Of a DNA stretch of 64,000 nt, positions 1-64,000 are shown one piece after another. The stretch comes from Falsiruegeria litorea R37 (GTDB taxonomy: Bacteria > Pseudomonadota > Alphaproteobacteria > Rhodobacterales > Rhodobacteraceae): contig NZ_FWFO01000001.1 in the NCBI RefSeq assembly GCF_900172225.1, positions 1-64,000 on the forward strand. The letters run 5' to 3'. Below the pieces are notes generated by a model, which did not search any database, was not told where the DNA came from, and saw only the letters and a list, made by a program, of their open reading frames with translations. The translations under genes and the position numbers were made by a program. Every line of letters starts with the position of its first letter. Positions within the stretch are counted from its first letter, which is position 1.

Positions 1-96
1 GAAACACCCGGTCCCATCCCGAACCCGGAAGTTAAGCACTGCTGCGGCAATGGTACTGCGTCTCAAGGCGTGGGAGAGTAGCTCACCGCCAAACCT
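1..96 (+). rRNA. rrf: 5S ribosomal RNA, 3' part
   Basis: The first ~96 bases match the 3' three quarters of an alphaproteobacterial 5S rRNA: the conserved stretch CCCGGTCCCATCCCGAACCC, the GGTACTGCGTCTCAAGGCG region, and the closing strand ending GCCAAACCT. The 5' part lies outside the window. The initiator tRNA follows about 70 bases later, the usual order at the end of a Rhodobacteraceae rRNA operon. Confidence 0.93.
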
Positions 97-163
97 AGTA
101 AAATCCAAAAACTCTCAATTCGATGAAATATCCAGACCAAGCACAACAAGCTCGGTCAACTGT

Positions 164-240
<77 letters not shown>

Positions 241-299
241 ATATTGCAAAACTATGCGCAGACTATGGTGTTCCAAGCCGATCTCGGCTTAATGGATGT

Positions 300-1076
300 A
301 TGCCATTTCCTAGTCACGTCTTCGAACATACACCGGCCTTGCGCGGTAAAATAACTCCGCCAGATCAATCTGAAATGCGGTTTGGATTAGACCGCTTTCA
401 CGAGCTTGATTTGCAAGCCATCGAAGAGGGGTGGCCACCGGGTTGGCGCATGGATCACCGAGAACGGGAACAGAACCGTCAAACCGTTCTGTCCGAACGC
501 CTTAATCGAGACCTTTGGGTGTTCGCGTACGGTTCCTTGATCTGGGATCCTGCCGTTCATTTGACTGAGTATCGTTACGGGTCACTCAAGGGGTGGCATC
601 GAAGCTTTTGCATGCGTCTTGATGGGGGCAGAGGGACCCATGAACGCCCGGGGTTAATGGCTGCTTTGGACGCTGGGGGTCACTGCGATGGAGTGGTCTT
701 TCGCATCCCTGCAGATCTTGTCGATCAGGAAACCCAATTCATGTGGCGGCGCGAGATGTTTTCGGGATCGTACGTTCCTTCGTTCTTGGAAATAGAGACT
801 CCTCAGGGTCCAGTTGAGGCTTTGACGTTTCTGATGGATAGGACGAATTCACGTTATATGCCTAATGTTCCACTGGACACCGCCGCAGGTATGATCGCGT
901 TGGCTGAAGGGAGTTTGGGGCCGAACTTCGCTTATCTTGATTCCCTGGTTCGTCACTTGGATGACCTGGGCCTGGAAGATGAAGGCATGCGGATTTTGCA
1001 TAATCAGGCTGGGCTGATACGTGCGTCAGCTCAAAATTCCCGATCGCTGAAAGAAACGCCAGATACAGGGCCTTAA
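300..1076 (+). CDS. ChaC-like gamma-glutamylcyclotransferase
   Basis: A 258-residue protein. The motif FAYGSLIW (about residues 75-82) is the substrate-binding YGSL signature of the gamma-glutamylcyclotransferase fold, and the downstream RGTHERPGL segment fits the ChaC family. ChaC enzymes cleave the gamma-glutamyl group of glutathione to 5-oxoproline and Cys-Gly in the cytosol. The open frame extends upstream through the tRNA, so I chose the first ATG after it (300); ATG 375 is an alternative. Family assignment is firm; glutathione specificity is inferred. It is the first protein gene after the rRNA operon and stands alone. Confidence 0.85.
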   Translation: MPFPSHVFEHTPALRGKITPPDQSEMRFGLDRFHELDLQAIEEGWPPGWRMDHREREQNRQTVLSERLNRDLWVFAYGSLIWDPAVHLTEYRYGSLKGWHRSFCMRLDGGRGTHERPGLMAALDAGGHCDGVVFRIPADLVDQETQFMWRREMFSGSYVPSFLEIETPQGPVEALTFLMDRTNSRYMPNVPLDTAAGMIALAEGSLGPNFAYLDSLVRHLDDLGLEDEGMRILHNQAGLIRASAQNSRSLKETPDTGP

Positions 1077-1191
1077 TCGCCCGGTTCAAATCAGACATCG
1101 CATGCAGATTGCATAGCTCTTTTTTGATCGGGTTCGGAATGAGGCGAATGATGTATAGTTTTGGAAACCCGGACGGAACAAAGGTCAATCA

Positions 1192-2379
1192 ATGCATGTC
1201 GTGGCAGATACAACGACTCTTGTCGAAGATGGAACGCTAAGCCCTGATCAGGCTCGTGTGATTGAAGAGCGCTCGCGAGAGGTCATGATCCGCTTGGCGG
1301 TAAACGCGATCTTGTGTTTTGGGATCATTGCGGCGACGGCAGGTTTTATCTTTTGGCTCGCAAACGCTGTGGCAGTGGCTGTAACCGGTACATTGATGCT
1401 GGTGGCAGGTCTGCTGGTCCTCGCCAAAGGGACGGACACTTACCGTATGTTTGGCAACTCTGCGACATTGATCGGCGCCGGAATGTTAATGGGTGGGGCC
1501 GGCATTGAACTGGTCGAAAAGCATGAGGACATTGCAGGGTGGATCATGACACCGGCTGGTGCGCTTGTGACCGGCCTTGGGGTTTGGCGATGGCGCAACG
1601 GGGCATTGTCTGCTGGTTTTGTGCTGGGGGCGGTCATATTGATGGGGCTTTCCATGCATTTGGTCGGCATTGAGTTGTTGGTCATGCAGAACCAGGTCGG
1701 TTCCCCACTGAGAAACCTGATCCTGCTCTACTATGCAGTGACAATCGGTTTGGTCGGCTGGATGATTGATGTTCGGGTTGTGACAGCTCTGGCTATTGTT
1801 CCATTTGCCCAAGTTCTTGAGACTGGCACAGCCTATTTTCACGCAGCCTATGTGTTCTATTCACCCGAACCTACACTGACCATCGTGCAGATGGCTTTTC
1901 TCATCACAGCTTGCATCTGGGGCGCCCGGCACCTGCACGAGCGGGATTGTCGCCACCTGCGGATATTGGCTGTACTTGGCTTTGTGGTGGCTAATCTATG
2001 TGCTTTGGTTGCGTCCCTTTGGGGCGATGTTGTTGGAGAGACTATTTGGGGGCCAGGCCGATACAGCGATTACCCCGATTGGGACAGTTACCATGCAGCG
2101 CGGGGTGCTTTTCGTGAAAATGCTCTGGTAATTCCGGATGGCGCCTATGCAATCTTATGGGCCGTGGCATTGGTTGCCATTATTGTTTGGGCTTCGCGAC
2201 ACAACCAGCGTGCGCTGTTCAATGCGGGGCTGACCTTTGCCGCGATCCACGGGTATACGCAAATGTTCGAAAGCTTTGTGGACGAACCGCTTGCCTATCT
2301 TATTGGTGGTTTAGCAGCAATTCCGCTGTCTTGGGGGGTGTGGCGCCTGAATCAGCGGATGGAAGCCCGTTCAGATTAA
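1192..2379 (+). CDS. Polytopic membrane protein, DUF2157-like
   Basis: A 395-residue protein with a short soluble N-terminus (a region rich in acidic residues and Arg, 1-30) followed by roughly ten hydrophobic helices, for example around residues 38-75 and 90-105. The N-terminal soluble segment followed by many helices resembles DUF2157/DUF4401 membrane proteins, but I see no catalytic motif and assign no function. Its stop overlaps the stop of the convergent GlxA-type regulator by 4 bases, so the two genes share one terminus with no room for a terminator. Confidence 0.7.
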   Translation: MHVVADTTTLVEDGTLSPDQARVIEERSREVMIRLAVNAILCFGIIAATAGFIFWLANAVAVAVTGTLMLVAGLLVLAKGTDTYRMFGNSATLIGAGMLMGGAGIELVEKHEDIAGWIMTPAGALVTGLGVWRWRNGALSAGFVLGAVILMGLSMHLVGIELLVMQNQVGSPLRNLILLYYAVTIGLVGWMIDVRVVTALAIVPFAQVLETGTAYFHAAYVFYSPEPTLTIVQMAFLITACIWGARHLHERDCRHLRILAVLGFVVANLCALVASLWGDVVGETIWGPGRYSDYPDWDSYHAARGAFRENALVIPDGAYAILWAVALVAIIVWASRHNQRALFNAGLTFAAIHGYTQMFESFVDEPLAYLIGGLAAIPLSWGVWRLNQRMEARSD

Positions 2380-3320
2380 CTGCGCAAAGCGCGGGGCGAC
2401 TTGCCAAACTCTTTTCGGAATGCGCGTGTCATTGCGCTAGGGTCGTCATACCCTGACCGCAATGCGATTTCAGCTATTGGCAAATCCGATTCCATGACCA
2501 GCTTTCGCGCTAGGTTAAGGCGAAGGCGTCGGTAGACCTGAGCCGGGGACGCCCCAAGATCTTCTTTCATTCTTGTTTCTAGTACCTTTTGCGTTCGACC
2601 AACGCGCCGGGCCACTTCGGGGATTGGAATGGGGTGTTCCAGGTTCTCTTGCATGATTGCCAAGGCTCTGTTCACAAACATGCTTGCCGGTCCTGCGCCC
2701 CCTGAATGCGACCGTGCGGAATCCCGGGTCATGAACAATTGTGCCACTTCCAACGCCAAGGCTTGCCCCTGATCGCGCCCGATCAGGTGCATCACCAAAT
2801 CGAAAGCAGCCATAGCCCCCGAACAGGTGATGCGATCCCGGTCAATGACAAAGCGCTCGCGGACGGCCTCGACCTCGGGGAATCGTTCTGCGAAACCGAT
2901 CAATTCTTCCCAGTGGATGGTGGCGCGATGACGATCTAGCAGGCCGGCTTCGGCCAACAACCAACTGCCTGTGTCCATTCCAACCAGCGTGTCAAACCGC
3001 CCAATAGCCGAGCGTAGGGCCGCTTGGGTTCTCCAGCCGCTGTGCGATAGAAAGCCGTACGACGGCATAACCACCAACAGATCGCCTGTTGCTTGGCTCA
3101 ACGATTGGTGCGGGGCCACCTGCAGGCCAGATGAAGATGTGACGGCACCGGTGTCCAAAGACAGAAACTGCCAATCATAAAGAGCCCGGCCTGACAGCAT
3201 ATTCGCGGCGCGCAAGGGTTCGACAGTGTTGGCAAGGCAATGGTTGGAAAAACCATCAAACAATAGAACACCGATGTGCTGCGTCGCGGCGGAAGTTTTT
3301 GACCAATCCTGCATGATCAA
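2376..3320 (-). CDS. GlxA-family AraC-type transcriptional regulator
   Basis: A 314-residue regulator. Residues ~15-185 form a DJ-1/PfpI (class I glutamine amidotransferase-like) sensor domain, and residues ~215-310 form a double AraC helix-turn-helix ending in the signature DPSAMTRAFRKEFGKSP. GlxA-type regulators often control catabolism of quaternary amines such as carnitine, choline or glycine betaine. The gene is divergent from the acyl-CoA catabolic operon starting at 3395, which it probably controls from the 75-base gap between them; this is inferred from position only. Confidence 0.9.
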   Translation of the reverse strand: MIMQDWSKTSAATQHIGVLLFDGFSNHCLANTVEPLRAANMLSGRALYDWQFLSLDTGAVTSSSGLQVAPHQSLSQATGDLLVVMPSYGFLSHSGWRTQAALRSAIGRFDTLVGMDTGSWLLAEAGLLDRHRATIHWEELIGFAERFPEVEAVRERFVIDRDRITCSGAMAAFDLVMHLIGRDQGQALALEVAQLFMTRDSARSHSGGAGPASMFVNRALAIMQENLEHPIPIPEVARRVGRTQKVLETRMKEDLGASPAQVYRRLRLNLARKLVMESDLPIAEIALRSGYDDPSAMTRAFRKEFGKSPRALRS

Positions 3321-3394
3321 ACTCTATTTTCGCATAGTGTTGACTTCAAGCTCAATCAGGATACGCGGCAAATCCCATGCCCGGAGCGTATAAG

Positions 3395-4558
3395 ATGCAG
3401 TTTGGCCTGACCGAAGAACAGTCGATGATCATCGACACCACCCGCGCCTTTGTTGAAAATGAGCTTTACCCGCACGAGGCCGAAGTCGAACGCACCGGCC
3501 ACCTGCCGATGGAGATCATCAAGGATGTGCAGGTCAAAGCGATAGAGGCAGGCCTGTATGCTGCCAACATGCCTGAAGAGGTGGGCGGCGCGGGCCTCGA
3601 TACACTGACCTGGCTGATGTATGAAAAAGAGCTGGGGCGCGCTAACTATGCGCTGCACTGGACTTGTGTTGCGCGTCCGTCAAACATTCTGATGGCGGGC
3701 ACTGATGAGCAAAAGGAAAAGTACCTCTACCCTTGCATGAAAGGGGAGAAGTGGGACTGTTTGGCCATGACCGAGCCGGGCGCGGGTTCCGATCTGCGCG
3801 GCATGACAGCGACCGCGCGCGCGGATGGCGATGATTTCATCCTGAACGGCACCAAGCATTTCATCAGTCATGCGGACATCGCCGATTTTTCGATCGTGTT
3901 CATGGCGACCGGTGAAGAGGACACGCCGCGCGGACCGAAGAAGCTGATCACGGCCTTTTTCGTGGACAAGGACACCCCCGGTTTCACCGTCCGTGACGGG
4001 TACCGAAACGTCAGCCATCGGGGCTATACCAACGCGGTGCTGGAATTCGACGATTGCCGTATCCCGAAATCGGCCATGCTGGGCGAGTTGCACAAAGGGT
4101 TCGACTTGGCCAACACCTGGCTGGGGGCCACCCGTTTGCAGGTTGCGGCCACCTGTCTGGGTCGCGCCGAACGGGCTATGCAGCACGCAGTTGAATATTC
4201 AGCCGAGCGCAAGCAGTTCGGCCAGCAGATCGGCAAATTCCAGGGCATTTCTTTCAAGCTGGCCGATATGGCGACCGAACTGAAAGCCGCAGACCTGCTG
4301 ACCTGGGAAGCAGGGTGGAAATTCGACCAAGGCACCGTCACCGAGTCCGATATGTCGATGGCCAAGCTGAAAGCGACCGAGATGCTGGCCATGGTCGCGG
4401 ACGAAGCGATCCAAATTCACGGCGGCATGGGCCTGATGGACGAGCTGCCACTGGAACGCATCTGGCGTGACGCACGGGTTGAGCGCATCTGGGAGGGGAC
4501 AAGCGAAATCCAGCGGCATATCATCAGCCGAGAACTGCTGAGACCGCTAGGAGGCTGA
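3395..4558 (+). CDS. Acyl-CoA dehydrogenase
   Basis: A 387-residue FAD flavoenzyme that oxidises an acyl-CoA to the 2-enoyl-CoA, passing electrons to ETF. The family is shown by the start MQFGLTEEQ, the flavin/substrate segment AMTEPGAGSDLRG (~130), the RKQFGQQIGKFQ helix (~275) and the C-terminal YxIHGGxGL-like and WEGTSEIQ motifs. The ATG at 3395 is preceded by GGAG ten bases upstream; an upstream in-frame ATG at 3377 lacks this. It is first in an operon with an Rdx protein (4-base gap), an ADP-forming CoA ligase and an enoyl-CoA hydratase. It resembles the CaiA branch, so a carnitine-like substrate is possible but unproven. Confidence 0.93.
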   Translation: MQFGLTEEQSMIIDTTRAFVENELYPHEAEVERTGHLPMEIIKDVQVKAIEAGLYAANMPEEVGGAGLDTLTWLMYEKELGRANYALHWTCVARPSNILMAGTDEQKEKYLYPCMKGEKWDCLAMTEPGAGSDLRGMTATARADGDDFILNGTKHFISHADIADFSIVFMATGEEDTPRGPKKLITAFFVDKDTPGFTVRDGYRNVSHRGYTNAVLEFDDCRIPKSAMLGELHKGFDLANTWLGATRLQVAATCLGRAERAMQHAVEYSAERKQFGQQIGKFQGISFKLADMATELKAADLLTWEAGWKFDQGTVTESDMSMAKLKATEMLAMVADEAIQIHGGMGLMDELPLERIWRDARVERIWEGTSEIQRHIISRELLRPLGG

Positions 4559-4562
4559 CCCC

Positions 4563-4862
4563 ATGACAAAACCCGCCATCTCGATCACATACTGTATTGG
4601 CTGCAACTGGATGCTCCGCGCTGCCTGGATGGCGCAAGAGCTGCTCTCGACCTTTCAAGAGGATTTGGGGTCGGTGACGCTGGTGCCGGGTGAGACGGGT
4701 GGCGTGTTTGAGATCACTTTGAACAAAGAGGTGATCTGGGAACGCAAGCGGGATGGCGGCTTTCCGGATGTGAAAGAGCTGAAATCGCGCGTGCGGGACC
4801 GGATCGACCCGGAACGCGACCTGGGCCATCTGGACAGGGCGGCAGACATTTCACAGGACTAG
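4563..4862 (+). CDS. SelT/SelW/SelH (Rdx) family protein
   Basis: A 99-residue thioredoxin-fold protein with CIGC (C11, C14) near the N-terminus, the redox motif of Rdx proteins; here both positions are Cys, not selenocysteine. The later GGVFEITLN and RKRDGGFPDVKELK segments are family hallmarks. The function of Rdx proteins in bacteria is not settled; a thiol redox role is assumed. It lies 4 bases after the acyl-CoA dehydrogenase stop, so the two are surely co-transcribed. Confidence 0.9.
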   Translation: MTKPAISITYCIGCNWMLRAAWMAQELLSTFQEDLGSVTLVPGETGGVFEITLNKEVIWERKRDGGFPDVKELKSRVRDRIDPERDLGHLDRAADISQD

Positions 4863-4927
4863 ATGAATACAGATCAGATCAATGCGACGGCAGAGTGCTG
4901 CGCAGGCGCTGATGCATGGATTTTCAT

Positions 4928-5109
4928 GCCTCCGGCGGGGATATTTGGAGCAAGAGGAAAAGGGGGACTCAGGCCAGAGCCCCCCAAGGAAAAGGTGAAT
5001 CCTCTTCCCCTTGCACGGTCATCGGCATCCCTGCCTGTACCGTGCAATCAGGATGAAACATCAAGGTTAAGAAATCCTTGCTTCCTCTTGCTCCAAATAT
5101 CCCCGCCCG
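4928..5109. repeat. Pair of inverted Rhodobacteraceae intergenic repeats
   Basis: Two copies of a ~24-base unit with core ATATTTGGAGCAAGAGGAA lie head to head, at 4936-4959 (plus) and 5081-5104 (minus), with 23 of 24 bases matching. A second inverted repeat, TTGCACGGT / ACCGTGCAA (5011-5019, 5039-5047), lies between them. A related core (GGGATATTTTTGGCAAGAGG) recurs at 26690-26709. The transcript could fold into a ~180-base hairpin between the Rdx gene and the CoA ligase gene. Function unknown; it may attenuate or process the operon mRNA. Confidence 0.75.
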
Positions 5110-5146
5110 AGGCTCCCGCGCTTTCGACGAGCGCAGAGGTGTGGAC

Positions 5147-7165
5147 ATGACGCGTGACCTAGCCCGAGTGTTGAACCCAACCTCTATCGCCGTGATTGGT
5201 GGTGGGGCATGGTGTGCCTCGATCATCGAGGCCGCACAGCGCATCGGTTATCAGGGGCGGATCTTTCCGGTGCACCCTTCAGGTAAAGAGATCGCCGGTA
5301 TCAAGGCGATTGAGAAGCTCGAGGATTGGGACGGCCCAATCGACGCCGCCTTCATCGGGGTGAACCGTTTTGCCACGCTCGAGGTCGTATCGTCATTGCG
5401 AGAATTGGGCGCGGGCGGTGCGGTGTGCTTTGCTTCCGGCTTTACCGAGGCCTTGGCCGAGGACGCCAGCGGCGCTGATTTGCAAGCACAGCTGGTGGCT
5501 GCTGCGGGTGGGATGCCCATCCTTGGTCCGAACTGCTATGGGTTCGTCAATGCCTTGGATCGGGCCGCGATCTGGCCGGATCAGCATGGGATGCAGCCGG
5601 TCGAGCGGGGCGTTGCGATCCTGACCCAAAGCTCGAACATCGCCATCAACCTGACCATGCAACGCCGGGGCTTGCCGATTGCCTATATGGTGACCTGCGG
5701 GAACATGGCGCAGACATCGCAGGCGGCGATTGCCAGGCAGTTGCTCGACGATGACCGGGTTACCGCCATCGGCCTGCACATCGAAGGCTTTGGGAACCTG
5801 CGCGAATGGGAAGCTCTGGCCGCCAAAGCCCATGACCGGGGCGTGCCGCTGGTGGCGCTCAAGGTCGGTGCGTCCGAGCAAGCACAGGCGGCAGCGGTGT
5901 CACACACCGCCTCGCTTGCTGGCAGCGACGCGGGTGCGCAAGCCTTGTTGGATCGTTTGGGCATCGCCCGTTTGCACGGGCTCCCCGCGTTCCTTGAAAC
6001 GTTGAAGCTGCTCCATGCCAATGGCCTGCTGACCTCGAACAAGATCGCGTCGATCAGCTGCTCGGGTGGCGAGGCGAGCTTGATTGCGGACTTGTCCACC
6101 GCCCGCGATCTGGTGTTTCCCCCTTTGTCAGAGTCGCAAAAACAGGAATTGAAAGCCGCGCTTGGCCCGATGGTCGCCTTGGCAAACCCGCTAGACTACC
6201 ACACTTACATTTGGCGCGACACGCAGGCGATGACCCGCGCGTGGAAAGGGATGACGGGCGAGGGGATTGGTATGACCTTTTCCATCGTCGACTACCCGCA
6301 TACCGATTACACAGACTGGACCTGTGCCACGCAAGCGGCCTTGGCTGTCCGAGCAGAAACAGGCGCGCCTTTTGCTGTTGTCGCAACACTGCCCGAGTTG
6401 ATGCCTGAACACGTGGCTGACGAATTGATGGCCGGTGGCGTTGTTCCGATCATGGGGCTGGAAGAGGCGCTTGCGGCAGCTGAGGCCGCAAGCCATACAA
6501 AAGCCCCTGTATTAGAGCCTGTTTGCCTGCCAGGTACAGCCGAGCCAGATCAAGTTTTAACAGAGGCTGAAGCCAAAGAGGCCTTGGCTTCACACGGCCT
6601 GCCAATCCCGCGAAACATGGTGGTGTCTGCACTGGATGCGGCTCAGGCGTGTTCCGAGTTGACACCTCCCTTTGCGGTCAAGGGCATTGGCCTTGCGCAT
6701 AAGTCCGAACATGGCGCCGTTCGCTTGGGTGTGCAGGCGTCCAACCTAGATGAAGCCTCCCGCGCTGTAGGCACGGACACTGTCCTCGTCGAGGAAATGG
6801 CTGATGGTGCCGTGGTCGAATTGCTGATTGGCGTGACGCGCGACCCGGCGCATGGTTTCGTCATGACCGTAGGGGCAGGTGGCGTGTTGACCGAGGTGCT
6901 GAGGGACACGGTATCCTTGCTGGTTCCATCCACCCAAAATCAGGTAAAACAGGCTCTAAATAGGCTCAAATGCGCCCCATTGCTGCACGGCTATCGTGGC
7001 AAACCGGCGGCTGATCTTGACGCCATCGTCGCGGCCGTGAACGCGGTGCAGGCCTATGTGCTTGCCAATGCCGATACCCTGGCCGAAGTTGAAATCAATC
7101 CCTTGATCTGCACCGCCGAGGGCGCGGTTGCGGTCGACGCTCTGATCCGAAAGGCAAGCTCATGA
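5147..7165 (+). CDS. Acetate--CoA ligase (ADP-forming) family protein
   Basis: A 672-residue enzyme combining both halves of an NDP-forming acyl-CoA synthetase: a CoA-binding Rossmann domain (~1-130), succinyl-CoA-ligase-like domains carrying SHTASLAGSD (~250), and a C-terminal ATP-grasp domain (~470-672) ending in AEVEINPLI. It interconverts an acid, CoA and ATP with acyl-CoA, ADP and phosphate. I chose ATG 5147, preceded by AGAGGTG, over an upstream in-frame start at 5078 that would run through the intergenic repeat. It overlaps the next gene by 4 bases (ATGA). Context suggests activation of the acid that the neighbouring dehydrogenase and hydratase degrade. Confidence 0.9.
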   Translation: MTRDLARVLNPTSIAVIGGGAWCASIIEAAQRIGYQGRIFPVHPSGKEIAGIKAIEKLEDWDGPIDAAFIGVNRFATLEVVSSLRELGAGGAVCFASGFTEALAEDASGADLQAQLVAAAGGMPILGPNCYGFVNALDRAAIWPDQHGMQPVERGVAILTQSSNIAINLTMQRRGLPIAYMVTCGNMAQTSQAAIARQLLDDDRVTAIGLHIEGFGNLREWEALAAKAHDRGVPLVALKVGASEQAQAAAVSHTASLAGSDAGAQALLDRLGIARLHGLPAFLETLKLLHANGLLTSNKIASISCSGGEASLIADLSTARDLVFPPLSESQKQELKAALGPMVALANPLDYHTYIWRDTQAMTRAWKGMTGEGIGMTFSIVDYPHTDYTDWTCATQAALAVRAETGAPFAVVATLPELMPEHVADELMAGGVVPIMGLEEALAAAEAASHTKAPVLEPVCLPGTAEPDQVLTEAEAKEALASHGLPIPRNMVVSALDAAQACSELTPPFAVKGIGLAHKSEHGAVRLGVQASNLDEASRAVGTDTVLVEEMADGAVVELLIGVTRDPAHGFVMTVGAGGVLTEVLRDTVSLLVPSTQNQVKQALNRLKCAPLLHGYRGKPAADLDAIVAAVNAVQAYVLANADTLAEVEINPLICTAEGAVAVDALIRKASS

Positions 7166-7941
7166 ACCCGGTAAAGACAAAACGCGACGGTGCAATCCTT
7201 GAGGTGACGCTGGACCGACCCAAGGCCAATGCCATCGATCTGGCAACCAGCCGTGTGATGGGCGAGGTTTTTCGCGACTTTCGCGATGATCCCGAACTGC
7301 GCGTCGCGATCCTGACCGGCGGTGGCGAAAAGTTCTTTTGTCCCGGCTGGGATCTGAAGGCCGCCGCCGATGGCGACGCTGTGGATGGCGATTATGGTGT
7401 TGGCGGTTTTGGGGGGCTGCAAGAGCTGCGGGACATGAACAAGCCGGTGATTGCCGCTGTGAACGGCATCGCCTGTGGCGGTGGTCTGGAGCTCATGATC
7501 TCGGCCGATATCATCATTTCCGCCGACCACGCCAGCTTTGCCCTGCCTGAAATCCGTTCAGGAACAATCGCAGATGCGGCCAGTGTCAAACTGCCCAAGC
7601 GCATCCCCTATCACGTGGCGATGGAGTTGCTGCTGACTGGGCGTTGGTTCGATGCCGAAGAGGCCAAGCATTGGGGACTGGTGAACGAGATCGTGCCAGG
7701 TGATCAACTGATGGACCGCGCATGGGAAATGGCGCGTCTGCTGGCGAGCGGCCCGCCGCTGGTCTATGCCTCGATCAAAGAGGTTGTGCGCGAGTCTGAA
7801 GACGCCAAATTCCGCGATATCATGAACCAGATACAGCGCAGACAGTTGGCCACCATCGACACGCTTTACGGGTCCGAGGATAATCTGGAAGGCGCGCGCG
7901 CCTTTGCCGAAAAACGCGACCCGGTGTGGAAGGGTAAGTAA
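7162..7941 (+). CDS. Enoyl-CoA hydratase / carnitinyl-CoA dehydratase-like
   Basis: A 259-residue crotonase-fold enzyme. The oxyanion-hole segments lie around FFCPGWDLKAAA (~53) and NGIACGGGLELMISADI (~97-113). The Glu in LPEIRSG (~131) fits a catalytic acid of CaiD-type enzymes, where it lies in the same region. The likely reaction is hydration or dehydration of an enoyl-CoA. It is translationally coupled to the CoA ligase (ATGA overlap) and is last in the operon, being followed by a strong hairpin. The best-fitting subfamily is carnitinyl-CoA dehydratase, but the real substrate cannot be read from sequence. Confidence 0.88.
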   Translation: MNPVKTKRDGAILEVTLDRPKANAIDLATSRVMGEVFRDFRDDPELRVAILTGGGEKFFCPGWDLKAAADGDAVDGDYGVGGFGGLQELRDMNKPVIAAVNGIACGGGLELMISADIIISADHASFALPEIRSGTIADAASVKLPKRIPYHVAMELLLTGRWFDAEEAKHWGLVNEIVPGDQLMDRAWEMARLLASGPPLVYASIKEVVRESEDAKFRDIMNQIQRRQLATIDTLYGSEDNLEGARAFAEKRDPVWKGK

Positions 7942-7967
7942 GCCAAAGCAGAAATCGGCAAATCTGA

Positions 7968-8014
7968 ATCACTCAACGCTGCCTGAAATCAGAGATTTCA
8001 ACGCGTTGGGTGAT
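7968..8014. terminator. Nested hairpin between convergent genes
   Basis: The outer arms ATCACTCAACGC (7968-7979) and GCGTTGGGTGAT (8003-8014) pair over 12 bases with one G-T, and enclose a perfect inner hairpin TGAAATC-AGA-GATTTCA (7984-8000). It lies between the ends of two converging genes, so it probably ends transcription on both strands, although neither side has a clear T-run. Confidence 0.55.
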
Positions 8015-8045
8015 AGCTCAGGATGTTAGTTGAACCGATTTCGCT

Positions 8046-8678
8046 CTAGGTCTTTTCGAACAGGGCGACAAAGGCTGTGTCGTCCTTGTTCTCTCCTGCA
8101 GCCAAATCACCATAAATACGCACTTGCGGCAGGGACAGGTTGTGGATCTTGTCCCCATCAAGAGCCTTTAGCGCGTCAGAGAAGCCCTGCGTCTCGAAAT
8201 GCTTGGCGTTGATTGACAACGCAAACTGGGCGCCGTGACGGGCCACGCGCAATAGGGCCGGTATCACTTCGGGGCCGACATGCCCGTGCGTGAACGTGCC
8301 CGACGAGACGATGCCGGAATAGCTTTCGCGCGGCACCGGGATGCCGTCGTTCAGATCTGCCTCGATCGCGTCGCGATAGATGTCTTTGCGCATCGCCTGA
8401 TCCAACATTTCGGCGCTGATGTCAGTGGCATCAATCGGCCCGACGCCCAATCCCGCCAGGACACCACCGCACAGGCCGGTGCCTGCGCCCACGTCCAACA
8501 CTGGCCCTTGACCGCCCGCGCCCACAAACGCCCGCGCGGTGTGGATATGCAGTTGATAGTCTTCGCGCGCTGCAAAGCTGTCATCATAATCACCCGCCCA
8601 TTCGGCATAGAGCCGTTTGTGGTCGTCCGGTGTTTCAAGTGCGTATGCACTGTGCAGATCGGGTTCTTTTTTACTCAT
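8046..8678 (-). CDS. Class I SAM-dependent methyltransferase
   Basis: A 210-residue protein. The SAM-binding motif I, VLDVGAGTGLCG, is at about residues 60-71, and an acidic motif II (IDATDIS) follows. The N-terminus (LETPDDHKRLYAEWAGDYD) resembles Williams-Beuren-type (WBSCR27-like) methyltransferases. The substrate is unknown. It stands alone on the minus strand, divergent from the epimerase-like gene at 8768. Confidence 0.8.
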   Translation of the reverse strand: MSKKEPDLHSAYALETPDDHKRLYAEWAGDYDDSFAAREDYQLHIHTARAFVGAGGQGPVLDVGAGTGLCGGVLAGLGVGPIDATDISAEMLDQAMRKDIYRDAIEADLNDGIPVPRESYSGIVSSGTFTHGHVGPEVIPALLRVARHGAQFALSINAKHFETQGFSDALKALDGDKIHNLSLPQVRIYGDLAAGENKDDTAFVALFEKT

Positions 8679-8767
8679 ATCTCAATGAAACGCCGATGTA
8701 GGGATTCGAATCAAGTGACACGTCCGGAATGCTTGCATCCCGACCCCGCTCGGACCATCTAGGGGGC

Positions 8768-9640
8768 ATGACTAAGACGCTCTTCTCCTTTGGCCTTGGA
8801 TACACTGCTCGCGCCTTGGTGCGCAGCCTGGATGACGGTTGGCGCTTTATCGGTACCAGTCGTGGTGAGGACCGCGGCAAGGCCCTGCCCGGGGTCGAGA
8901 TGCATCAATGGCCCGGCACACGCCCCAGTTTGGACGGCGTGACCCACCTGCTGATCTCGGCAGGTCCCAATGAGGCAGGTGATCCGGTTTTGGCCGAGTT
9001 TCGCGACGAGATTGCGGCGCGGGCGGATCAGTTCGATTGGGTCGGGTATCTGTCCACAACGGCGGTTTATGGGGATCGGAACGGTGGATGGGTGGATGAA
9101 ACCACCGGGATCGCACCTTCGTCCGTGAGGGGGGATTTGCGGGTTGCAGCGGAACGCGATTGGCAGTCCATTCCTGGCCTGCCGCTGCACATCTTTCGAC
9201 TTGCCGGGATCTATGGCCCAGGACGGGGCCCATTTTCCAAAGTGCGCGCGGGTACGGCGCGGCGCATCGTGAAGCCGGGGCAGGTGTTCTCGCGCATCCA
9301 TGTCGACGATATTGCGCAAGTGTTGCGTGCCTCGATCGCGCAGCCAAGGCCGGGTGCAATCTACAACTTGTGTGATGATGATCCCGCGCCGCCACAGGAC
9401 GTGATCGGGTTGGCGGCAGAGCTGCTGGGGTTGCCCCTGCCCGCCGAAGTGCCCTTTGACGAGGCGGGGATGAGTGCCATGGCGCGCAGTTTCTATGGCG
9501 AGAATAAGCGGGTGCGCAATGACCTGATCAAGTCGGAACTTGGGGTAGAGTTGCTCTACCGCTCATACCGCGAAGGGTTGCGTGCCTTGCTCAAGGTCGA
9601 AACCGAAGCCTTGGAGCGGAAGTCAGACGCCTGGTTCTAA
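8768..9640 (+). CDS. NAD(P)-dependent epimerase/reductase-like SDR protein
   Basis: A 290-residue Rossmann protein of the extended SDR class, resembling the YeeZ-like nucleoside-diphosphate-sugar epimerase group. The dinucleotide site is the atypical SFGLGYTARAL at the N-terminus, and the active-site region YLSTTAVYGD keeps the Tyr but lacks the usual YxxxK. ATG 8768 is preceded by AGGGGG; the frame is open further upstream without a ribosome site. Function unknown. It converges on dxs across a short hairpin. Confidence 0.8.
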   Translation: MTKTLFSFGLGYTARALVRSLDDGWRFIGTSRGEDRGKALPGVEMHQWPGTRPSLDGVTHLLISAGPNEAGDPVLAEFRDEIAARADQFDWVGYLSTTAVYGDRNGGWVDETTGIAPSSVRGDLRVAAERDWQSIPGLPLHIFRLAGIYGPGRGPFSKVRAGTARRIVKPGQVFSRIHVDDIAQVLRASIAQPRPGAIYNLCDDDPAPPQDVIGLAAELLGLPLPAEVPFDEAGMSAMARSFYGENKRVRNDLIKSELGVELLYRSYREGLRALLKVETEALERKSDAWF

Positions 9641-9648
9641 AGCATGTT

Positions 9649-9675
9649 GCTCAAAAGTGGGAACCGGTTTTGAGC
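9649..9675. terminator. Hairpin between convergent genes
   Basis: GCTCAAAA (9649-9656) and TTTTGAGC (9668-9675) form a perfect 8-base stem between the epimerase-like gene and dxs. The surrounding AAAGCATGTTGC...GGTTTT resembles a repeat widespread in alphaproteobacteria. It is probably a bidirectional terminator. Confidence 0.5.
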
Positions 9676-9698
9676 TTCTCGGACGTGCGACTCGCGTG

Positions 9699-11627
9699 CT
9701 AGGCGCGCTTTTCGCCGATTGAGGCAACACCCAACACATCCAGCACCTTGGCCTCGATCTGTTCGGCACTCATGCCGGCAACCTTGTACATCGCTTCAGG
9801 GCTGGCCTGGTCAATGAAGGTATCGGGCAGGACCATCGAGCGGAATTTCAGCCCGCCATCAAACACGCCGTCATCGGCCAACAGCTGCGCCACATGGCTG
9901 CCAAAGCCACCCACAGCGCCCTCTTCTATGGTGATCAGCGCCTCGTGGTCGGCGGCCAGTTGCAGGATCATGCCGCGGTCGAGCGGCTTGGCAAAGCGGG
10001 CGTCGGCGATTGTTGGGGTGATACCCTTGGCCGCCAGAGCTTCGGCTGCTTTTTGTACTTCGGCCAGGCGGGTGCCGAACGACAAGAGTGCCACGCGCGC
10101 TCCTGTCTGAATCATACGGCCCTTGCCGATCTCCAGCACTTCACCTTGCTCGGGCAGGTCGACGCCGACCCCTTCACCGCGCGGATAGCGGAAGGCGATG
10201 GGACCATCGTCATGTGCGACGGCCGTGGCCACCATGTGCACCAGCTCCGCCTCATCCGCGGCGGCCATCACGACCATTCCGGGCAGGTTGGCCATATAGG
10301 CAATGTCGAACGAGCCAGCATGAGTTGCACCGTCAGCCCCAACCAGGCCTGCACGGTCGATGGCAAAGCGCACGGGCAGGCGTTGGATGGCCACATCGTG
10401 CACAACTTGGTCATAACCGCGTTGGAGGAAGGTCGAATACATCGTGCAGAACGGCTTCATCCCGCCCGCAGCCAAAGCCGCCGCAAAGGTCACGCCGTGC
10501 TGTTCTGCAATACCGACGTCGAAACACCGCGAGGGGTAGCGTTCGGCAAACAGGTTCAACCCGGTGCCGTCCGGCATCGCTGCGGTTACGGCCACAACCT
10601 TGTCGTCCTTGGCTGCTTGGTGCACCAACGCATTGCCAAAGACCGAGGTGTAAGAGGGCGCGTTCGATGGCGCTTTTTTCTGTTTGCCGGTCAGGACGTC
10701 GAATTTTGCCGTTGCGTGGCCCTTGTCGCGGGCAGCCTCGGCGGGGGCATAACCTTTGCCCTTTTTGGTCAGCGCGTGGATCAGGATCGGACCGGTTGCG
10801 CGTGCCTTGACGGTGCGCAGAACCGGCAACAGTTGGTCCATGTCGTGCCCGTCAATGGGGCCGAGGTAAGAAAACCCAAGTTCTTCGAACAGGGTGCCGC
10901 CAACGGCCATGCCCTTGAGCATTTCCTTAGCGCGCTTGGCCCCTTCGCGGAAGGGTTCAGGCAGCAGTGAAACCGCACCTTTGGCAGCGGCCTTGAATTC
11001 CTGGAACGGCTCTTCGGCATAAAGACGTGACAGATAGGACGACAGCGCGCCAACGGGCGGGGCGATGCTCATTTCGTTGTCGTTCAGGATCACGATCAGG
11101 CGCTTTTTCAGGTGGCCTGCATTGTTCATCGCCTCAAACGCCATGCCAGCCGACATGGACCCGTCACCGATCACGGCGATCGCGTCACCAAGCCCTTCGG
11201 GTGTAACACCGCCCAGATCGCGGGCCACGGCAAAGCCAAGCGCGGCACTGATCGAGGTCGAGCTATGGGCCGCACCAAACGGGTCATAGGGCGACTCGGA
11301 TCTTTTGGTAAACCCACTCAGGCCGCCCTCTTGCCGCAGAGTGCGGATGCGGTCGCGGCGTTCGGTGAGGATCTTGTGGGGATAGCACTGATGGCCCACG
11401 TCCCAGATCACCTTGTCGCGCGGCGTGTCGAACACCGCATGCAGCGCCACGGTCAGTTCCACCACGCCGAGGCCCGCGCCCAGATGGCCGCCAGTCTCGG
11501 ATACAGCGGACACGGTTTCGGACCGCAGCTCACCTGCCAATTGGGTCAGCTGCGCATCAGAAAACTGCTTGAGGTCCGCAGGGCGGGTCACAAGGTCCAG
11601 AAGCGGGGTATTCGGGCGATCAGACAT
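9699..11627 (-). CDS. dxs: 1-deoxy-D-xylulose-5-phosphate synthase
   Basis: A 642-residue, full-length DXS. This thiamine diphosphate enzyme condenses pyruvate with glyceraldehyde 3-phosphate, the first step of the MEP isoprenoid pathway. The TPP-binding motif [18 protein letters not shown] lies at about residues 150-168, and the transketolase pyrimidine-binding domain with [14 protein letters not shown] (~370) and the C-terminal domain follow. It is last in the minus-strand cluster deacetylase-xseB-ispA-dxs, 15 bases after ispA. The xseB-ispA-dxs order is widespread in proteobacteria. Confidence 0.97.
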
Positions 11628-11642
11628 GGCGTCCTCTAACGG

Positions 11643-12509
11643 CTAGCTGTCGCGGGCAATAACGAAGCGGGCGGCTTCCTTCAAGGTGTCGGCCCGCGGC
11701 CCGTATGTCTCAAGCGCGGCGCAACCCTGTTCGATCAGTTCCGCAGCGCGTCGTTTTGCGGCGTCCAGTCCCAGCAAGGACACGAATGTCGCCTTTCCCG
11801 CATCCGCATCTTTCTGCAGCCGTTTCCCGGCCTTCTGGGCGTCACCTTCAACATCCAAGATGTCGTCTGCGATCTGGAAAGCAAGACCCAAGGCTTGGGC
11901 ATATTGGCGCAAGGGGGTAGTGTCGGCCTGCGCCAGCCGTGCCCCTGCACAGGCGGACCACTCGATCAGGGCACCTGTTTTGCCTGCTTGCAAGCGAGTG
12001 ATTTCGTCCAGGTTCAGCGGTTCGGCTGCGGATTCAGCGGCAATGTCCAGCGCCTGACCCAAAACCATGCCTTGCGCACCGCTTGCCTGGGCCAGCGTCA
12101 GGGCAAGCTCGGCGCGCACCTCTGCCGAACCCGCTTCGGGTCGGGTGCACAGTTCAAACGCCAATGTTTGCAGGGCATCGCCAGCCAGAACGGCTGTTCC
12201 TTCATCCCATTTCACGTGGATGGTGGGCTTGCCGCGCCGCAGGTCGTCGTCGTCCATGCAAGGCAAATCGTCGTGCACCAGCGAATAGGCGTGCAGCGCT
12301 TCGATTCCAGCCGCAGGCCAGATCGCCTGATCCTCGGCCACGTCATGCAGGCGCGCGCTTTCCAGCACCAGAAAACCACGCAACCGTTTGCCGCCTTGGG
12401 TGGTGTAGGCCATCGCCTGCGTCACATCGAGGTCATCGAGACCGCCCAGAACCAGATCAAACTGGCTCTGAATGCGCGCGGCATCCCGCGCCAACTGTTC
12501 GCGAAACAT
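11643..12509 (-). CDS. ispA: Polyprenyl synthetase (farnesyl diphosphate synthase)
   Basis: A 288-residue all-alpha prenyltransferase making farnesyl diphosphate (or a slightly longer product) from IPP and DMAPP. The first aspartate-rich motif is in LVHDDLPCMDDDDLRRGK (~77-94), and the second in FQIADDILDVEGD (~211). Length and motifs fit IspA. It directly abuts xseB (1-base spacing) and precedes dxs, so the pathway's first enzyme and a downstream prenyltransferase are co-expressed. Confidence 0.95.
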   Translation of the reverse strand: MFREQLARDAARIQSQFDLVLGGLDDLDVTQAMAYTTQGGKRLRGFLVLESARLHDVAEDQAIWPAAGIEALHAYSLVHDDLPCMDDDDLRRGKPTIHVKWDEGTAVLAGDALQTLAFELCTRPEAGSAEVRAELALTLAQASGAQGMVLGQALDIAAESAAEPLNLDEITRLQAGKTGALIEWSACAGARLAQADTTPLRQYAQALGLAFQIADDILDVEGDAQKAGKRLQKDADAGKATFVSLLGLDAAKRRAAELIEQGCAALETYGPRADTLKEAARFVIARDS

Positions 12510-12752
12510 TTACAGACCTTCGACAGGTTTCGTCCCGGTCGGCTGACCGCTGGCGTCCAGAGTGATCGCGGCGACTTTTTCTTCGGCCCGCTTCAGCTCA
12601 TCCTCGCATCGCTTTTTCAGCGCCGCGCCCCGTTCATAGAGCGAGATCGACTCGTCCAGGGCGACATCGCCGCGTTCCAGCTTGCCGACGACGGCCTCAA
12701 GCTCTTTCATCGCCTGTTCGAATGTCATCTGGTCGACGGGGGTGTCACTCAT
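12510..12752 (-). CDS. xseB: Exodeoxyribonuclease VII small subunit
   Basis: An 80-residue protein with the XseB core FEQAMKELEAVVGKLERGDVALDESISLYERG at 10-41, quoted only as a family signature by its key elements: FE..M.ELE..V..LE.G...L..S...YE.G. It forms the small subunit of exonuclease VII, with XseA encoded elsewhere. It overlaps the upstream deacetylase gene by 4 bases. Confidence 0.95.
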   Translation of the reverse strand: MSDTPVDQMTFEQAMKELEAVVGKLERGDVALDESISLYERGAALKKRCEDELKRAEEKVAAITLDASGQPTGTKPVEGL

Positions 12753-13675
12753 GTCGCTGCCTTCATCAATTCTTCAACATGCGCCTTGGTTGCGGCACTC
12801 AGCGCGTTCAGATCATACCCGCCTTCAAGAGTCGAGACGATACGGCCCTCACATAACTCACCTGCAAGTGAGCACAACTGTTCCGTGACCCAAGCGAAAT
12901 CGCCTGTGGTCCAGTTCAAGTTGGCCAGCGGATCGTCCTGATGGGCGTCAAAGCCCGCCGAGATGATGATCAGTTCCGGTTTGAAAGCGCGTAAACGCGG
13001 AAAGGCTTGCCCCTCGTACGCGGCGCGCATCTCGGCGCTGCCGGAACCCGGCGCAAGCGGGATGTTCAGGATCTGACCGTGCACGCCATCTTCGTCAGGG
13101 CGACCGGAACCGGGCCAGAGTGGCATTTGCTGGCTGGTGATAACCAGCGCGCGCGCCTCGTCCCACAGCAGGTCCTGCGTGCCGTTCCCATGGTGCACGT
13201 CGAAATCAACGACGGCTACGCGGCTCAGCCCGTGGTGATCCAGCGCGTGTTTCGCGGCCAAAGCGGCATTGCCGAACAGACAGAACCCCATGGCAGTGCT
13301 GGTCTCGGCATGGTGCCCCGGTGGGCGGATCGCACAGAACGCATTCGGCGCCTCGCCGCCCATCACCATGTCGACCGCGCGCACAACAGCGCCAGCTGCG
13401 CGAAAGGCCGCATCGACCGATCCGGGGGATATGAAGGTGTCACCGTCGATCTGCCTGAACCCATCCGTAGGGCGGGTCGCGCGAATGTCGTGCACATAGT
13501 CGGCGGGGTGGATGCGCAAGATGTCATCTTCGGCCGCCATAGGGGCCGTCACCCGGTTCAGGTCCAAGGGTTCCAGCGCGTGCAGGATATGCTGCAGCCG
13601 GGCGACCCGTTCGGGGTGTCCTTCGGGGGTGACATGGCCAAGGCAATCGGCGTGTGTGATCAAAGCGGTTTTCAT
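12749..13675 (-). CDS. Histone deacetylase-family (acetoin-utilisation-like) protein
   Basis: A 308-residue zinc deacetylase of the class II HDAC/AcuC/AphA group. GHHAE (~120), the zinc-ligand segment DFDVHHGNGTQ (~155-165) and SAGFDAHQDDPL (~240) are intact, so the enzyme should be active. Bacterial members remove acetyl groups from polyamines or proteins; the substrate here is unknown. I chose ATG 13675 over a GTG 9 bases upstream. It is first in the xseB-ispA-dxs cluster. Confidence 0.9.
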   Translation of the reverse strand: MKTALITHADCLGHVTPEGHPERVARLQHILHALEPLDLNRVTAPMAAEDDILRIHPADYVHDIRATRPTDGFRQIDGDTFISPGSVDAAFRAAGAVVRAVDMVMGGEAPNAFCAIRPPGHHAETSTAMGFCLFGNAALAAKHALDHHGLSRVAVVDFDVHHGNGTQDLLWDEARALVITSQQMPLWPGSGRPDEDGVHGQILNIPLAPGSGSAEMRAAYEGQAFPRLRAFKPELIIISAGFDAHQDDPLANLNWTTGDFAWVTEQLCSLAGELCEGRIVSTLEGGYDLNALSAATKAHVEELMKAAT

Positions 13676-13717
13676 GGCGGCCACGCTATCAATAACAGAG
13701 GTGGGCTGGCAAATGGC

Positions 13718-14419
13718 TCAATCGGTTGCCAGCATGTAACCCGCGCCGCGCACTGTTTGCAGATAGCGGGGTTGTTTGGGGTTCGGCTCGATCTTGCGGC
13801 GCAAACGCGTGATTTGAACATCCACGGCGCGTTCCTGTGCCTGTCCGCGATCGCGACCCAGATCCTCGACCAGCTTTGTGCGGCTGACCGGCTCGCCGGG
13901 TTGTGCCGAAAAGATCTTCATCAACTGGCTCTCGGTAGCTGTTAGGCGAACCAATTCTTCGCCCTGCCACATCTCGCCGCGTTCGATGTCATAGCGGATC
14001 GGACCCAGGTGCAGCACTTTGGGCGCAGTGTCCTGTGCCGTGGTTTCCGGCATACGTCGCAGGATCGCGTTGATCCTGAGGAGCAGCTCCTTGGGCTCGA
14101 ACGGCTTGGCCAGATAGTCGTCGGCTCCAGCCTCAAGCCCCGCAATCCGATGTTCTGTTTCACCGCGCGCGGTCAACAGCATGATGGGCGTGCTGTGGGT
14201 TTGACGCAGGGATTTGGTCAGACTCACCCCGTCCTCGCCCGGCATCATCACATCCAGCACGATCAGATCGAAATCCAGACCCGACAGCACCCGCCGCGCA
14301 TGCGCCGCATCGCGGGCTGCGGTCACAAGGAACCCGTTGCGCATCAGGAACTTCTTGAGCAGATCGCGGATCCGCTCGTCGTCGTCCACGATCAAAAGGT
14401 GAGCATCAAGTTCACTCAT
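13718..14419 (-). CDS. petR: OmpR-type response regulator PetR
   Basis: A 233-residue two-domain regulator: a receiver (acidic pocket DDD 12-14; phospho-acceptor Asp in LIVLDVMMP at ~56; Lys in AKPFEPKE ~106) and a winged-helix DNA-binding domain ending VRGAGYMLA. It overlaps the upstream MarR-type gene by 4 bases. That pair, petP-petR, is known from Rhodobacter capsulatus, where it lies next to petABC; here petABC is 16 kb away. The partner kinase is not in the window. Confidence 0.85.
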   Translation of the reverse strand: MSELDAHLLIVDDDERIRDLLKKFLMRNGFLVTAARDAAHARRVLSGLDFDLIVLDVMMPGEDGVSLTKSLRQTHSTPIMLLTARGETEHRIAGLEAGADDYLAKPFEPKELLLRINAILRRMPETTAQDTAPKVLHLGPIRYDIERGEMWQGEELVRLTATESQLMKIFSAQPGEPVSRTKLVEDLGRDRGQAQERAVDVQITRLRRKIEPNPKQPRYLQTVRGAGYMLATD

Positions 14420-14940
14420 GAGGTACCATCCCGCAACTTTGAATACGCCCGGCGCATATCTGCATCCATCATCGCCTCGAGCACCAGTTTGAACCCAGCC
14501 ACGGCCTCGGGTCCTGCATCCTTATACGCGGCGCGCATGCGCTTGCGCTGTGCGTCTGACAGCGTTGCCTCCAACGCGCGGCCATCTTCGGTCAGATACA
14601 GGTGACGTTCGCGTTTGTCGATCTTGCCCACCCGGCTTTCCACCAGACCATCTGAGATCAATGTGCGCAGAACCCGGTTAAGAGACTGTTTCGTGACACC
14701 CAGTATGGCCAGCAGATTGTTCACTGTTGTGCCGGGCGCACGGTTGATAAAGTGGATCGCGCGGTGATGCGCGCGGCCATAGGCCATTTCGGCCAGAATG
14801 CGGTCGGGATCGGCGGTAAACCCGCGATAGGCAAAAAACATCGCCTCGATCCCTTGTCTGAGCTGTTCATCGGTCAGAAACAGCAGGCTTTCGCTGCCAT
14901 AGACCGGGGTCGAGCGTCCGTCGGACATTCTGAGCCTCAT
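14416..14940 (-). CDS. petP: MarR-family regulator PetP
   Basis: A 174-residue winged-helix protein with a MarR core (HxRAIHFINRAPGTTVNNLLAILGVTKQSL..., ~55-85, followed by the wing around VGKIDKRERHLYLTEDG). It matches the PetP partner of PetR in Rhodobacter. The gene is divergent from ilvE; an inverted repeat GTTCACT (14951-14957) / AGTGAAC (14985-14991) in the shared gap could be its operator. Confidence 0.85.
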   Translation of the reverse strand: MRLRMSDGRSTPVYGSESLLFLTDEQLRQGIEAMFFAYRGFTADPDRILAEMAYGRAHHRAIHFINRAPGTTVNNLLAILGVTKQSLNRVLRTLISDGLVESRVGKIDKRERHLYLTEDGRALEATLSDAQRKRMRAAYKDAGPEAVAGFKLVLEAMMDADMRRAYSKLRDGTS

Positions 14941-14950
14941 TCTTGCTTTG

Positions 14951-15000
14951 GTTCACTTTAAGTCAGTCTTATTGACATTCCAATAGTGAACAGCTATCGA
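14951..15000 (+). promoter_or_regulatory. ilvE promoter with possible MarR operator
   Basis: TTGACA (14972-14977), a 17-base spacer and TATCGA (14995-15000) form a good sigma-70 promoter reading towards ilvE. The inverted repeat GTTCACT (14951-14957) / AGTGAAC (14985-14991) brackets the -35 box, which suits repression by the divergent PetP-type protein. The promoter is seen; regulator binding is inferred. Confidence 0.55.
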
Positions 15001-15085
15001 GTCGCAGTTTTGGCGCAATAATGTGACCGTTTCGGTCGTAAGTTGCGCAACAAGTGCAAAAACGGCTCGCTCAGGAGGATGCAGC

Positions 15086-15952
15086 ATGTCGGGTTATGAT
15101 GATCGCGATGGGGTGATCTGGATGGATGGGGAACTGGTGGATTGGCGCGAGGCCAAGGTCCATGTTCTGACCCACGCAATGCACTATGCCAGCTCGGTTT
15201 TTGAAGGCGAGCGTGCATACAACGGCAAGATTTTCAAAAGCCGTGAACATTCCGAGCGCCTGATCGCCTCGGCCGAGGCGCTGGACATGCCGATGCCTTA
15301 TTCGGTCGATCAGATCGAAGCCGCCAAGGAAGAGACCCTGAAGGCCTCTGGCCTGACCGACGCTTATGTCCGGGCCGTTGTCTGGCGCGGGTCAGGCGAA
15401 GACATGGGTGTCGCGTCGGCCAAGAACCCGGTCCGCATGGCAATCGCCGTCTGGGGTTGGGGTGCCTATTACGGCGACGCCAAGATGCAGGGCGCCAAGC
15501 TGGACATCGCCGAGTGGAAACGCCCCTCGCCCGAGACCATCCCGGTTCACGCCAAGGCGGCGGGCCTTTACATGATCTGCACCATCTCCAAGCACAAGGC
15601 CGAGGCCAAGGGTTGTTCTGATGCGCTGTTCATGGACTGGCGCGGCTATGTGGCCGAAGCCACCGGTGCCAACGTCTTCTTCGTGAAAGATGGCGAGGTT
15701 CATACCCCGCTGGCCGACTGCTTCCTCAATGGCATCACCCGGCAAACCGTGATCGGGATGCTCAAGGACAAGGGCATCACCGTCCACGAACGTCGCATCA
15801 AGCCCGAAGAGATGGCAGATTTTGAACAGTGCTGGCTGACTGGCACTGCCGCCGAAGTCACCCCAGTGGGCCAGATTGGCGACTACACGTTTGAGGTCGG
15901 CGCGCTGACCCGCGAGATCGCGGAAGACTACGAGAAGCTGGTTCGCGCCTAA
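15086..15952 (+). CDS. ilvE: Branched-chain amino acid aminotransferase
   Basis: A 288-residue fold-type IV PLP enzyme making Leu, Ile and Val by transamination. HAMHYASSVFEGERAY (~28-43) is the family signature. The PLP Lys falls near residues 145-160, and the later GTAAEVTPV (~250) binds the cofactor phosphate. The start ATG 15086 has AGGAGG eight bases upstream; the frame is open to 15023 but without a better start. It is monocistronic, ending in a clear terminator. Confidence 0.95.
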   Translation: MSGYDDRDGVIWMDGELVDWREAKVHVLTHAMHYASSVFEGERAYNGKIFKSREHSERLIASAEALDMPMPYSVDQIEAAKEETLKASGLTDAYVRAVVWRGSGEDMGVASAKNPVRMAIAVWGWGAYYGDAKMQGAKLDIAEWKRPSPETIPVHAKAAGLYMICTISKHKAEAKGCSDALFMDWRGYVAEATGANVFFVKDGEVHTPLADCFLNGITRQTVIGMLKDKGITVHERRIKPEEMADFEQCWLTGTAAEVTPVGQIGDYTFEVGALTREIAEDYEKLVRA

Positions 15953-15973
15953 ATCTGGTAAAGCAATCCGATT

Positions 15974-16001
15974 AAGCCCTCGCATTTGCGGGGGCTTTTT
16001 T
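15974..16001 (+). terminator. Rho-independent terminator of ilvE
   Basis: AAGCCCTCGC (15974-15983), loop ATTT, GCGGGGGCTT (15988-15997) and a run of T: a 10-base stem (one G-T) followed by TTTTT. This is a textbook terminator 21 bases after the ilvE stop. Confidence 0.9.
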
Positions 16002-16135
16002 CGTCGGCGTACTGATCAATACGGAGATCACCCGTACTTCTGGACGATCTGCAATAACTTGGGGACGATCTGGTTTCACGCGTTCGAGCGTTCTTTCCTA
16101 GCTTGAGGTCACACCAAGTTTGGAAAGGAATTCGA

Positions 16136-16501
16136 ATGTCTCTTCGTTTTGTCACCCGCTCGAATCACGCCTACCTGGACTACCCGGTTGCGCTGGCGCT
16201 GATGGGTTTGCCGTTTTTACTGGGGTTGGGGCAGTCCAATCCGCTGGCTTTGTGGTTGTCGGTTGTCACCGGACTGGCCGCTTTGGTCCTGACGGTTTTG
16301 ACGGATCATCATTTAGGTGTCTGGCGGTTGCTGCCTTACAAATTTCACCTGGCCGTAGACCTGCTTGTCGGTTTGACATTTCTGTTTGCACCCGGCCTGT
16401 TCGGCTTCACCGGGCTGGATGCCCTGTTCTATTGGGTGAATGGCGCGGCGGTGGTGGCCGTTATCTCGCTGAGCGCGCCCGAGCAGGGCGTTACCGCCTG
16501 A
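16136..16501 (+). CDS. SPW-repeat-like small membrane protein
   Basis: A 121-residue protein with four hydrophobic helices (about 18-36, 42-60, 75-92, 98-115). The DYPVALALMGLPFLLG start and the two-fold repeated helix pair resemble SPW-repeat proteins. Function unknown. ATG 16136 follows GGAAAGGAA. It stands alone, with a perfect inverted repeat and a terminator downstream. Confidence 0.7.
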   Translation: MSLRFVTRSNHAYLDYPVALALMGLPFLLGLGQSNPLALWLSVVTGLAALVLTVLTDHHLGVWRLLPYKFHLAVDLLVGLTFLFAPGLFGFTGLDALFYWVNGAAVVAVISLSAPEQGVTA

Positions 16502-16520
16502 GGTGACCCCGATGGATGTC

Positions 16521-16541
16521 ACAGTATCATCGTGATACTGT
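16521..16541. repeat. Perfect 9-bp inverted repeat
   Basis: ACAGTATCA-TCG-TGATACTGT is a perfect palindrome with a 3-base centre, 19 bases after the SPW-like gene and 92 bases before the PhoD-type gene. With no T-run it looks more like a regulator site than a terminator. Confidence 0.6.
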
Positions 16542-16552
16542 TAGGAAACTGA

Positions 16553-16582
16553 GCCGCGCCTTTTACAATGGCGCGGCCTTTA
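16553..16582 (+). terminator. Probable terminator
   Basis: GCCGCGCC (16553-16560) and GGCGCGGC (16570-16577) form a perfect 8-base GC stem around a 9-base loop, followed by CTTTAT. It probably ends transcription of the SPW-like gene before the phosphatase gene. Confidence 0.6.
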
Positions 16583-16633
16583 TCAGCTCACCAATCCCGC
16601 GATCGCAGTATGATCGCAAGACAGGAGAGCATT

Positions 16634-18202
16634 ATGACCAAGATCCTTCGGCCTCATCGCCGCGCCTTTCTGGCAGGCAGCACAGCCTTTGCCGCCTCGC
16701 TGGCCATGCCTGCGATCAGCCGGGCAGCCTCGCGCCCAGTTTTCACGCACGGTGTTCAATCCGGCGATGTCGACACATCCTCGGGCATGATCTGGACGCG
16801 CACGGACCGTCCGTCGCGCGTGATGATGGAAGTTTCGACTACCGAGAGTTTTGCAAACGCTCGTAAACTGGCCCCGATGGATGCCATCCCCACCAGCGAC
16901 TTGGCCGTCAAGCGGCTGGTGGATGGCCTGCCGTCTGATCAGGATATCTTTTACCGCTTTGTCGCGGCTGATCTGAACGACATCAATGTCACGTCCGAGC
17001 CCATCGTGGGTCAGTTCCGTACCGCGCCCACCTCGCGTCGCAACGTTCGCTTTGCGTGGTCCGGCGACACCGCTGGTCAGGGCTGGGGCATCGATGATGA
17101 CGGCATGCGCACCTATGCCACGATGGCGCAGCACAAGCCCGATTTCTTTATCCACTCGGGCGATACGGTCTATGCCGATGGTCCGATGCAGGACGAGGTC
17201 GAAAAAGACGGGCAGTTGATCTGGAAGAACACCACCCTGATCGACGAGAAACGCAAGGTGGCCGAAACGCTGGATGAGTTTCGCGCCCAGTGGAAATACA
17301 ACCTGATGGACGAGCATGTGCGGGCGATGAACGCCGTCTGCCCGACTTTCTTCCAGTGGGACGACCATGAGGTGGTCAACAACTGGTCGGACGCCAAAGA
17401 CCTGATATCGGACGACCGGTATACCGAGAAATCCGTTCACGTGCTGCAATCGCGCGCGGGCCGTGCGTTCCACGAGATGACCCCGCTGCGGATCACCCCT
17501 GCGGAGCCGGGTCGCGTCTATCGCAAGATCTCATATGGTCCGATGCTGGACGTTTTCTTCCTGGATCTGCGCAGCTACCGCGGGCCAAATGGTTCCTCGA
17601 TGGAGGATGAGATCACCGATCAGTCCCGCGTCCTGGGGGCTGAGCAGCTGGCCTGGCTGAAGCGGGAGTTGGCAGCGTCGCAGGCGACTTGGAAAGTGAT
17701 TGCATCCGACATGCCCATCGGCCTGATCGTCTGGGACAACTGGCGTGAACAGGCGGGTGCCGAGGCAATTGCGAACGGGGACGGTGGCCCGGCCAAGGGG
17801 CGTGAGCTGGAAATCGCGGATCTGCTGCGGTTCATCAAGACCGGTGGAATCACAAACACCGTCTGGTTCACGGCGGATGTGCATTACACCGCAGCGCACT
17901 ATTACGACCCTAACAAGGCGCAATTCCAGGATTTCGAACCGTTCTGGGAGTTCGTCTCGGGCCCGCTGCACGCCGGTACGTTCGGCCCCAACAAGCTGGA
18001 CGGCACCTTCGGTCCCGAGGTCAAATTCGTCAAGGCACCTGCCGAAGGTCAGGGTGTGAACCTTCCGCCCAGTGAGGGATTGCAGTTCTTTGGTCTGGTC
18101 GACATCGACGGTGCAACCGAGCAGATGACCGTGCGCCTGATGGACCGCGCCGACACTGAGCTGTGGTCGGTGACATTGGACCCGAAAACCGGCGCGATCT
18201 GA
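16634..18202 (+). CDS. PhoD-type alkaline phosphatase, Tat-exported
   Basis: A 522-residue metallophosphatase. The twin-arginine signal HRRAFLAGSTAFAASLAMPA (~7-26) sends it folded to the periplasm. PhoD features are the GVQSGDV start of the mature domain, SGDT (~175-178), DDHEV (~240-244) and the late FTADVHYTAAHYY. PhoD enzymes are Ca/Fe phosphodiesterase/phosphomonoesterases that release phosphate from organic esters. ATG 16634 has ACAGGAGA upstream. It is monocistronic. No clear Pho box was recognised by eye. Confidence 0.9.
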   Translation: MTKILRPHRRAFLAGSTAFAASLAMPAISRAASRPVFTHGVQSGDVDTSSGMIWTRTDRPSRVMMEVSTTESFANARKLAPMDAIPTSDLAVKRLVDGLPSDQDIFYRFVAADLNDINVTSEPIVGQFRTAPTSRRNVRFAWSGDTAGQGWGIDDDGMRTYATMAQHKPDFFIHSGDTVYADGPMQDEVEKDGQLIWKNTTLIDEKRKVAETLDEFRAQWKYNLMDEHVRAMNAVCPTFFQWDDHEVVNNWSDAKDLISDDRYTEKSVHVLQSRAGRAFHEMTPLRITPAEPGRVYRKISYGPMLDVFFLDLRSYRGPNGSSMEDEITDQSRVLGAEQLAWLKRELAASQATWKVIASDMPIGLIVWDNWREQAGAEAIANGDGGPAKGRELEIADLLRFIKTGGITNTVWFTADVHYTAAHYYDPNKAQFQDFEPFWEFVSGPLHAGTFGPNKLDGTFGPEVKFVKAPAEGQGVNLPPSEGLQFFGLVDIDGATEQMTVRLMDRADTELWSVTLDPKTGAI

Positions 18203-18214
18203 TCGTCGCGGATC

Positions 18215-18241
18215 GGGTGCCCCAGTGCAACTGGGGCGCCC
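18215..18241. terminator. Hairpin between convergent genes
   Basis: GGGTGCCCCAG (18215-18225), loop TGCAA, CTGGGGCGCCC (18231-18241): an 11-base stem with one G-T. It sits in the 47-base gap between the converging phosphatase and secreted-protein genes. It has no T-run, so strength is uncertain. Confidence 0.55.
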
Positions 18242-18249
18242 ACTTCAAG

Positions 18250-19260
18250 TCAACGGTAAGCCCGTCTCTCTTCCTGAATCAGATCCGCTGCGCATTGAGA
18301 GTAAGCGGCGATCTTGCTCAACTCTGGAGGGTTGTTCGTCTCGGATCTCGCCAGTGCCGCGCGCCGCAAGGTCATCAGCTGTGCGCGCTGACTGTTCAGA
18401 AAGGCGTCTTGCGGGATCAATTTTTCCAACGGGCTGTCGATGCGGATCACTTCGTAATACCCACCTGCCAGCGCCATCATCGCCATCCCGCACGCCAGTG
18501 CTTGCGAGCCGCAATGCGCCGAGCACAGGTTGGCGATGGGGCGGGTTTCGGGTGCGGTCATGACCCAATCCTGCACCACCTTGTGCCAGCGGTTCGCCGG
18601 AGAGGCATCGCCGAACCCAAAACCCAAGGCCAGTTGTTCGGCCATACCAAGCGTTTCAGCATCGCTTGCGTCTATCCCGTCCGTATCGCCCGTGATGTGG
18701 CGCAGCGCTGCCAGCCCGTCGCCGCGCGGCTCGGGCATGTCCGACAGATAGGCAACATAAGGGGCAAGCTCGGACAGCAAGTACGGGCTTTGGGACAGCG
18801 CTTGGCGGTCCTCGGCTGTGCCATACAGCGATACGATGCGGCTGGGGTGGTCTGTTGCCTGTTGCTCTCCCAGTATCGCTAGTTGAGAGATAACGTTCAG
18901 ATTCGGGGCTGCGCTGCGGGCCAACAAAAGTGCCTGGGCGAGTGGATCGCCATTCCGCGCCTCGACCGTCAGCCAACTTGCCGCAAACGGGGACGTTTCG
19001 TCTACCTGCCGAAACAGATCGCGCGATTGCTGTTTGTTCAGCGACAGTCGATACGGTGAGGGGCCTTTATCCGTGACCTCGATCTGCGCCAGCAACACCC
19101 GTGCATCCGAGTCCCCAGATTTGGCCAAGTTTGACAGAATTGGCAGGCTGTCCGTGTCATTCCCGCTCAGCCAAAGGTCAATCGCATCCTGCAGGTCCGA
19201 TCCGGCGGCGGCAAAGCCCACACCAAACAGCAGGGCAAAAGAGGCGATGATCTGTTTCAT
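18250..19260 (-). CDS. Exported hypothetical protein, possibly Sel1/TPR-like
   Basis: A 336-residue protein with an N-terminal signal peptide (MKQIIASFALLFGVGFAAAG). The mature part is helical, with short Ala/Leu-rich segments (for example GDSDARVLLAQIE, GDPLAQALLLARSAA) that recall Sel1/TPR repeats, and a late pair of Cys residues (LCSAHCGSQALACG). No enzyme motif is visible and I do not recognise the family. It sits between convergent and co-directional single genes. Confidence 0.6.
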   Translation of the reverse strand: MKQIIASFALLFGVGFAAAGSDLQDAIDLWLSGNDTDSLPILSNLAKSGDSDARVLLAQIEVTDKGPSPYRLSLNKQQSRDLFRQVDETSPFAASWLTVEARNGDPLAQALLLARSAAPNLNVISQLAILGEQQATDHPSRIVSLYGTAEDRQALSQSPYLLSELAPYVAYLSDMPEPRGDGLAALRHITGDTDGIDASDAETLGMAEQLALGFGFGDASPANRWHKVVQDWVMTAPETRPIANLCSAHCGSQALACGMAMMALAGGYYEVIRIDSPLEKLIPQDAFLNSQRAQLMTLRRAALARSETNNPPELSKIAAYSQCAADLIQEERRAYR

Positions 19261-19383
19261 GTCTTGCTCGAACAGATGGGGTGAGGCGATGCTAAACCGC
19301 CTTCACCTACAACCACAAGTGGTAACTCGGGTCGTCCTAGCGTGTTTCTGGACGCTGATCAGCAACAAATGACGCGGCTTAGA

Positions 19384-19983
19384 CTAGAAATCGACGCCGC
19401 GCTGCGCCTTGATTCCGGCCTTGAACGGATGCTTGATCTCGGTCATTTCGGTGACCAGATCAGCATAGTCGCACAGGGCCTGCGGTGCATCGCGCCCCGT
19501 CAAAATCACGCCAGTTTTCTCGGTGCGCTTGTCCAGCGCCTCGATCACCTGTTCAACGCTCAGGTATTCGTACCGCAAGGCGATGTTGATCTCGTCCAGA
19601 ACCACCAGGTCATAATCGCCACTGGCGATCAGGTTGGCGGCCTTGCCAAACGCGGCTTGAGCGGCGGCGATATCGCGGTCCTTGTCCTGGGTGTCCCAGG
19701 TGAACCCTTCGCCCATGGTGTGCCAGGTGACTTGACCGTGCTCTTCAAAGAACCGGCGCTCGCCCGTCTTCCACTTACCCTTGATGAACTGAACCACAGC
19801 CACCTTATGGCCCCAGCCCAAAGCACGTACAACGACGCCAAACGCGGACGAAGACTTGCCTTTGCCCTTGCCGGTGTGGATCAATACCAGGCCCTGTTCG
19901 GGGTCCTGCAACTGCGAGACCCGTTCACGGTGCTTGGCCTGCACCTCTTTCATCTTTTCTTTGTGGTTCTCTGCGTCGCTCAT
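19384..19983 (-). CDS. cobO: Cob(I)yrinic acid a,c-diamide adenosyltransferase
   Basis: A 199-residue P-loop enzyme of the CobO/BtuR family, which adds the adenosyl group to cob(I)yrinic acid diamide or cobinamide in coenzyme B12 synthesis or salvage. The P-loop IHTGKGKGKSSSAFG (~54-68) and the DLVVLDEINIALRY segment (~125) are diagnostic. No cobalamin riboswitch is visible in the short upstream gap, and no other cob gene is adjacent. Confidence 0.95.
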   Translation of the reverse strand: MSDAENHKEKMKEVQAKHRERVSQLQDPEQGLVLIHTGKGKGKSSSAFGVVVRALGWGHKVAVVQFIKGKWKTGERRFFEEHGQVTWHTMGEGFTWDTQDKDRDIAAAQAAFGKAANLIASGDYDLVVLDEINIALRYEYLSVEQVIEALDKRTEKTGVILTGRDAPQALCDYADLVTEMTEIKHPFKAGIKAQRGVDF

Positions 19984-20039
19984 GGGAAACCCTTATGTAT
20001 TGCGCCGCATACCCTAGGGGCTATGGCGCAAAGGTAAAG

Positions 20040-21044
20040 TCAACTTTTGGGGTCAGTGACAGCGCGAGCCTTGCCGCGTTCCAGACCCAGTTTGTGTTCT
20101 CGCCAGACGACCAGGGCGTTGGCGGCAATAACCAGGGTGGCACCGGCGATCATCATTCCGGTCGGCAATTCGCTGAACCAGAAATAGCCGATCAGCACCG
20201 CAAAGATCATCGAAGTGTAATCGTATGGTGCCAGCATGGAGGCCGGGCCAAAGCGATAGGACGACGTCACCAGTATTTGTGCGAACCCGCCAATAATCCC
20301 CGCCAGGATCAAGAGGGCCAGTTGTTCGGTCGATGGCATCACCCAACCAAAGGGCAATGTCATCAAGGACAGGATCGAAGCTGTGGCCGAGAAATAGAAC
20401 ACGATCGCGGCGGTATGTTCGGTTTGCACCATCTGACGAATGTGGATTTGCACAAAGGCCCGCGCAAATGTTGCAGCCAGTATGCAAAGCGCGCCAATCA
20501 TCGCAAGGTCATCGGCTTCGGCGTCACCACCCAACCGTGGCCAGAGCATGATGACAACGCCCAACAGCCCCACCAGAACCGCGCCGATCCGAATCACGCG
20601 GATGCGTTCGCCCAGAAAGATGGCGGCCAGAACCAGGGTGAAAATCGGAGTGGCAAAGCCGATGGCTGTGACCTCGGGCAGGGGCAACAGGCCCAGACCG
20701 GTAAAGGTCAGCCCCATCGCAGAGGTCCCCAGAACCCCGCGCCAGAAATGATTCATGGGCTTCTTGGCAATCAGACCGTTGCGCAGCTCTCGGCGCGCGA
20801 TCAGCCAGACAACGATGACGGGAATGGCAAAGAACGAGCGAAAGAACACCGCCTCGCCGGCCGGGATGTCTTCGGACAGGTATTTGACCAGCGCGGCCAT
20901 TGCCGTGAATAGAAAGATCGCGGTGGTCTTGAGGCCGATGGCCAGCAAAGGCCGATGCGATGTTAAGTTTTTTGCCATGGCGCGAACCTGCGCCTTTGTT
21001 TGGGAAAGATCAATTGCTTGATTTTCGCCCGTCGGTTCACCCAT
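20040..21044 (-). CDS. DMT-family (EamA) transporter
   Basis: A ~334-residue inner-membrane protein with ten predicted helices in two EamA repeats, each carrying the typical FxxxxLxxxxExxxF-like and GVxxM patterns. Related members export small metabolites; the substrate is unknown. Start choice is uncertain: ATG 21044 or ATG 20978, the latter closer to the first helix. Its 5' end faces the malonyl-CoA synthetase gene, so their promoters must lie in the very short gap or inside the N-terminal part. Confidence 0.85.
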   Translation of the reverse strand: MGEPTGENQAIDLSQTKAQVRAMAKNLTSHRPLLAIGLKTTAIFLFTAMAALVKYLSEDIPAGEAVFFRSFFAIPVIVVWLIARRELRNGLIAKKPMNHFWRGVLGTSAMGLTFTGLGLLPLPEVTAIGFATPIFTLVLAAIFLGERIRVIRIGAVLVGLLGVVIMLWPRLGGDAEADDLAMIGALCILAATFARAFVQIHIRQMVQTEHTAAIVFYFSATASILSLMTLPFGWVMPSTEQLALLILAGIIGGFAQILVTSSYRFGPASMLAPYDYTSMIFAVLIGYFWFSELPTGMMIAGATLVIAANALVVWREHKLGLERGKARAVTDPKS

Positions 21045-21072
21045 TGTGCACCCGCAGAAAGAGGAATTGGCC

Positions 21073-22581
21073 ATGTACGATCGGAACCACCTGATTTCAC
21101 AACTCAAAGCGTCATCCATGGGTCGCGAGGATGATGTTTTTGCCCACTTGCAAGGCGGTGAAACGGTGAGTTTTGGGGCCTTGTTTTCTGGAGCCGAGCG
21201 GATGGCGGCCGCATTGGTGTCTTGTGGTGTGCTGCCCGGCGACCGCGTCGCTGTTCAGGTCGCCAAAACCATTCAAACGATCGAGCTTTACCTGGGCACG
21301 GTCATGGCAGGCGGCATCTTTTTGCCTCTCAACACAGCCTACACCGGCCCTGAGGTTGGGTATTTCGTGGGCGACGCAAGCCCGCGCGTCGTCGTCTGCG
21401 ACCCTGATCGGCTGGGCGAGATTTCGGCCATTTCCGGTGGCGCAGAAGTTCTGACGCTGGATGCGGTTGGACAGGGGAGTCTGCGCGACCTCGCTGATGG
21501 GCAAGACGGGTTCGACGTGGTTGCGCGCGACCCCGGCGATCTGGCGGCGATCCTCTATACCTCGGGCACCACGGGCCGATCCAAGGGTGCCATGCTGAGC
21601 CATGACAATCTTGCCTCGAATTCTACTGAGCTGCGCGACTACTGGCGGTTCACGGCGGACGACGTGCTGATCCACGCGTTGCCGATCTTTCACACCCATG
21701 GGCTGTTTGTAGCGACGAACGTGGCACTGCTGTCAGGTGCAAAGGTGGTGTTCCTGCCCGGCTTTGATCCGGATGCAATTCTAAAGGCGATGCCGACGGC
21801 CACCGCGCTTATGGGGGTGCCGACCTTCTACACCCGTTTGCTGGCCGACGACCGCCTGACGCGCGCGCGGGCGGGCAACATGCGGCTCTTCATCTCGGGG
21901 TCTGCCCCGTTGCTGGTCGATACACATGAGCAGTGGGAGGAACGCACAGGTCATCGTATCCTGGAGCGCTATGGCATGACCGAAACCAACATGAGCACAT
22001 CGAACCCCTATGACGGCGAGCGCCGCGCCGGGACCGTCGGCTTTCCGCTGCCGGGGGTCGAGGCGCGGGTGATGAATGAGGGGGCAGAAGTGCCCACAGG
22101 TGAGATTGGTGTTCTGGAAGTGCGCGGCGCCAACGTATTCCAAGGCTACTGGCAGATGCCGGAAAAAACGGCCGAGGAGTTGAAATCAGATGGCTGGTTC
22201 ATCACAGGTGACATGGCCAAGATCGACGCCGACGGATACGTTACCATCGTTGGCCGTGAGAAGGATCTGATCATCACCGGCGGCTTCAACGTCTACCCCA
22301 AAGAGGTCGAAAGCCTGATCGACGACCTGCCCGGCGTGCTGGAAAGCGCCGTCATCGGCGCGCCGCATCCCGATTTTGGCGAAGGTGTTGTGGCCGTTGT
22401 CGTGCCCGAGGTTGACGGAACCTCGGCCCAAGCCGTCAGTGAAGCGTTGCAGGGACAGTTGGCCAAGTTCAAACAGCCCAAGCGCGTGATCTTGCTGGAT
22501 GCATTGCCGCGCAACACGATGGGCAAAGTGCAAAAGAAGGCGTTGCGCGAAACTTATGCGGGGATTTTTGCAGATGGATGA
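21073..22581 (+). CDS. matB: Malonyl-CoA synthetase
   Basis: A 502-residue AMP-forming acyl-CoA synthetase. The phosphate-binding loop YTSGTTGRSKGAMLSH (~160-175), the YGMTETNMSTSNPY motif (~303), the DGWFITGD hinge region and the catalytic Lys in MGKVQKKALRE are present. The sequence around ERYGMTETNM and the size fit MatB, which activates malonate for malonyl-CoA-dependent synthesis. ATG 21073 follows AGAGGAA. It overlaps a CoA-transferase gene by 8 bases. Confidence 0.88.
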   Translation: MYDRNHLISQLKASSMGREDDVFAHLQGGETVSFGALFSGAERMAAALVSCGVLPGDRVAVQVAKTIQTIELYLGTVMAGGIFLPLNTAYTGPEVGYFVGDASPRVVVCDPDRLGEISAISGGAEVLTLDAVGQGSLRDLADGQDGFDVVARDPGDLAAILYTSGTTGRSKGAMLSHDNLASNSTELRDYWRFTADDVLIHALPIFHTHGLFVATNVALLSGAKVVFLPGFDPDAILKAMPTATALMGVPTFYTRLLADDRLTRARAGNMRLFISGSAPLLVDTHEQWEERTGHRILERYGMTETNMSTSNPYDGERRAGTVGFPLPGVEARVMNEGAEVPTGEIGVLEVRGANVFQGYWQMPEKTAEELKSDGWFITGDMAKIDADGYVTIVGREKDLIITGGFNVYPKEVESLIDDLPGVLESAVIGAPHPDFGEGVVAVVVPEVDGTSAQAVSEALQGQLAKFKQPKRVILLDALPRNTMGKVQKKALRETYAGIFADG

Positions 22582-23890
22582 GAGTGCCAAGGCCTTTGGA
22601 ACGTCCCCCGCCCATGTAGTCGGAGAGGGCGCTTGGAAATCCCGTTTTGCCGTGACCGAGTTGGCGTGTCAGTCGATGGGTGCAGTTGGCAGTGCAGTCG
22701 CCGATTTGATTGCGGCACTGAACCTTGGCCCAAAACCCGACGTGCAGGTCGACCGTCGGTTGGCCTCGCTTTGGTTCACTTGGTCGATCCATCCGCAAGG
22801 GTGGGAGGTGCCGCCGTCCTGGGATGCGATCGCGGGCGATTACCAGACCCGTGATGGTTGGATCAAACTGCACACCAACGCCCCTCATCATCGCGCGGCC
22901 GCCTTGTCTGTGCTGGAATGTAGGGCGGACCGGGAAGTGGTTGCGCAAGCGGTTTCCGGGTGGGACGCAAACACGTTGGAGGACGCGATTGTCGAGGTTG
23001 GCGGTGCTGCCGCTGCCATGCGCAGCCGCGCGGGGTGGCAGGCGCACCCGCAAGGGGCGGCTGTGGCCGCGGAACCTTTTGTGCATTGGGAACAACATCC
23101 AGGGCAGGTTCGCGAGTGGCAGGCAAAGGCGGATCGACCCTTGGCGGGGTTGCGTGTCCTGGATCTGACGCGTGTTTTGGCAGGCCCGGTGGCCACGCGA
23201 ACGCTGGCGGGGTTTGGGGCCGATGTCCTGCGCGTGGACCCGGCGAGTTGGGGTGAGCCGGGTGTTGTGCCGGATGTTACTCTAGGCAAGCGGTGCTGTC
23301 ATCTGGATCTGAAAACAGGCTCTGATAAGGCAGTTTTGTACGAATTGTTAGCGCAGGCGGATGTGCTGGTGCATGGGTACAGACCTGGCGCGTTGGATGC
23401 GATGATCGGTGCGGATCGCCCCGATAACCTGATCGAGGTCTGCCTGGATGCTTATGGCTGGACGGGCCCTTGGACCGGGCGACGCGGGTTTGACTCGTTG
23501 GTGCAGATGAGCTGCGGCATTGCCGAGGCCGGCATGGGCTGGTCAGGGTCTGACAAACCTCATCCTCTACCGGTTCAAGCATTGGATCACGCGACAGGCT
23601 ATTTTATGGCGGCCGCAGTTGTGTCGGCTTTGACACGCGCCGTTCGCGGCGATGGCATCCACCGCGCGCGGTTGTCTTTGGCACGCACAGCAGAGGTATT
23701 GGCCAAATTAGAGCCTGTTTCTGGGCCCGAAATCACAGGATCCACACCTGCAGATTTGGATGATTGGATCGAAAACTCACCTTGGGGACCAGCCAAGCGA
23801 TTGAAGGCTGGGGTCGCGGTTGCAGGCGCGCCGATGTGGTGGGATCGCCCTTCGGCCGAGCTGGGATCGTCGCCCGCGTCTTGGGGTTAA
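22574..23890 (+). CDS. CaiB/BaiF (family III) CoA-transferase-like protein
   Basis: A 438-residue protein. The C-terminal half is clear family III CoA-transferase: LAGLRVLDLTRVLAGPV (~193), ADVLRVD, CCHLDLK, ADVLVHGYRPGAL and RRGFDSLVQMSCG, with the last Asp at the catalytic position. The N-terminal ~190 residues are a diverged second copy of the domain lacking those motifs. Such proteins move CoA between carboxylic acids. The 8-base overlap with matB suggests a joint role in dicarboxylate or malonate activation; the pairing is inferred. Confidence 0.82.
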   Translation: MDESAKAFGTSPAHVVGEGAWKSRFAVTELACQSMGAVGSAVADLIAALNLGPKPDVQVDRRLASLWFTWSIHPQGWEVPPSWDAIAGDYQTRDGWIKLHTNAPHHRAAALSVLECRADREVVAQAVSGWDANTLEDAIVEVGGAAAAMRSRAGWQAHPQGAAVAAEPFVHWEQHPGQVREWQAKADRPLAGLRVLDLTRVLAGPVATRTLAGFGADVLRVDPASWGEPGVVPDVTLGKRCCHLDLKTGSDKAVLYELLAQADVLVHGYRPGALDAMIGADRPDNLIEVCLDAYGWTGPWTGRRGFDSLVQMSCGIAEAGMGWSGSDKPHPLPVQALDHATGYFMAAAVVSALTRAVRGDGIHRARLSLARTAEVLAKLEPVSGPEITGSTPADLDDWIENSPWGPAKRLKAGVAVAGAPMWWDRPSAELGSSPASWG

Positions 23891-24831
23891 GTCAGGGCAC
23901 CCAGCAAAACCGACAAAGTGACAAACCCAAAGGCGGTTGCGATGAGCATGGCGATCGAGGCCATGCCCTCGTGCCCGCTTTCCTGTGCCAAGACCGAGTA
24001 GATGCCGAACATGGGCATGGCGGCGGACAAGATCACGGCAGCGGTCAGTTCGGTTGATAGTGACAGACCCATCGCAGTGACGGCGACAGCCGCCAGCGCC
24101 ACCAAGCCGGGATGCAGGATCAGTTTGCCCAGTGCCACCTGGGCCGCTTTCCAGTGGTTGCCGCGCAAAGACAACCCGGCCAGAGATCCGCCGATGACCA
24201 CCAGCGACAGCGCCGAGGCAGACGCCGCGAGCATTTGGAACAGCTGCGTGACCGGTCCGGGGATCGGGACGCGCACCACCGACACAGCGAGCCCAAGCAG
24301 AAGGCCAATCACCATCGGGCGCTTGAGGACACCCCAAAGGATGCCAATCACTCGTTTCGAGATGGATACCTGCTCGCCGCCTCGGGCCAGATCCATCAGG
24401 ATCAGACAGATCGGGATCAGCAGGATGTTCTCGACCAGCATGTTGAGTGCCAGGATGACGCCTGCCAGATCGGGAAAGGTCAGCAGCATGACCGGGTAGC
24501 CGATGAAGCCCGAATTGGGACAGGTCGTGCCCATGACGGCCACGGCACGGCGCGAAGCTTCGGTCCGTGTGGCGGTGAACCACAGGTAACTGATCAGGAT
24601 CGTTGCCAATCCGCCAAGGGCAAAAACCAGCATGTAGCCGGGGTGAAACACCTCGGCAAAGTCACGGCTGGCCATGGCGTTGAACAAAAGTGCGGGCAGG
24701 GCAATGTCCATGACATACTTGCCAAGGGTGCGCATGTCCGATTGTCCGAACCATCCCAGTTTCACGACCACATAGCCAATTGCGATGGCGGCATAGATCG
24801 GAAAGGTGATGGCAAGGATGTCGGTGCTCAC
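23887..24831 (-). CDS. AEC-family transporter
   Basis: A 314-residue membrane protein with about ten helices in two inverted halves and the NSGFIGYPVM motif (~108-117) typical of the auxin-efflux-carrier family. Bacterial members often carry malonate or other organic acids (MdcF/MleP types), which would suit the convergent malonyl-CoA synthetase gene pair. It overlaps the CoA-transferase stop by 4 bases and the upstream HD-domain gene by 4 bases. Confidence 0.88.
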   Translation of the reverse strand: MSTDILAITFPIYAAIAIGYVVVKLGWFGQSDMRTLGKYVMDIALPALLFNAMASRDFAEVFHPGYMLVFALGGLATILISYLWFTATRTEASRRAVAVMGTTCPNSGFIGYPVMLLTFPDLAGVILALNMLVENILLIPICLILMDLARGGEQVSISKRVIGILWGVLKRPMVIGLLLGLAVSVVRVPIPGPVTQLFQMLAASASALSLVVIGGSLAGLSLRGNHWKAAQVALGKLILHPGLVALAAVAVTAMGLSLSTELTAAVILSAAMPMFGIYSVLAQESGHEGMASIAMLIATAFGFVTLSVLLGALT

Positions 24832-25487
24832 GTTGTCCAGGCCTCGGGTACCGTGGCGCCAATTTCTTCGGCAAAGTCATCAAGGAAACGGATCATCAAC
24901 GCCGCGCGGGATTGGGCCAGTTCGCGGCCGCTGTCAGTGATCATGCCTTTGGGCAGTGACAGCAGTTTGACGCGCCAGTGATCGACAGAAAACCGGATGT
25001 CATTCAGGTCGCGCGCTACGGCAAAAGGATCGGTGGGGTGATACAATTCCTGCCCCAACGCGCCCGCCACAGCAAAGGTTCGGGCCACGCCGATGGCGCC
25101 AAGCGCGTCCAGCCGGTCGGCATCGCGCAGCACCTGCGCCTCGATGGTTTCGGGCGGGATGCCCGCCGAGAAGCTATGTGCCTCGATAGCGTGTTTCGCA
25201 GCTTTGACTTCGCTCTCGGACAGCCCAAGGTCGCTTAGGATCGGTCCGGCTTCGGCAGCTGCCATGCGAGAGGCTTGGGAGCGGTCCGGGGAATCCTTGG
25301 GGAGGTTCACCAGATCGTGCAGATAAGCTGCGCTCAGAAGAACGGTCTGGTTTGCCTCGGCTGGTGCGATTTTTTGTACGTTCAGCCAGACCCGGTCGAG
25401 ATGGGCCAGATCATGGGCGCTGTCACGGCTCATCCGCTCGGCGACGATGGCGCGCAGCCTTTCGCGCAGCTCAGCCGATTGCGCCAC
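24828..25487 (-). CDS. HD-domain phosphohydrolase
   Basis: A 219-residue protein of the YedJ-like HD group. Metal ligands appear in [11 protein letters not shown] (~24), [14 protein letters not shown] (~48-61) and IEAHSF (~103), and the [15 protein letters not shown] segment (~122-136) is a family hallmark. It probably hydrolyses a nucleotide or phosphate ester; the substrate is unknown. It overlaps aroC by 17 bases and the AEC transporter by 4, so the three are co-transcribed. Confidence 0.87.
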
Positions 25488-26571
25488 GGTTCTCTCCGAT
25501 TTGGCCTCGGTGCAGAAGCAGGTGGTCCAATATCACGCAGGCCATCATCGCCTCGCCCACTGGAACAGCGCGAATGCCGACGCAGGGGTCATGGCGGCCC
25601 TTGGTGATGATCTCGGTCTCTTCACCGGATTTGGTGATCGTCTTGCGGGTGGTCAGGATCGACGAGGTCGGTTTGACCGCGAAACGGACCACAATGTCCT
25701 GCCCGGTCGAAATGCCACCCAGAATGCCGCCGGCGTGGTTCGAGCTGTATTGCGGGCCGTTCTGACCCATGAATATCTCGTCGGCGTTGGCCTCGCCGGT
25801 CAGTTCGGCAGCGGCCATGCCTTCGCCGATCTCGACGCCTTTGGCGGCGTTGATCGACATCATCGCGGCGGCCAGATCAGTGTCTAACTTGGCATAAATG
25901 GGCGCGCCTAGGCCGGCGGGGACGCCGCGGGCCACAACTTCGACCACAGCGCCGACCGAGCTTCCGGACTTGCGCAACCCGTCCAAGTATTCCGCCCAAT
26001 CATCAGCCGCCTGCGCGTCGGGGGTCCAGAACGGGTTCTGTTCGATCTGCGACCAGTCAAAGTTGGCGCGGTCGATTTTGTTTGGGCCGATCTGGGTCAT
26101 ATAGCCGGTGATCTGCACATTGGGGGCGATCTGTTTGATCGCTTCGCGCGCCAGCCCGCCCGCAGCCACACGGGATGCGGTTTCACGCGCCGAGCTGCGC
26201 CCGCCGCCCCGATAGTCGCGAATGCCGTATTTCTGCCAATAGGTGATGTCGGCGTGACCAGGGCGGAACTTGTCCATGATGTCGCCATAGTCCTTGCTGC
26301 GCTGATCGGTGTTCTCGATCATCAGCTGGACCGGCGTGCCTGTGGTTTGCCCTTCGAAGACGCCGGACAGGATTTTCACCTGATCGGGTTCGCGTCGCTG
26401 TGTTGTGAACTTGTTCTGGCCCGGTTTACGTTTGTCGAGCCAGTGCTGGATCATCGCCGCGTCGATTTGTACGCCTGGCGGGCAGCCGTCAACCGTGGCG
26501 CCCAAGGCGGGTCCGTGGCTTTCACCCCAGGTGGTGACGCGGAAAAGGTGACCAAAGCTGTTCATCGACAT
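25471..26571 (-). CDS. aroC: Chorismate synthase
   Basis: A 366-residue FMN-dependent enzyme making chorismate from EPSP, the last common step of aromatic amino acid synthesis. Signatures: [18 protein letters not shown] (~17-34), [26 protein letters not shown] (~118-129) and [11 protein letters not shown] (~287). Full length. It is first in a unit with the HD-domain gene and the AEC transporter. Confidence 0.97.
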
Positions 26572-26643
26572 GGGGCGTGCTCCTTTGCGACCCGTGCTTA
26601 GCGGGCTGGGCTTTGGGCCTCAAGGGGATTTGCTTTGTCGAAG

Positions 26644-26712
26644 TCGGGGGAGGGGGCTCTGCCCCCGTCGCCTTTTGGCGACTCCCCCGGGATATTTTTG
26701 GCAAGAGGAAGG
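26644..26712. repeat. Compound hairpin repeat (REP-like)
   Basis: Between aroC and ribH2: GGGGGCTCTGCCCCC and GTCGCCTTTTGGCGAC hairpins nested inside GGGGGA / TCCCCC arms, followed by GGGATATTTTTGGCAAGAGG (26690-26709). That tail is a diverged copy of the unit at 4936 and 5081. It may act as a terminator or mRNA stabiliser. Confidence 0.65.
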
Positions 26713-26713
26713 G

Positions 26714-27154
26714 TCAGGCCGCGTTTGACAATTTCGCACGGGTCTGGCCGATCATCAGCGCGGCATTTGCGGCCTCGCGCCCCTTGTCCACGAAATGCGC
26801 GCGGTAGATCGCGTTGTGATGATCTGTTTCCTGATACTGGTGTGGGGTCAGCGAGACCGACAGGACCGGAACACCAGTGTCTAGACCTGCGCGCATCAGC
26901 CCATCGACCACGGCCTGAGCCACAAAATCATGTCGATAGATGCCGCCATCCACGACGAACGCGGCGCAAGCCACAGCGGCATATTGGCCTGTCTTGGCCA
27001 GTTCCTGAGCCAGAAGGGGCATTTCAAACGCGCCGGGGACGTCAAAGACGTCGATCTGGTCGGCTGGGATCAATTCCTGAAATCCGTCGAGCGCGCGGTC
27101 GACGATATCGGCGTGCCATTGTGCCTTGATAAAGGCATATCGGGTGTGTGTCAT
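26714..27154 (-). CDS. ribH2: 6,7-dimethyl-8-ribityllumazine synthase, type II
   Basis: A 146-residue lumazine synthase, the penultimate step of riboflavin synthesis. The start FIKAQWHADIVD, the FDVPGAFEMPL motif (~39-49) and GGIYRHDFVAQAVVDG match the RibH2 type of Brucella and Mesorhizobium rather than the classical RibH. The ATG at 27154 has AAAGGAG upstream; the frame extends to 27196 without a ribosome site. It stands alone behind an FMN riboswitch, so it is switched off when FMN is plentiful; the other rib genes lie elsewhere. Confidence 0.92.
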   Translation of the reverse strand: MTHTRYAFIKAQWHADIVDRALDGFQELIPADQIDVFDVPGAFEMPLLAQELAKTGQYAAVACAAFVVDGGIYRHDFVAQAVVDGLMRAGLDTGVPVLSVSLTPHQYQETDHHNAIYRAHFVDKGREAANAALMIGQTRAKLSNAA

Positions 27155-27196
27155 CGTAATCTCCTTTGGTTCTGACACGTCACCCAAGGCGATCAC

Positions 27197-27226
27197 GAGC
27201 AGGGCCGGGCCTATCCCCGTCCTGCA
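27197..27226 (-). terminator. Expression-platform hairpin of the FMN riboswitch
   Basis: Directly downstream of the aptamer on the minus strand, GCAGG (27222-27226 region) can pair with CCTGC (27198-27203 region), with GGGCC segments inside. It lies just before the ribH2 ribosome site and could terminate or sequester. No strong U-run, so a translational effect is also possible. Confidence 0.4.
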
Positions 27227-27371
27227 CGTTCTCTTTCATCCGGACTATGACCGTCGGCTCTGGCATCTCACCAGATCTGCTGACACCCTTGGAAAAGGGC
27301 CGCTCGCGGGCTTACGGGTCATGATGCCTGCATACCGCCGGTGGGGAGTTTCGCCCCGCCCTGAGAACGAC
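27227..27371 (-). promoter_or_regulatory. FMN riboswitch (RFN element)
   Basis: On the minus strand the sequence runs TTCTCAGGGCGGGGCGAAAC, then CCCCACCGGCGGTA, AGCCCGCGAGC, GATCTGGTGAGATGCCAGAGCC, GACGGTCATAGTCCGGATG and closes with AGAGAACG. All conserved blocks of the RFN aptamer are present in order, including the six-helix junction strands. It binds FMN and represses the downstream ribH2. Confidence 0.95.
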
Positions 27372-27433
27372 GTGGACCTTGCCAATGGCGCGTGGGTTCT
27401 GCAAGACCGATTCTGCAAGCCGGAGGGAAATTG

Positions 27434-28060
27434 ATGCATCCGAATCCTGTTTTTCGAACCGAGAGCCATGAAGCGAACCTAGAGTTCGCGCGCGATCGGG
27501 GTTTTGGGGTTCTTGCGGTCTCGGTAGAGGGGGCACCGTTACTGTCCCATGTGCCGTTTGTTCTGTCGGATGACGGGGCTTGGGCTGATCTGCATCTGGT
27601 TCGGTCGAATCCCATTGTCCGGGCACTAAAACAGCCACTTCAAACCCGCCTCGCGGTCAGCGGGCCGGATGCCTATGTCTCGCCAGATTGGTACGGGGTG
27701 CCGGATCAGGTGCCGACGTGGAACTATGCGGCGGTGCATCTGATCGGGCGGCTTGAGTTGCGACCTCAGGCAGAGCTGCGGGATGTGCTGGATCGCCAGT
27801 CGGCGGTGTTCGAGGGGCGTCTTGCCCCAAAACCGGCTTGGACCGCGGACAAGATGGACCCAGAAGCTTTGGGTCGCATGATGCGTCAGATCGTGCCGTG
27901 TCGTTTGATGATCGAGGATGTTCAAGGGACGTGGAAGCTGAATCAGAACAAGACTGCCGACGCACGGTTGGGTGCTGCCGACGGCATTGCGGCGTCTCGC
28001 GTGGGATCAGAGGTCGAGGTTCTGGCGCAGTGGATGCAGGACGTGGGTCAGGCAGGTTGA
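27434..28060 (+). CDS. PaiB-like FMN-binding protein
   Basis: A 208-residue split-barrel flavoprotein of the FMN-binding negative regulator (PaiB) family: HPNPVFRTESHE at the start, SHVPFVL (~39), VSPDWYG and PTWNYAAVHLIG (~88-110), and KLNQNKTADAR near the end. In Bacillus PaiB affects protease and sporulation genes; here the role is unknown. ATG 27434 follows GGAGGG. It is divergent from ribH2 and its riboswitch; an FMN-binding protein next to a flavin gene may be more than coincidence. Confidence 0.88.
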   Translation: MHPNPVFRTESHEANLEFARDRGFGVLAVSVEGAPLLSHVPFVLSDDGAWADLHLVRSNPIVRALKQPLQTRLAVSGPDAYVSPDWYGVPDQVPTWNYAAVHLIGRLELRPQAELRDVLDRQSAVFEGRLAPKPAWTADKMDPEALGRMMRQIVPCRLMIEDVQGTWKLNQNKTADARLGAADGIAASRVGSEVEVLAQWMQDVGQAG

Positions 28061-28947
28061 ACCTGATCCAACAGAGCGGCGCGCGCGACATGGTCTGCCA
28101 CAAAGGCAGGGTTTTGCATGGGCATGAAATGAGAGAGGTCCGGGCGGTGAACGTCTGTTCCGTTGGGCAAGGCGTCAGCCAGTCCCGGCCAAGTGGGCGA
28201 ACGGGTGAAGTCGCCGAATGACTTCAGGTCCATGGTGTGGCCGCGCAGCACGGTCACCGGACAGGCGATCTGATCCAAGTGATCCAGAATGAACGCGCCG
28301 GTCATTGGCAGCATGTATGAACTGGCCTCAACCTCGGGAGGACAGGCGAGGGTTAGCCCGCCCTCTGTCGGCAGCAGCCCATGTTGGCAATAGTCCTGCA
28401 ACGCCTGTGGCGTGAACAGCGAATACGGAGAGCGGTTGCGAAAGCGGTCGACCATCTCTTGGACCGAGGTAAAGTTGCGTTTGCGTTGTGCCGCGGGGTG
28501 CTGAGCGCCTTTGGGCGACAAAGTTTCAGCAAGGGCGTAGATCTCTGGGTTCATGATAACCGGATCTACAAGAAGCAATGACCCTACAGCTTGCGGGTTT
28601 TGAACAGTTGCCTGGGTCAGAACGTGGCCGCCTAAAGAATGGCCGATGCAAACCAGGTTGCTCAGACCCAGACTTTGGATGAACTCTGACACTTCGTCAC
28701 CCAGTTCAGACCAATTGGAAAACGGACCGCCTGTGGATTGCCCGTGCCCGTGCAGATCGACGCAGACCGAATGTACTGCGGGCAGGTGGCTGATGACCTG
28801 ATCCCAGATTCGCGCGTGAAACCCGGTGGCGTGGGCAAAAAGCAAGGTTGGCCCCTGGCCCCGTTCGTCGGCGTGACGTTCAACATAGCTGAGGGTGACA
28901 TCGCCAATTTGGCAGGCGCCTCGATGCAAAGTTGATGTTTCGGGCAC
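28048..28947 (-). CDS. Alpha/beta hydrolase
   Basis: A 299-residue hydrolase with HATGFHARIWDQV (oxyanion region ~37), the nucleophile elbow GHSLGGH (Ser ~104), an acid in the VTVLRGHTMD region and a C-terminal HRPDLSHFMPMQNP His. The substrate is unknown. I chose the GTG at 28947, which has GGAGAGGTG upstream; a longer frame to 29205 would run into the neighbouring amidohydrolase. It overlaps the convergent PaiB-like gene by 13 bases. Confidence 0.83.
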   Translation of the reverse strand: MPETSTLHRGACQIGDVTLSYVERHADERGQGPTLLFAHATGFHARIWDQVISHLPAVHSVCVDLHGHGQSTGGPFSNWSELGDEVSEFIQSLGLSNLVCIGHSLGGHVLTQATVQNPQAVGSLLLVDPVIMNPEIYALAETLSPKGAQHPAAQRKRNFTSVQEMVDRFRNRSPYSLFTPQALQDYCQHGLLPTEGGLTLACPPEVEASSYMLPMTGAFILDHLDQIACPVTVLRGHTMDLKSFGDFTRSPTWPGLADALPNGTDVHRPDLSHFMPMQNPAFVADHVARAALLDQVQPA

Positions 28948-29053
28948 GCCGTCACCTCTCCAGGTCAAACAGGATCTAAGGTTGAGACTAGAAGCCAGTT
29001 CGCGGCCTGCACAAACGCGACGTTGGGGCACGAAGGAAAATTTCCCCTGAGGG

Positions 29054-29941
29054 TCAGCGTGTGCCGATCTGATCCATCGAGATCTTTCGACCGAAGACAC
29101 GTTCGGCATTTCGAAAGGCGATCTGTTCGGCGATGTCGTGCGGCAGCAGAGCCAGCCAGGCGCGGTTTGATTGGATGATCTCGTCATAATCATCCCACTG
29201 ACCATTCACCCAGGTATCACTGCCGACCATCAAACGATCCGGGAAGGCGAAGATGACCTTTTTCCAATCTGGGTCCAGTCCCCGACCCCAACCCAAAATC
29301 TCGTTTTCCCGCAGTGAGGTGTCGGCGAGCAGATCGGGATAGCTGCTCATCAACTCGTAAACCGCCTTTGCGCTGTCGCCTAGACCCGCGTGCGCCCAGA
29401 TGATCTTGACCTGCGGGTCCAGCGCGTAAAGCCAGCGGATGGGTTCGGTGCTGGAATGCACATGCAGGTAAATGTCGCGCTTGCGGGCCATTTTGATGAC
29501 CGACCGAAACAGCGGCTCGTCCGAGGTATCGAGGCGATGAATGTGAAACTCGCCAATCCCTTCGTGTGGATAGCGGTTCAGGCGGTCGGTCAGATAGCCC
29601 TCCATATCCGTGACCTTGGTCCAGTTCGAAGACCCCGCGCTGCCATGGTACGGACGCAATTCGGGAACGATGCGATTGGGAGCGTATTCCCAGAGCATGA
29701 TGGTCCCTTCGTCCGGGGTGGACGACACAAGACCCATTGCCACACCGTTGCGGTCCATCATCTCGATCACGCTTTCCACTGGATAAGCGTCCCATGCAGG
29801 TTCCTTGTAATGAATGTGCGCGTCAAAGATTGGCAGATCATGCACGGCGTCGCCAATCGGGGTTCGATCATCTGCGAGCGCAGTCGTTGTCAGAATAGGT
29901 GCAAGCAACAGGGCGGTCATAAGTGTCGAAAACTTTGCCAT
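29054..29941 (-). CDS. Exported amidohydrolase-family protein
   Basis: A 295-residue protein with a signal peptide (MAKFSTLMTALLLAPILTTTALA). The mature part begins with FDAHIHYKEPAWDAYP, a metal-binding HxH of amidohydrolase-2 (TIM-barrel) proteins, with further candidate ligands in HVHSSTEPIRW (~165) and IWAHAGLG (~190). It is probably periplasmic. The substrate is unknown. It lies 106 bases upstream of the hydrolase gene on the same strand. Confidence 0.8.
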   Translation of the reverse strand: MAKFSTLMTALLLAPILTTTALADDRTPIGDAVHDLPIFDAHIHYKEPAWDAYPVESVIEMMDRNGVAMGLVSSTPDEGTIMLWEYAPNRIVPELRPYHGSAGSSNWTKVTDMEGYLTDRLNRYPHEGIGEFHIHRLDTSDEPLFRSVIKMARKRDIYLHVHSSTEPIRWLYALDPQVKIIWAHAGLGDSAKAVYELMSSYPDLLADTSLRENEILGWGRGLDPDWKKVIFAFPDRLMVGSDTWVNGQWDDYDEIIQSNRAWLALLPHDIAEQIAFRNAERVFGRKISMDQIGTR

Positions 29942-30115
29942 TCAGGTGACCTCCAATCGGATGATGGGCTCATCATGACCGATCTGGATCGCTTTTTGTG
30001 AAAGAAAAGCGCCGACGTATAAGGGCCAGGGGTTAAAGGCGAAAGAAATTGAAACCCTGGCTGTGATGGTTACACATTTGCGCAAGACAATTGGATGAAA
30101 CAGGGAGCAGCCGCC

Positions 30116-30727
30116 ATGAAACTCTATTACAGCCCAACGTCGCCCTATGTGCGCAAGGTCATGGTGCTTTTGCATGAAACCGGTCAGTTGGATGATGTCG
30201 AACTGATTGGCGCCAGCGGCACGCCTCTGGATCCGGCGGATCCGCTATTGGGCAAGAATCCCCTGACCAAAGTGCCCGCTCTCGAGCGCCCGGATGGGCC
30301 GACCCTTTTCGACAGCCGGGTGATTTGCGCGTTTTTGGACGCGCGCGCCCAAGGTGGCCTCTATCCCGACGGTATTGCCCGGTGGGACACGTTGACGCTG
30401 GAGGCCTTGGCGGACGGGATATTGGACGCTGCCCTGCTAATTACCTATGAAGGTCGGCTGCGTCCCGAAGGAATGCAGTGGGACAGCTGGGCGGATGCGC
30501 AGTGGTCCAAGATCGAACGGGCCTGTGCAGCGTTGAACCAACGCTGGATGGCTCATTTGGCTGGGCCTTTGGATATGGGCCAAATCGCGGTGGCCTGTGC
30601 CCTTGGGTACGTGGATTTCCGCCACGACGCGCGCGGATGGCGCAAAGGTAACGATGCCCTGGCCGCCTGGTACGCAGATTTCGAATCGCGGCCCAGCTTG
30701 CAAGCGACTCGCCCGCCCGAAGGGTGA
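30116..30727 (+). CDS. Glutathione S-transferase family protein
   Basis: A 203-residue protein with the thioredoxin-fold N-terminal domain (MKLYYSPTSPYVRKVMVLLHE; the active-site Ser is in the SPTSPYVRK loop), the glutathione-binding NPLTKVPALE and FDSRVICAFLD segments, and an all-helical C-terminal domain. ATG 30116 follows AGGGAGC. The substrate is unknown. It lies upstream of petABC but 212 bases separate them. Confidence 0.9.
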   Translation: MKLYYSPTSPYVRKVMVLLHETGQLDDVELIGASGTPLDPADPLLGKNPLTKVPALERPDGPTLFDSRVICAFLDARAQGGLYPDGIARWDTLTLEALADGILDAALLITYEGRLRPEGMQWDSWADAQWSKIERACAALNQRWMAHLAGPLDMGQIAVACALGYVDFRHDARGWRKGNDALAAWYADFESRPSLQATRPPEG

Positions 30728-30939
30728 GAATCGGCTGGAAATTGGAGTTTCACGAGCGGTGCAGCTTGAAATTGTGTGTCCGCACCGCGACATGAAATGC
30801 GAATAACTCGGTCCTGCGCGCCTATGACCGCTGGACGAACCAATTTCCTGCCGCTAGACACCCGCGATAAGTCACCGCATTCGTGTGGTGCTGATGCATG
30901 TTTGCCCGTTCGCCGGGCGCTGGAATCGGAGAAAACCTC

Positions 30940-31500
30940 GTGTCCCACGCAGAAGACCACGAAGGCACCCGCAGAGATTTCCTCTACTACGCCACGGCTG
31001 GCGCAGGTGCCGTAACCGCAGGGGCTGCCGTTTGGCCTCTGGTGAACCAAATGAACCCGTCGGCGGACGTTCAGGCGCTGTCCTCGATTCGCGTGGACGT
31101 GAGCGGTGTCGAAGTCGGCACCCAGATCAGCGTCAAGTTCCTGGGCAAGCCGGTGTTCATTCGCCGCCGCACGCAGGAAGAGATCGACGAGGCACGCGCC
31201 GTTGAGCTGGCCGACCTGATCGACCAGGACGACCGCAACGCCAACAAGCCCGGTCTGGACGCATCGGACGAAAACCGCGCCATGGACGAAGCTGGCGAAT
31301 GGCTGGTGATGATGGGTGTGTGTACCCACTTGGGCTGTGTGCCTCTGGGCGACGGCGCAGGCGAATTTAATGGCTGGTTCTGCCCGTGCCACGGTTCGCA
31401 CTACGACACATCGGGTCGTATCCGCAAAGGTCCGGCGCCTGAAAACCTGCCCGTTCCCGTCGCCGAGTTCGTCGACGAAACAACGCTCAAACTGGGTTAA
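30940..31500 (+). CDS. petA: Rieske iron-sulfur subunit of cytochrome bc1
   Basis: A 186-residue Rieske protein: N-terminal [16 protein letters not shown] anchor with a Tat-type double Arg, then the 2Fe-2S ligands in [10 protein letters not shown] (~132-141) and [12 protein letters not shown] (~153-164). I chose the GTG at 30940 because GGAG precedes it and the VSHAED start matches MSHAED of Rhodobacter PetA. The protein passes electrons from ubiquinol to cytochrome c1 in the inner membrane. It is first in petABC, 12 bases before petB. Confidence 0.97.
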
Positions 31501-31512
31501 GGAGGCTCAAAC

Positions 31513-32844
31513 ATGTCCGGAATTCCGCACGATCACTACGAGCCGAAGAGCAATGGCGAAAAGTGGCTGCACAGCCGCCTGCCCATCGTCGGCCTGATTT
31601 ACGACACCATCATGATCCCCACCCCCAAGAACCTGAACTGGTGGTGGATCTGGGGCATCGTCCTGGCGTTCTGCCTGGTGCTGCAGATTGTCACCGGCAT
31701 TGTCCTGGTGATGCACTACACGCCGCACGTTGACCTGGCGTTTGCCAGCGTCGAGCACATCATGCGCAACGTGAATGGCGGTTACATGATCCGCTATATT
31801 CACATGAACGGCGCTTCGCTGTTCTTTGTTGCGGTCTACATCCACATGTTCCGCGGCCTGTTCTATGGCTCGTACAAGGCGCCGCGTGAAATCACGTGGA
31901 TCATCGGCATGCTGATCTTTGTCCTGATGATGGGCACCGGTTTCATGGGCTACGTTCTGCCCTGGGGTCAGATGTCGTTCTGGGGCGCAACCGTGATCAC
32001 GGGCCTCTTTGGCGCGATCCCGTTCATCGGCGAGCCGATCCAGACCCTGCTGCTGGGTGGTCCGGCCGTGGACAACGCGACCCTGAACCGCTTCTTCTCG
32101 CTGCACTATCTGCTGCCGTTCGTGATTGCGGCGCTGGTGATCGTGCACATCTGGGCGTTCCACACCACCGGCAACAACAACCCCACCGGTGTTGAAGTGC
32201 GCCGCACGTCGAAAGAGGACGTCAAGAAAGACACCCTGCCGTTCTGGCCGTACTTCGTGATCAAGGATTTCCTGGGTCTGGCCGTCGTTCTGGTGATCTT
32301 CTGGGCCATTGTAGGCTTTATGCCGAACTACCTGGGTCACCCCGACAACTACATCGAAGCCAACGCTCTGGTGACGCCTGCACACATCGTTCCTGAATGG
32401 TACTTCCTGCCGTTCTACGCGATCCTGCGCGCATTCACCGCTGACGTGTGGCTGGTGCAGCTGGTCAGCTTTGTGACCGGTGGCATCATCGACGCCAAGT
32501 TCTTTGGTGTGATCGCGATGTTTGGTGCGATTGCCGTGATGGCACTGGCACCTTGGCTGGACACTTCGAACGTACGTTCGGGTCAGTATCGCCCGATGTT
32601 CAAGTGGTGGTTCTACCTGCTGATCGTGGACTTCTTTGTCCTGATGTGGCTGGGTGCCATGCCCGCCGAAGAACCCTATGCGTCCTTCTCGCTGATCGGT
32701 TCGGCCTACTGGTTCGCCTACTTCCTGGTCATCCTGCCCCTGCTGGGCGTGATCGAGAAGCCGCTGCCGCAGCCGGAAACCATCGAAGAAGACTTCAACG
32801 CGCATTATGGCAAGGCTGACGCCGACGCCACGCCAGCTGAATAA
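31513..32844 (+). CDS. petB: Cytochrome b of the bc1 complex
   Basis: A 443-residue polytopic protein with eight helices. Haem-ligating His pairs lie in the second and fourth helices ([16 protein letters not shown] and the HYLLPF...HIWAFH region), and the Qo-site PEWY motif is in [14 protein letters not shown] (~294). It carries haems bL and bH and both quinone sites. Full length. Confidence 0.98.
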
Positions 32845-32859
32845 GAGGGACCGAAACCC

Positions 32860-33648
32860 ATGTTCAAGAAACTTGTACTAGGTGCCGCTCTGGCCTTTGC
32901 CCCTGTCGCAGCAATTGCGGCAGGTGGTGGCGAACAGCACATCGAGGACTTCGCGTTCTCGTTCGAAGGTCCCTTTGGCACATTCGACCAGAACCAGCTG
33001 CAGCGCGGTCTGCAGATCTATACCGAGGTTTGCGCAGCCTGCCACGGCCTGCAGTACGTCCCCCTGCGGACCCTGTCGGACGAAGACGGCCCCGGCATCC
33101 CCGAGGATCAGGTTCGTGCTTATGCGGCTGACAACTTCTCGGTCTACGATGAAGAGCTGGAAGATGATCGTCCCGCGATCCCGTCGGACCACTTCCCGGC
33201 AGTCACTGCTCTGGGTGCTCCTGACCTGAGCCTGATGGCCAAGGCACGTGCCGGTTTCCATGGCCCCTACGGCCTGGGTATCAACCAGCTGGTCAAAGGT
33301 ATGGGCGGCGCGGAATACATCGCCTCGCTGCTGTCCGGGTACACTGGCAAAGAAAAAGAAGAAGCAGGCACCATCCTGTATGAGAACACCGCCTTCCCTG
33401 GTGGCTGGATCTCGATGGCGCCGCCGCTGTCGGACGAGCAGGTTGAATTCATCGACGGTCACGCCAACGACGTGGTTTCCATGTCCGAAGACGTGTCGGC
33501 CTTCCTGATGTGGACGGCTGAGCCCAAGATGATGGCCCGCAAGCAAGCCGGTTTTGTCGGCGTGCTGTTCCTGACCCTGCTGTCGGTTCTGCTGTACCTG
33601 ACCAACAAGCGTCTTTGGGCTCCGGTAAAGGGCAAGAAGAAAGCCTGA
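32860..33648 (+). CDS. petC: Cytochrome c1 of the bc1 complex
   Basis: A 262-residue protein with a signal peptide ([20 protein letters not shown]), one haem motif CAACH (~54-58) followed by [10 protein letters not shown], an axial Met in the [10 protein letters not shown]...[17 protein letters not shown] region, and a C-terminal membrane anchor (~235-252). Last of petABC, followed by a strong terminator. Confidence 0.97.
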
Positions 33649-33672
33649 TCCGGATCAAAGCTCTGGTAATCG

Positions 33673-33706
33673 AAACCCCCGGCCCGCAAGGTGCCGGGGT
33701 TTTTTT
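33673..33706 (+). terminator. Rho-independent terminator of petABC
   Basis: GAAACCCCCGGC, a loop, GCCGGGGTTTTTTT: a GC-rich stem of about 10 pairs followed by seven T, 25 bases after the petC stop. Confidence 0.92.
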
Positions 33707-33723
33707 GCATTGTAGGGTCGGTA

Positions 33724-34422
33724 ATGCCTCTTGTGATCCGCGGATTGTTGAATGTTGTCTTGCAACTTGTGGTGCTCTCCGCCGCGCTTATCGGCCCGGT
33801 AAGACTGGTCAGCGGATCGTGGATGTGGGGACGAGGGGTCGAGCTGATCTTGACCTACGGCGCGCTTGTCAGCGCTGCGACGGTGATGTTGGCATGGTTG
33901 GCCCCCAAAAGCCTAGAGGCGCGCCTGACGCCCCCGTTCAGCGCCGCGCAACCGACCGAGGACTTCTGGGCGACGGTGGTTATCCTGATGACCTTGCTGG
34001 CGTCGGTTGTTTTTGTGCCTTTGGATGTTTTCGCCTGGCAGTTGCTGCCCCCGCCCCCACTATGGGTCGCGTCCATCGGCGGCTGGATCGCCTTGGCAGG
34101 CTTTGCCTTGATCGTTTGGGTGATCTTCGTGAATCAGTTCGCGATCCTGAATGTCGAAGACCAATCCAGCGCCGGGCAGCAAGTGGTTGTTTCGGGACCA
34201 TACGCTCTCGTCAGACATCCAATGTACCTGTCAGCGTTGATCATGCAGGCGGGTGCTGCTCTCTGGCTGGGGTCACCGGCCAGCCTGGTGATGCTGGTGC
34301 CGGTGTTCCTGGCCCTGTCGGTCCGCGTCAACGTCGAAGAACGCATGCTGCTGGACACCTTGCCGGGGTATGAGAGCTATTGCCAGATCCGACGCTATCG
34401 CATCTTGCCGCTGATCTGGTAG
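33724..34422 (+). CDS. ICMT-like membrane methyltransferase
   Basis: A 232-residue protein with about five helices and a C-terminal GPYALVRHPMYLSALIM motif (~160-176) and NVEERML, typical of the isoprenylcysteine carboxyl methyltransferase / phospholipid methyltransferase superfamily, which uses SAM. The substrate is unknown. The ATG at 33724 lies just behind the petABC terminator. Confidence 0.82.
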   Translation: MPLVIRGLLNVVLQLVVLSAALIGPVRLVSGSWMWGRGVELILTYGALVSAATVMLAWLAPKSLEARLTPPFSAAQPTEDFWATVVILMTLLASVVFVPLDVFAWQLLPPPPLWVASIGGWIALAGFALIVWVIFVNQFAILNVEDQSSAGQQVVVSGPYALVRHPMYLSALIMQAGAALWLGSPASLVMLVPVFLALSVRVNVEERMLLDTLPGYESYCQIRRYRILPLIW

Positions 34423-34425
34423 CGG

Positions 34426-35682
34426 TCAGGCCACCAACTGAGTGCCGTCTATCCCAACAACATTTGCGCGTACGATCTGTCCTTCGATCTGGGGCGCATC
34501 AAAGCGCACTTCGGTGAATTGCTCGGTTCGCCCCATGTGAGGGTTTTCCATCAGGATTTGATGTGTCTTGCCCAATTGCGCCTTGAGATGCTGCGCGACT
34601 TGTCTGTCCCCTGCTTCGCGCAGGCGGGCCGCACGCGCCTTGATGACCTTGCCGTTGACCTGGTTGGGGATCTTGGCGGCCGGGGTGCCTTCGCGTTTGG
34701 AATAGGGAAACACGTGCAGCCAGGTCAGGTCGCAGTCGGTCACAAGTTTCAGAGAGTTTTCGAAATGCGCCTCGGTCTCGGTCGGGAATCCGGCGATGAT
34801 GTCGGCGCCAAATGTCATCTCGGGGCGCAGTTTGCGCGCCTCTTCGGTGAAGCGGATGGCGTCGTCGCGCAAATGGCGGCGTTTCATCCGTTTCAGAATC
34901 AAGTCGTCGCCGTGCTGCAGAGACAGGTGCAGATGCGGCATCAGGCGCGGCTCGGTGGCGATGGCCTGCATCAGGTTCTCGTCCACCTCAATCGAATCGA
35001 TCGAGCTGATCCGCAGGCGCGGCAGATCCGGCACCAGTTTCAGGATCCGCATGACCAGATCGCCCAGCTTGGGCTGTGCAGGCAGGTCCGCGCCCCACGA
35101 CGTCAGATCAACGCCGGTCAGCACGACCTCATTGTACCCGCGATCCACCAGCCGCTTGATCTGATCCACCACAACGCCTGCAGGCACGCTGCGCGAGTTA
35201 CCACGACCATAGGGGATGATGCAGAAGGTGCAGCGATGATCACAGCCGTTCTGAACCTGCACATATGCGCGCGAGCGGGTGCCAAAGCCATCAATCAGAT
35301 GCCCGGCGGTTTCCGTGACCGACATGATGTCGTCAACCTGCACGGTCTCGGTCTCGCCAATGAAATCGGCGGCCATGCCCTTCCACGTGTCGGGCTGCAT
35401 CTTTTCGGTGTTGCCGATGACGGCGTCGACCTCTTCCATCGCGGAAAAGGTCTGCGGTTCTGTCTGGGCCGCGCAGCCGGTGACGATAAGGCGCGCGTTG
35501 GGGTTCTCGCGCCGCAACTTGCGAATCTCTTGCCGCGCTTTGCGCACCGCCTCGGCGGTGACGGCGCAGGTATTCACAATCACCGCGTCCTTAAGCCCCG
35601 CCTGCTGTGACAGCTCTTTCATCGCCTCGGTCTCATAGGCGTTCAGGCGGCAGCCCAGGGTGGTGAATTTGGGGGCGCTCAT
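34426..35682 (-). CDS. mtaB: tRNA t6A37 methylthiotransferase MtaB
   Basis: A 418-residue radical-SAM enzyme that adds a methylthio group to t6A37 of tRNAs reading ANN codons. The N-terminal MTTase domain has FTTLGCRLN and two further cluster Cys (NTCAVT, TGCAAQ); the radical-SAM motif is CDHRCTFCIIPYGRG (~145-159); a TRAM-like tail follows. The CxLN start marks MtaB rather than MiaB. It overlaps dapF by 4 bases. Confidence 0.95.
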   Translation of the reverse strand: MSAPKFTTLGCRLNAYETEAMKELSQQAGLKDAVIVNTCAVTAEAVRKARQEIRKLRRENPNARLIVTGCAAQTEPQTFSAMEEVDAVIGNTEKMQPDTWKGMAADFIGETETVQVDDIMSVTETAGHLIDGFGTRSRAYVQVQNGCDHRCTFCIIPYGRGNSRSVPAGVVVDQIKRLVDRGYNEVVLTGVDLTSWGADLPAQPKLGDLVMRILKLVPDLPRLRISSIDSIEVDENLMQAIATEPRLMPHLHLSLQHGDDLILKRMKRRHLRDDAIRFTEEARKLRPEMTFGADIIAGFPTETEAHFENSLKLVTDCDLTWLHVFPYSKREGTPAAKIPNQVNGKVIKARAARLREAGDRQVAQHLKAQLGKTHQILMENPHMGRTEQFTEVRFDAPQIEGQIVRANVVGIDGTQLVA

Positions 35683-36521
35683 GCAAGGCTCTCCAGAAAT
35701 TCACGGGTGAAGGCACCTGTAAAGACATGCATCGTGGAACCCGTCATCCAGACGCCATCGTCGCGCCAGTCGATGTGCAGCGTACCGCCATCCAGATCAA
35801 TGCGCACAGAGCGCCCTGTCAGGCCGCGCCGGGCGGCAGCAACAGCCGTTGCACAAGAGGACGAGCCCGAGGCCAACGTGATGCCCACACCCCGCTCCCA
35901 CACGCGCATACGGATGTGATCGGGTCCGACGATCTGGGCAACCTGTACATTGGTGCGTTCGGGGTAGAGCGGGTGATGTTCGTGCGCAGTGCCAAATGCT
36001 GTCAAATCAATGGCTTCGGCGTCTTCGACAAAAAACGTGCAATGCGGATTGCCCATACCGGTCGCTGTTGGCTCTCCGTCGATGGGCAGGCGCAAGGTGT
36101 CCACCTCATGCGCCAGCGGCACCTCATGCCAATCCAACTGCGGATGCCCCATGTTCACGGACGTCAACCCATTGCCCGCCTCACGTGCCCACAGATCGCC
36201 GCGATCGGTGGTCAGATGCAGCTCTGTCTTGCCACTCTCTTCCATCAGATGCCGCGCGATACAGCGGGTGGCGTTGCCACATGCAGCCGAGGTCGAACCA
36301 TCCGCGTTGTAGAACACCAGATGCGCATCCCCCGCACCTTTCTCGATCACGGCCAGTTGGTCAAAGCCCACGCCGAATTGACGATGTGCGATTCCCTGCG
36401 CCATGGCGGGTGTGATGGTGACACCTCCCGCGCGCGCATCCACAACGACAAAGTCGTTGCCCAGCCCGTGCATCTTCATAAAGGGCAAATTGGTATCGGC
36501 GTTCTGTTGCATGGCGGGCAT
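35679..36521 (-). CDS. dapF: Diaminopimelate epimerase
   Basis: A 280-residue cofactor-free racemase converting LL- to meso-diaminopimelate for lysine and peptidoglycan synthesis. Both catalytic Cys are present, in the AACGNATRC (~80) and ASGSSSCATA (~220) loops; HGLGNDFVVVDAR marks the N-terminus. The start is ambiguous between ATG 36521 and ATG 36512. It is first of the dapF-mtaB pair. Confidence 0.96.
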   Translation of the reverse strand: MPAMQQNADTNLPFMKMHGLGNDFVVVDARAGGVTITPAMAQGIAHRQFGVGFDQLAVIEKGAGDAHLVFYNADGSTSAACGNATRCIARHLMEESGKTELHLTTDRGDLWAREAGNGLTSVNMGHPQLDWHEVPLAHEVDTLRLPIDGEPTATGMGNPHCTFFVEDAEAIDLTAFGTAHEHHPLYPERTNVQVAQIVGPDHIRMRVWERGVGITLASGSSSCATAVAAARRGLTGRSVRIDLDGGTLHIDWRDDGVWMTGSTMHVFTGAFTREFLESLA

Positions 36522-36577
36522 ATAACCGTGGTCTGCACATGAATCCAGAGTTGAGGCAAGATTCTGGAAAAAAGGGG

Positions 36578-36606
36578 TTGACCCCCCCGCGCCCTCTCCC
36601 TAATTA
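36578..36606 (+). promoter_or_regulatory. Promoter of tRNA-Lys
   Basis: TTGACC (36578-36583), a 17-base spacer and TAATTA (36601-36606), pointing at the tRNA gene. The spacing and both boxes fit a strong sigma-70 promoter; no gene other than the tRNA follows. Confidence 0.6.
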
Positions 36607-36733
36607 GGCCGCCTATCGGGTCGCCTGATACACCGGAAACAAAGCGACACGAAGCGTAAAATAAGGCCTTGAACCTTCCCGGTAAAATGTCTTAGAGAGC
36701 GCCACGGATCGAAGAGATCCAGCAGAAAAGAGT

Positions 36734-36809
36734 GGGCCGTTAGCTCAGTTGGTAGAGCAACTGACTTTTAATCAGTGGGTCGCAGGTTCGAATCCTGCAC
36801 GGCTCACCA
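36734..36809 (+). tRNA. tRNA-Lys (UUU)
   Basis: A 76-base cloverleaf: acceptor GGGCCGT paired with ACGGCTC, D-arm GCTCAGTTGGTAGAGC, anticodon loop CTTTTAA with TTT at 36767-36769, T-loop TTCGAAT and encoded CCA. It marks the boundary between the core genome and the accessory DNA to its right. Confidence 0.98.
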
Positions 36810-36828
36810 CTTTTTCCTTATTGTCATT

Positions 36829-36864
36829 AACGCATAAGAGTGCGTTTTGAACGCATAAGCGTGC
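36829..36864 (+). repeat. Two 15-bp direct repeats behind tRNA-Lys
   Basis: AACGCATAAGAGTGC (36829-36843) and AACGCATAAGCGTGC (36850-36864) differ at one base and are exactly 21 bp apart, two helical turns. The core CATAAGnGTGCA is the same 12-bp motif found in the array at 62578-62770. Likely binding sites for one DNA-binding protein, perhaps an integrase; inferred. Confidence 0.7.
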
Positions 36865-36954
36865 AAGTGTCGTGTTTAGCGGTAGATGTCAGCGCAAAGC
36901 ACCGCGATCGTTTTGGACAAGTTTCACAGCAGGCGGGCTCAGTTTGACCTTTTG

Positions 36955-37494
36955 TCAGCCAGTTTGCCCGAATCCAAGATAACTTGCCGGTACCTTATCT
37001 GTGAGCCAAACACCATTATCCGCACAGAAGAACTCGAAGCCATTGCCGAACATTCGCTTCGCTTCGACACGCAAGACAACTGGCTTGCCGTGCCGTTGAC
37101 CAACGCGCACGGCGGTCTCAGGGTCGGTTGACAGATGCACTTGGCGACGACGCCCAGGGTTTAACCCATCGGAGAAAATTGCATCTAAATTCGCGCTGGC
37201 CGTTCCGTGGTACAACTCGTCTGGTGGGCGCCGAGGTTCTAAGCCAAGGTCCACATCTACCGAATGACCTTGCGCTGCTCTAATCCGGGAACCATCCTCA
37301 GAAAAAGTGAACCGTTTTTTATCGCTGCTTTCCACAAGTTGAACGAGTTCGTCCCGGCTTAGTTTGCGGTTGGCTTTTTTCAGTTTCCGCAGCAGTTCAT
37401 CAACACGACACCATCCATGCTTATCAAGCTGAAGACCGATCTCCTCAGGTTTGTGCCGAAGCACCAAGCTTAAAAATTTGCTTTCTCTACTCAT
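36955..37494 (-). CDS. kptA: RNA 2'-phosphotransferase (Tpt1/KptA)
   Basis: A 179-residue NAD-dependent enzyme that removes an internal 2'-phosphate from RNA, making ADP-ribose 1'',2''-cyclic phosphate. The catalytic segments are SKFLSLVLRHKPE (~6-18), HGWCRV, RAAQGHS (~73) and LYHGTA (~95), with RRQVHLS later; all are intact. In bacteria without tRNA splicing its natural target is unclear, and RNA repair or defence has been proposed. I chose ATG 37494 over an upstream TTG. First gene behind the tRNA-Lys boundary. Confidence 0.93.
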   Translation of the reverse strand: MSRESKFLSLVLRHKPEEIGLQLDKHGWCRVDELLRKLKKANRKLSRDELVQLVESSDKKRFTFSEDGSRIRAAQGHSVDVDLGLEPRRPPDELYHGTASANLDAIFSDGLNPGRRRQVHLSTDPETAVRVGQRHGKPVVLRVEAKRMFGNGFEFFCADNGVWLTDKVPASYLGFGQTG

Positions 37495-37852
37495 ACCCAA
37501 TCCGCGAGAGTGCGTTAGTCTTGTTGGTGATTAACACGAACGAAGTCGCCTAGGAATTACATATAAAGCACTCGTTCGGTCCAATCGTAGAACTCATCGA
37601 TTTTGGCTTGTTCCAGACCTCAATGTAGTAGAAGCATCAGGGCCCAAGACGGAGTTCGCCCGAATGAGGCGGCCCAAACCCGATATCCAACACGGTTTCG
37701 AAATGCGGCGGGCGCAGCCAGGCACATCAGACATTGATGCTCGGCCTGAGCCACCTTAAACTTTTAACAACTATAGCAAAGTTGGTATCGCCGCACTGCA
37801 GCGTCGCCAAAGCAGGCTGCAAACACAATTGCATCAGCAAAGTTGCGTAGGT
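37495..37852. other. Gap with no recognised gene
   Basis: About 360 bases between kptA and the IS remnant. I see no open frame with a recognisable product, no hairpin terminator and no repeat shared with the rest of the window. It probably is decayed accessory DNA. Confidence 0.5.
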
Positions 37853-38002
37853 TCAGCCTCGAAGATCAATCGAGCGATTTTGGTACGCACGCCATAGACC
37901 CAGGCGCTTAATCCGATACTCTGCCAGTTCCGGTGAGGTCCCAAATTGGTTGGCAATGTCTTTGACGATCTTCTCGCCAGGGCTCTTCGTTGTCTTCCTC
38001 AT
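37853..38002 (-). pseudogene. Chimeric remnant: IS3 orfA start fused to another C-terminus
   Basis: A ~49-residue frame. Residues 1-15 (MRKTTKSPGEKIVKD) match the start of IS3-family OrfA proteins common in Rhodobacteraceae, in which SPGEKIVKDIKRATRK follows. After KDI the frame switches to NQFGTSPELAEYRIKRLGLW, which resembles the C-terminal tail of an ImmA/IrrE-type metallopeptidase. It is best read as a deletion scar joining an IS end to a broken gene. The second assignment is tentative. Confidence 0.5.
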
Positions 38003-38095
38003 CTTCCACTCCTCAGTGGTTACGATGAGCCAACAATACTCTCTTATCAAATCACCCTATTTGGACCCATAGGCGCTGACGTCAAACAGTATTAA

Positions 38096-38285
38096 GTGTA
38101 TTTGATGTCGCAAAGTGCAAGATTTAGTTGAGTTTGGGCCGCGGTTTGTACGTCTCACCTTCAACGTCCCCAACGGGAGGAATACGGGTTCAGCATTTGT
38201 CGATATAGTGTGGGCTGCTGCCAGTCGCTGCTTTCTCAAGCAACAGCAGCCATGCGCAGATAGCGACCATTGCAAAGTCTGGTTT
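38096..38285 (-). repeat. ~190-bp repeat, copy 1 (inverted relative to 62.4 kb)
   Basis: The minus strand of this stretch matches the plus strand of 62316-62505 along its whole length at roughly 90% identity by eye; shared blocks include AAATGCTGAACCCGTATTCC and CTCAACTAAATCTTGCAC. Short open frames in both copies give similar peptides (NAEPVFLPLG, STKSCTLRHQ), but these look like by-products of the repeat, not genes. Confidence 0.8.
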
Positions 38286-38358
38286 TGCGAGGCGGATCAA
38301 CGGATAATTGCGGGTATTTCCCGCCAAAAATCTTAAGTCGGCTTTGCTCAACATAGCT

Positions 38359-38796
38359 TCACTGATGCGGTAGATTGCGACCCGCTTGAATTTCCTGAAC
38401 GCGCACGGACCAAGTGGAAACTATATAGGCCAAAATGTCCCAAATATCGTCATCGGTGAGAGCATCACCAAACCCCGGCATGCCGCTTTCAAAGCCTGTG
38501 ACACCTCGCACAGCCAACGCCGCCTCGCCACCCAGCTGGGTGTATTCGAATAGAAGCTGGTTGTCGTGGTGCCATGTATGCCCGCTCTCGTCGTGAGGCG
38601 GCGCAGGTAGAATGCCGTTGTCATCGGGCGTCTGCCAATCCGGCTGCCCTTCGAGATTGGCACCATGGCAAGACGAACATTGTTCGGCGTATAGGTCCTG
38701 CCCATTAGCCAAATCTCGGTTGTCCATTTCGTGACCTGCAATTGCACCCGTTGCGAAGCTGAAAAACAGGATGATTAAAAAGTCCCGCCTGTTCAT
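38359..38796 (-). CDS. Exported c-type cytochrome
   Basis: A 145-residue mono-haem cytochrome: a signal sequence (MNRRDFLIILFFSFATGAIA), the haem motif CSSCH (~38-42) followed by GANLEGQ, and an axial Met in ESGMPGFGDAL. ATG 38796 is preceded by GAGGTA. It is the last gene of the minus-strand copper/cytochrome cluster, 8 bases after copD. A role in electron transfer linked to copper handling is inferred from context. Confidence 0.88.
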   Translation of the reverse strand: MNRRDFLIILFFSFATGAIAGHEMDNRDLANGQDLYAEQCSSCHGANLEGQPDWQTPDDNGILPAPPHDESGHTWHHDNQLLFEYTQLGGEAALAVRGVTGFESGMPGFGDALTDDDIWDILAYIVSTWSVRVQEIQAGRNLPHQ

Positions 38797-38804
38797 GGGA
38801 TACC

Positions 38805-39671
38805 TCAATTCGGTAGGGTCAAAACGCTGGTGAGCGTCGCGGTTGCTGCAAGGACCACCAGAATGATCGCAGCTTCGATTTCAATGGAACGTGCCAAATG
38901 GCGGGCAGCCTTGTGGTCTCCTGCCTGCATGGCAGGAACGAATCGCAATTTGTTTGCTGCTGCCAACGCCAGGATCACGCCAACAAGTGCAAGCTTGATC
39001 AGCAAGATTTGCCCGTAGCTTGTTGTTGTCAGCGCCCACAGATCGCCCAGCAACATCCAAGCCATCAGTAGCCCCGCCAAGACCAGTGCGGGAACAATCA
39101 CCGAAGCGGCTTGCCCAAAACGATGCCCCAACATGGCCGCTTTGCTCAGATATTCGGGCCGTTGCGACAGCGTCCGCAATGGACTAAGAATGCCAACCCA
39201 AAACGCAACTCCCAGAAGGTGCATGAGCAATAGCAGGCGAACGCCAGTTGTCTCCAGTTCAGGGACATGCCCGATCTGAGCAAAAGACCAAAGAGCGAGC
39301 AATCCACCCGCGAGTGCGATCCATTGCCCAACAAGGGGAATAAATACTCCGCCGATGATTAATGCGGCTCCGGTGATCCGATATACGAGAACGTCGCCAA
39401 CCGGGGTGCGCCACAGCAGGCCGAGCATTTCCGGATCGGTCATGCCATCCGCTCCGCCCGTCAGGGCACCGCCACGCAGCATGAAACCAAGGACAGAGGC
39501 AGCAAATGAAAGCACGGCCAACAGCACAATCTGCACACGCATCCTATCGCTGAGTGGCGACAAAAGGTGGGTAAAAGCAGTCCGAATGATTAAAAGCCCA
39601 GTCGCACCACCAAAACCGACATAGAGCATTAGCTTGGACAAAATTGCGCCTATTCCCCAGATGTCAGGCAT
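38805..39671 (-). CDS. copD: Copper resistance protein CopD-like
   Basis: A 288-residue membrane protein with about eight helices and a C-terminal CopD domain (the conserved HLLGVAFWVGILSPL, ~160, and a late KLALVGVILALAAANKLR). CopD with CopC moves copper across the inner membrane. I chose ATG 39671, just before the first helix. It lies 2 bases after the copC stop. Confidence 0.88.
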   Translation of the reverse strand: MPDIWGIGAILSKLMLYVGFGGATGLLIIRTAFTHLLSPLSDRMRVQIVLLAVLSFAASVLGFMLRGGALTGGADGMTDPEMLGLLWRTPVGDVLVYRITGAALIIGGVFIPLVGQWIALAGGLLALWSFAQIGHVPELETTGVRLLLLMHLLGVAFWVGILSPLRTLSQRPEYLSKAAMLGHRFGQAASVIVPALVLAGLLMAWMLLGDLWALTTTSYGQILLIKLALVGVILALAAANKLRFVPAMQAGDHKAARHLARSIEIEAAIILVVLAATATLTSVLTLPN

Positions 39672-39673
39672 GG

Positions 39674-40015
39674 TCAATCCACTGTAAACGTGAACTCGCC
39701 CTGCATGGCGTGCCCGTCTGCCCCCAAGCCGCGCCATTCAATACGATAGATGCCTTCGCCCATGCTTTGAAGCGGGATCGCAAACGCGCGGCCAAAACTT
39801 GTCTGATCTCCAAGATCAAGCGTGACGGTATGAACATCCTGATGAGTCATGTTAACTTTTGTCAGGCGAATATCATCCGCGAAATCGAAGCTGATCTCAG
39901 AGGGCACTTCGGCAATTGTCGCGCCGTTTTCGGGTGTTGTGGTGTCCACGCTCGAATGGGCAAAAGCGTTTGTGGCAAGCAAGGAAGTCAGTGCAATTGT
40001 GGTGAGCTTCTTCAT
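39674..40015 (-). CDS. copC: Periplasmic copper-binding protein CopC
   Basis: A 113-residue protein with a signal peptide cut after NAFA, so the mature chain begins with His (HSSVDTTTPENGA), the copper(II) ligand position of CopC. The PxxGAT-like loop, the EISFDFADDI strand and the late GHAMQGEFTFTV complete the beta-sandwich. It carries copper in the periplasm and works with CopD. Confidence 0.93.
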   Translation of the reverse strand: MKKLTTIALTSLLATNAFAHSSVDTTTPENGATIAEVPSEISFDFADDIRLTKVNMTHQDVHTVTLDLGDQTSFGRAFAIPLQSMGEGIYRIEWRGLGADGHAMQGEFTFTVD

Positions 40016-40026
40016 TGGGAGGTTCC

Positions 40027-40458
40027 TCAGTTTATTCCATTGGCGCGCTGGATTTCGCGGATGTAGTCTATAACCATGGCTACGTCGCCACGGGTCAGGC
40101 CTTCAACTGGTGGCATGTCGCCAAATTTCCAGTGGTGGCTTCTAACTCCCATTGCGACCGCGCGTTGAAAGGACTCGTCTGCATGATGGCTGGGTTCATA
40201 GATAACATGGATCAGCGGCGGCCCGGCGCCTTCAATGCCGACTGCATTGCTGCCGTGGCAAGCTGCGCACGCGTTTTCAAATATACGTTGTCCGATGGCA
40301 GCATTTCCCTCGATAGGTGGCATCTGAATTGCCACCATCGCATTGCCCTCGGCGGGTGCCGACTGCGCGACGTCGTCAACCGGAGCGGGGCGTAGAAAGA
40401 TGTAGGCAGCGGCGGTCGCCACGGCGCAAGCGCCGATCAGGAGATATTTTCGGTTCAT
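40027..40458 (-). CDS. Membrane-anchored c-type cytochrome
   Basis: A 143-residue protein with an N-terminal anchor (YLLIGACAVATAAAYIFL), one haem motif CAACH (~65-69) followed by GSNAVGIEGAGPPL, and an axial Met in FGDMPPVEGLT. It is 11 bases upstream of copC on the same strand. Cytochromes flanking copCD suggest that copper uptake or oxidation is coupled to the respiratory chain; inferred. Confidence 0.88.
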   Translation of the reverse strand: MNRKYLLIGACAVATAAAYIFLRPAPVDDVAQSAPAEGNAMVAIQMPPIEGNAAIGQRIFENACAACHGSNAVGIEGAGPPLIHVIYEPSHHADESFQRAVAMGVRSHHWKFGDMPPVEGLTRGDVAMVIDYIREIQRANGIN

Positions 40459-40554
40459 GTATTGGTCCTAACTTTATGTAACAGAGTGGTGCCGCAAATA
40501 ATTCGCAGCACACTGGAACGTGTTCACTGCCGTGAACAGCGTCGGAAATCTGTT

Positions 40555-40923
40555 TCAAGTGTTAGGTGGCCTGTCCGGATTTTCCGGTTCATTGAGCGTC
40601 GAGAAGCTTGTGACCAGCCATGCCAACGCTGCTTCAGACTGGTCAAATGATACTTCGGAATCTGGAAACGTCAGCGCGAGAGCATTACACAGGAACGGAT
40701 TGCATTCATCAGGCTCCATTCCGTTCGAGCCGTTCGAAGCGCTATCCGTTGGCTTCCCCGAAGCGTGACCAACATGGCTTTCTTGCATTTCCATGACCAG
40801 GTGGTCATCACAATGCCCACCAACACAATCTTTGGACAACGCGTGCGCAACGCCGCCCAGTCCCGACATGCAGAATAGAAGAAGGACAAGTAACGTTGTG
40901 GTTATGTTTCGAAGGTACTTCAC
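40555..40923 (-). CDS. Small exported His/Cys-rich protein
   Basis: A 122-residue protein with a signal-like N-terminus (LRNITTTLLVLLLFCMSGLGGVAHA). The mature part has CVGGHCDDH, MEMQESHVGH and CNPFLC, a metal-ligand-rich composition that fits copper binding. I do not recognise the family; DUF2946-like copper proteins are one possibility. The start is a GTG at 40923. First gene of the cluster and probably the first to be transcribed. Confidence 0.6.
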   Translation of the reverse strand: MKYLRNITTTLLVLLLFCMSGLGGVAHALSKDCVGGHCDDHLVMEMQESHVGHASGKPTDSASNGSNGMEPDECNPFLCNALALTFPDSEVSFDQSEAALAWLVTSFSTLNEPENPDRPPNT

Positions 40924-40931
40924 ACGGAGAA

Positions 40932-40937
40932 ATTATA
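40932..40937 (-). promoter_or_regulatory. -10 box of the copper cluster
   Basis: A perfect TATAAT on the minus strand lies only 9-14 bases ahead of the GTG start at 40923, with TTGTAT 15 bases further upstream as a weak -35. If used, the mRNA would be nearly leaderless; no ribosome site precedes the GTG. Confidence 0.4.
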
Positions 40938-41030
40938 TCAAGTTCAAACCCAATACAACGTTACCTGACGTTCATGGATTGCGCAGCATTGGTTAGAGTG
41001 GCTCCAGAGCGGGCCTTCGCTGCGTGCTAA

Positions 41031-41435
41031 GACGGCCGAACGTCCTACGTCGAAACCAAAGCTGAAAGATGGGTGAAAGAGGGTCTCCACAGGGAGTTCT
41101 TGCCCAAATTTTTCAAGGCGGTAGGTAGCCACTGGATCTTGGTTACCGACGAAACACTCACCTCAACCGTGGTCAGCAATGTTCGGACACTCAAGGCAGT
41201 GAGCGGTCGGCAACCAACTGCGGCTACCAGTTCAGCGCTTTCAAATCTGCCCAAGAATAGCGTGCTCCTCGGTCAACTAATGTCCGACTTTGGCTTGCCC
41301 AGCGACGAGCTCTTAGTCGCTATCCTTTGCGGTCTTCTGTCTGCTGACCTTCGCAACCGGCGGATCGGTCCAGCCACCCGCGTCTCAAAAGGTAATCCCA
41401 CCCAAATGAGCCATATGGAGATTGTCCCACTGTGA
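41031..41435 (+). pseudogene. tnsA: TnsA endonuclease, C-terminal fragment
   Basis: From the stop at 41028 the frame reads YVETKAERWV..., then LPKFFKAVGSHWILVTDE and ELLVAILCGLL. The E-x-K of VETK fits the catalytic Lys region of TnsA nucleases, and the VTDE-to-NVRTL part fits the TnsA C-terminal half that contacts TnsC. The N-terminal catalytic part is missing, so cleavage of the 5' strand should be lost. It overlaps tnsB by 4 bases. TnsA identity rests on motif memory and position. Confidence 0.6.
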
Positions 41436-43390
41436 AAGACACCGCCCAAAAATACATCGGCTGGCTGGTTCTACTCGACGATCAGGCTTTTTCAGTCATC
41501 GAAGTTGGTGTCACCCACGGCTCCTTGACGCTGGTCAACAAGGACGGTTCTAAGGTGGTCATCAGCAATGAACGCTTTCGTGACCTCATTCACGCAGAAA
41601 TGGCGTTTGATCCTGATGAGGATACAAGTGCTCGGAACCGCATGCTGGACAAAAAGGATCAGCTGGAACTCGGCTTCAGAAAGCGAATTCTGACAGCAAT
41701 CCGACTTCTTCGCGGAGGTGGCCTTACTTGGACAGCAGCTTACAATCAATTGTTCTTGGATTTTTCGTCGGACACATTTGCCTTTCATAGAGTGGGTGGG
41801 TTCCCATCTCTTAGAACCGTTAAGAAGTGGGACACCGACGACCGAAACAAAGGCGAAGCCGCCCTGCGTCCACAGCACAAGAACAAGGGAAACCGTACAC
41901 CACGCTTTGACCTACTCTTTGAGAATATCACGCTCGATATTCTAGAAGAAAGATTCTTAACGTCAGATCGCATGTCCATCACTAAGCTCTGCAAACTGGC
42001 GAGAGCCGTGTACCGCGAGAAGTGTAAGGAGCTTGACATGAAGCCGGGGCCCTGTGGCCACAAATCAGTCAAGGCTATTGTACAACGCTTACCACATGCG
42101 GACATCGTGAAGCTCAGATTGGGCAGTTCCGAGGCGCGCAAGCAGTACCTGCTCGCTATGAAATTGCAAGAAATCACAGTTCCCCTTGAACGGGTTGAGG
42201 CCGACAGCACAACACTGGATGTGTGGTGTGTTGACGACGAAGGCGATCCTGTAGGCCGCCCAATGGTATGTGCAGCAATCGATTGTGCTACCGGTGTCAT
42301 TCTGGGGTTACAAGTAGCTTGGGGCGCTCCATCTTCCAGCCTTGTGGCCAGGACGATCAAGGAAATCTTTACACCCAAATCGGACGCCTTTTTTGATCGA
42401 ATTGGAATCCAAAACAGATTTCAAGCCATCGGTATACCGCAACAAATCGTATCCGATCAAGGGACTGAAAATTCCGGACCCCTCATTGCTTCATTTTTGT
42501 CGTCGGCCACTTTGGATTGGTCAAAGTGCGTTCCCGGTCAACCCGACAGGAAACCGTTCATCGAGCGCTTAATGCTTGAACTCAGCCGGTTCATTACTCA
42601 GTTTCAGGGAGCCTCTCAGACATCGGAAATTGGTGCTCAAAAACGCACTGAGATTGCCTAATCGGAAGCGGTATACACCATCCATGACGTCGAGGAGATG
42701 CTTCAACGCTGGAGATATGACACATATGCGATCAAACAAAGGCGCCGTGTTCAGAACATCCTGAAAACGAAAGAGTCGCCTTTAGCGGCCTGGGAGTCGC
42801 TTGCCAAGCGCTACATTATTCCACCAGCACCGCCGAAAGCGCAAATCAAAGAAATGTTCATGGTCGAAGACGCCGTCCGAGTCGCTGAACACGACGGTAT
42901 CATGTACAAGAACATCCGATACGCATCGTTTGAACTTCAAACCTATCTCCAACGCGTTGGCATTCGCAACAAGGTCCAGATTCGTTACGATCCCAACGAC
43001 ATCCGGGAGATCGCCGTTTGGGATGAAATCGCCAGGGAACATTTCTTTGTCCCCACGAAGCGAGAAAATTGTCCGGCTTTGTCTTTTGCTCAGCTCGACA
43101 AAGCCCGCAAAGCCCTGCGTACACCCGAAATCGAAGAGCTCGAAACTCAGGCTATTCTTGCCGAGCAGCAGATCTACGAAGATTTCAAGGACAAGAACAG
43201 GAAAGGTCTGTCCAAGAAACGGCGCGAGGCAATGCAGATCGCGGCCACTCGAAATGTCGAGTTTATCGAACGTTCCAACCATGCGCCAGGCGTAGACCCA
43301 ACCAATGCCGCCAAGCCCAAACGAGAAAAACCGTCATTGGTGATGCCAAACAACATGCCCAAAACAAACAAGAATCGGAAACCCCTTTGA
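41432..43390 (+). pseudogene. tnsB: TnsB/TniA-type DDE transposase with in-frame stop
   Basis: A Mu-transposase-type integrase. Catalytic residues are D258 (VEADSTTLD), D342 (VSDQGTEN) and E378 (KPFIERLML). The frame is broken by one TAA at 42659-42661, then runs on in the same frame (SEAVYTIHDVEEMLQRWRYD...) to 43390. Together the halves give ~651 residues, normal TnsB length, with a basic, helical C-terminus of the type that binds TnsC. A recent nonsense mutation is the simplest reading; the first half alone (409 aa) keeps the DDE triad. Confidence 0.85.
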
Positions 43391-45042
43391 GCCATCAAGC
43401 CTTGAAAGCAGTTCTCGAGCAGACGATCCACCACACCTTGTATCAAAAGGCGCGCAACGAATTGATTGAAACCATTGCACTGGCCCAGAAGCTTGGTGGT
43501 TCAATCGTGCCTTTTCTCGGCCCCACTCGGTGTGGGAAGTCGCGTATGCTGGAGGATATTCGGGGAGAACTTGGGCGCCCCACAAAAGAGCTTGAAGGTT
43601 GGGTGTATGACAGCGATTTCGCTATCGGCTCGATCCCCAACAAGCCCAATGACAAAATGCTTGTCCGTTCAATGCTTGCATCGCTAGGGTTGAACGGCAA
43701 GCGAGGGCTCTCCGCTTCAGAAATCGAAGCGCAACTTTACCGAGAAATCACGAGCAAAGGTATTCAGGTGATTGCGCTGGATGAGTGCAACCATTGTGCA
43801 GAACGAGGTCACCATCTGTCCAAGCGAGGCGTCACTGATCACTTCAAGCGCCTTGTAGATAATACTGGCGTAACTCTCGTTCTCTGCGGATTGCCCAAGT
43901 TCCAGAAAATTCTTGACGAGATTGAACAGTGCCGAGACCGCTCTATGAAGACCATTCAAATCCTACCCTATAGTTGGTCGCTGGAGGAGGAAAAAACCAA
44001 CTTCGCTGGCGCCATTGCTACGGCATTTGGTCATTTGCAGGACCTTGGTGTCAGTTTCGATTTTGACTCTCAAGAGGTGGTCGTACGGCTCTATGGCGTT
44101 TCCGGTGGGCGAATTGGAGTCGTGATGCGTGTTTTGCATGGTGCAGTGGGCTTCATCAACAACAACGTTCTGACTTACGAGAGCATTGCAAGAAGCGCGA
44201 AAACGGTTCTTCAAGCGCAACACCGGCCTGATTTCTTCGCCGACCTCGGTTACCGTTACGGACGGCCGCTGATCGAAAACATTAGCGACTTGGAAAGGGC
44301 ATGCCGTCTTACTCAAGGGGAATTGGCGGCCATTGCGCCCGAAGCCAAAACTGATGTTGCCTCTCTAGATTGGCAATATGATCGCCGTTGGTCGGACCCG
44401 GTTTGCCCAGAGTGTTTAGCCAACGGACATTTGTATCATCAAAGCTGGCGTCATGGTTTGGTGACAGCGTGCCACACCCTAATCGAACTTGTCTCGCGCA
44501 TTCGAAGAAAGGCAACAGATGCAGGAGGCGACACTGTTGCTTTTTCGGACCTTACGCTGCGCCGTACGACTGACAAAATAGCCTTGAAGAAACTATTGGA
44601 ACTGATCTGTGAGGGAACAGTCCAGGCTACTTTGGCTTCCCTCGATGCGAAACTTGCCGATTTCAGGTTCCTTAAATCCGACGTAGAATACGTTCTGAAA
44701 TCAGAACGGCACTCTTTGGATTGGACGGCCAACGATGTTGCGAAGTTGACGGGGTGGAAAGCTCAATCAGTGACACATTGGTGTAAGGAAGGGCTGTTGG
44801 AATCTCGGACTGTGTCTCACGGGATTGGGGTCAGTTTCCTGGTGAGTCCAATGCAACTGGCAGCCTTTCAAAGTGAATTTGTTCCCTTGGGCACAATCGC
44901 CAAGTCAAGAAATACGACGTCACGGAAACTGCTTTCGGGCCTCGCCAAACGGGGCATCAAAACCCACGGCGCTGTGATTGAAGGCAAAACCAGCCGTGGA
45001 CATCTGGTCAAATTGAGGGACCTGGCTACCCTAGCTGATTGA
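43387..45042 (+). CDS. TnsC/TniB-like ATPase fused to a TniQ-like domain
   Basis: A 551-residue protein. Residues ~1-275 are a TniB/TnsC AAA+ ATPase with Walker A GPTRCGKS (45-52) and Walker B VIALDE (128-133). Residues ~285-400 resemble TniQ: VCPECLANGHLYHQSWRHG with C340, C343, W354 and C362. The tail has a helix-turn-helix (DWTANDVAKLTGWKAQSVTHWC, ~446). TnsC and TniQ/TnsD are normally separate, linking target choice to the transposase. The start is a TTG overlapping the tnsB stop; this is uncertain. No frame break is seen. Confidence 0.78.
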   Translation: MSHQALKAVLEQTIHHTLYQKARNELIETIALAQKLGGSIVPFLGPTRCGKSRMLEDIRGELGRPTKELEGWVYDSDFAIGSIPNKPNDKMLVRSMLASLGLNGKRGLSASEIEAQLYREITSKGIQVIALDECNHCAERGHHLSKRGVTDHFKRLVDNTGVTLVLCGLPKFQKILDEIEQCRDRSMKTIQILPYSWSLEEEKTNFAGAIATAFGHLQDLGVSFDFDSQEVVVRLYGVSGGRIGVVMRVLHGAVGFINNNVLTYESIARSAKTVLQAQHRPDFFADLGYRYGRPLIENISDLERACRLTQGELAAIAPEAKTDVASLDWQYDRRWSDPVCPECLANGHLYHQSWRHGLVTACHTLIELVSRIRRKATDAGGDTVAFSDLTLRRTTDKIALKKLLELICEGTVQATLASLDAKLADFRFLKSDVEYVLKSERHSLDWTANDVAKLTGWKAQSVTHWCKEGLLESRTVSHGIGVSFLVSPMQLAAFQSEFVPLGTIAKSRNTTSRKLLSGLAKRGIKTHGAVIEGKTSRGHLVKLRDLATLAD

Positions 45043-45117
45043 TAATTTTCGGAAATGCACGATGCCGGTCGTACATCATGGTAAACTTCCCTGTCAGAGA
45101 CACCGAAAGCAGGCGCA

Positions 45118-46062
45118 ATGAACACAAACGGATCTTTTCTTTACCTTTCCGATAGTGACCTGGAGGCGCTCGGCATTCGGCCTTCCGAAGTCGCGGACGC
45201 CATCGAAGCTGCGTTGATTAACAAGGCGGAAGGGCGGCTTCACACAGCGCCCAAAACGGCCATCCTTCCCGGTGATGGACGCTATGCGATGTCTACCTTG
45301 GCGGCGGGCGATGATGGGTTCATCGTGGTCAAACAGGTGACTGTCTGCCCTGATAACCCGGCGAAAGGTCTGCCAGCGATCAATGGTGCTATCATGGTGC
45401 TGGACGCCCAGACCGGGCTTTTGCGCGCCGTCCTCGGAGCGAATTGGATCACAGCGGTAAGAACAGCGGCATTGTCCGTCGTGGCGGCTCGGCGTCTTGC
45501 TGACCCGGAAGCCGAAACGCTCACATTCGTCGGAGCGGGCGTGCAGGCCCATTCTCATTTGAATGCCTTCCACGACCTCTTCCCTCTAAAACGCATCCGA
45601 GTCTTTGGTCGCGGCAAGACCGGTATCGACAAGTTGTGCCGACATGCCCGCGATATCGGCCTGGAGGCAAAGGTTTCCGACGAACCAAAAGAAGCGCTGC
45701 ACGACGCTGATATCGTGATCTCATCGATAACCCTTGATTACTCCGTTAAACCCTTCCTCGATGCTCGGTGGCTCAAGTCAGATGCATTTGCTGCCATTAC
45801 CGATGCCTGTATTCCATGGAAGCCCGAGAGTTTGAGCGCTTTCAAGACCGTTATTGTCGATGACTGGAAGCAGGAGGCTGAAAGTGACAAACCAATGCTT
45901 GCCTATAAGAATATCACAGCCGATCTGACCGAATTGGTCTCGGGAGAGGGCGGGAAAAACATCGGCGCTCGACCGGCAGCTCTTGCATTTCGGGGAATTT
46001 CACTGGGCGATTATGCAGCGGCCGTTCTCGCGGTTCGGAGGGCCACTGAAGTCGGTATCTGA
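45118..46062 (+). CDS. Ornithine cyclodeaminase / mu-crystallin family protein
   Basis: A 314-residue NAD(P)-binding protein. Features: KQVTVCPDNPAKGLPAINGAIMV substrate region (~79), AVRTAALSVVAARRLADP (~117) and the Rossmann motif FVGAGVQAHSHL (~142). Members act as ornithine cyclodeaminases, alanine dehydrogenases or ketimine reductases; which one cannot be said. It starts 75 bases after the transposon genes and could be cargo or the interrupted locus. Confidence 0.88.
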   Translation: MNTNGSFLYLSDSDLEALGIRPSEVADAIEAALINKAEGRLHTAPKTAILPGDGRYAMSTLAAGDDGFIVVKQVTVCPDNPAKGLPAINGAIMVLDAQTGLLRAVLGANWITAVRTAALSVVAARRLADPEAETLTFVGAGVQAHSHLNAFHDLFPLKRIRVFGRGKTGIDKLCRHARDIGLEAKVSDEPKEALHDADIVISSITLDYSVKPFLDARWLKSDAFAAITDACIPWKPESLSAFKTVIVDDWKQEAESDKPMLAYKNITADLTELVSGEGGKNIGARPAALAFRGISLGDYAAAVLAVRRATEVGI

Positions 46063-46117
46063 AACGGAACGCGTCAAACATCTTAGGTTCGATAGTTAAA
46101 TTCAACGTCTCTCGAAC

Positions 46118-46264
46118 CTAAGCCACTTCTTGATGCACCTCGGTAACATTGCCTTCGGGGTCGTGAAAAAACACCTGATGCCACTCTTTAACGAAAGCGG
46201 TCCCGTAGTCGGAATATGGGATTCCTTCTGCATCGAGAATTGCCCTGAAAGTCTGAATAAGGGG
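46118..46264 (-). pseudogene. VOC/glyoxalase-family C-terminal fragment
   Basis: A 48-residue frame ending at the TAG of 46118-46120 reads ILDAEGIPYSDYGT...WHQVFFHDPEGNVTEVH, the C-terminal beta-alpha-beta of vicinal-oxygen-chelate proteins with the metal Glu in the EV of GNVTEVH. A stop lies directly upstream in frame, so the N-terminal module is gone. It is a relic. Confidence 0.7.
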
Positions 46265-46410
46265 TCATCTGGGCTTTCACTCGTGCCTGCCTCTGTAACG
46301 TCAGAAAACAATAGTGTTTTGTCCTGAATCAGCCAATGGCAATCAAGGTTTCAAATCGGGCTTGTCGTTCAGGGTACCATTTTCGGCGTCTACGGACTGC
46401 CAAACCCAGC

Positions 46411-49400
46411 CTAGAGCTGACCTGACCCCTTTGAGAAGAGCACGACCGAAACCCGCGCTCCGATCTCGGGGACGTGGTTTCGAGACAACTGCTCGGCCGA
46501 GTTGATAACCTTGCTCATCTTTTCAAAGATCATGGTGGAACTGTTCTCGTCGTTTCCAAGCATTTCTAAAATGGCCTCCAGTGCGATGTAGCCCTTCGGA
46601 AGGCCTTCATAGGCAAAACTCGCTCGTACTTCGTGTTTTGCCTGTTCCCAGAATGGATCAAGAAGGCGGCTCCAGGCTTCGCAAACCATCTCGACCGCCT
46701 GAAGCGAGAGATGACCAAACATATCCTGGTCATCAAGGTCCTGTCGGCTGCTGCGGCTCATGAATTGAGCACAGGCCATCATCAGGCTTTCGACGCGAGC
46801 CGGACGAAGATCCCACTCCGTCAGGGCTCCAACCTGACCCGAAATAGCTTCGAGGGCTTCTGTAAGATCAGCCAGCGACATGTGTGATTTTTCCGCGCCC
46901 AGACGTCGGGTTCGCTCGAAAGCGGTTTCAATCGAAGTCGCACAAGACACCTGGTCCCGGTCCAAGGCCAATCCTGCGTCCGTGTCTCGAAGCAAAACAA
47001 GTCGCGGCGGGAAGAAGCTACCGGGCTTATCCACGCCTTTCAGATGGAGAGCTGTAAACCGTTCGCTGGATGAAAGAAGTGCAAGCTCAGCACCCCAGGT
47101 GCCGCGAATGTCGGCCTTTTCCAGAAGCCTGATACGGTCAAGGGCAACCGAGAGCTTTGTGCGACTTAGGACGTCATGAAGGTTTCCACTCCGCAGACTT
47201 CTTTGAGATCCCAGATATTCTATAGTGCTATCGAGGATCACTTCGGCATCCTCCGGTTCTTCCTCCAGCACAGCGTCGATAAGGTCTTCGCCGGCCAAAG
47301 TTCGGTAGTTCCCGATGCGTTGTGCGATCTTTTCATCCGAGGCGAACTGGCCCACCGGAATGTCGACGAGGTGATAATTCACGGTGCCAAATGCGCTGTC
47401 GATCCGATCAATCCGGCCGAGCCCTTGGATCAACTCCTTCAGGTTTGAAGTGGCGCCGAGCAGGACCAAAGTGTCAGCGGATTGAAGGTTGATGCCTTCG
47501 GCCATTTTGTACGTCAGGAAAACAGAAGAAGGACCGGAGGGGGAGTTGCTCCCGCCAGGGCGGAAGAAGGATTCGACTGACTTGCCATCCTTGATGCGGA
47601 CGAAACTTGCAGGTCTCTCGTCAAAGACGGATTCTACAGCCCGCTCCTTGTCTCTTGCAGGTATGCCCACGACGAAGTTCATGTGGTGGCCTCTTTGAGA
47701 CAGCGCCTCTGCATAAATCTCCAGCGTGTCGATCCTCTCGGCAAGAAAAACCACTCGATCCTTGCTCTCCTGGATTTTCAAACAGGCTTTGTAGCGTTTT
47801 TCGTCCAGTTCGCTCAAAGGGCGCAGACTGAGTTTCTTTTGAAGTGCGTCGCACTTTGGAGATGACGGCACTGCATCAATTCCAAGCATCGAAAACATGT
47901 CAGCCTGAAGGATGCCATCGTCTTGATTTCGTGCGCCGGTCTTGCGCTCGAAATCTCGAAGCCATTTTCCAATCGCCCCTTGGGCCATTTCCCAGTGGGC
48001 TTGAGCGGAACTGACACGGAGAATGTTCTGAAGGTTGCGGATGTAGAGTTGGTCTTGCGTGCTTTGCTGGGTGTTGGCCTGGCCAAAGCGGGATTTTTCC
48101 ACCGCCGTAACCCTGGCACCGGGCGCGAGATCTTTGCAGAGCGAGACAATCTCATCCAATTGAGCCTGTTCGGTCTTCGTTGTTTTCAGCTTCCTGGCAC
48201 GGCCATGATTGGCGAGCTTCGGATAGCTGTGCCTCGTTCGATCCTTGCTTTCGCCAATGCATCGCCGTTGCCTTCTTGTGAGGAAGGGCGACAGGAGTTT
48301 AGAAAGCTCTGCGCGAGCCTGCCTTGAGAGAGCTGATCCTGTTTCAGAAAACTCAGGCGTGCTTTCTCCCTGTCCATTCAGGCAAGACAGACCATTCATT
48401 TCTCTTTCGAACAGTTCTCCCATCTCCTGGATGAAAGCTGGCGTGGTGTAGATTGATGCCCGTTTCTCCTGCATATGAGCAAGCCAGTCTACATCCCGGT
48501 TGCCAAGGAGCGTCGCTGACAGGCAGACATTCCAGCTTGGTGGCGCAAGTTCGATGGCGGCAGCCATTTGGGACGCCTGTTCAAACCCCGGCGTAACGGT
48601 ATGACTTTCGTCGATGATCAGGACACCGTACTGGTCGAGCCTGAGCCCTGATTTTCTATCATCACCCGCCCCGCGCAAATGCTGTTTTGCGAGCATGCTG
48701 TTGGCAACTGCGGCCAGGGAATTTGTCGAGTATTTCTTCCAGCTCGGAATAACCTTGGGAGGAGCGATCACCGCTGCATTCTTGCGCGCCACCCCATGAA
48801 CCGGAGATTTGGGAATGACCCGGGAGAACGTCTCAGAAAGCGCCTCGGCGAGATGGCAGCCAATTTCAGTTTTCCCCGAGCCTGTCGGCGCTTCGACGAA
48901 GGCAAGGCCGTGGTCATAGACTATCGAACAAGCCTCGTAAGTCAGGTCTTGTTGATAGCCATAGAGTGTATGGGAGGTGATGTCCTTCCGATCCCCGGTG
49001 AGCCAGGGCTTGAACCCTTTTTGCTCGCAAATCATCCGCGCAACCGCGTCTTCGGCAGTAACCGGCTTTATCAGCTTGTCGAGGATTTCCAGGGCTGCTG
49101 CGTTCCAATCGACAGAACTCTCCCAAATCTGCTCGGCGGCCTTCTGTCTTTCAGGCTGAAGGGCGTGTGTTCCTGTTTCCAGTCCATCAGCATATTTAAT
49201 GTTTTGGAACAGGCCAGATCTAGAGAAGTTCGCCGAGCCTGCGACGGCGCCGACTGGAGAGCAGACAATTTTCGAGTGCATTCTCCGATCACTGGAAATG
49301 CCCAGATTGGCTCTGCCAAGTTCAGGATCGAACACGCGGAGATCAATGTTACCTCGCTGGATTGCGCTCTTCGCAAGCACAGCCAACAGATCACGTTCTT

Positions 49401-49779
49401 CTTCCACCTGAAGACCGGACCTCTCGAGCCAATAGAGTTTCATTTCCTCGGATACAGGCTTTGCCCTGCCAAAGCGCTTTGCATTTTGCGTATCGATCCC
49501 GAAGGCGATCCGGATACAGTCGTTGCTCTTGTTCACTGGATTTTTCAGGTCTGGCAGCTCTTTCATCAAAATCGAAAGAGAGGACAGAAAATCCTGGTAA
49601 CCAGTGACGATCAGGCAGTCGCCAGAGACGATATGCGGGCGATAGAGATCAATGACCGGCCGATCAATATTGGTCCCAATCTTAGCGACCGCGTCCCCAG
49701 CTTCGAGGGCCATCGGTGGCTCAGTAGTCTTCAGGATCTTGTTTGGCTTGGTTCGAAGCCAAGGCGGGAGGCGGAACAT
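46411..49779 (-). CDS. Phospholipase-D-like nuclease / SF2 helicase fusion
   Basis: A 1122-residue protein. Residues ~40-200 are a PLD-like phosphodiesterase domain with H168-x-K170 and GSANFSRSG (181-189). Residues ~270-800 are an SF2 helicase: Walker A APTGSGKT (297-304), DESH box (390-393), SAT motif III (421-423), GINLQ (motif V, ~761) and QGLGRIDR (motif VI, 784-791). Residues ~850-1122 match nothing I know. Such fusions occur in anti-phage and plasmid-restricting systems, for example beside DISARM-type components; the role here is inferred. It is last in a six-gene minus-strand block. Confidence 0.85.
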   Translation of the reverse strand: MFRLPPWLRTKPNKILKTTEPPMALEAGDAVAKIGTNIDRPVIDLYRPHIVSGDCLIVTGYQDFLSSLSILMKELPDLKNPVNKSNDCIRIAFGIDTQNAKRFGRAKPVSEEMKLYWLERSGLQVEEERDLLAVLAKSAIQRGNIDLRVFDPELGRANLGISSDRRMHSKIVCSPVGAVAGSANFSRSGLFQNIKYADGLETGTHALQPERQKAAEQIWESSVDWNAAALEILDKLIKPVTAEDAVARMICEQKGFKPWLTGDRKDITSHTLYGYQQDLTYEACSIVYDHGLAFVEAPTGSGKTEIGCHLAEALSETFSRVIPKSPVHGVARKNAAVIAPPKVIPSWKKYSTNSLAAVANSMLAKQHLRGAGDDRKSGLRLDQYGVLIIDESHTVTPGFEQASQMAAAIELAPPSWNVCLSATLLGNRDVDWLAHMQEKRASIYTTPAFIQEMGELFEREMNGLSCLNGQGESTPEFSETGSALSRQARAELSKLLSPFLTRRQRRCIGESKDRTRHSYPKLANHGRARKLKTTKTEQAQLDEIVSLCKDLAPGARVTAVEKSRFGQANTQQSTQDQLYIRNLQNILRVSSAQAHWEMAQGAIGKWLRDFERKTGARNQDDGILQADMFSMLGIDAVPSSPKCDALQKKLSLRPLSELDEKRYKACLKIQESKDRVVFLAERIDTLEIYAEALSQRGHHMNFVVGIPARDKERAVESVFDERPASFVRIKDGKSVESFFRPGGSNSPSGPSSVFLTYKMAEGINLQSADTLVLLGATSNLKELIQGLGRIDRIDSAFGTVNYHLVDIPVGQFASDEKIAQRIGNYRTLAGEDLIDAVLEEEPEDAEVILDSTIEYLGSQRSLRSGNLHDVLSRTKLSVALDRIRLLEKADIRGTWGAELALLSSSERFTALHLKGVDKPGSFFPPRLVLLRDTDAGLALDRDQVSCATSIETAFERTRRLGAEKSHMSLADLTEALEAISGQVGALTEWDLRPARVESLMMACAQFMSRSSRQDLDDQDMFGHLSLQAVEMVCEAWSRLLDPFWEQAKHEVRASFAYEGLPKGYIALEAILEMLGNDENSSTMIFEKMSKVINSAEQLSRNHVPEIGARVSVVLFSKGSGQL

Positions 49780-49973
49780 ATGATTGGCCTAATCTGGCAT
49801 GTGAAGCAATTGCCCAGGCAAGAAACTCGGTTGCGGCACTTCTGATGATCCAGAAAGTACACCCAAAAACAAGTGGATGTAGGTTCTATTGAGATTGATC
49901 ATCTCTGTCCGTTCTTTCACGCCTTTGGATCTCGCCATGAGGGTCGACTTTCTAAGGTTGTTTCACCTGAGTC

Positions 49974-50396
49974 CTAGCGAAAGATCTTCGCTGAGAGCTT
50001 GCTCAGCAAATCGCCGAGGCCTATTTGCTCAGAGTGGTTTGCAACGCTCGTCTCGGTTCCAAATTTGTCAGGGCTGTGCCGGCATTCACGTTCCTCGTGT
50101 TCCCCTAATCGGTCAAGCAGGGCGGCCTGCTGCCGCTCCACATCCGCAAGAATGGCCTCCATTTTCGAAAGCTGCTCATTGAGAGGCCGGTTGGCGACAT
50201 TCGAGTTCCCCGACGGATCGCCATCTGAGCCCGGATTGCATTCGTAGTGCGAAATCAATTCGCGAAAGAGTGCGGTTTTCGCGCCATGTCTGAAGCCCGC
50301 GAATTCGGCTGCCATCTTTGAGAAATAGTCAAACTCCTCCTCCGTTACTCGAAATTGAAGTGGTTTGAATGTTGCTTCTTGTCTGGGTCTAGTCAT
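49974..50396 (-). CDS. Small protein with RHH-like start and coiled coil
   Basis: A 140-residue protein. Residues ~12-50 (FRVTEEEFDYFSKMAAEFAG... KTALFRELISHYE) have the strand-helix-helix look of a ribbon-helix-helix or plasmid mobilisation-type DNA-binding domain. Residues ~75-100 (LSKMEAILADVERQQAALLDRLGEHEE) are a probable coiled coil. It may be a DNA-binding regulator or adaptor of the helicase, 194 bases downstream. Family not recognised. Confidence 0.6.
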   Translation of the reverse strand: MTRPRQEATFKPLQFRVTEEEFDYFSKMAAEFAGFRHGAKTALFRELISHYECNPGSDGDPSGNSNVANRPLNEQLSKMEAILADVERQQAALLDRLGEHEERECRHSPDKFGTETSVANHSEQIGLGDLLSKLSAKIFR

Positions 50397-50513
50397 TGAT
50401 GTGGTTCCTTTCGTTGATGTCGCTCAAGCAGGGAGTTGGGTTGATCCGTCAGGGCCAAACCGGAACTTTTGTGAAATCGGCGGCACGGTTGGTTTTTGAT
50501 GAAACTGCTCTCA

Positions 50514-50771
50514 TCACTCAGTCCCGACCCTTGACCCGCTATGTTCGCTTGTTGCCATCTCTGCGATTTTGCGAACCAGATGCCACACACTGGTTCGGCG
50601 TGGATGGTCTTTGATCCAGCCGGTGACATCGCTGGCCGGGATGTCCAGGTCAGGTGCTCCGTGCTCGACCACCCGGACTTTGTAGTCGCTGACATCAGCG
50701 AGATCGGACATATTGCCGACCAGCGCCCTGGCGACTGGCGTTTCGTTCACATAAACAACAACTGTCAGCAT
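50514..50771 (-). CDS. Hypothetical small protein
   Basis: An 85-residue protein starting MLTVVVYVNETPVARALVGN and continuing DVSDYKVRVVEHG, an alternating strand pattern suggesting a small beta-rich fold. No family recognised. ATG 50771 has AGGAACGAGG just upstream; another ATG at 50786 lacks this. It lies between the AAA+ ATPase and the coiled-coil gene in the same block. Confidence 0.6.
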   Translation of the reverse strand: MLTVVVYVNETPVARALVGNMSDLADVSDYKVRVVEHGAPDLDIPASDVTGWIKDHPRRTSVWHLVRKIAEMATSEHSGSRVGTE

Positions 50772-50822
50772 CCTCGTTCCTTTCATGTGATTGGCTGCAC
50801 TGATCGCTAGGCAGGTTGTTCA

Positions 50823-50841
50823 GCCCGGGCGTGCCCCGGGC
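50823..50841 (-). terminator. GC-rich hairpin after the AAA+ gene
   Basis: GCCCGGG (50823-50829) and CCCGGGC (50835-50841) form a perfect 7-base stem 18 bases after the AAA+ ATPase stop, without a T-run. It could reduce read-through or protect the mRNA end, setting the ratio between the two halves of the block. Confidence 0.4.
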
Positions 50842-50859
50842 CGCCGGGCATACGCTCCT

Positions 50860-52152
50860 TCAGTTTCGTGCAAGGTTTCTCGACTTGTGGTGCAGGAGGC
50901 CACGGACCAGCCGGTTCAGGAACCGGACACAGTGGTGGACCTTGTAGGTCTCCGTGAGAGCCTCGACATCGCCGACATCCAGCCTGAAAAACTCCCGCCT
51001 TAGCCCGTGTTCTGAGGCGTACTCGTCCACAAGGCTTGTGATGATCTCTGGCAGCTGGTGCGGTGACGGCACCGGGATCTCGTAAATCGTACAGCGACTG
51101 CGTAGCGGAGCTGGAACGTTTTCCAGATCATTCGCTGTGAGGATCCAGCTCACATGGCTGGCGTCCACGTCAGCCGCCAGGTACTTCTCCCGGTAGCGCC
51201 TGGCTTCCAACGGCTCCAACATGCCCAGGAGTTCGCCAGCAATGTCCCCATTGCGCCCGGAATGTGTCTTGTCGATCTCGTCCAGGATGATCACTGGGTT
51301 CAGAACTCGGGCTGTAGCAACCGCGTCTGTTACGATTCCGGGATGCGCAGTGTGCCACCCAGCGGATAAGCCAAACAGATGATTTTCGGATTTCCCGCCG
51401 ACATTTGCAATTTTAGCATGCAGATCGAGCGCCTTACAGATCTGTCTGGCCACCGCAGTTTTGCCAACGCCAGGTGACCCGACAAGGAGTGTGGGCGGGA
51501 TTTGGATGATGTCCGACCCCATGCCCCAGCTAGTTTCAATGCCCTCAGCAATACCTTCAATGAGCCGCTCGCAATGAGGGAAGCGTCTGGACACGGCCCG
51601 GAGCGTGTCCAAATCATTCAGGGATGCCAACCTGGCAAACTGCTCACTCCACTCGACGAGTTCCCGGATATGGGCTGGCATATCCCTTTGAAGGTTCCGA
51701 GGCAGGTATTCGAAGTTCACATTGTCGACGAGGTAGCGAGCAACTCCTGGCTGTTTGCCACTTCCGGTATAGGCATCCTGAGAAGTTGCCTTTGCGTGGG
51801 CCTTCGCGATGAGTGCCATGACATTCAACCAGATATCCCTGGTGGCCATCTGATCCAACGCTTTGGCTCCGCTGATTGCGGCAAACGGATCAATCTCCGT
51901 CAACCGATCAAATTCAACTTCGCGCCAGTCTTCCGGGTCGTCGCTGTATTGTGCGGCCTCCTCGACCCGATTGCACAAGACTTCCCTGAGATCTTTGACT
52001 CTAGCCGTTTCGAGAACCATGCTTTTGATGGTGTCCCAACAGTCGCAATCCCTCACAGCAATCAGGGCCACCCTGACGATGTCCGCGTTGTCGTGATCGA
52101 ACCCGGCCAGGGCAAAAACCTCGCCGTCGATCCATGTTGTGTCGGCCTCCAT
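50860..52152 (-). CDS. Lon-like AAA+ ATPase without protease domain
   Basis: A 430-residue protein. The N-terminal ~200 residues are helical and unfamiliar. The AAA+ module has Walker A GSPGVGKT (225-232), Walker B VIILDEID (287-294), sensor 1 ILTAND (337-342) and an arginine finger in LRSR (350-353), most like the Lon AAA domain. The chain ends without the Lon Ser-Lys protease, so it is a remodeller or switch, not a protease by itself. ATG 52152 follows GGTGGTGAG, and the upstream gene stops one base before. Confidence 0.85.
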   Translation of the reverse strand: MEADTTWIDGEVFALAGFDHDNADIVRVALIAVRDCDCWDTIKSMVLETARVKDLREVLCNRVEEAAQYSDDPEDWREVEFDRLTEIDPFAAISGAKALDQMATRDIWLNVMALIAKAHAKATSQDAYTGSGKQPGVARYLVDNVNFEYLPRNLQRDMPAHIRELVEWSEQFARLASLNDLDTLRAVSRRFPHCERLIEGIAEGIETSWGMGSDIIQIPPTLLVGSPGVGKTAVARQICKALDLHAKIANVGGKSENHLFGLSAGWHTAHPGIVTDAVATARVLNPVIILDEIDKTHSGRNGDIAGELLGMLEPLEARRYREKYLAADVDASHVSWILTANDLENVPAPLRSRCTIYEIPVPSPHQLPEIITSLVDEYASEHGLRREFFRLDVGDVEALTETYKVHHCVRFLNRLVRGLLHHKSRNLARN

Positions 52153-52153
52153 C

Positions 52154-52651
52154 TCACCACCCCTTTGAGACGCAGGCGGGACACCGGTGACCAGAGACAC
52201 CCCAGGAGATTTGCCCGAAGTAGCCACAGCTGCGGCACTGGAGAGCTTCGCTCCGGACTTGGGTATTCAAGCTGACCGTCGGAAAGTCCGCCATTCGTTC
52301 GGCGGCCGCCTCATGGGCATGCCAGCAGCACAGATTAGCATACCGGTAACCGATGCACTGAATCGCCGAGGCGTTTCCGCAGCGCTCGCATGATCTGTCT
52401 GCTTTCTGAACCGCCTCCCTCAGAATCGACTGGATGAACGGGTCTTCTCGCACGCCATCCAAGTGGATGCGAAGGGAACCGTATTTCTGCTTGATCTGGC
52501 CGACGGGAGGAAAACTCTTTTCGACCTTGTCACAGTGCAGTTTGATGTTTTCGAAACACTCGGTGACGATCTGAACCCAGCCGACATTGTCCTCGCCGAG
52601 GTGTTTCTCGACCGATCCACGGATGTCGTCGTAATCGAAGCCTTCAGTCAT
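52154..52651 (-). CDS. Cys-rich zinc-ribbon-like protein
   Basis: A 165-residue protein. The N-terminal half is helical. The C-terminal half has CERCGN (~91), CCWHAH (~108), CRSCGYFG (~139) and CPAC (~158), enough Cys/His for one or two zinc sites. Family not recognised; nucleic-acid or protein binding is likely. ATG 52651 overlaps the upstream gene by 8 bases, and the AAA+ gene starts one base downstream, so all three are translated together. Confidence 0.65.
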   Translation of the reverse strand: MTEGFDYDDIRGSVEKHLGEDNVGWVQIVTECFENIKLHCDKVEKSFPPVGQIKQKYGSLRIHLDGVREDPFIQSILREAVQKADRSCERCGNASAIQCIGYRYANLCCWHAHEAAAERMADFPTVSLNTQVRSEALQCRSCGYFGQISWGVSGHRCPACVSKGW

Positions 52652-53066
52652 CGGATTGCTCCGTCCCTTCTTTAGCTCCGGTCGGATTGTTCGGCTTAAG
52701 GTTCTCAAAATGGACGACCAACCGGCTAAGACCCTCTTGAATCTCAGCCTGCACAACCGACCTCAGTGCGCTGAAATCATTGTCAGGCAGATCGATCAGG
52801 AGATCAGCAACACGACAATGAGTTCGGCTGTCCGCGTCAAAGGCAATCATCGGAAAGACGATTTTCATCACAGCGTCTAAGCCTAGAAAGCGCCGACTCT
52901 CCAATTCGAGATCAGAGTAAATCCGGCCGGTGCTCATATCGAACAGAACCGCCTCTTTGAGCTCGCGATTCACAATGCGGGTTTTGATTTCCGCGACCAA
53001 ATCGTCGTTTGCATGTAACTTGAGCGGGCGTGTGGGTTCGTCTTTGGATCCGGAGTTGTCGGACAT
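52644..53066 (-). CDS. Hypothetical protein, first gene of the block
   Basis: A 140-residue acidic protein with mixed alpha/beta pattern (ADLLIDLPDNDFSALRSVVQ ~88, then a helix). No motif or family recognised. Its ATG at 53066 has TTGGAGGC seven bases upstream, and the tRNA-like element ends only 17 bases before the start, so both are probably on one transcript. Confidence 0.6.
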   Translation of the reverse strand: MSDNSGSKDEPTRPLKLHANDDLVAEIKTRIVNRELKEAVLFDMSTGRIYSDLELESRRFLGLDAVMKIVFPMIAFDADSRTHCRVADLLIDLPDNDFSALRSVVQAEIQEGLSRLVVHFENLKPNNPTGAKEGTEQSDD

Positions 53067-53083
53067 GTTTTGCCTCCAATAAG

Positions 53084-53177
53084 TGGTAGGAGGCGTCGGA
53101 ATCGAACCGACTCGTGCACTCTAATCTGGAGCAATTACAGGAACATAAACCCCGCCCGCATACCAATGCTGCCTCCC
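53084..53177 (-). tRNA. tRNA-like element with long variable arm
   Basis: On the minus strand, GGGAGGC (53177-53171) pairs with GCCTCCT over seven bases (end pair G-T), followed by A and encoded CCA (53084-53086). The T-arm GTCGG-TTCGATT-CCGAC is perfect. A D-like arm GCA-TTGGTA-TGC and an anticodon-like arm CGGGG-TTTATGT-TCCTG give candidate anticodon TAT. The variable region is ~26 bases, as in class II tRNAs. Three bases lie between the D and anticodon arms, which is abnormal. It may be a divergent tRNA, or a tRNA end used as an attachment scar. Confidence 0.45.
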
Positions 53178-53195
53178 ACAGGTTTCCGTGTGGGC

Positions 53196-53214
53196 TATCG
53201 ACCTCAGGTCGATA
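53196..53214. promoter_or_regulatory. Perfect 19-bp palindrome (candidate operator)
   Basis: TATCGACCT-C-AGGTCGATA is a perfect inverted repeat with a single centre base, 18 bases upstream of the tRNA-like element. A further hairpin CCCACA...TGTGGG (53175-53194) lies between them. Its place in front of the six-gene block suits an operator. Confidence 0.5.
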
Positions 53215-53561
53215 TTCGCTGGCAGTTGATGCGTGCGTTGGTCATGCTCCAAGGCTGGAGGAACTTGGGTCGCGACGTCAAGACCGAGAACGAAAAAACT
53301 GAAAATTCACCGCGTAGTTCCGGGAACCTTCCCGTTTTGAGTGTGCGGGGAAAGCTGATTCAGCCAACTGGGTTGGCAGATTTCATCGGTCTTGAGTTGC
53401 CAGCAGTAAGACGATTCGGGGTATATTGCAGCCCGGATCCAGAGCATTGCTACCGACTTCGGCCGCTCGCAATGACGGCAGGCAGTTCTTATCAGACGTT
53501 TCTGCACAGCGCATCGAACGGCTTTCCGATTTTCGTTGCGCACGCCGACTAAGTCGGCTTT
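53215..53561. other. Gap with no recognised gene
   Basis: About 350 bases between the palindrome and the porin gene. Short frames on both strands look like chance. The left half gives peptides that I associate with decayed mobile-element flanks in this family, but I cannot name the element. Confidence 0.4.
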
Positions 53562-54824
53562 TTACAGGTTGAACCTCAACCTAAGGCCGAGCACGAGCGG
53601 ATCATCTGCGTTATATCCCGGATTCTTGAGATATTGCACGTCTGCCGTTAGTGCCAAATTGTCAGAGATGTCCAGGCGATAGAAGGCCTCGAATGTGGTT
53701 TGATTTTTCAACCCGGCGGTTACGGGTTCTGCCCAGGTTGCAGCGATGCCAATCAGGTCATCATAGAACCCCGGTCGCCAGATCAGCCCGCCTGTAGCCC
53801 CCCTTTGGGCAATCGGGTCATTGCCGTCGGACCATCCAAGCCGCCCGAATATCATCAGATCGTTTTCAAATGTGTAGTTGCCGGACAGAACGACACCCGA
53901 GCTGGATGGCAGGCCTTTGTCCGCGCGGGCGTCGATGTGATAGGCACCGAGGTGGATATTGGTCAGGTAGCGTTGGTTCCGGGCGGGCGTCCAGCCTATC
54001 TGAGCGTATTTGTAGAACTCGGCCCCTCCCGGAAACCAGTCAACATCCGTCAACGACCCATTTGCATCCGAAACGATCCCAAGCACATAGATCTGATCGG
54101 TCAGGTGGACGCCGCCACCGATTCCAAAGCCGGGATCAGGGATTGTCAGGACTGGGTTGTAATTGATCGCAAAATTCTGAAACCCGGTGCGGGGGTTCAC
54201 GTAGCCCAGAATGTCGGTGTAATCGCCCGGATCAATTCGGCCCGCAACGAGGCCGCCGCGCCCTCCCATGATCGCCTGAGACCAATAGGCAACAGACAGG
54301 ACGGAGCCATTGTCGCCAAAGGTCAGGCCAGTGAGCCCGGCATAGCCAATCTCGCCAGCGAGACCGGCGGGTGTCTGGTCCAGGCCCAGCTTGTGCCGGT
54401 TCTCGAGGATGAAGACAAAGCTGCCGGGGTTACTGCCGTCACGATCTGCAAGTGTCCATGTGCCCAGAATTCTGGCTTGTCCTGCCGCGCCTTGGTCAAC
54501 ACCGGAAACGGTGCTGTTGGAGGTCTGATAAAGCGCCTGATAGTCAAACGACAGGGCAAGGCCGGTGTCTTTTCGCAACCTCTCTTTCCAGGACTCAGCA
54601 GGATCGATGGTGCGGTCAAATCCGGGCCATCGTGAGGTTTGCAGCCTGCGCAGCCGATCTTGTTCCTGCTGTGCTTCGGCGCTCGCAGGGCCACCTATCG
54701 AAGTTGTCGCGGCGACCTCAAGCCGATCCCGAGGACCTAAGTCCTGAGCAACCGCAGCTGAAGCAAAACTTGCCACCAAGACAGCCAATGCAATCCGGCA
54801 CCACATCAGAAGAAGTTCAACCAT
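53562..54824 (-). CDS. OprB-family carbohydrate-type porin
   Basis: A 420-residue outer-membrane protein with a signal peptide (ALAVLVASFASAAVAQ) and many amphipathic strands. The TGLALSFDYQALYQ start of the barrel, GGLVAGRIDPGDYTD and the terminal LVLGLRLRFNL with final aromatic-x-Leu fit OprB. It would admit a small solute to the periplasm. It overlaps the HlyD gene by 19 bases, so it belongs to the long minus-strand unit. Confidence 0.85.
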   Translation of the reverse strand: MVELLLMWCRIALAVLVASFASAAVAQDLGPRDRLEVAATTSIGGPASAEAQQEQDRLRRLQTSRWPGFDRTIDPAESWKERLRKDTGLALSFDYQALYQTSNSTVSGVDQGAAGQARILGTWTLADRDGSNPGSFVFILENRHKLGLDQTPAGLAGEIGYAGLTGLTFGDNGSVLSVAYWSQAIMGGRGGLVAGRIDPGDYTDILGYVNPRTGFQNFAINYNPVLTIPDPGFGIGGGVHLTDQIYVLGIVSDANGSLTDVDWFPGGAEFYKYAQIGWTPARNQRYLTNIHLGAYHIDARADKGLPSSSGVVLSGNYTFENDLMIFGRLGWSDGNDPIAQRGATGGLIWRPGFYDDLIGIAATWAEPVTAGLKNQTTFEAFYRLDISDNLALTADVQYLKNPGYNADDPLVLGLRLRFNL

Positions 54825-55729
54825 GTCGTCATCCGTAGGGTCAGTTGATTGATGAATTGGAACTTTGCCCCCTGATCTGTCAGCACCAGCCCCTGACCGG
54901 AAGAGCCGGGCGGCAGGGTTACCCCGTGTGTCTCAAGGTTCAACACTACGACATAGGTTGTATCGGTGATTGCCGGCACTTCGGGCGTAGCGCCATCCAG
55001 ATCGTATTCTGCATCCGGAGATGTCAGATAGAGGCCCGATACGGTTCCCTGGAACGTCTGTCCAGGAAATGCTTTGAACACCGCCTCGGCCTTTTGGCCT
55101 GGTTTGACATTGCGGATTTGGTTTTGGCTCAGGACAAGATTGATGACAGGCTTGTCGATGTCGAGGAACGCCAGCACCGGCACATTGGGCGTCACCCGGT
55201 TGCCTGACAGCAGGGTCATGGCAGGAATAATACCGTCAAAAGGCGCCCGGACGGTGGCGTTTGCCAGATCAACCTCAGCAAGGGTGACGGCCGCCTCGGC
55301 CACCGCCACATTGGCGCGCAGGGCTTCGACCTCGGCTTCAGCGACCGTGTTACTTGCCAACAGTTTCGCTTTGCGTGTCAATTGGTCTTGGGCAAGAGAC
55401 AGCTGAGCCTTAGCTTGCTGCACAGCCGCCGCGTAAGGTGTCTTGTCGATCTCAAACAGAACCTCGCCTTTGGCAATCGGCGTGTGCGAGACGGCGACAA
55501 CTTCGGTCACAGGTCCAGCAACTGCTGGCTTGATCCCGACGGAGCCGACTGTGACCACAGTTCCGCCCATGGGCGCATTCCAGTTGAGCGGCAGGAAGAT
55601 CACCATGAAAGCGACGACACCCACAACAATGGGTGAGATCTTCATCCAGCCATACCATTTCGGGAAGACGCCAACCTTTACCAGCACCCAAAGCAGGCCC
55701 GTATAGCCACCTACCAGAAGCATGATCAT
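54806..55729 (-). CDS. HlyD-type membrane fusion protein (YiaV-like)
   Basis: A 307-residue periplasmic adaptor with an N-terminal membrane segment (two hydrophobic stretches, ~1-50), a lipoyl half-motif around VVAVSHTPIAKGEVLFEIDKTPY (~77-99), a helical hairpin (~100-150) and the second half AFLDIDKPV. Paired with a DUF3302 gene it matches the E. coli yiaV-yiaW pair. Its efflux partner is not evident here. Confidence 0.88.
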   Translation of the reverse strand: MIMLLVGGYTGLLWVLVKVGVFPKWYGWMKISPIVVGVVAFMVIFLPLNWNAPMGGTVVTVGSVGIKPAVAGPVTEVVAVSHTPIAKGEVLFEIDKTPYAAAVQQAKAQLSLAQDQLTRKAKLLASNTVAEAEVEALRANVAVAEAAVTLAEVDLANATVRAPFDGIIPAMTLLSGNRVTPNVPVLAFLDIDKPVINLVLSQNQIRNVKPGQKAEAVFKAFPGQTFQGTVSGLYLTSPDAEYDLDGATPEVPAITDTTYVVVLNLETHGVTLPPGSSGQGLVLTDQGAKFQFINQLTLRMTTWLNFF

Positions 55730-55989
55730 GCGGCACCGCCTTCCGCGACATCCGTCGCAGCTACTTCAGCATCCGTGGATCCGGCATAGGCCCAAATCAA
55801 CACGAGGGGGAATAGAACACCACCAGCAATCAAGGTAATCCAGCCGCCGACGGAAACCGCTGATCGATAGGGGTGTCTGCGCTTTGCAGCCACCCGACCG
55901 GGCCAACCACCTAGAAATACGAAAACCCCTATCCCGAGACCCGCCATGAAAAGGATCATACCAATAGCGATGTAATCAAGTGCGGTCAT
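55726..55989 (-). CDS. DUF3302 inner-membrane protein (YiaW-like)
   Basis: An 87-residue protein with two helices (~5-28, ~45-68) around a cytoplasmic basic loop (GRVAAKRRHPYRSAV). Size, pattern and overlap (ATGA) with the HlyD gene match YiaW. Function unknown. Confidence 0.8.
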   Translation of the reverse strand: MTALDYIAIGMILFMAGLGIGVFVFLGGWPGRVAAKRRHPYRSAVSVGGWITLIAGGVLFPLVLIWAYAGSTDAEVAATDVAEGGAA

Positions 55990-56049
55990 GAGAACTCCCC
56001 TAATTCAAATTTCGTCAGCAGGCAGCGTGAGCCACCCGCTTTTATGGCA

Positions 56050-57408
56050 TCAGTTCAGCGTATTCTTGTAGATCACGCCGTCTTTCATGATCACGACAAG
56101 GTTCTTGCCCGGGTCAGTCAAAAGCGCGAGGTCTTCCAAAACGTTGCCGTCGACCAGAAGCAGATCAGCGTATGCACCCTCCTCAACAACACCCAGAGCG
56201 CCTGCTGTGTATGGATTGTTTGGCCCCATAAGATCGATGATCTCTGCTGCCGTTGACGTTGCCGCCCGAAGCGCGCCAGCCGAGCCGAGGTATTTCTCCA
56301 GTTGCAGCAATTCGAGGGCCGCAGTCTTGTCGAATCCGAGGGTTTGATTCCACTCAGCCAGAAGGTCGGTGCCAAATACGATCTTCACCCCATGCTTGAG
56401 CGCCGCCTCCATGGCGACAGGGTATTCGTCGTAGATCGATTTCCACTTGGCAAAGCTTGCCGGTGACAGAAACGCTGCTGCATTCTCTTCTGAAAGCCCG
56501 AGAACCGCTTCCAGATTGGGCTGCATGTAGACGCCTTTTTCTCCCATCAACTTGGCCGTCTCTTCGGTGATCAATGGAGCGTGAAGAATATGCGGAACAC
56601 CGGCCTCAACAGCCATACGAACGGATTCATCGGTGTATGCGTGCACGGTCACAAAGGTCTTCATGTTTCGCGCCACTTCCACAGCTGCCGCAATTTCCTC
56701 GGGTGAGCCCTGCAAACCATGCAGCGGATCAAACCTGCTGGAAACACCGCCACCGACCATCATCTTTAGATGAGTTGCACCTTTCCGAAAGTTCTCTCTG
56801 CCACAGCGCCGGATTTCGGTTACGCCGTCGGCAATGCAAGCCGTGTAGTATTCATACCAACTTCTAATCCCCCCGGAGTTGTTGGGGTTGTATTCCATCC
56901 GCGTGCGAAAATCCCCATGCCCGTTAGTTTGCGTAATGAAGGCCTCGGCGGAATAGATGCGCGGCCCAAAAAAGCCAGCGTCTCCGTCGATCAGGTCCTT
57001 TAGATAAGTCGCCGGCCCGCCGACATCCATGACAGTGGTAAACCCATTCATGAGCATGCCTTCAGCCCGCTTCATCGCAATTGCGCCATGTGCAAGAGGG
57101 CTAAGCTCGTGACGCGCCGTTGATAATTCCCGCACAATAGACAAATGCGTATGCATATCCATCAGGCCGGGCATCAGGGTGCGCCCGTCGCCGTTGATAA
57201 CAGTCGCCCCGCCTGCGTTAATCGCAGCGGTCGAGACTGTCTTGATCAGGTTTCCCTCAACCAACACGTTTGCGTTTTCAAGCAACCCGTCATTGACACC
57301 ATCGAACACATTGACGTTCGTAAACAATGTCTGTGCTGGCTCATCCTGGGCCGAGGCCATCGTCGCTGCGAGGGAAAACGCGATAACTGTTAGTGCCTTC
57401 ATCATCAT
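56050..57408 (-). CDS. Exported amidohydrolase (imidazolonepropionase-like)
   Basis: A 452-residue protein with a signal peptide (MKALTVIAFSLAATMASAQ). The metallo-hydrolase motifs are LMPGLMDMHTHLS (HxH, ~80), a Lys in HLKMMVGGG, VTVHAYTDE (~237), HILHAPL (~258) and FGTDLLAEW (~345). The family includes periplasmic dipeptidases/prolidases that cleave amide bonds in cyclic or N-acyl compounds. ATG 57408 (first of three consecutive Met) has GGAG upstream. With the M19 dipeptidase it gives two exported peptidase-like enzymes in one unit. Confidence 0.88.
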   Translation of the reverse strand: MMMKALTVIAFSLAATMASAQDEPAQTLFTNVNVFDGVNDGLLENANVLVEGNLIKTVSTAAINAGGATVINGDGRTLMPGLMDMHTHLSIVRELSTARHELSPLAHGAIAMKRAEGMLMNGFTTVMDVGGPATYLKDLIDGDAGFFGPRIYSAEAFITQTNGHGDFRTRMEYNPNNSGGIRSWYEYYTACIADGVTEIRRCGRENFRKGATHLKMMVGGGVSSRFDPLHGLQGSPEEIAAAVEVARNMKTFVTVHAYTDESVRMAVEAGVPHILHAPLITEETAKLMGEKGVYMQPNLEAVLGLSEENAAAFLSPASFAKWKSIYDEYPVAMEAALKHGVKIVFGTDLLAEWNQTLGFDKTAALELLQLEKYLGSAGALRAATSTAAEIIDLMGPNNPYTAGALGVVEEGAYADLLLVDGNVLEDLALLTDPGKNLVVIMKDGVIYKNTLN

Positions 57409-57511
57409 ATCAATTCTCCAAGATGTTGTACTCAAAAGCTTTTTCCCTTCGCATAATATCCAGGCAAAAAGCATGTTCAGTTTCTTACCGCTTGCGTGCC
57501 TGGTGCGTTGA

Positions 57512-57907
57512 TTACTCACTTGGCCCGCCATAGGAGCCGGATATCTTCTGAGCAGCCTTTGCCACGTCAACCATTTCCGATGTGGTCACAATGGGAGTCG
57601 CGGTGCCAGTATCGACTGTTCCAGCTCCAAACATGGTAATCTGAATCGGCCCGATATCGACGGATTTCGGACACTCAATGACGACGTAGCTTTTGTAGTT
57701 GTACATCCCAAAGTAGTAGTCGATCAGCTCGCATCCTGCGGCGTTCATGAGCGCCTCGGCGTTGGGGCCACGATCCTGAGGATTTGCAAGAATTGCACCC
57801 CAGGTCGATGGGTCTGCGATACCTTCCAGCATATAGCGGGTCGTTCCTTCGGCATGTGCCCTGGTCGCAAGGATTGAGAGCGCAGTCACCAGAGCCATCA
57901 TTTTCAT
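57512..57907 (-). CDS. Exported GYD-domain protein
   Basis: A 131-residue protein with a signal peptide (ALVTALSILATRAHA). The mature part (TTRYMLEGIADPSTWGAIL..., then YYFGMYNYKSYVVIECP) has the ferredoxin-like pattern of GYD-domain proteins. The function of the domain is unknown. It lies 15 bases downstream of the di-haem gene stop. Confidence 0.7.
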   Translation of the reverse strand: MKMMALVTALSILATRAHAEGTTRYMLEGIADPSTWGAILANPQDRGPNAEALMNAAGCELIDYYFGMYNYKSYVVIECPKSVDIGPIQITMFGAGTVDTGTATPIVTTSEMVDVAKAAQKISGSYGGPSE

Positions 57908-57922
57908 TGAGTTTCCCCTTAG

Positions 57923-59095
57923 CTAGTTGTGAATATCGTTGGAGTTTGACGACAAGGTTCCCAAGAACGCCTCAAGATCGACCAGATCCCGATCCGTCAG
58001 ATCACCGTGGAATACCTCGTCCGCGAGCGTCGACCCGGACACGGCGCGATAGTTGTTCAGAACCTGTGCCAGAGAGTTGAAAGCGCCGTTGTGCATGTAC
58101 GGAGGGCGATCAGACACGCCACGCAAGGTAGGTGTCTTGAACGTGCCAGCGTACTTGTGCGTATTCCGGTCTAAGAACCGGATATGATCACCGTCTGCCT
58201 GCGGATCTGCGTCGCTCCATTTACCAAAGAACCCGAATTCTGTGGCCTCAAGATCGTGAAAAGCTGCGCCCCGCCCCGCATCCGGTTCTCCGTTTTCCGG
58301 AGTTCCCGAATGGTGGAATTCTCCGTTGGTGAACATGGGGCCATTGTGGCAATTGACGCATTTGGCTTTGCTGACAAACAGCCTCAGACCACGTGTTTCC
58401 GCTGTCGTCAGGATGCTGATTTTGTTGCTGCCGCTGCGCAACGCGTCGGCATACAGATCAAACCGGGTTATTTCCGGCAGCACTGTGCGGACATGCGCTG
58501 CCAACGCCTTTCCGATGTTCGCAAACACCTGATTGACCGATTGGCTTTTGGCGTCGCCGTCAAACACCTGCTGATAGGGCTGCAAGTAATGCGTCATCAC
58601 AAGCTGTCGCACTTGATACCGGTCAATCCCGTGCTCAACGGGGTTTTCCAGCGGGCCAAGTGTTTGTGACCAGAGCGAATCCGCCCGACCGTCCCAAAAG
58701 AACCATTTCTGATAGGCCATTCCGACAATTGGCATGGTGCGGCGGCTGGCGACATCAATGCCGATGCCTTGGGGAAGGTCATCGGTGAACCCATAGTCCT
58801 GCCGATGGCAGGTCCCACAGCTGACGTTACCGTTGGCGCTGAACCGGGTGTCGTGGAATATCGCACGCCCCAACGCTGCGGCGCTTGGATCATTGGCGTA
58901 TTTGTTCGAAGGTGAAAGTGGTGGAGGCGGCAGTTGGGACAACGATAGGGATTTGATCAGCGCCAACTCGCGTTCAGTCCAATCAATGGGATCAATTTCT
59001 GCGGCCTTGCTCGGGTTGGATAGAACCACGCAAAAGCAGAATGCTGCCAGCAACAAGTCGACCCGTCCCCACGAACCAAGAGATTTAGCTTCCAT
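57923..59095 (-). CDS. Di-haem cytochrome c peroxidase / MauG-like protein
   Basis: A 390-residue periplasmic protein with a signal peptide and two haem motifs: CGTCH (~92) and CVNCH (~242). The ALGRAIFHDTRFSANGNVSC start and the TFKTPTLRGVSDRPPYMHNGAF segment (~325) are diagnostic of the CCP/MauG family. CCPs reduce peroxide; MauG types oxidise protein side chains to build cofactors. The surrounding exported enzymes make a modification role conceivable. ATG 59095 follows GGGAGGT and overlaps the FixH-like gene by 11 bases. Confidence 0.92.
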   Translation of the reverse strand: MEAKSLGSWGRVDLLLAAFCFCVVLSNPSKAAEIDPIDWTERELALIKSLSLSQLPPPPLSPSNKYANDPSAAALGRAIFHDTRFSANGNVSCGTCHRQDYGFTDDLPQGIGIDVASRRTMPIVGMAYQKWFFWDGRADSLWSQTLGPLENPVEHGIDRYQVRQLVMTHYLQPYQQVFDGDAKSQSVNQVFANIGKALAAHVRTVLPEITRFDLYADALRSGSNKISILTTAETRGLRLFVSKAKCVNCHNGPMFTNGEFHHSGTPENGEPDAGRGAAFHDLEATEFGFFGKWSDADPQADGDHIRFLDRNTHKYAGTFKTPTLRGVSDRPPYMHNGAFNSLAQVLNNYRAVSGSTLADEVFHGDLTDRDLVDLEAFLGTLSSNSNDIHN

Positions 59096-59570
59096 CTGTA
59101 CCTCCCTTGGCTGGGGCACTCTGGTTTTCACCGATAATCAGGTTGAAACGCAAAAGATGACGGCTTCCTGCTCCCGAGATGTCCAGAGTGGCCTCCCAGT
59201 ACCCGGGCATGTGGAAGTTCATTCCACGAACAAGGTACAGACCCGGTGTATCAGACTCTTGAACGAGCGGAGTGGTGGTCATGCCGTGCAGATGCTCGGG
59301 CATGTCCGCAGTCAGAACTATGTCCGCGCCGACAACCGGCAGGCCGTTCTTGTCCTGCAAGGACAATCGCCAAGTGTGCACGCCATTCAGAGGAAGTTTA
59401 GGAAAATCAGTCTCATAGGACGCCTGCAACGTTCCGTACCGGGTGGCCACTGTTGTGGACGTGTCCAGATCCGCCGGGCGTTCCCGGCGCACCTTGCCAA
59501 TGGCATCCATTGCGCCTGCCATATCCGGCAGGGCGAAGATTGAGAGCAAGAGCAGGAGCAACCAATGCAT
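59085..59570 (-). CDS. FixH/YtkA-like exported protein
   Basis: A 161-residue protein with an N-terminal hydrophobic segment (MHWLLLLLLSIFALPDMAGA). The mature part (HTWRLSLQDKNGLPVVGADIVLTADMPEHLHG..., MPGYWEATLDISG) is an Ig-like beta sandwich of the FixH/YtkA type, with HxHGM-like residues that could bind a metal. The start is inferred from the signal peptide; the ribosome site is weak. Confidence 0.7.
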   Translation of the reverse strand: MHWLLLLLLSIFALPDMAGAMDAIGKVRRERPADLDTSTTVATRYGTLQASYETDFPKLPLNGVHTWRLSLQDKNGLPVVGADIVLTADMPEHLHGMTTTPLVQESDTPGLYLVRGMNFHMPGYWEATLDISGAGSRHLLRFNLIIGENQSAPAKGGTDGS

Positions 59571-59623
59571 GATGTTGAGCCAGCCACAGACGTATGATGC
59601 CTCCGGCCTCCTTTTTCGCTGGT

Positions 59624-60865
59624 CTACCCAATGGTGTCTTTGATCACTCGCAGGAAGTTTCCACCCATGATCTTGGCGATGTCTTCGTCCGAATAGCCAC
59701 GCTTGATCAGGCCACGGGTCATGTTCGGATAGGCCGAGTTGTTCTCCCAGCCCACATGCCCGTCGGACCAGGGCCAAACCTCGAACTCTCCGATGTTTGC
59801 GACGACTTCTTCGTCCCATTCCGGGGCAGACAGGATTTGTTCGAATGTCGCCGGGATAATGAAATCAGAGCCGAATCCGACACCATCAACACCTGCAATG
59901 TTAACCGCATGATCAACGTTATCGAGCATATCTTCGACGGTGCATTTGTCACTGCCAGCAATGGCCGTAGGCGTACTGATAACCCCCATCACGCCGCCTT
60001 TGTCAGCGACTGCCCTGATGGCCTCATCCGTTGTCGCCCGTGTCTGATTAATCTTTGACAACATCCCCGCATGCGAAATGACGATGGGCCTGGTCGAGAC
60101 TTCCGCCGCACGCATCTGAGTTTCAGGCGAGCTGTGGCCAGTATCGACCAGCATCCCAATCTCGTTCATCCGCTCAACCACCATGTGACCCAAGCGACTG
60201 AGACCAAAGCGGTTTTCCAGCGCTTCAGCACTGCCAGCCCCGACTGCGTTTGTCGCATTGTAGGTGATCTGAACGATGCGGAGCCCTTTGCGGTGCATCT
60301 CGTCCAGGCGATTTACAGCGTCGTCCAGAAACTTGGTGTTCTGTGTGCCCGGCATGAAGCCGACTTTGTCGGTTTTCTTTGCCTCCAGAATATCCGCATG
60401 GTTCAACGTCATCATCGCGTCATCTCGGAATAGGTGCATCATGCGATAAAGTGCATCCAGATCCCTATTCAACGCCTCCCAACTCCACCATTCCTGCGGC
60501 TTGAAAACGGTGTCCGGGGTCCAGCGCAGCATGTCCGAAATCCCAATCGAGAAGTTGCCAGATGTGCCGCCCCCACGTTTCATGTTGGTGATGAACTCGG
60601 GGTAGAATGTGCACTCCGAAAGACCGTCAAAGATGATCAGGGACTCGTGCAATTCCTTGGCGTGATCTTCCTGTTCCGGTGTTAGGCCAAAATCATAGAC
60701 CGTTGCCGGGGCGCTGATGTATTTGAAATTCTTGTTGCCACTAAACCCGCCATATTCATCCAGTTCGCGGGCCAGGGCCGGTGCACCAAGAAGGGGGAGG
60801 GCCGCAGCGGATTGCGCTGCCAGGGCCATCAGTTCACGGCGGGAAAACGTGTTCTTGTTTGACAT
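59624..60865 (-). CDS. Membrane dipeptidase (peptidase M19), Tat-exported
   Basis: A 413-residue protein with a twin-arginine signal (SRRELMALAAQSAAALPLLGAPALA). The M19 zinc enzyme is shown by IIFDGLSECTF (where HxD is usual, here DGLSEC), MTLNHADILEA, VDTGHSSPETQMRAA (~242) and PIVISHAGM (~262). M19 enzymes cleave dipeptides or beta-lactam-like amides. The first metal motif (normally HNDL or DGHxD) is altered, so zinc binding may differ. First gene of the unit, facing the AraC-type regulator. Confidence 0.85.
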   Translation of the reverse strand: MSNKNTFSRRELMALAAQSAAALPLLGAPALARELDEYGGFSGNKNFKYISAPATVYDFGLTPEQEDHAKELHESLIIFDGLSECTFYPEFITNMKRGGGTSGNFSIGISDMLRWTPDTVFKPQEWWSWEALNRDLDALYRMMHLFRDDAMMTLNHADILEAKKTDKVGFMPGTQNTKFLDDAVNRLDEMHRKGLRIVQITYNATNAVGAGSAEALENRFGLSRLGHMVVERMNEIGMLVDTGHSSPETQMRAAEVSTRPIVISHAGMLSKINQTRATTDEAIRAVADKGGVMGVISTPTAIAGSDKCTVEDMLDNVDHAVNIAGVDGVGFGSDFIIPATFEQILSAPEWDEEVVANIGEFEVWPWSDGHVGWENNSAYPNMTRGLIKRGYSDEDIAKIMGGNFLRVIKDTIG

Positions 60866-61106
60866 GAATTGTCCTTTTCAATGGTGGTGCCCGGATTTCG
60901 TGGACAGTCTGTAACTGCGGCTGGCGAGAAAATTTTCAAATCCGCGAAGCCTTTGCGCGTGTTGGAAAAAATATGGTGGTGGCGACATATCTATGTTCGA
61001 AGTTAGTCTGGGAAAACGTGGCTGTCTTATCCCTTGGGTACAGTAACATCATATTGCCGTCCTTGAATGAATGACAACGCCAAGCTAATTGGTCTAGATT
61101 AGTCGG
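60866..61106. promoter_or_regulatory. Divergent control region
   Basis: The 241-base gap between the M19-led unit and the AraC-type gene must hold both promoters. I see AT-rich stretches (for example 60965-60980) but no clear paired -35/-10 boxes or inverted repeat by eye. Confidence 0.4.
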
Positions 61107-62096
61107 ATGCCTGATAGCTCCCCCCCATTGGTTCGCGCCGCGCTCCTGATGCCGCTCATACTCCACTTCGAAGGTCGTGGAGGGGATGTGGATCTCTTGT
61201 TAGACGATATGCAAATCTCCCGTTCCGTCAGAACGGATTTTGATCGGCTCATCCCAGTAAAAGCCATCTATGAAACCATTGATGAAATCGCCACTCGGCT
61301 TGGGGATCCATTTTTGGGGGCCACAGTCGGGCGCGACATGGCACGAAATGCGATGGGACCGGTGACACAGCATCTGGCCAGCGAGCAAACGGTGGGTAAT
61401 TTGCTGGATCGTTTTTTGATTTCTGTTGGATCCTATGGGAATTCCACCAACTATAGGCTAGAGAATGACGGGCAATACGCGACGCTGAAAATGGCTCGAA
61501 AAGTCGAACCGGACGCCAATCCGGCCCACCCGGATGCGCTTACCCTGGCACTTCTTATCGAGCAAATTCGACCACGTGTGGGCCAAGCCTGGAACTCAAA
61601 GGATGTACTGGCCGTAGTCGTAGACGAAACCGTCGTGCCCGAGTGGTTGCTCCCCCGTTCTTCCTTGATCACCGGTTCAAAGATGGGACTGACTTTGCGT
61701 TTTCCCTCTCGATGGATGGTTATGAACCGGGCGTACTCGCCCGTCGACAAATCTTTGGGAGAGGCGGACAAGGAGTATGACACCTTGGAGGAAGCGGTGC
61801 GGAGCTTCTGCAACGAACACATAAGTGATCCCAAGCTCGACATCACCAAAACCGCCCGCGCCTGCCGCCTTCACCCCAAGGCGCTGAGCCGAAAGCTGGC
61901 CAACGAAGGCACATCCTTCAAGGCAATTTTGGATAAACAAAGGCAGCAATACGCAACCACGGCAATTGGCGAAGGTAAGATGACGGTGACAGAAATCGCC
62001 CTTCACACTGGATTTACACAAGCATCCAATTTTGCACGGGCTTATCGACGCTGGACAGGTGAAACGCCCTCTAAGGCCCGGTCGAAACAAAGATGA
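61107..62096 (+). CDS. AraC-family transcriptional regulator
   Basis: A 329-residue regulator: an N-terminal AraC-arabinose-like (OruR/QuiP-type) ligand domain (~15-205) and a C-terminal double helix-turn-helix (~228-325) with ACRLHPKALSRKLANEGTSF and AREIA-like GFTQASNFARAYRRWTG. Regulators of this shape often sense an amino acid or small amine. It is divergent from the M19-OprB unit and probably controls it. Confidence 0.92.
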   Translation: MPDSSPPLVRAALLMPLILHFEGRGGDVDLLLDDMQISRSVRTDFDRLIPVKAIYETIDEIATRLGDPFLGATVGRDMARNAMGPVTQHLASEQTVGNLLDRFLISVGSYGNSTNYRLENDGQYATLKMARKVEPDANPAHPDALTLALLIEQIRPRVGQAWNSKDVLAVVVDETVVPEWLLPRSSLITGSKMGLTLRFPSRWMVMNRAYSPVDKSLGEADKEYDTLEEAVRSFCNEHISDPKLDITKTARACRLHPKALSRKLANEGTSFKAILDKQRQQYATTAIGEGKMTVTEIALHTGFTQASNFARAYRRWTGETPSKARSKQR

Positions 62097-62315
62097 ATTG
62101 AATTCGCCTTGTCTAGTCGATCCTGCCCGTTCGCGCCCTTTGAAATTTGGTATGGCTTGATTCAGATCAGCATTTGGCCTTTTGCTTGCATGGAATTCTC
62201 AAAAAGCAACGAAAGTTTACTGCGAGCTGATCACGGCCTGCACGTAATGGATGGTCAGCACAAAGTAGACATTGCGGCGGGAGCAACTGAAGGTCAACGT
62301 ATGCCCATTCGCTCG

Positions 62316-62505
62316 ACTTTGCAAAGCCCGCAATCTGCGCATGACTGCTGTTGCGTGAGAAAGCAGCGACTGGCAACAGCCCACCCTATATCTACAAATG
62401 CTGAACCCGTATTCCTCCCGTTGGGGGCGTTGAAGGCGAGACGTACAAACCGCGGGCCAAGCTCAACTAAATCTTGCACTTTGCGACATCAAATGCACTT
62501 AATGC
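62316..62505 (+). repeat. ~190-bp repeat, copy 2
   Basis: Matches the minus strand of 38096-38285 at roughly 90% identity by eye, from ACTTTGCA through GCATGACTGCTGTTGC to TTGCGACATCAAATGCAC. The two copies are inverted and 24 kb apart, bracketing nearly the whole accessory region. Confidence 0.8.
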
Positions 62506-62577
62506 TAGAGAATCATAACCTCAAAGTTGATCCCGCTGATGTCGCTCGCCCGACGAGGTAGAGACTTAAGAAAAAAA

Positions 62578-62770
62578 TGCAACCTTATGGGTAAATCGTG
62601 CAAAATTATGCGCAAACGCTGTGAAGTATTATGGGCGAAACTCCGTGAATTTCTTTAATGAATTCAATGAAGGTGATGCAGAGTTATGCGCGCACCTACA
62701 GGGGTTTGTAGGGACGCGTACAAAGCTGCACACACCCCATAAGATTGCACGAATTGCGCATAAGTCTGCA
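62578..62770. repeat. Array of a 12-bp motif in paired, inverted sets
   Basis: TGCAnnnTTATG occurs at 62578-62589 (TGCAACCTTATG) and 62599-62610 (TGCAAAATTATG), 21 bp apart, and again at 62677-62688 (TGCAGAGTTATG). The reverse, CATAAnnnTGCA, occurs at 62738-62749 (CATAAGATTGCA) and 62759-62770 (CATAAGTCTGCA), again 21 bp apart. The same motif pair, with 21-bp spacing, is at 36832-36864. The layout suggests binding sites of an integrase, partition or replication protein. Confidence 0.7.
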
Positions 62771-63308
62771 TGATTTCCCCCATTTAGATTGTGAGGCAAT
62801 TGCAATGCAATCAGAACGAGATGAGCAAGAATTGGGCGAAGAGCCTTGCTATGGCATTGTGGGGGCAAATTTACTTGGCCGCTTGAAATTCTTCTATCTC
62901 GCCAACTCCAATTTCGCCCTACGAAAGGATCCTGGCGACTGGATAGGTAAAGGCCCCCAAGGTTGCTAACACGCACTTCCCGCTGTCCGGTCGTCTTAGA
63001 ACGGATCTTGGGAGTTTGTTCCACTCTGTTCTAATGGCCGCAAGGCGCAGGAAGTGGACTTTGCAAAGTCGCGATGAACGCAGCCAGGCACACGACACAA
63101 ACGGCCCACTCCGGACCTTCGCCCTACCTTCACGTTTCTGCAGCCGCAGCCCGCTTACCGGTCATTCGCCGCGTGTGCGAAATCCGGATCTGTTCGAATT
63201 TACAGATCGCGGGACAAACCACCAATTCGATGCGGTTGCGCCAATGGCGGCTTTGAGAAAATCGGCGCATCGGCTACACTTTCCCTTCGAAGTTGACCGG
63301 AGAGCGTT

Positions 63309-63938
63309 GTGTTGGAAGTTGATGAACAGATTGAAAGTATTGAACGGCTTAGAGAACTGCTGCCGACCGAAGGGTTTACCAACACTTTTCTCAAGGTAAG
63401 TGATCGGCTGAATGATACTGCGCGGAAATTCATTGAGCTTGCACCATTTATTGTCGTTGCAACTAAAGCGTCTAACGGTCTGATTGATGTTTCGCCGAAA
63501 GGTGACCCAGTTGGTTTCGTAGAAGTTTACGATGACAAAACACTCATTATTCCAGACCGGCTCGGCAACCACCGTGTCGATGGCTTTCAAAATCTACTGG
63601 AAGACCCGAACATCGCTGTTCTCTTCGTCGTACCGGGTCACGGCGATACGCTGCGTGTTGCGGGCAAGGCTCGCATTGTTCGAGATGCTGCGATCAGCAA
63701 ACGGCATGCGATCAACGGCAAGCAACCTTTGCTCGCGCTTGTTATAGAGGTCGAGGAAGCCTTCATGCACTGTTCTAAGTCATTCATTCGATCTCGATTG
63801 TGGCACGCTGACCATTGGCCCAAGCGAAAGTCGGCCCCCACACTCGCTGAATGGGTGATATCCACAGTTGACCGCGAACAAACGCTTCAAGAGGTCGAGG
63901 ACGATCACACGGCAGATGAAGGTACTCGGCTCTACTGA
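63309..63938 (+). CDS. PPOX-class flavin-binding protein
   Basis: A 209-residue split-barrel protein of the pyridoxamine-5'-phosphate-oxidase family (MSMEG_1061-like): FIVVATKASNGLIDVSPKGDPVGFV (~47), IIPDRLGNHRVDGFQNLLEDPNIAVLFVVPGHGDTLRVAGKA spans the flavin site (key residues PDR, GNxR, N). The substrate is unknown. The start is GTG 63309. Last complete gene of the window. Confidence 0.88.
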   Translation: MLEVDEQIESIERLRELLPTEGFTNTFLKVSDRLNDTARKFIELAPFIVVATKASNGLIDVSPKGDPVGFVEVYDDKTLIIPDRLGNHRVDGFQNLLEDPNIAVLFVVPGHGDTLRVAGKARIVRDAAISKRHAINGKQPLLALVIEVEEAFMHCSKSFIRSRLWHADHWPKRKSAPTLAEWVISTVDREQTLQEVEDDHTADEGTRLY

Positions 63939-64000
63939 AGTTCCGGACAACTGTCATCCGAGCACATGGCAGCATCCGCTTCGGGCTCCTTGCGGTCATC

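Follow-up and report, generated by a model that had tools for sequence, protein, structure and literature searches.

A conserved tRNA-shaped RNA shared by phages and accessory gene sets of Rhodobacterales: a candidate translational leader in Falsiruegeria litorea R37

Background

In Escherichia coli the thrS operator, a mimic of anticodon arms, regulates the gene of a synthetase, type III antitoxin RNAs can be mimicked by phages, and selenocysteine tRNA combines the anticodon UCA with a 13-bp acceptor branch. An allo-tRNA(UAU) was reportedly described by Mukai et al. in 2017. According to a review, allo-tRNAs have acceptor/T stems of 8/4 or 9/3, the anticodon UAU is one of the commonest in the 8/4 class, the UAU group is unusable for translation in E. 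coli, and one allo-tRNA pseudogene lies inside a transposon-related open reading frame (ORF) (PMC7609411). Some phage-encoded tRNAs are thought to evade tRNA-targeting defences, according to a second paper whose searched text makes no mention of Ile, UAU or a variable arm (PMC10264068).

Here we describe a tRNA-like element (TLE) of F. litorea R37, found in a 64,000-nucleotide stretch of DNA (contig NZ_FWFO01000001.1; hereafter the window), and the genes behind it. The TLE resembles allo-tRNAs, as described in PMC7609411, in its tRNA likeness, UAU anticodon and long variable arm, but its family has 7/5 stems and, in most copies, a D arm of 4 bp with a loop of 4 nt, bears the variable-arm loop CAGAU(U/C/A)A and heads operons. 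The same type of RNA occurs in phage tRNA arrays; unlike phage tRNAs, however, bacterial TLEs are single at each locus, leader-like and tied to accessory genes. Like the thrS operator, the TLE presents tRNA mimicry in a 5' leader near a Shine-Dalgarno sequence, although it is a whole cloverleaf ahead of unrelated accessory genes. A short structured RNA directly before a protein gene, with phage mimics possible, recalls type III toxin-antitoxin systems, but the TLE is a single copy with no tandem RNA repeats and its proteins vary; no gene of the window has a Pfam, NCBIfam or PADLOC match to a ToxN-like toxin. Its UAU anticodon and 12-bp branch distinguish it from selenocysteine tRNA. A literature search covering titles and abstract openings, with subscription papers mostly outside its reach, found no description of this RNA family.

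Results and discussion

Structure and conservation of the TLE

The TLE and the sites ahead of it are as follows.

53252..53281, minus strand: promoter-like site TTGACG-18-CAGCCT ahead of the TLE, recognised from the sequence
53196..53214, minus strand: 19-bp hairpin (P0), behind a CGAATA motif and 18 nt before the TLE
53084..53177, minus strand: TLE, from ARAGORN, alignment and covariation

A tRNA-like element had been proposed here in an earlier, sequence-only reading of the window, and ARAGORN indeed calls a tRNA-Ile(tat) at 53084-53177 on the minus strand. At the same position the Rfam tRNA model (RF00005) stays below its gathering threshold, in a search that matches at 36734 and 164. The TLE folds as a cloverleaf with all four arms (acceptor, D, anticodon, T) and the CCA: the acceptor stem has 7 bp with G1.U72, the D arm 4 bp with a UGGU loop, and the remainder consists of a UAU anticodon arm, a 4-bp variable arm with the loop CAGAUUA, the T arm and the encoded CCA. 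It departs from type I tRNAs in the additional variable-arm hairpin and in the D loop of 4 nt, and its folding energy alone is unremarkable (z -1.33).

A model built from four TLE copies reaches up to 106.5 bits on copies outside its training set, and the relatives it recovers share the fold, with strong covariation. Across 75 distinct copies, in an alignment that had been fitted to the structure, 99.1% of 1856 helix cells are paired, double-sided changes number 444 (112.9 +/- 9.5 in shuffles) and the covariation score is 0.721 (0.200 in shuffles). The 7/5 acceptor/T stems of these copies are each paired in 99.7-99.8% of their cells. A MAFFT alignment of four copies, which was not structure-fitted but is the one from which the structure itself was read, contains 14 double-sided changes versus 5.7. 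The TLE is a genuine conserved tRNA-shaped RNA, whose family features are the tRNA shape, the anticodon UAU and the additional variable-arm hairpin with the loop CAGAU(U/C/A)A.

TLE copies precede accessory genes in Rhodobacterales (40 loci collected), with one strong model match per bacterial locus, and are also found in phages, often among tRNA genes. Phages Phosso and SynMITS9220M01 have RNAs of this type annotated as tRNA-Ile, and of the 17 viral loci scanned, most contain many other tRNAs. Outside the family, two alphaproteobacterial genomes (loci L282 and L283) possess a TLE without recognised cargo, followed only by ORFs of 98 and 113 aa whose reality is doubtful. Matches of at most 37.8 bits were set aside as ordinary tRNAs on score alone, G235 (41.1 bits) was retained on gene context, G409 (40 bits), by eye a selenocysteine tRNA, was excluded, and matches of 43-49 bits were left out of the counts (one of them, G482 at 47 bits, resembles an ordinary tRNA by eye). 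Loci L095, L122, L123 and L130 were excluded because the model did not confirm them. For 115 further loci, 111 were confirmed with at least 42 bits, L193, L214 and L223 scored 35-37 bits and L225 gave no match; 39 of the 115 enter no other count.

The conserved unit extends upstream past the interval of the sequence-only reading, to about 53281. Ruegeria and Cereibacter copies have, in the same place as the promoter-like site, TTGAC(A/G) followed by CAG(A/C)(A/C/T)T. In those Rhodobacterales copies that were inspected, the TLE comes after a promoter-like site and, in many cases, a hairpin. The 19-bp palindrome noted earlier is present at 53196-53214 as TATCGACC-TGA-GGTCGATA, and other Rhodobacterales TLEs have upstream hairpins with differing arms. 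An upstream hairpin of at least 6 bp was found in 31/37 distinct bacterial (Rhodobacterales) sequences versus 46/89 phage sequences; such a 6-bp hairpin is not specific to the bacterial copies. GAATA occurs within 60 nt upstream of 35/46 bacterial copies, compared with 6/89 phage copies.

Genes behind the TLE

Six minus-strand ORFs had been assigned to one block, and all are present.

52644..53066, minus strand: 140-aa protein with no assigned family, first gene; homologues lie directly behind TLEs elsewhere
52154..52651, minus strand: zinc-ribbon protein, 165 aa, ATG at 52651; N-terminal alpha/beta domain and Cys clusters
50860..52152, minus strand: Lon-like AAA+ ATPase without protease domain, ATG at 52152; Pfam and NCBIfam
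50514..50771, minus strand: p90, about 85-90 aa, possible upstream start at 50786; last gene of the conserved set
49974..50396, minus strand: 140-aa protein (fifth gene), loosely associated; short weak relatives near TLEs
46411..49779, minus strand: PLD/SF2-helicase, 1122 aa, judged outside the unit from Pfam and locus comparison

The tight packing described earlier is likewise seen: the first gene shares 8 bases with the zinc-ribbon gene, whose stop is followed after 1 base by the AAA+ gene. Homologues of the 140-aa first protein lie directly behind the TLE in L106, L110, L124, L128 and L087, and shortened ones in L109 and L129. The structure model of the zinc-ribbon protein (mean pLDDT 84) has no PDB fold match at E <=0.001; at the same threshold it matches five viral predicted structures, none with a trusted function. 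Six distant zinc-ribbon relatives were found in viral contigs, and the family also occurs without a TLE, the best match being in G235 and weaker ones in five other genomes. The claim of a protease-less Lon-type AAA+ ATPase agrees with the Pfam AAA match (5e-16) and with an NCBIfam Lon match (2e-32) that spans the ATPase part only, reaching 112.5 bits against a cut-off of 608 and leaving the C-terminal protease domain uncovered. Walker A (GSPGVGKT) and Walker B (VIILDEIDK) motifs are recognisable by eye, and a close-pattern search of viral contigs returned no AAA+ relatives. p90 is present in 15 of the loci searched, window included; its structure model was discarded (mean pLDDT 49). The short weak relatives of the fifth gene are in L086, L106, L124 and L128. 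The largest ORF, described earlier as a PLD-nuclease/SF2-helicase, matches ResIII (6e-7), DEAD and Helicase_C and has by eye the HKD motif HSKIVCSPVGAVAGSANFS.

The set of TLE, 140-aa protein, zinc-ribbon protein, Lon-like AAA+ ATPase and 90-aa protein is found again complete in three loci and almost complete in two more. The co-occurrence expected by the sequence-only reading holds for the TLE, the AAA+ and zinc-ribbon proteins and two small proteins, but not for the PLD-helicase, and only weakly for the fifth gene; the conserved unit comprises the TLE and four genes, the first four of the six. No helicase relative was present in the 47 loci checked (44 TLE records, some of them one locus twice). 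For helicase relatives on a Pseudosulfitobacter plasmid and in one further genome, the 19-23 kb read contains neither a TLE nor a relative of the AAA+ protein of the window nor a zinc-ribbon partner. The six-gene block as a single system is rejected because the PLD-helicase is unlinked, and the idea of a nuclease plus helicase plus AAA+ set falls with it, since the helicase on which it was based is linked in 0/47 loci.

The block had been said to match no named system, and PADLOC 2.0.0 gives weak partial matches only, the best being 1.4e-5 over 77 residues (AAA+) and 2.9e-5 over 42 (helicase), with no full-length match. A known defence system is rejected, as neither PADLOC nor NCBIfam makes a system call; a defence role for the block is putative. 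Elsewhere, TLEs stand ahead of genes for other AAA+ proteins, for KptA or for an exonuclease-like protein; in all, the cargo includes at least three AAA+ types (by eye), the zinc-ribbon protein, KptA and the exonuclease-like protein. Such varied cargo fits a regulatory leader. The most surprising feature, unseen in the sequence-only reading, is that a phage tRNA type stands ahead of several unrelated gene sets.

A candidate leader switch

Spacing was assessed in the 38 Rhodobacterales loci whose sequence was long enough. Behind the CCA, an ORF of at least 80 aa starts at a distance of 5-61 nt in 27/38, versus 34% of random positions, and at 17-28 nt in 20/38, versus 7.0%. A start in the 5-61 nt range together with a Shine-Dalgarno-like word was found in 17/38 loci versus 98/3036 random positions (3.2%), while 11/38 loci have no ORF of at least 80 aa starting within 61 nt. 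Among phage copies, 13/74 have an ORF start at 5-61 nt. Two short segments of the window are complementary.

53089..53094, minus strand: GCCTCC, 3' acceptor strand, with complementarity to the first gene's Shine-Dalgarno sequence
53072..53077, minus strand: GGAGGC, first-gene Shine-Dalgarno sequence, 6 nt past the TLE's CCA

The 3' acceptor strand can form at least 5 bp with sequence in the 60 nt that follow the TLE in 13/19 leaders, picked from 40 and with close relatives making up five of the 13 positives, versus 12-20% of control gene starts, which are longest-ORF starts and many perhaps not true starts. The two states lie within 4 kcal/mol of each other in 10 of the 13 pairing leaders; the pairing is absent in six of the 19 (L046, L050, L108, L121, L100 and L086). 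In the window, nearest-neighbour energies, which take no account of tertiary contacts, place the cloverleaf 11.3 kcal/mol above the alternative in energy. In the decayed locus L087, TLE and zinc-ribbon gene are both damaged, in keeping with a link between the two. As a candidate tRNA-like translational operator, the TLE has a fitting position, and Shine-Dalgarno complementarity is seen in those 13/19 leaders.

The TLE probably controls the accessory genes directly behind it. With somewhat less than even confidence, we propose a four-gene accessory operon in which a domesticated phage-type tRNA serves as the 5' leader and gates translation in cis. The leader and the four genes would form one transcript, and the tRNA fold would gate the first gene: with the fold intact, the 3' acceptor strand would be occupied and the Shine-Dalgarno sequence accessible, whereas in an RNA that is cut, refolded or disturbed the acceptor strand would pair with the Shine-Dalgarno sequence (GCCTCC/GGAGGC) and translation would be off. 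More speculatively, the leader might sense a factor for which the matching phage tRNA is a target too, such as a nuclease that cuts tRNAs, a synthetase, or a phage protein that recognises the UAU and CAGAUUA loops; if so, infection or tRNA stress would be what the genes respond to. The putative effectors are the AAA+ and zinc-ribbon proteins.

Alternative explanations

A doubtful alternative is that the TLE is excised and that the proteins encoded behind it use the free RNA as a partner (antitoxin, ligand or guide), phages carrying the RNA to neutralise the system, much as they can mimic type III antitoxin RNAs. Cargo-free TLEs in phages and in L282 and L283 favour it, as a free RNA may have its own function where no cargo is recognised, and so do the conserved non-decoding loop CAGAUUA, which resembles a putative binding site, and the placement of a short RNA gene directly before protein genes. 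However, the proteins behind the TLE are mutually unrelated, which is odd for one RNA partner, and many other tRNAs crowd most of the viral loci scanned, so that a translation role there is simpler.

Also unlikely, in our estimate, is an odd but working tRNA-Ile(UAU), a phage-derived passenger on accessory DNA whose position a shared promoter explains. The T arm is canonical in most copies, the D loop has GG, many copies have the anticodon loop CUUAUAA, CCA is encoded in 30/31 distinct Rhodobacterales copies, and the D arm is normal in five viral copies and in those of phages SynMITS9220M01 and qsb1. In addition, AUA makes up 1458/6174 Ile codons (23.6%) in ORFs of 89 viral loci. The hosts, however, have TilS and so the standard AUA route (10/10 genomes tested), and AUA accounts for 0/47 Ile codons in the four genes, compared with 18/465 in 38 cargo ORFs of 15 loci and 42/781 in 37 large ORFs of the window. 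Decoding of AUA for the cargo is thus unlikely, and AUA translation as the purpose of the TLE in this operon is rejected because its four genes lack the codon. Further points against a working tRNA are the loss of the UAU loop in L098, which retains CAGAUUA, the degenerate copy in L087, and the lack of the usual TTCRA T loop in L104, L108 and L119; the 17-28 nt spacing to varied genes would also go unexplained.

That the TLE is an attachment site for mobile elements, with differing cargo landing behind it, is very improbable: similar TLEs do precede different gene sets, the block lies at a synteny break (window 53492 versus genome G001), and a tyrosine recombinase (L102), a serine recombinase (L117) and an IS transposase (L118) are seen by eye behind TLEs, but first-gene spacing is conserved and the reading is rejected because the 3' end of the TLE is not repeated in the host's own genome (repeats shorter than about 15 bases would be missed).

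Conclusions

A cis-acting tRNA-shaped leader, if true, would be a new bacterial use of a virus-like tRNA. Going further, a phage tRNA type may have been placed by Rhodobacterales in front of defence-like genes, where, as part of their leaders, it would serve as an infection-responsive bait, a proposal we regard as rather unlikely; whatever handles or cuts the phage tRNA-Ile(UAU)/CAGAUUA RNA would then also hit the leader, switching the genes on or off, and the CAGAUUA arm would point to a conserved partner in phage-infected cells. The finding bears on why phages carry large tRNA arrays, including the purpose of one array tRNA whose hairpin loop no decoding role explains, and on how bacteria silence accessory, possibly defensive genes until they are needed. 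A tRNA-shaped leader common to phages and varied bacterial operons makes both questions testable.

The tRNA-like element and its relatives

The sequence-only reading had described a block of six genes on the minus strand, lying in accessory DNA behind a tRNA-like element and a palindrome. The six ORFs, the element and the palindrome are all found where it placed them:

53196-53214 (-), palindrome, a 19-bp hairpin
53084-53177 (-), tRNA-like element (TLE)
52644-53066 (-), 140-aa protein
52154-52651 (-), zinc-ribbon protein
50860-52152 (-), Lon-like AAA+ ATPase
50514-50771 (-), protein p90
49974-50396 (-), 140-aa protein, loosely associated
46411-49779 (-), PLD/SF2-helicase, 1122 aa

The location in accessory DNA is borne out, because a same-genus genome with a 94% match to the window from 53492 rightwards stops matching sharply at that position, and the 32 kb of it read past this break do not match the window. 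Elsewhere in the window are Tn7-like genes at 42698-45042 (+), comprising a gene for a Mu-transpos_C protein and an ORF of 657 aa that matches TniB and, weakly, TniQ, and an FMN riboswitch at 27224-27372 (-; 113.5 bits).

ARAGORN calls the TLE a tRNA-Ile with anticodon TAT; the Rfam tRNA family is below threshold there, and the single-sequence folding energy is not unusual. In a BLAST search of plasmids, the element has copies in Ruegeria sp. THAF33 (87% across 163 bases of the query), followed by a gene for a Cys-rich protein, and in Cereibacter sphaeroides, followed by an AAA+ ATPase gene. Four copies share a cloverleaf with both-sided changes in 9 of its 25 pairs. The covariance model built from them (R1) scores at least 52 bits in 7 of 394 same-family genomes; the genes of an eighth, G235 (41 bits), confirm it, and all other matches, none above 40 bits, were taken as ordinary tRNAs.

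A DNA pattern of the variable-arm loop and 3' end, searched in 84,980 bacterial and archaeal species (one genome each), matches 38 stretches; the model confirms 34, each at 49.6 bits or more and each from a record with Rhodobacterales in its title. The same pattern matches 17 viral contigs, all model-confirmed (80.8-93.9 bits), and a looser one at least 120 viral stretches; among the matches listed, 115 are new loci, 111 of them confirmed at 42 bits or more. The constancy of the motif among these matches is partly built in, since the patterns require parts of it. The first pattern does not demand the anticodon; 29 of 31 distinct Rhodobacterales copies carry UUAU, as do all 17 viral ones that it recovered. 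Outside the family, five further matches of a second covariance model (R2) exceed 50 bits among 385 genomes of the class; among 398 genomes of the phylum, only the window does. Nothing cargo-like lies directly behind the TLE at two R2 loci (L282, L283); at a third (L284), an upstream AAA+ relative is on the opposite strand.

The TLE RNA is real: its fold is conserved, with covariation, across distinct copies. In an alignment of 75 of these (29 bacterial, 46 viral), which is structure-fitted and thus biased towards that structure, 99.1% of 1856 helix cells are paired, 22 of 25 pairs show a both-sided change somewhere, and double-change cells number 444 versus 112.9 +/- 9.5 in shuffles. The G1.U72 pair (67 of 73), the D-loop GG, and a hairpin with loop CAGAU(U/C/A)A between the anticodon and T arms are nearly constant; changes in the acceptor, D and T stems are compensated. 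An ordinary D arm occurs together with the hairpin loop (CAGATTA or CAGATAA) in five viral copies and in those of SynMITS9220M01 and Acinetobacter phage qsb1; thus, the family is recognised by the hairpin rather than by the odd D arm. These phage tRNA-Ile(UAU) genes are at L155, L156, L164, L185, L194, L266 and L267, two of them in named phages.

The TLE is unannotated in Synechococcus phages S-SRM01 and S-SKS1, annotated as tRNA-Ile in SynMITS9220M01 and Sinorhizobium phage Phosso, and represented in DSL-LC02 by a BLAST match only. ARAGORN finds other tRNA or tmRNA genes at 16 of 17 viral loci scanned. A permuted tmRNA, a tRNA-Arg(tct) and the TLE lie near one another on four viral contigs (L137, L142, L145, L146). 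A literature search by title and abstract start found no published description of the RNA; the nearest, going by section 7 of PMC7609411, is allo-tRNA(UAU).

Genes behind the element

The proposal that the gene set travels together holds for the TLE and the first four genes, which recur in other loci, and fails for the PLD-helicase, which is unlinked. The full four-gene set is present at L106, L110 and L128; L109 (first gene short, p90 not found) and L129 (first gene broken) come close. Other cargo comprises zinc-ribbon and p90 genes without the AAA+ gene (for example, L045, L104, L113, L116), AAA+ genes of other types without the zinc-ribbon (L046, L050, L098, L107, L108, L117, L126), and an exonuclease-like protein recognised by eye, with no family match (L119). 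At L121 (6230-6925; same place as L085), the gene directly behind the TLE encodes KptA, an RNA 2'-phosphotransferase (Pfam 2e-46, NCBIfam 5e-73), which puts an enzyme of RNA repair after a tRNA-like RNA. At seven loci (L093, L094, L097, L101, L102, L118, L125) the gene is broken or none was recognised. L106 and L128 carry an additional zinc-ribbon gene and a relative of the 49974-50396 protein some 0.5-1.5 kb ahead of the TLE, on the same strand.

The zinc-ribbon family occurs in 8 of 394 family genomes. Copies lie at a TLE in the window, G016 and G235 (contig 15), and without one in G346 (L305) and at the better G235 copy (contig 6, L304); four more genomes (G242, G255, G280, G423) have no R1 match above 32 bits. 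AAA+ relatives likewise occur without a TLE on Limimaricola plasmids (L022, L023) and at L089-L091. Thus, the TLE is tied to a subset of both families. The zinc-ribbon structure model is confident (mean pLDDT 84) and matches five predicted phage structures, and nothing in the PDB, at E of 0.001 or better; the p90 model is not usable. A zinc-ribbon relative is also encoded at 2 of 89 TLE-bearing viral loci (L181, L196).

Neither a TLE nor relatives of other block genes accompany the best relatives of the PLD-helicase (70% in a Pseudosulfitobacter plasmid, 60% in G016) over the 19-23 kb read, and 47 loci of 2-20 kb (44 being TLE records, five loci twice) contain no relative of it. The gene is therefore judged separate from the TLE unit; it is possibly a defence gene of its own.

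Spacing and upstream signals

Of 40 Rhodobacterales TLE loci, 38 have enough sequence for spacing counts, in which related loci are taken as separate. An ORF of at least 80 aa begins 5-61 nt past the CCA in 27 of the 38, a weak sign in such GC-rich DNA because 34% of 4559 random positions drawn from these loci do likewise; the figure for phage copies is 13 of 74. Stronger signs of a TLE-gene link are a start at 17-28 nt (20 of 38 versus 7.0% random) and one preceded by a Shine-Dalgarno-like word (17 of 38 versus 98 of 3036 random positions, 3.2%).

The window, Ruegeria and Cereibacter have a promoter-like site of TTGAC type about 75-105 nt upstream of the TLE, and hairpins with differing arms lie just upstream of many Rhodobacterales copies. 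Hairpins of at least 6 bp are found in 31 of 37 Rhodobacterales and 46 of 89 phage upstream regions, where they are often the tail of another tRNA; the bacterial hairpin thus rests mainly on visible compensating arms. In the 45 nt upstream, folding energy is lower than in shuffles, though only mildly so (mean z -1.2 for 29 bacterial and -0.5 for 70 phage copies). More telling is GAATA within 60 nt upstream, in 35 of 46 bacterial (six from outside the family) versus 6 of 89 phage copies. The random-position and phage controls thus put less weight on ORF proximity and the upstream hairpin, and more on the 17-28 nt spacing and Shine-Dalgarno word; they leave the likelihood of the competing readings as it was.

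Possible mode of action

The 3' acceptor strand of the TLE is an anti-Shine-Dalgarno sequence. Of 19 leaders tested, a selection from 40, 13 allow this strand at least 5 bp with the 60 nt following the TLE, versus 12-20% of control gene starts; because the controls are starts of longest ORFs, and several of the leaders are relatives of one another, the complementarity supports, without proving, a TLE acting as a switch. Partners vary by group, each fitting its own TLE (GCCTCC/GGAGGC, CCCTCC/GGAGGG, GTCTCC/GGAGAC, ACTCCT/AGGAGT). For 10 of the 13 pairing leaders the two states differ by no more than 4 kcal/mol, and in the window by 11.3; the other 6 of 19 lack the pairing.

The TLE may instead be a trans-acting partner of the cargo, as copies without cargo and the CAGAUUA loop would suggest. 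The varied cargo, tight spacing and Shine-Dalgarno complementarity speak for a cis leader, which is placed first as the likeliest of the readings, with the trans partner second. Decoding of AUA for the cargo is unlikely, since AUA accounts for 0 of 47 Ile codons in the window's four genes and 18 of 465 in cargo ORFs (versus 42 of 781 among the large ORFs of the window), and all 10 genomes tested have TilS. AUA makes up 1458 of 6174 Ile codons in phage ORFs; a role as an AUA decoder is thus plausible for the TLE in phages.
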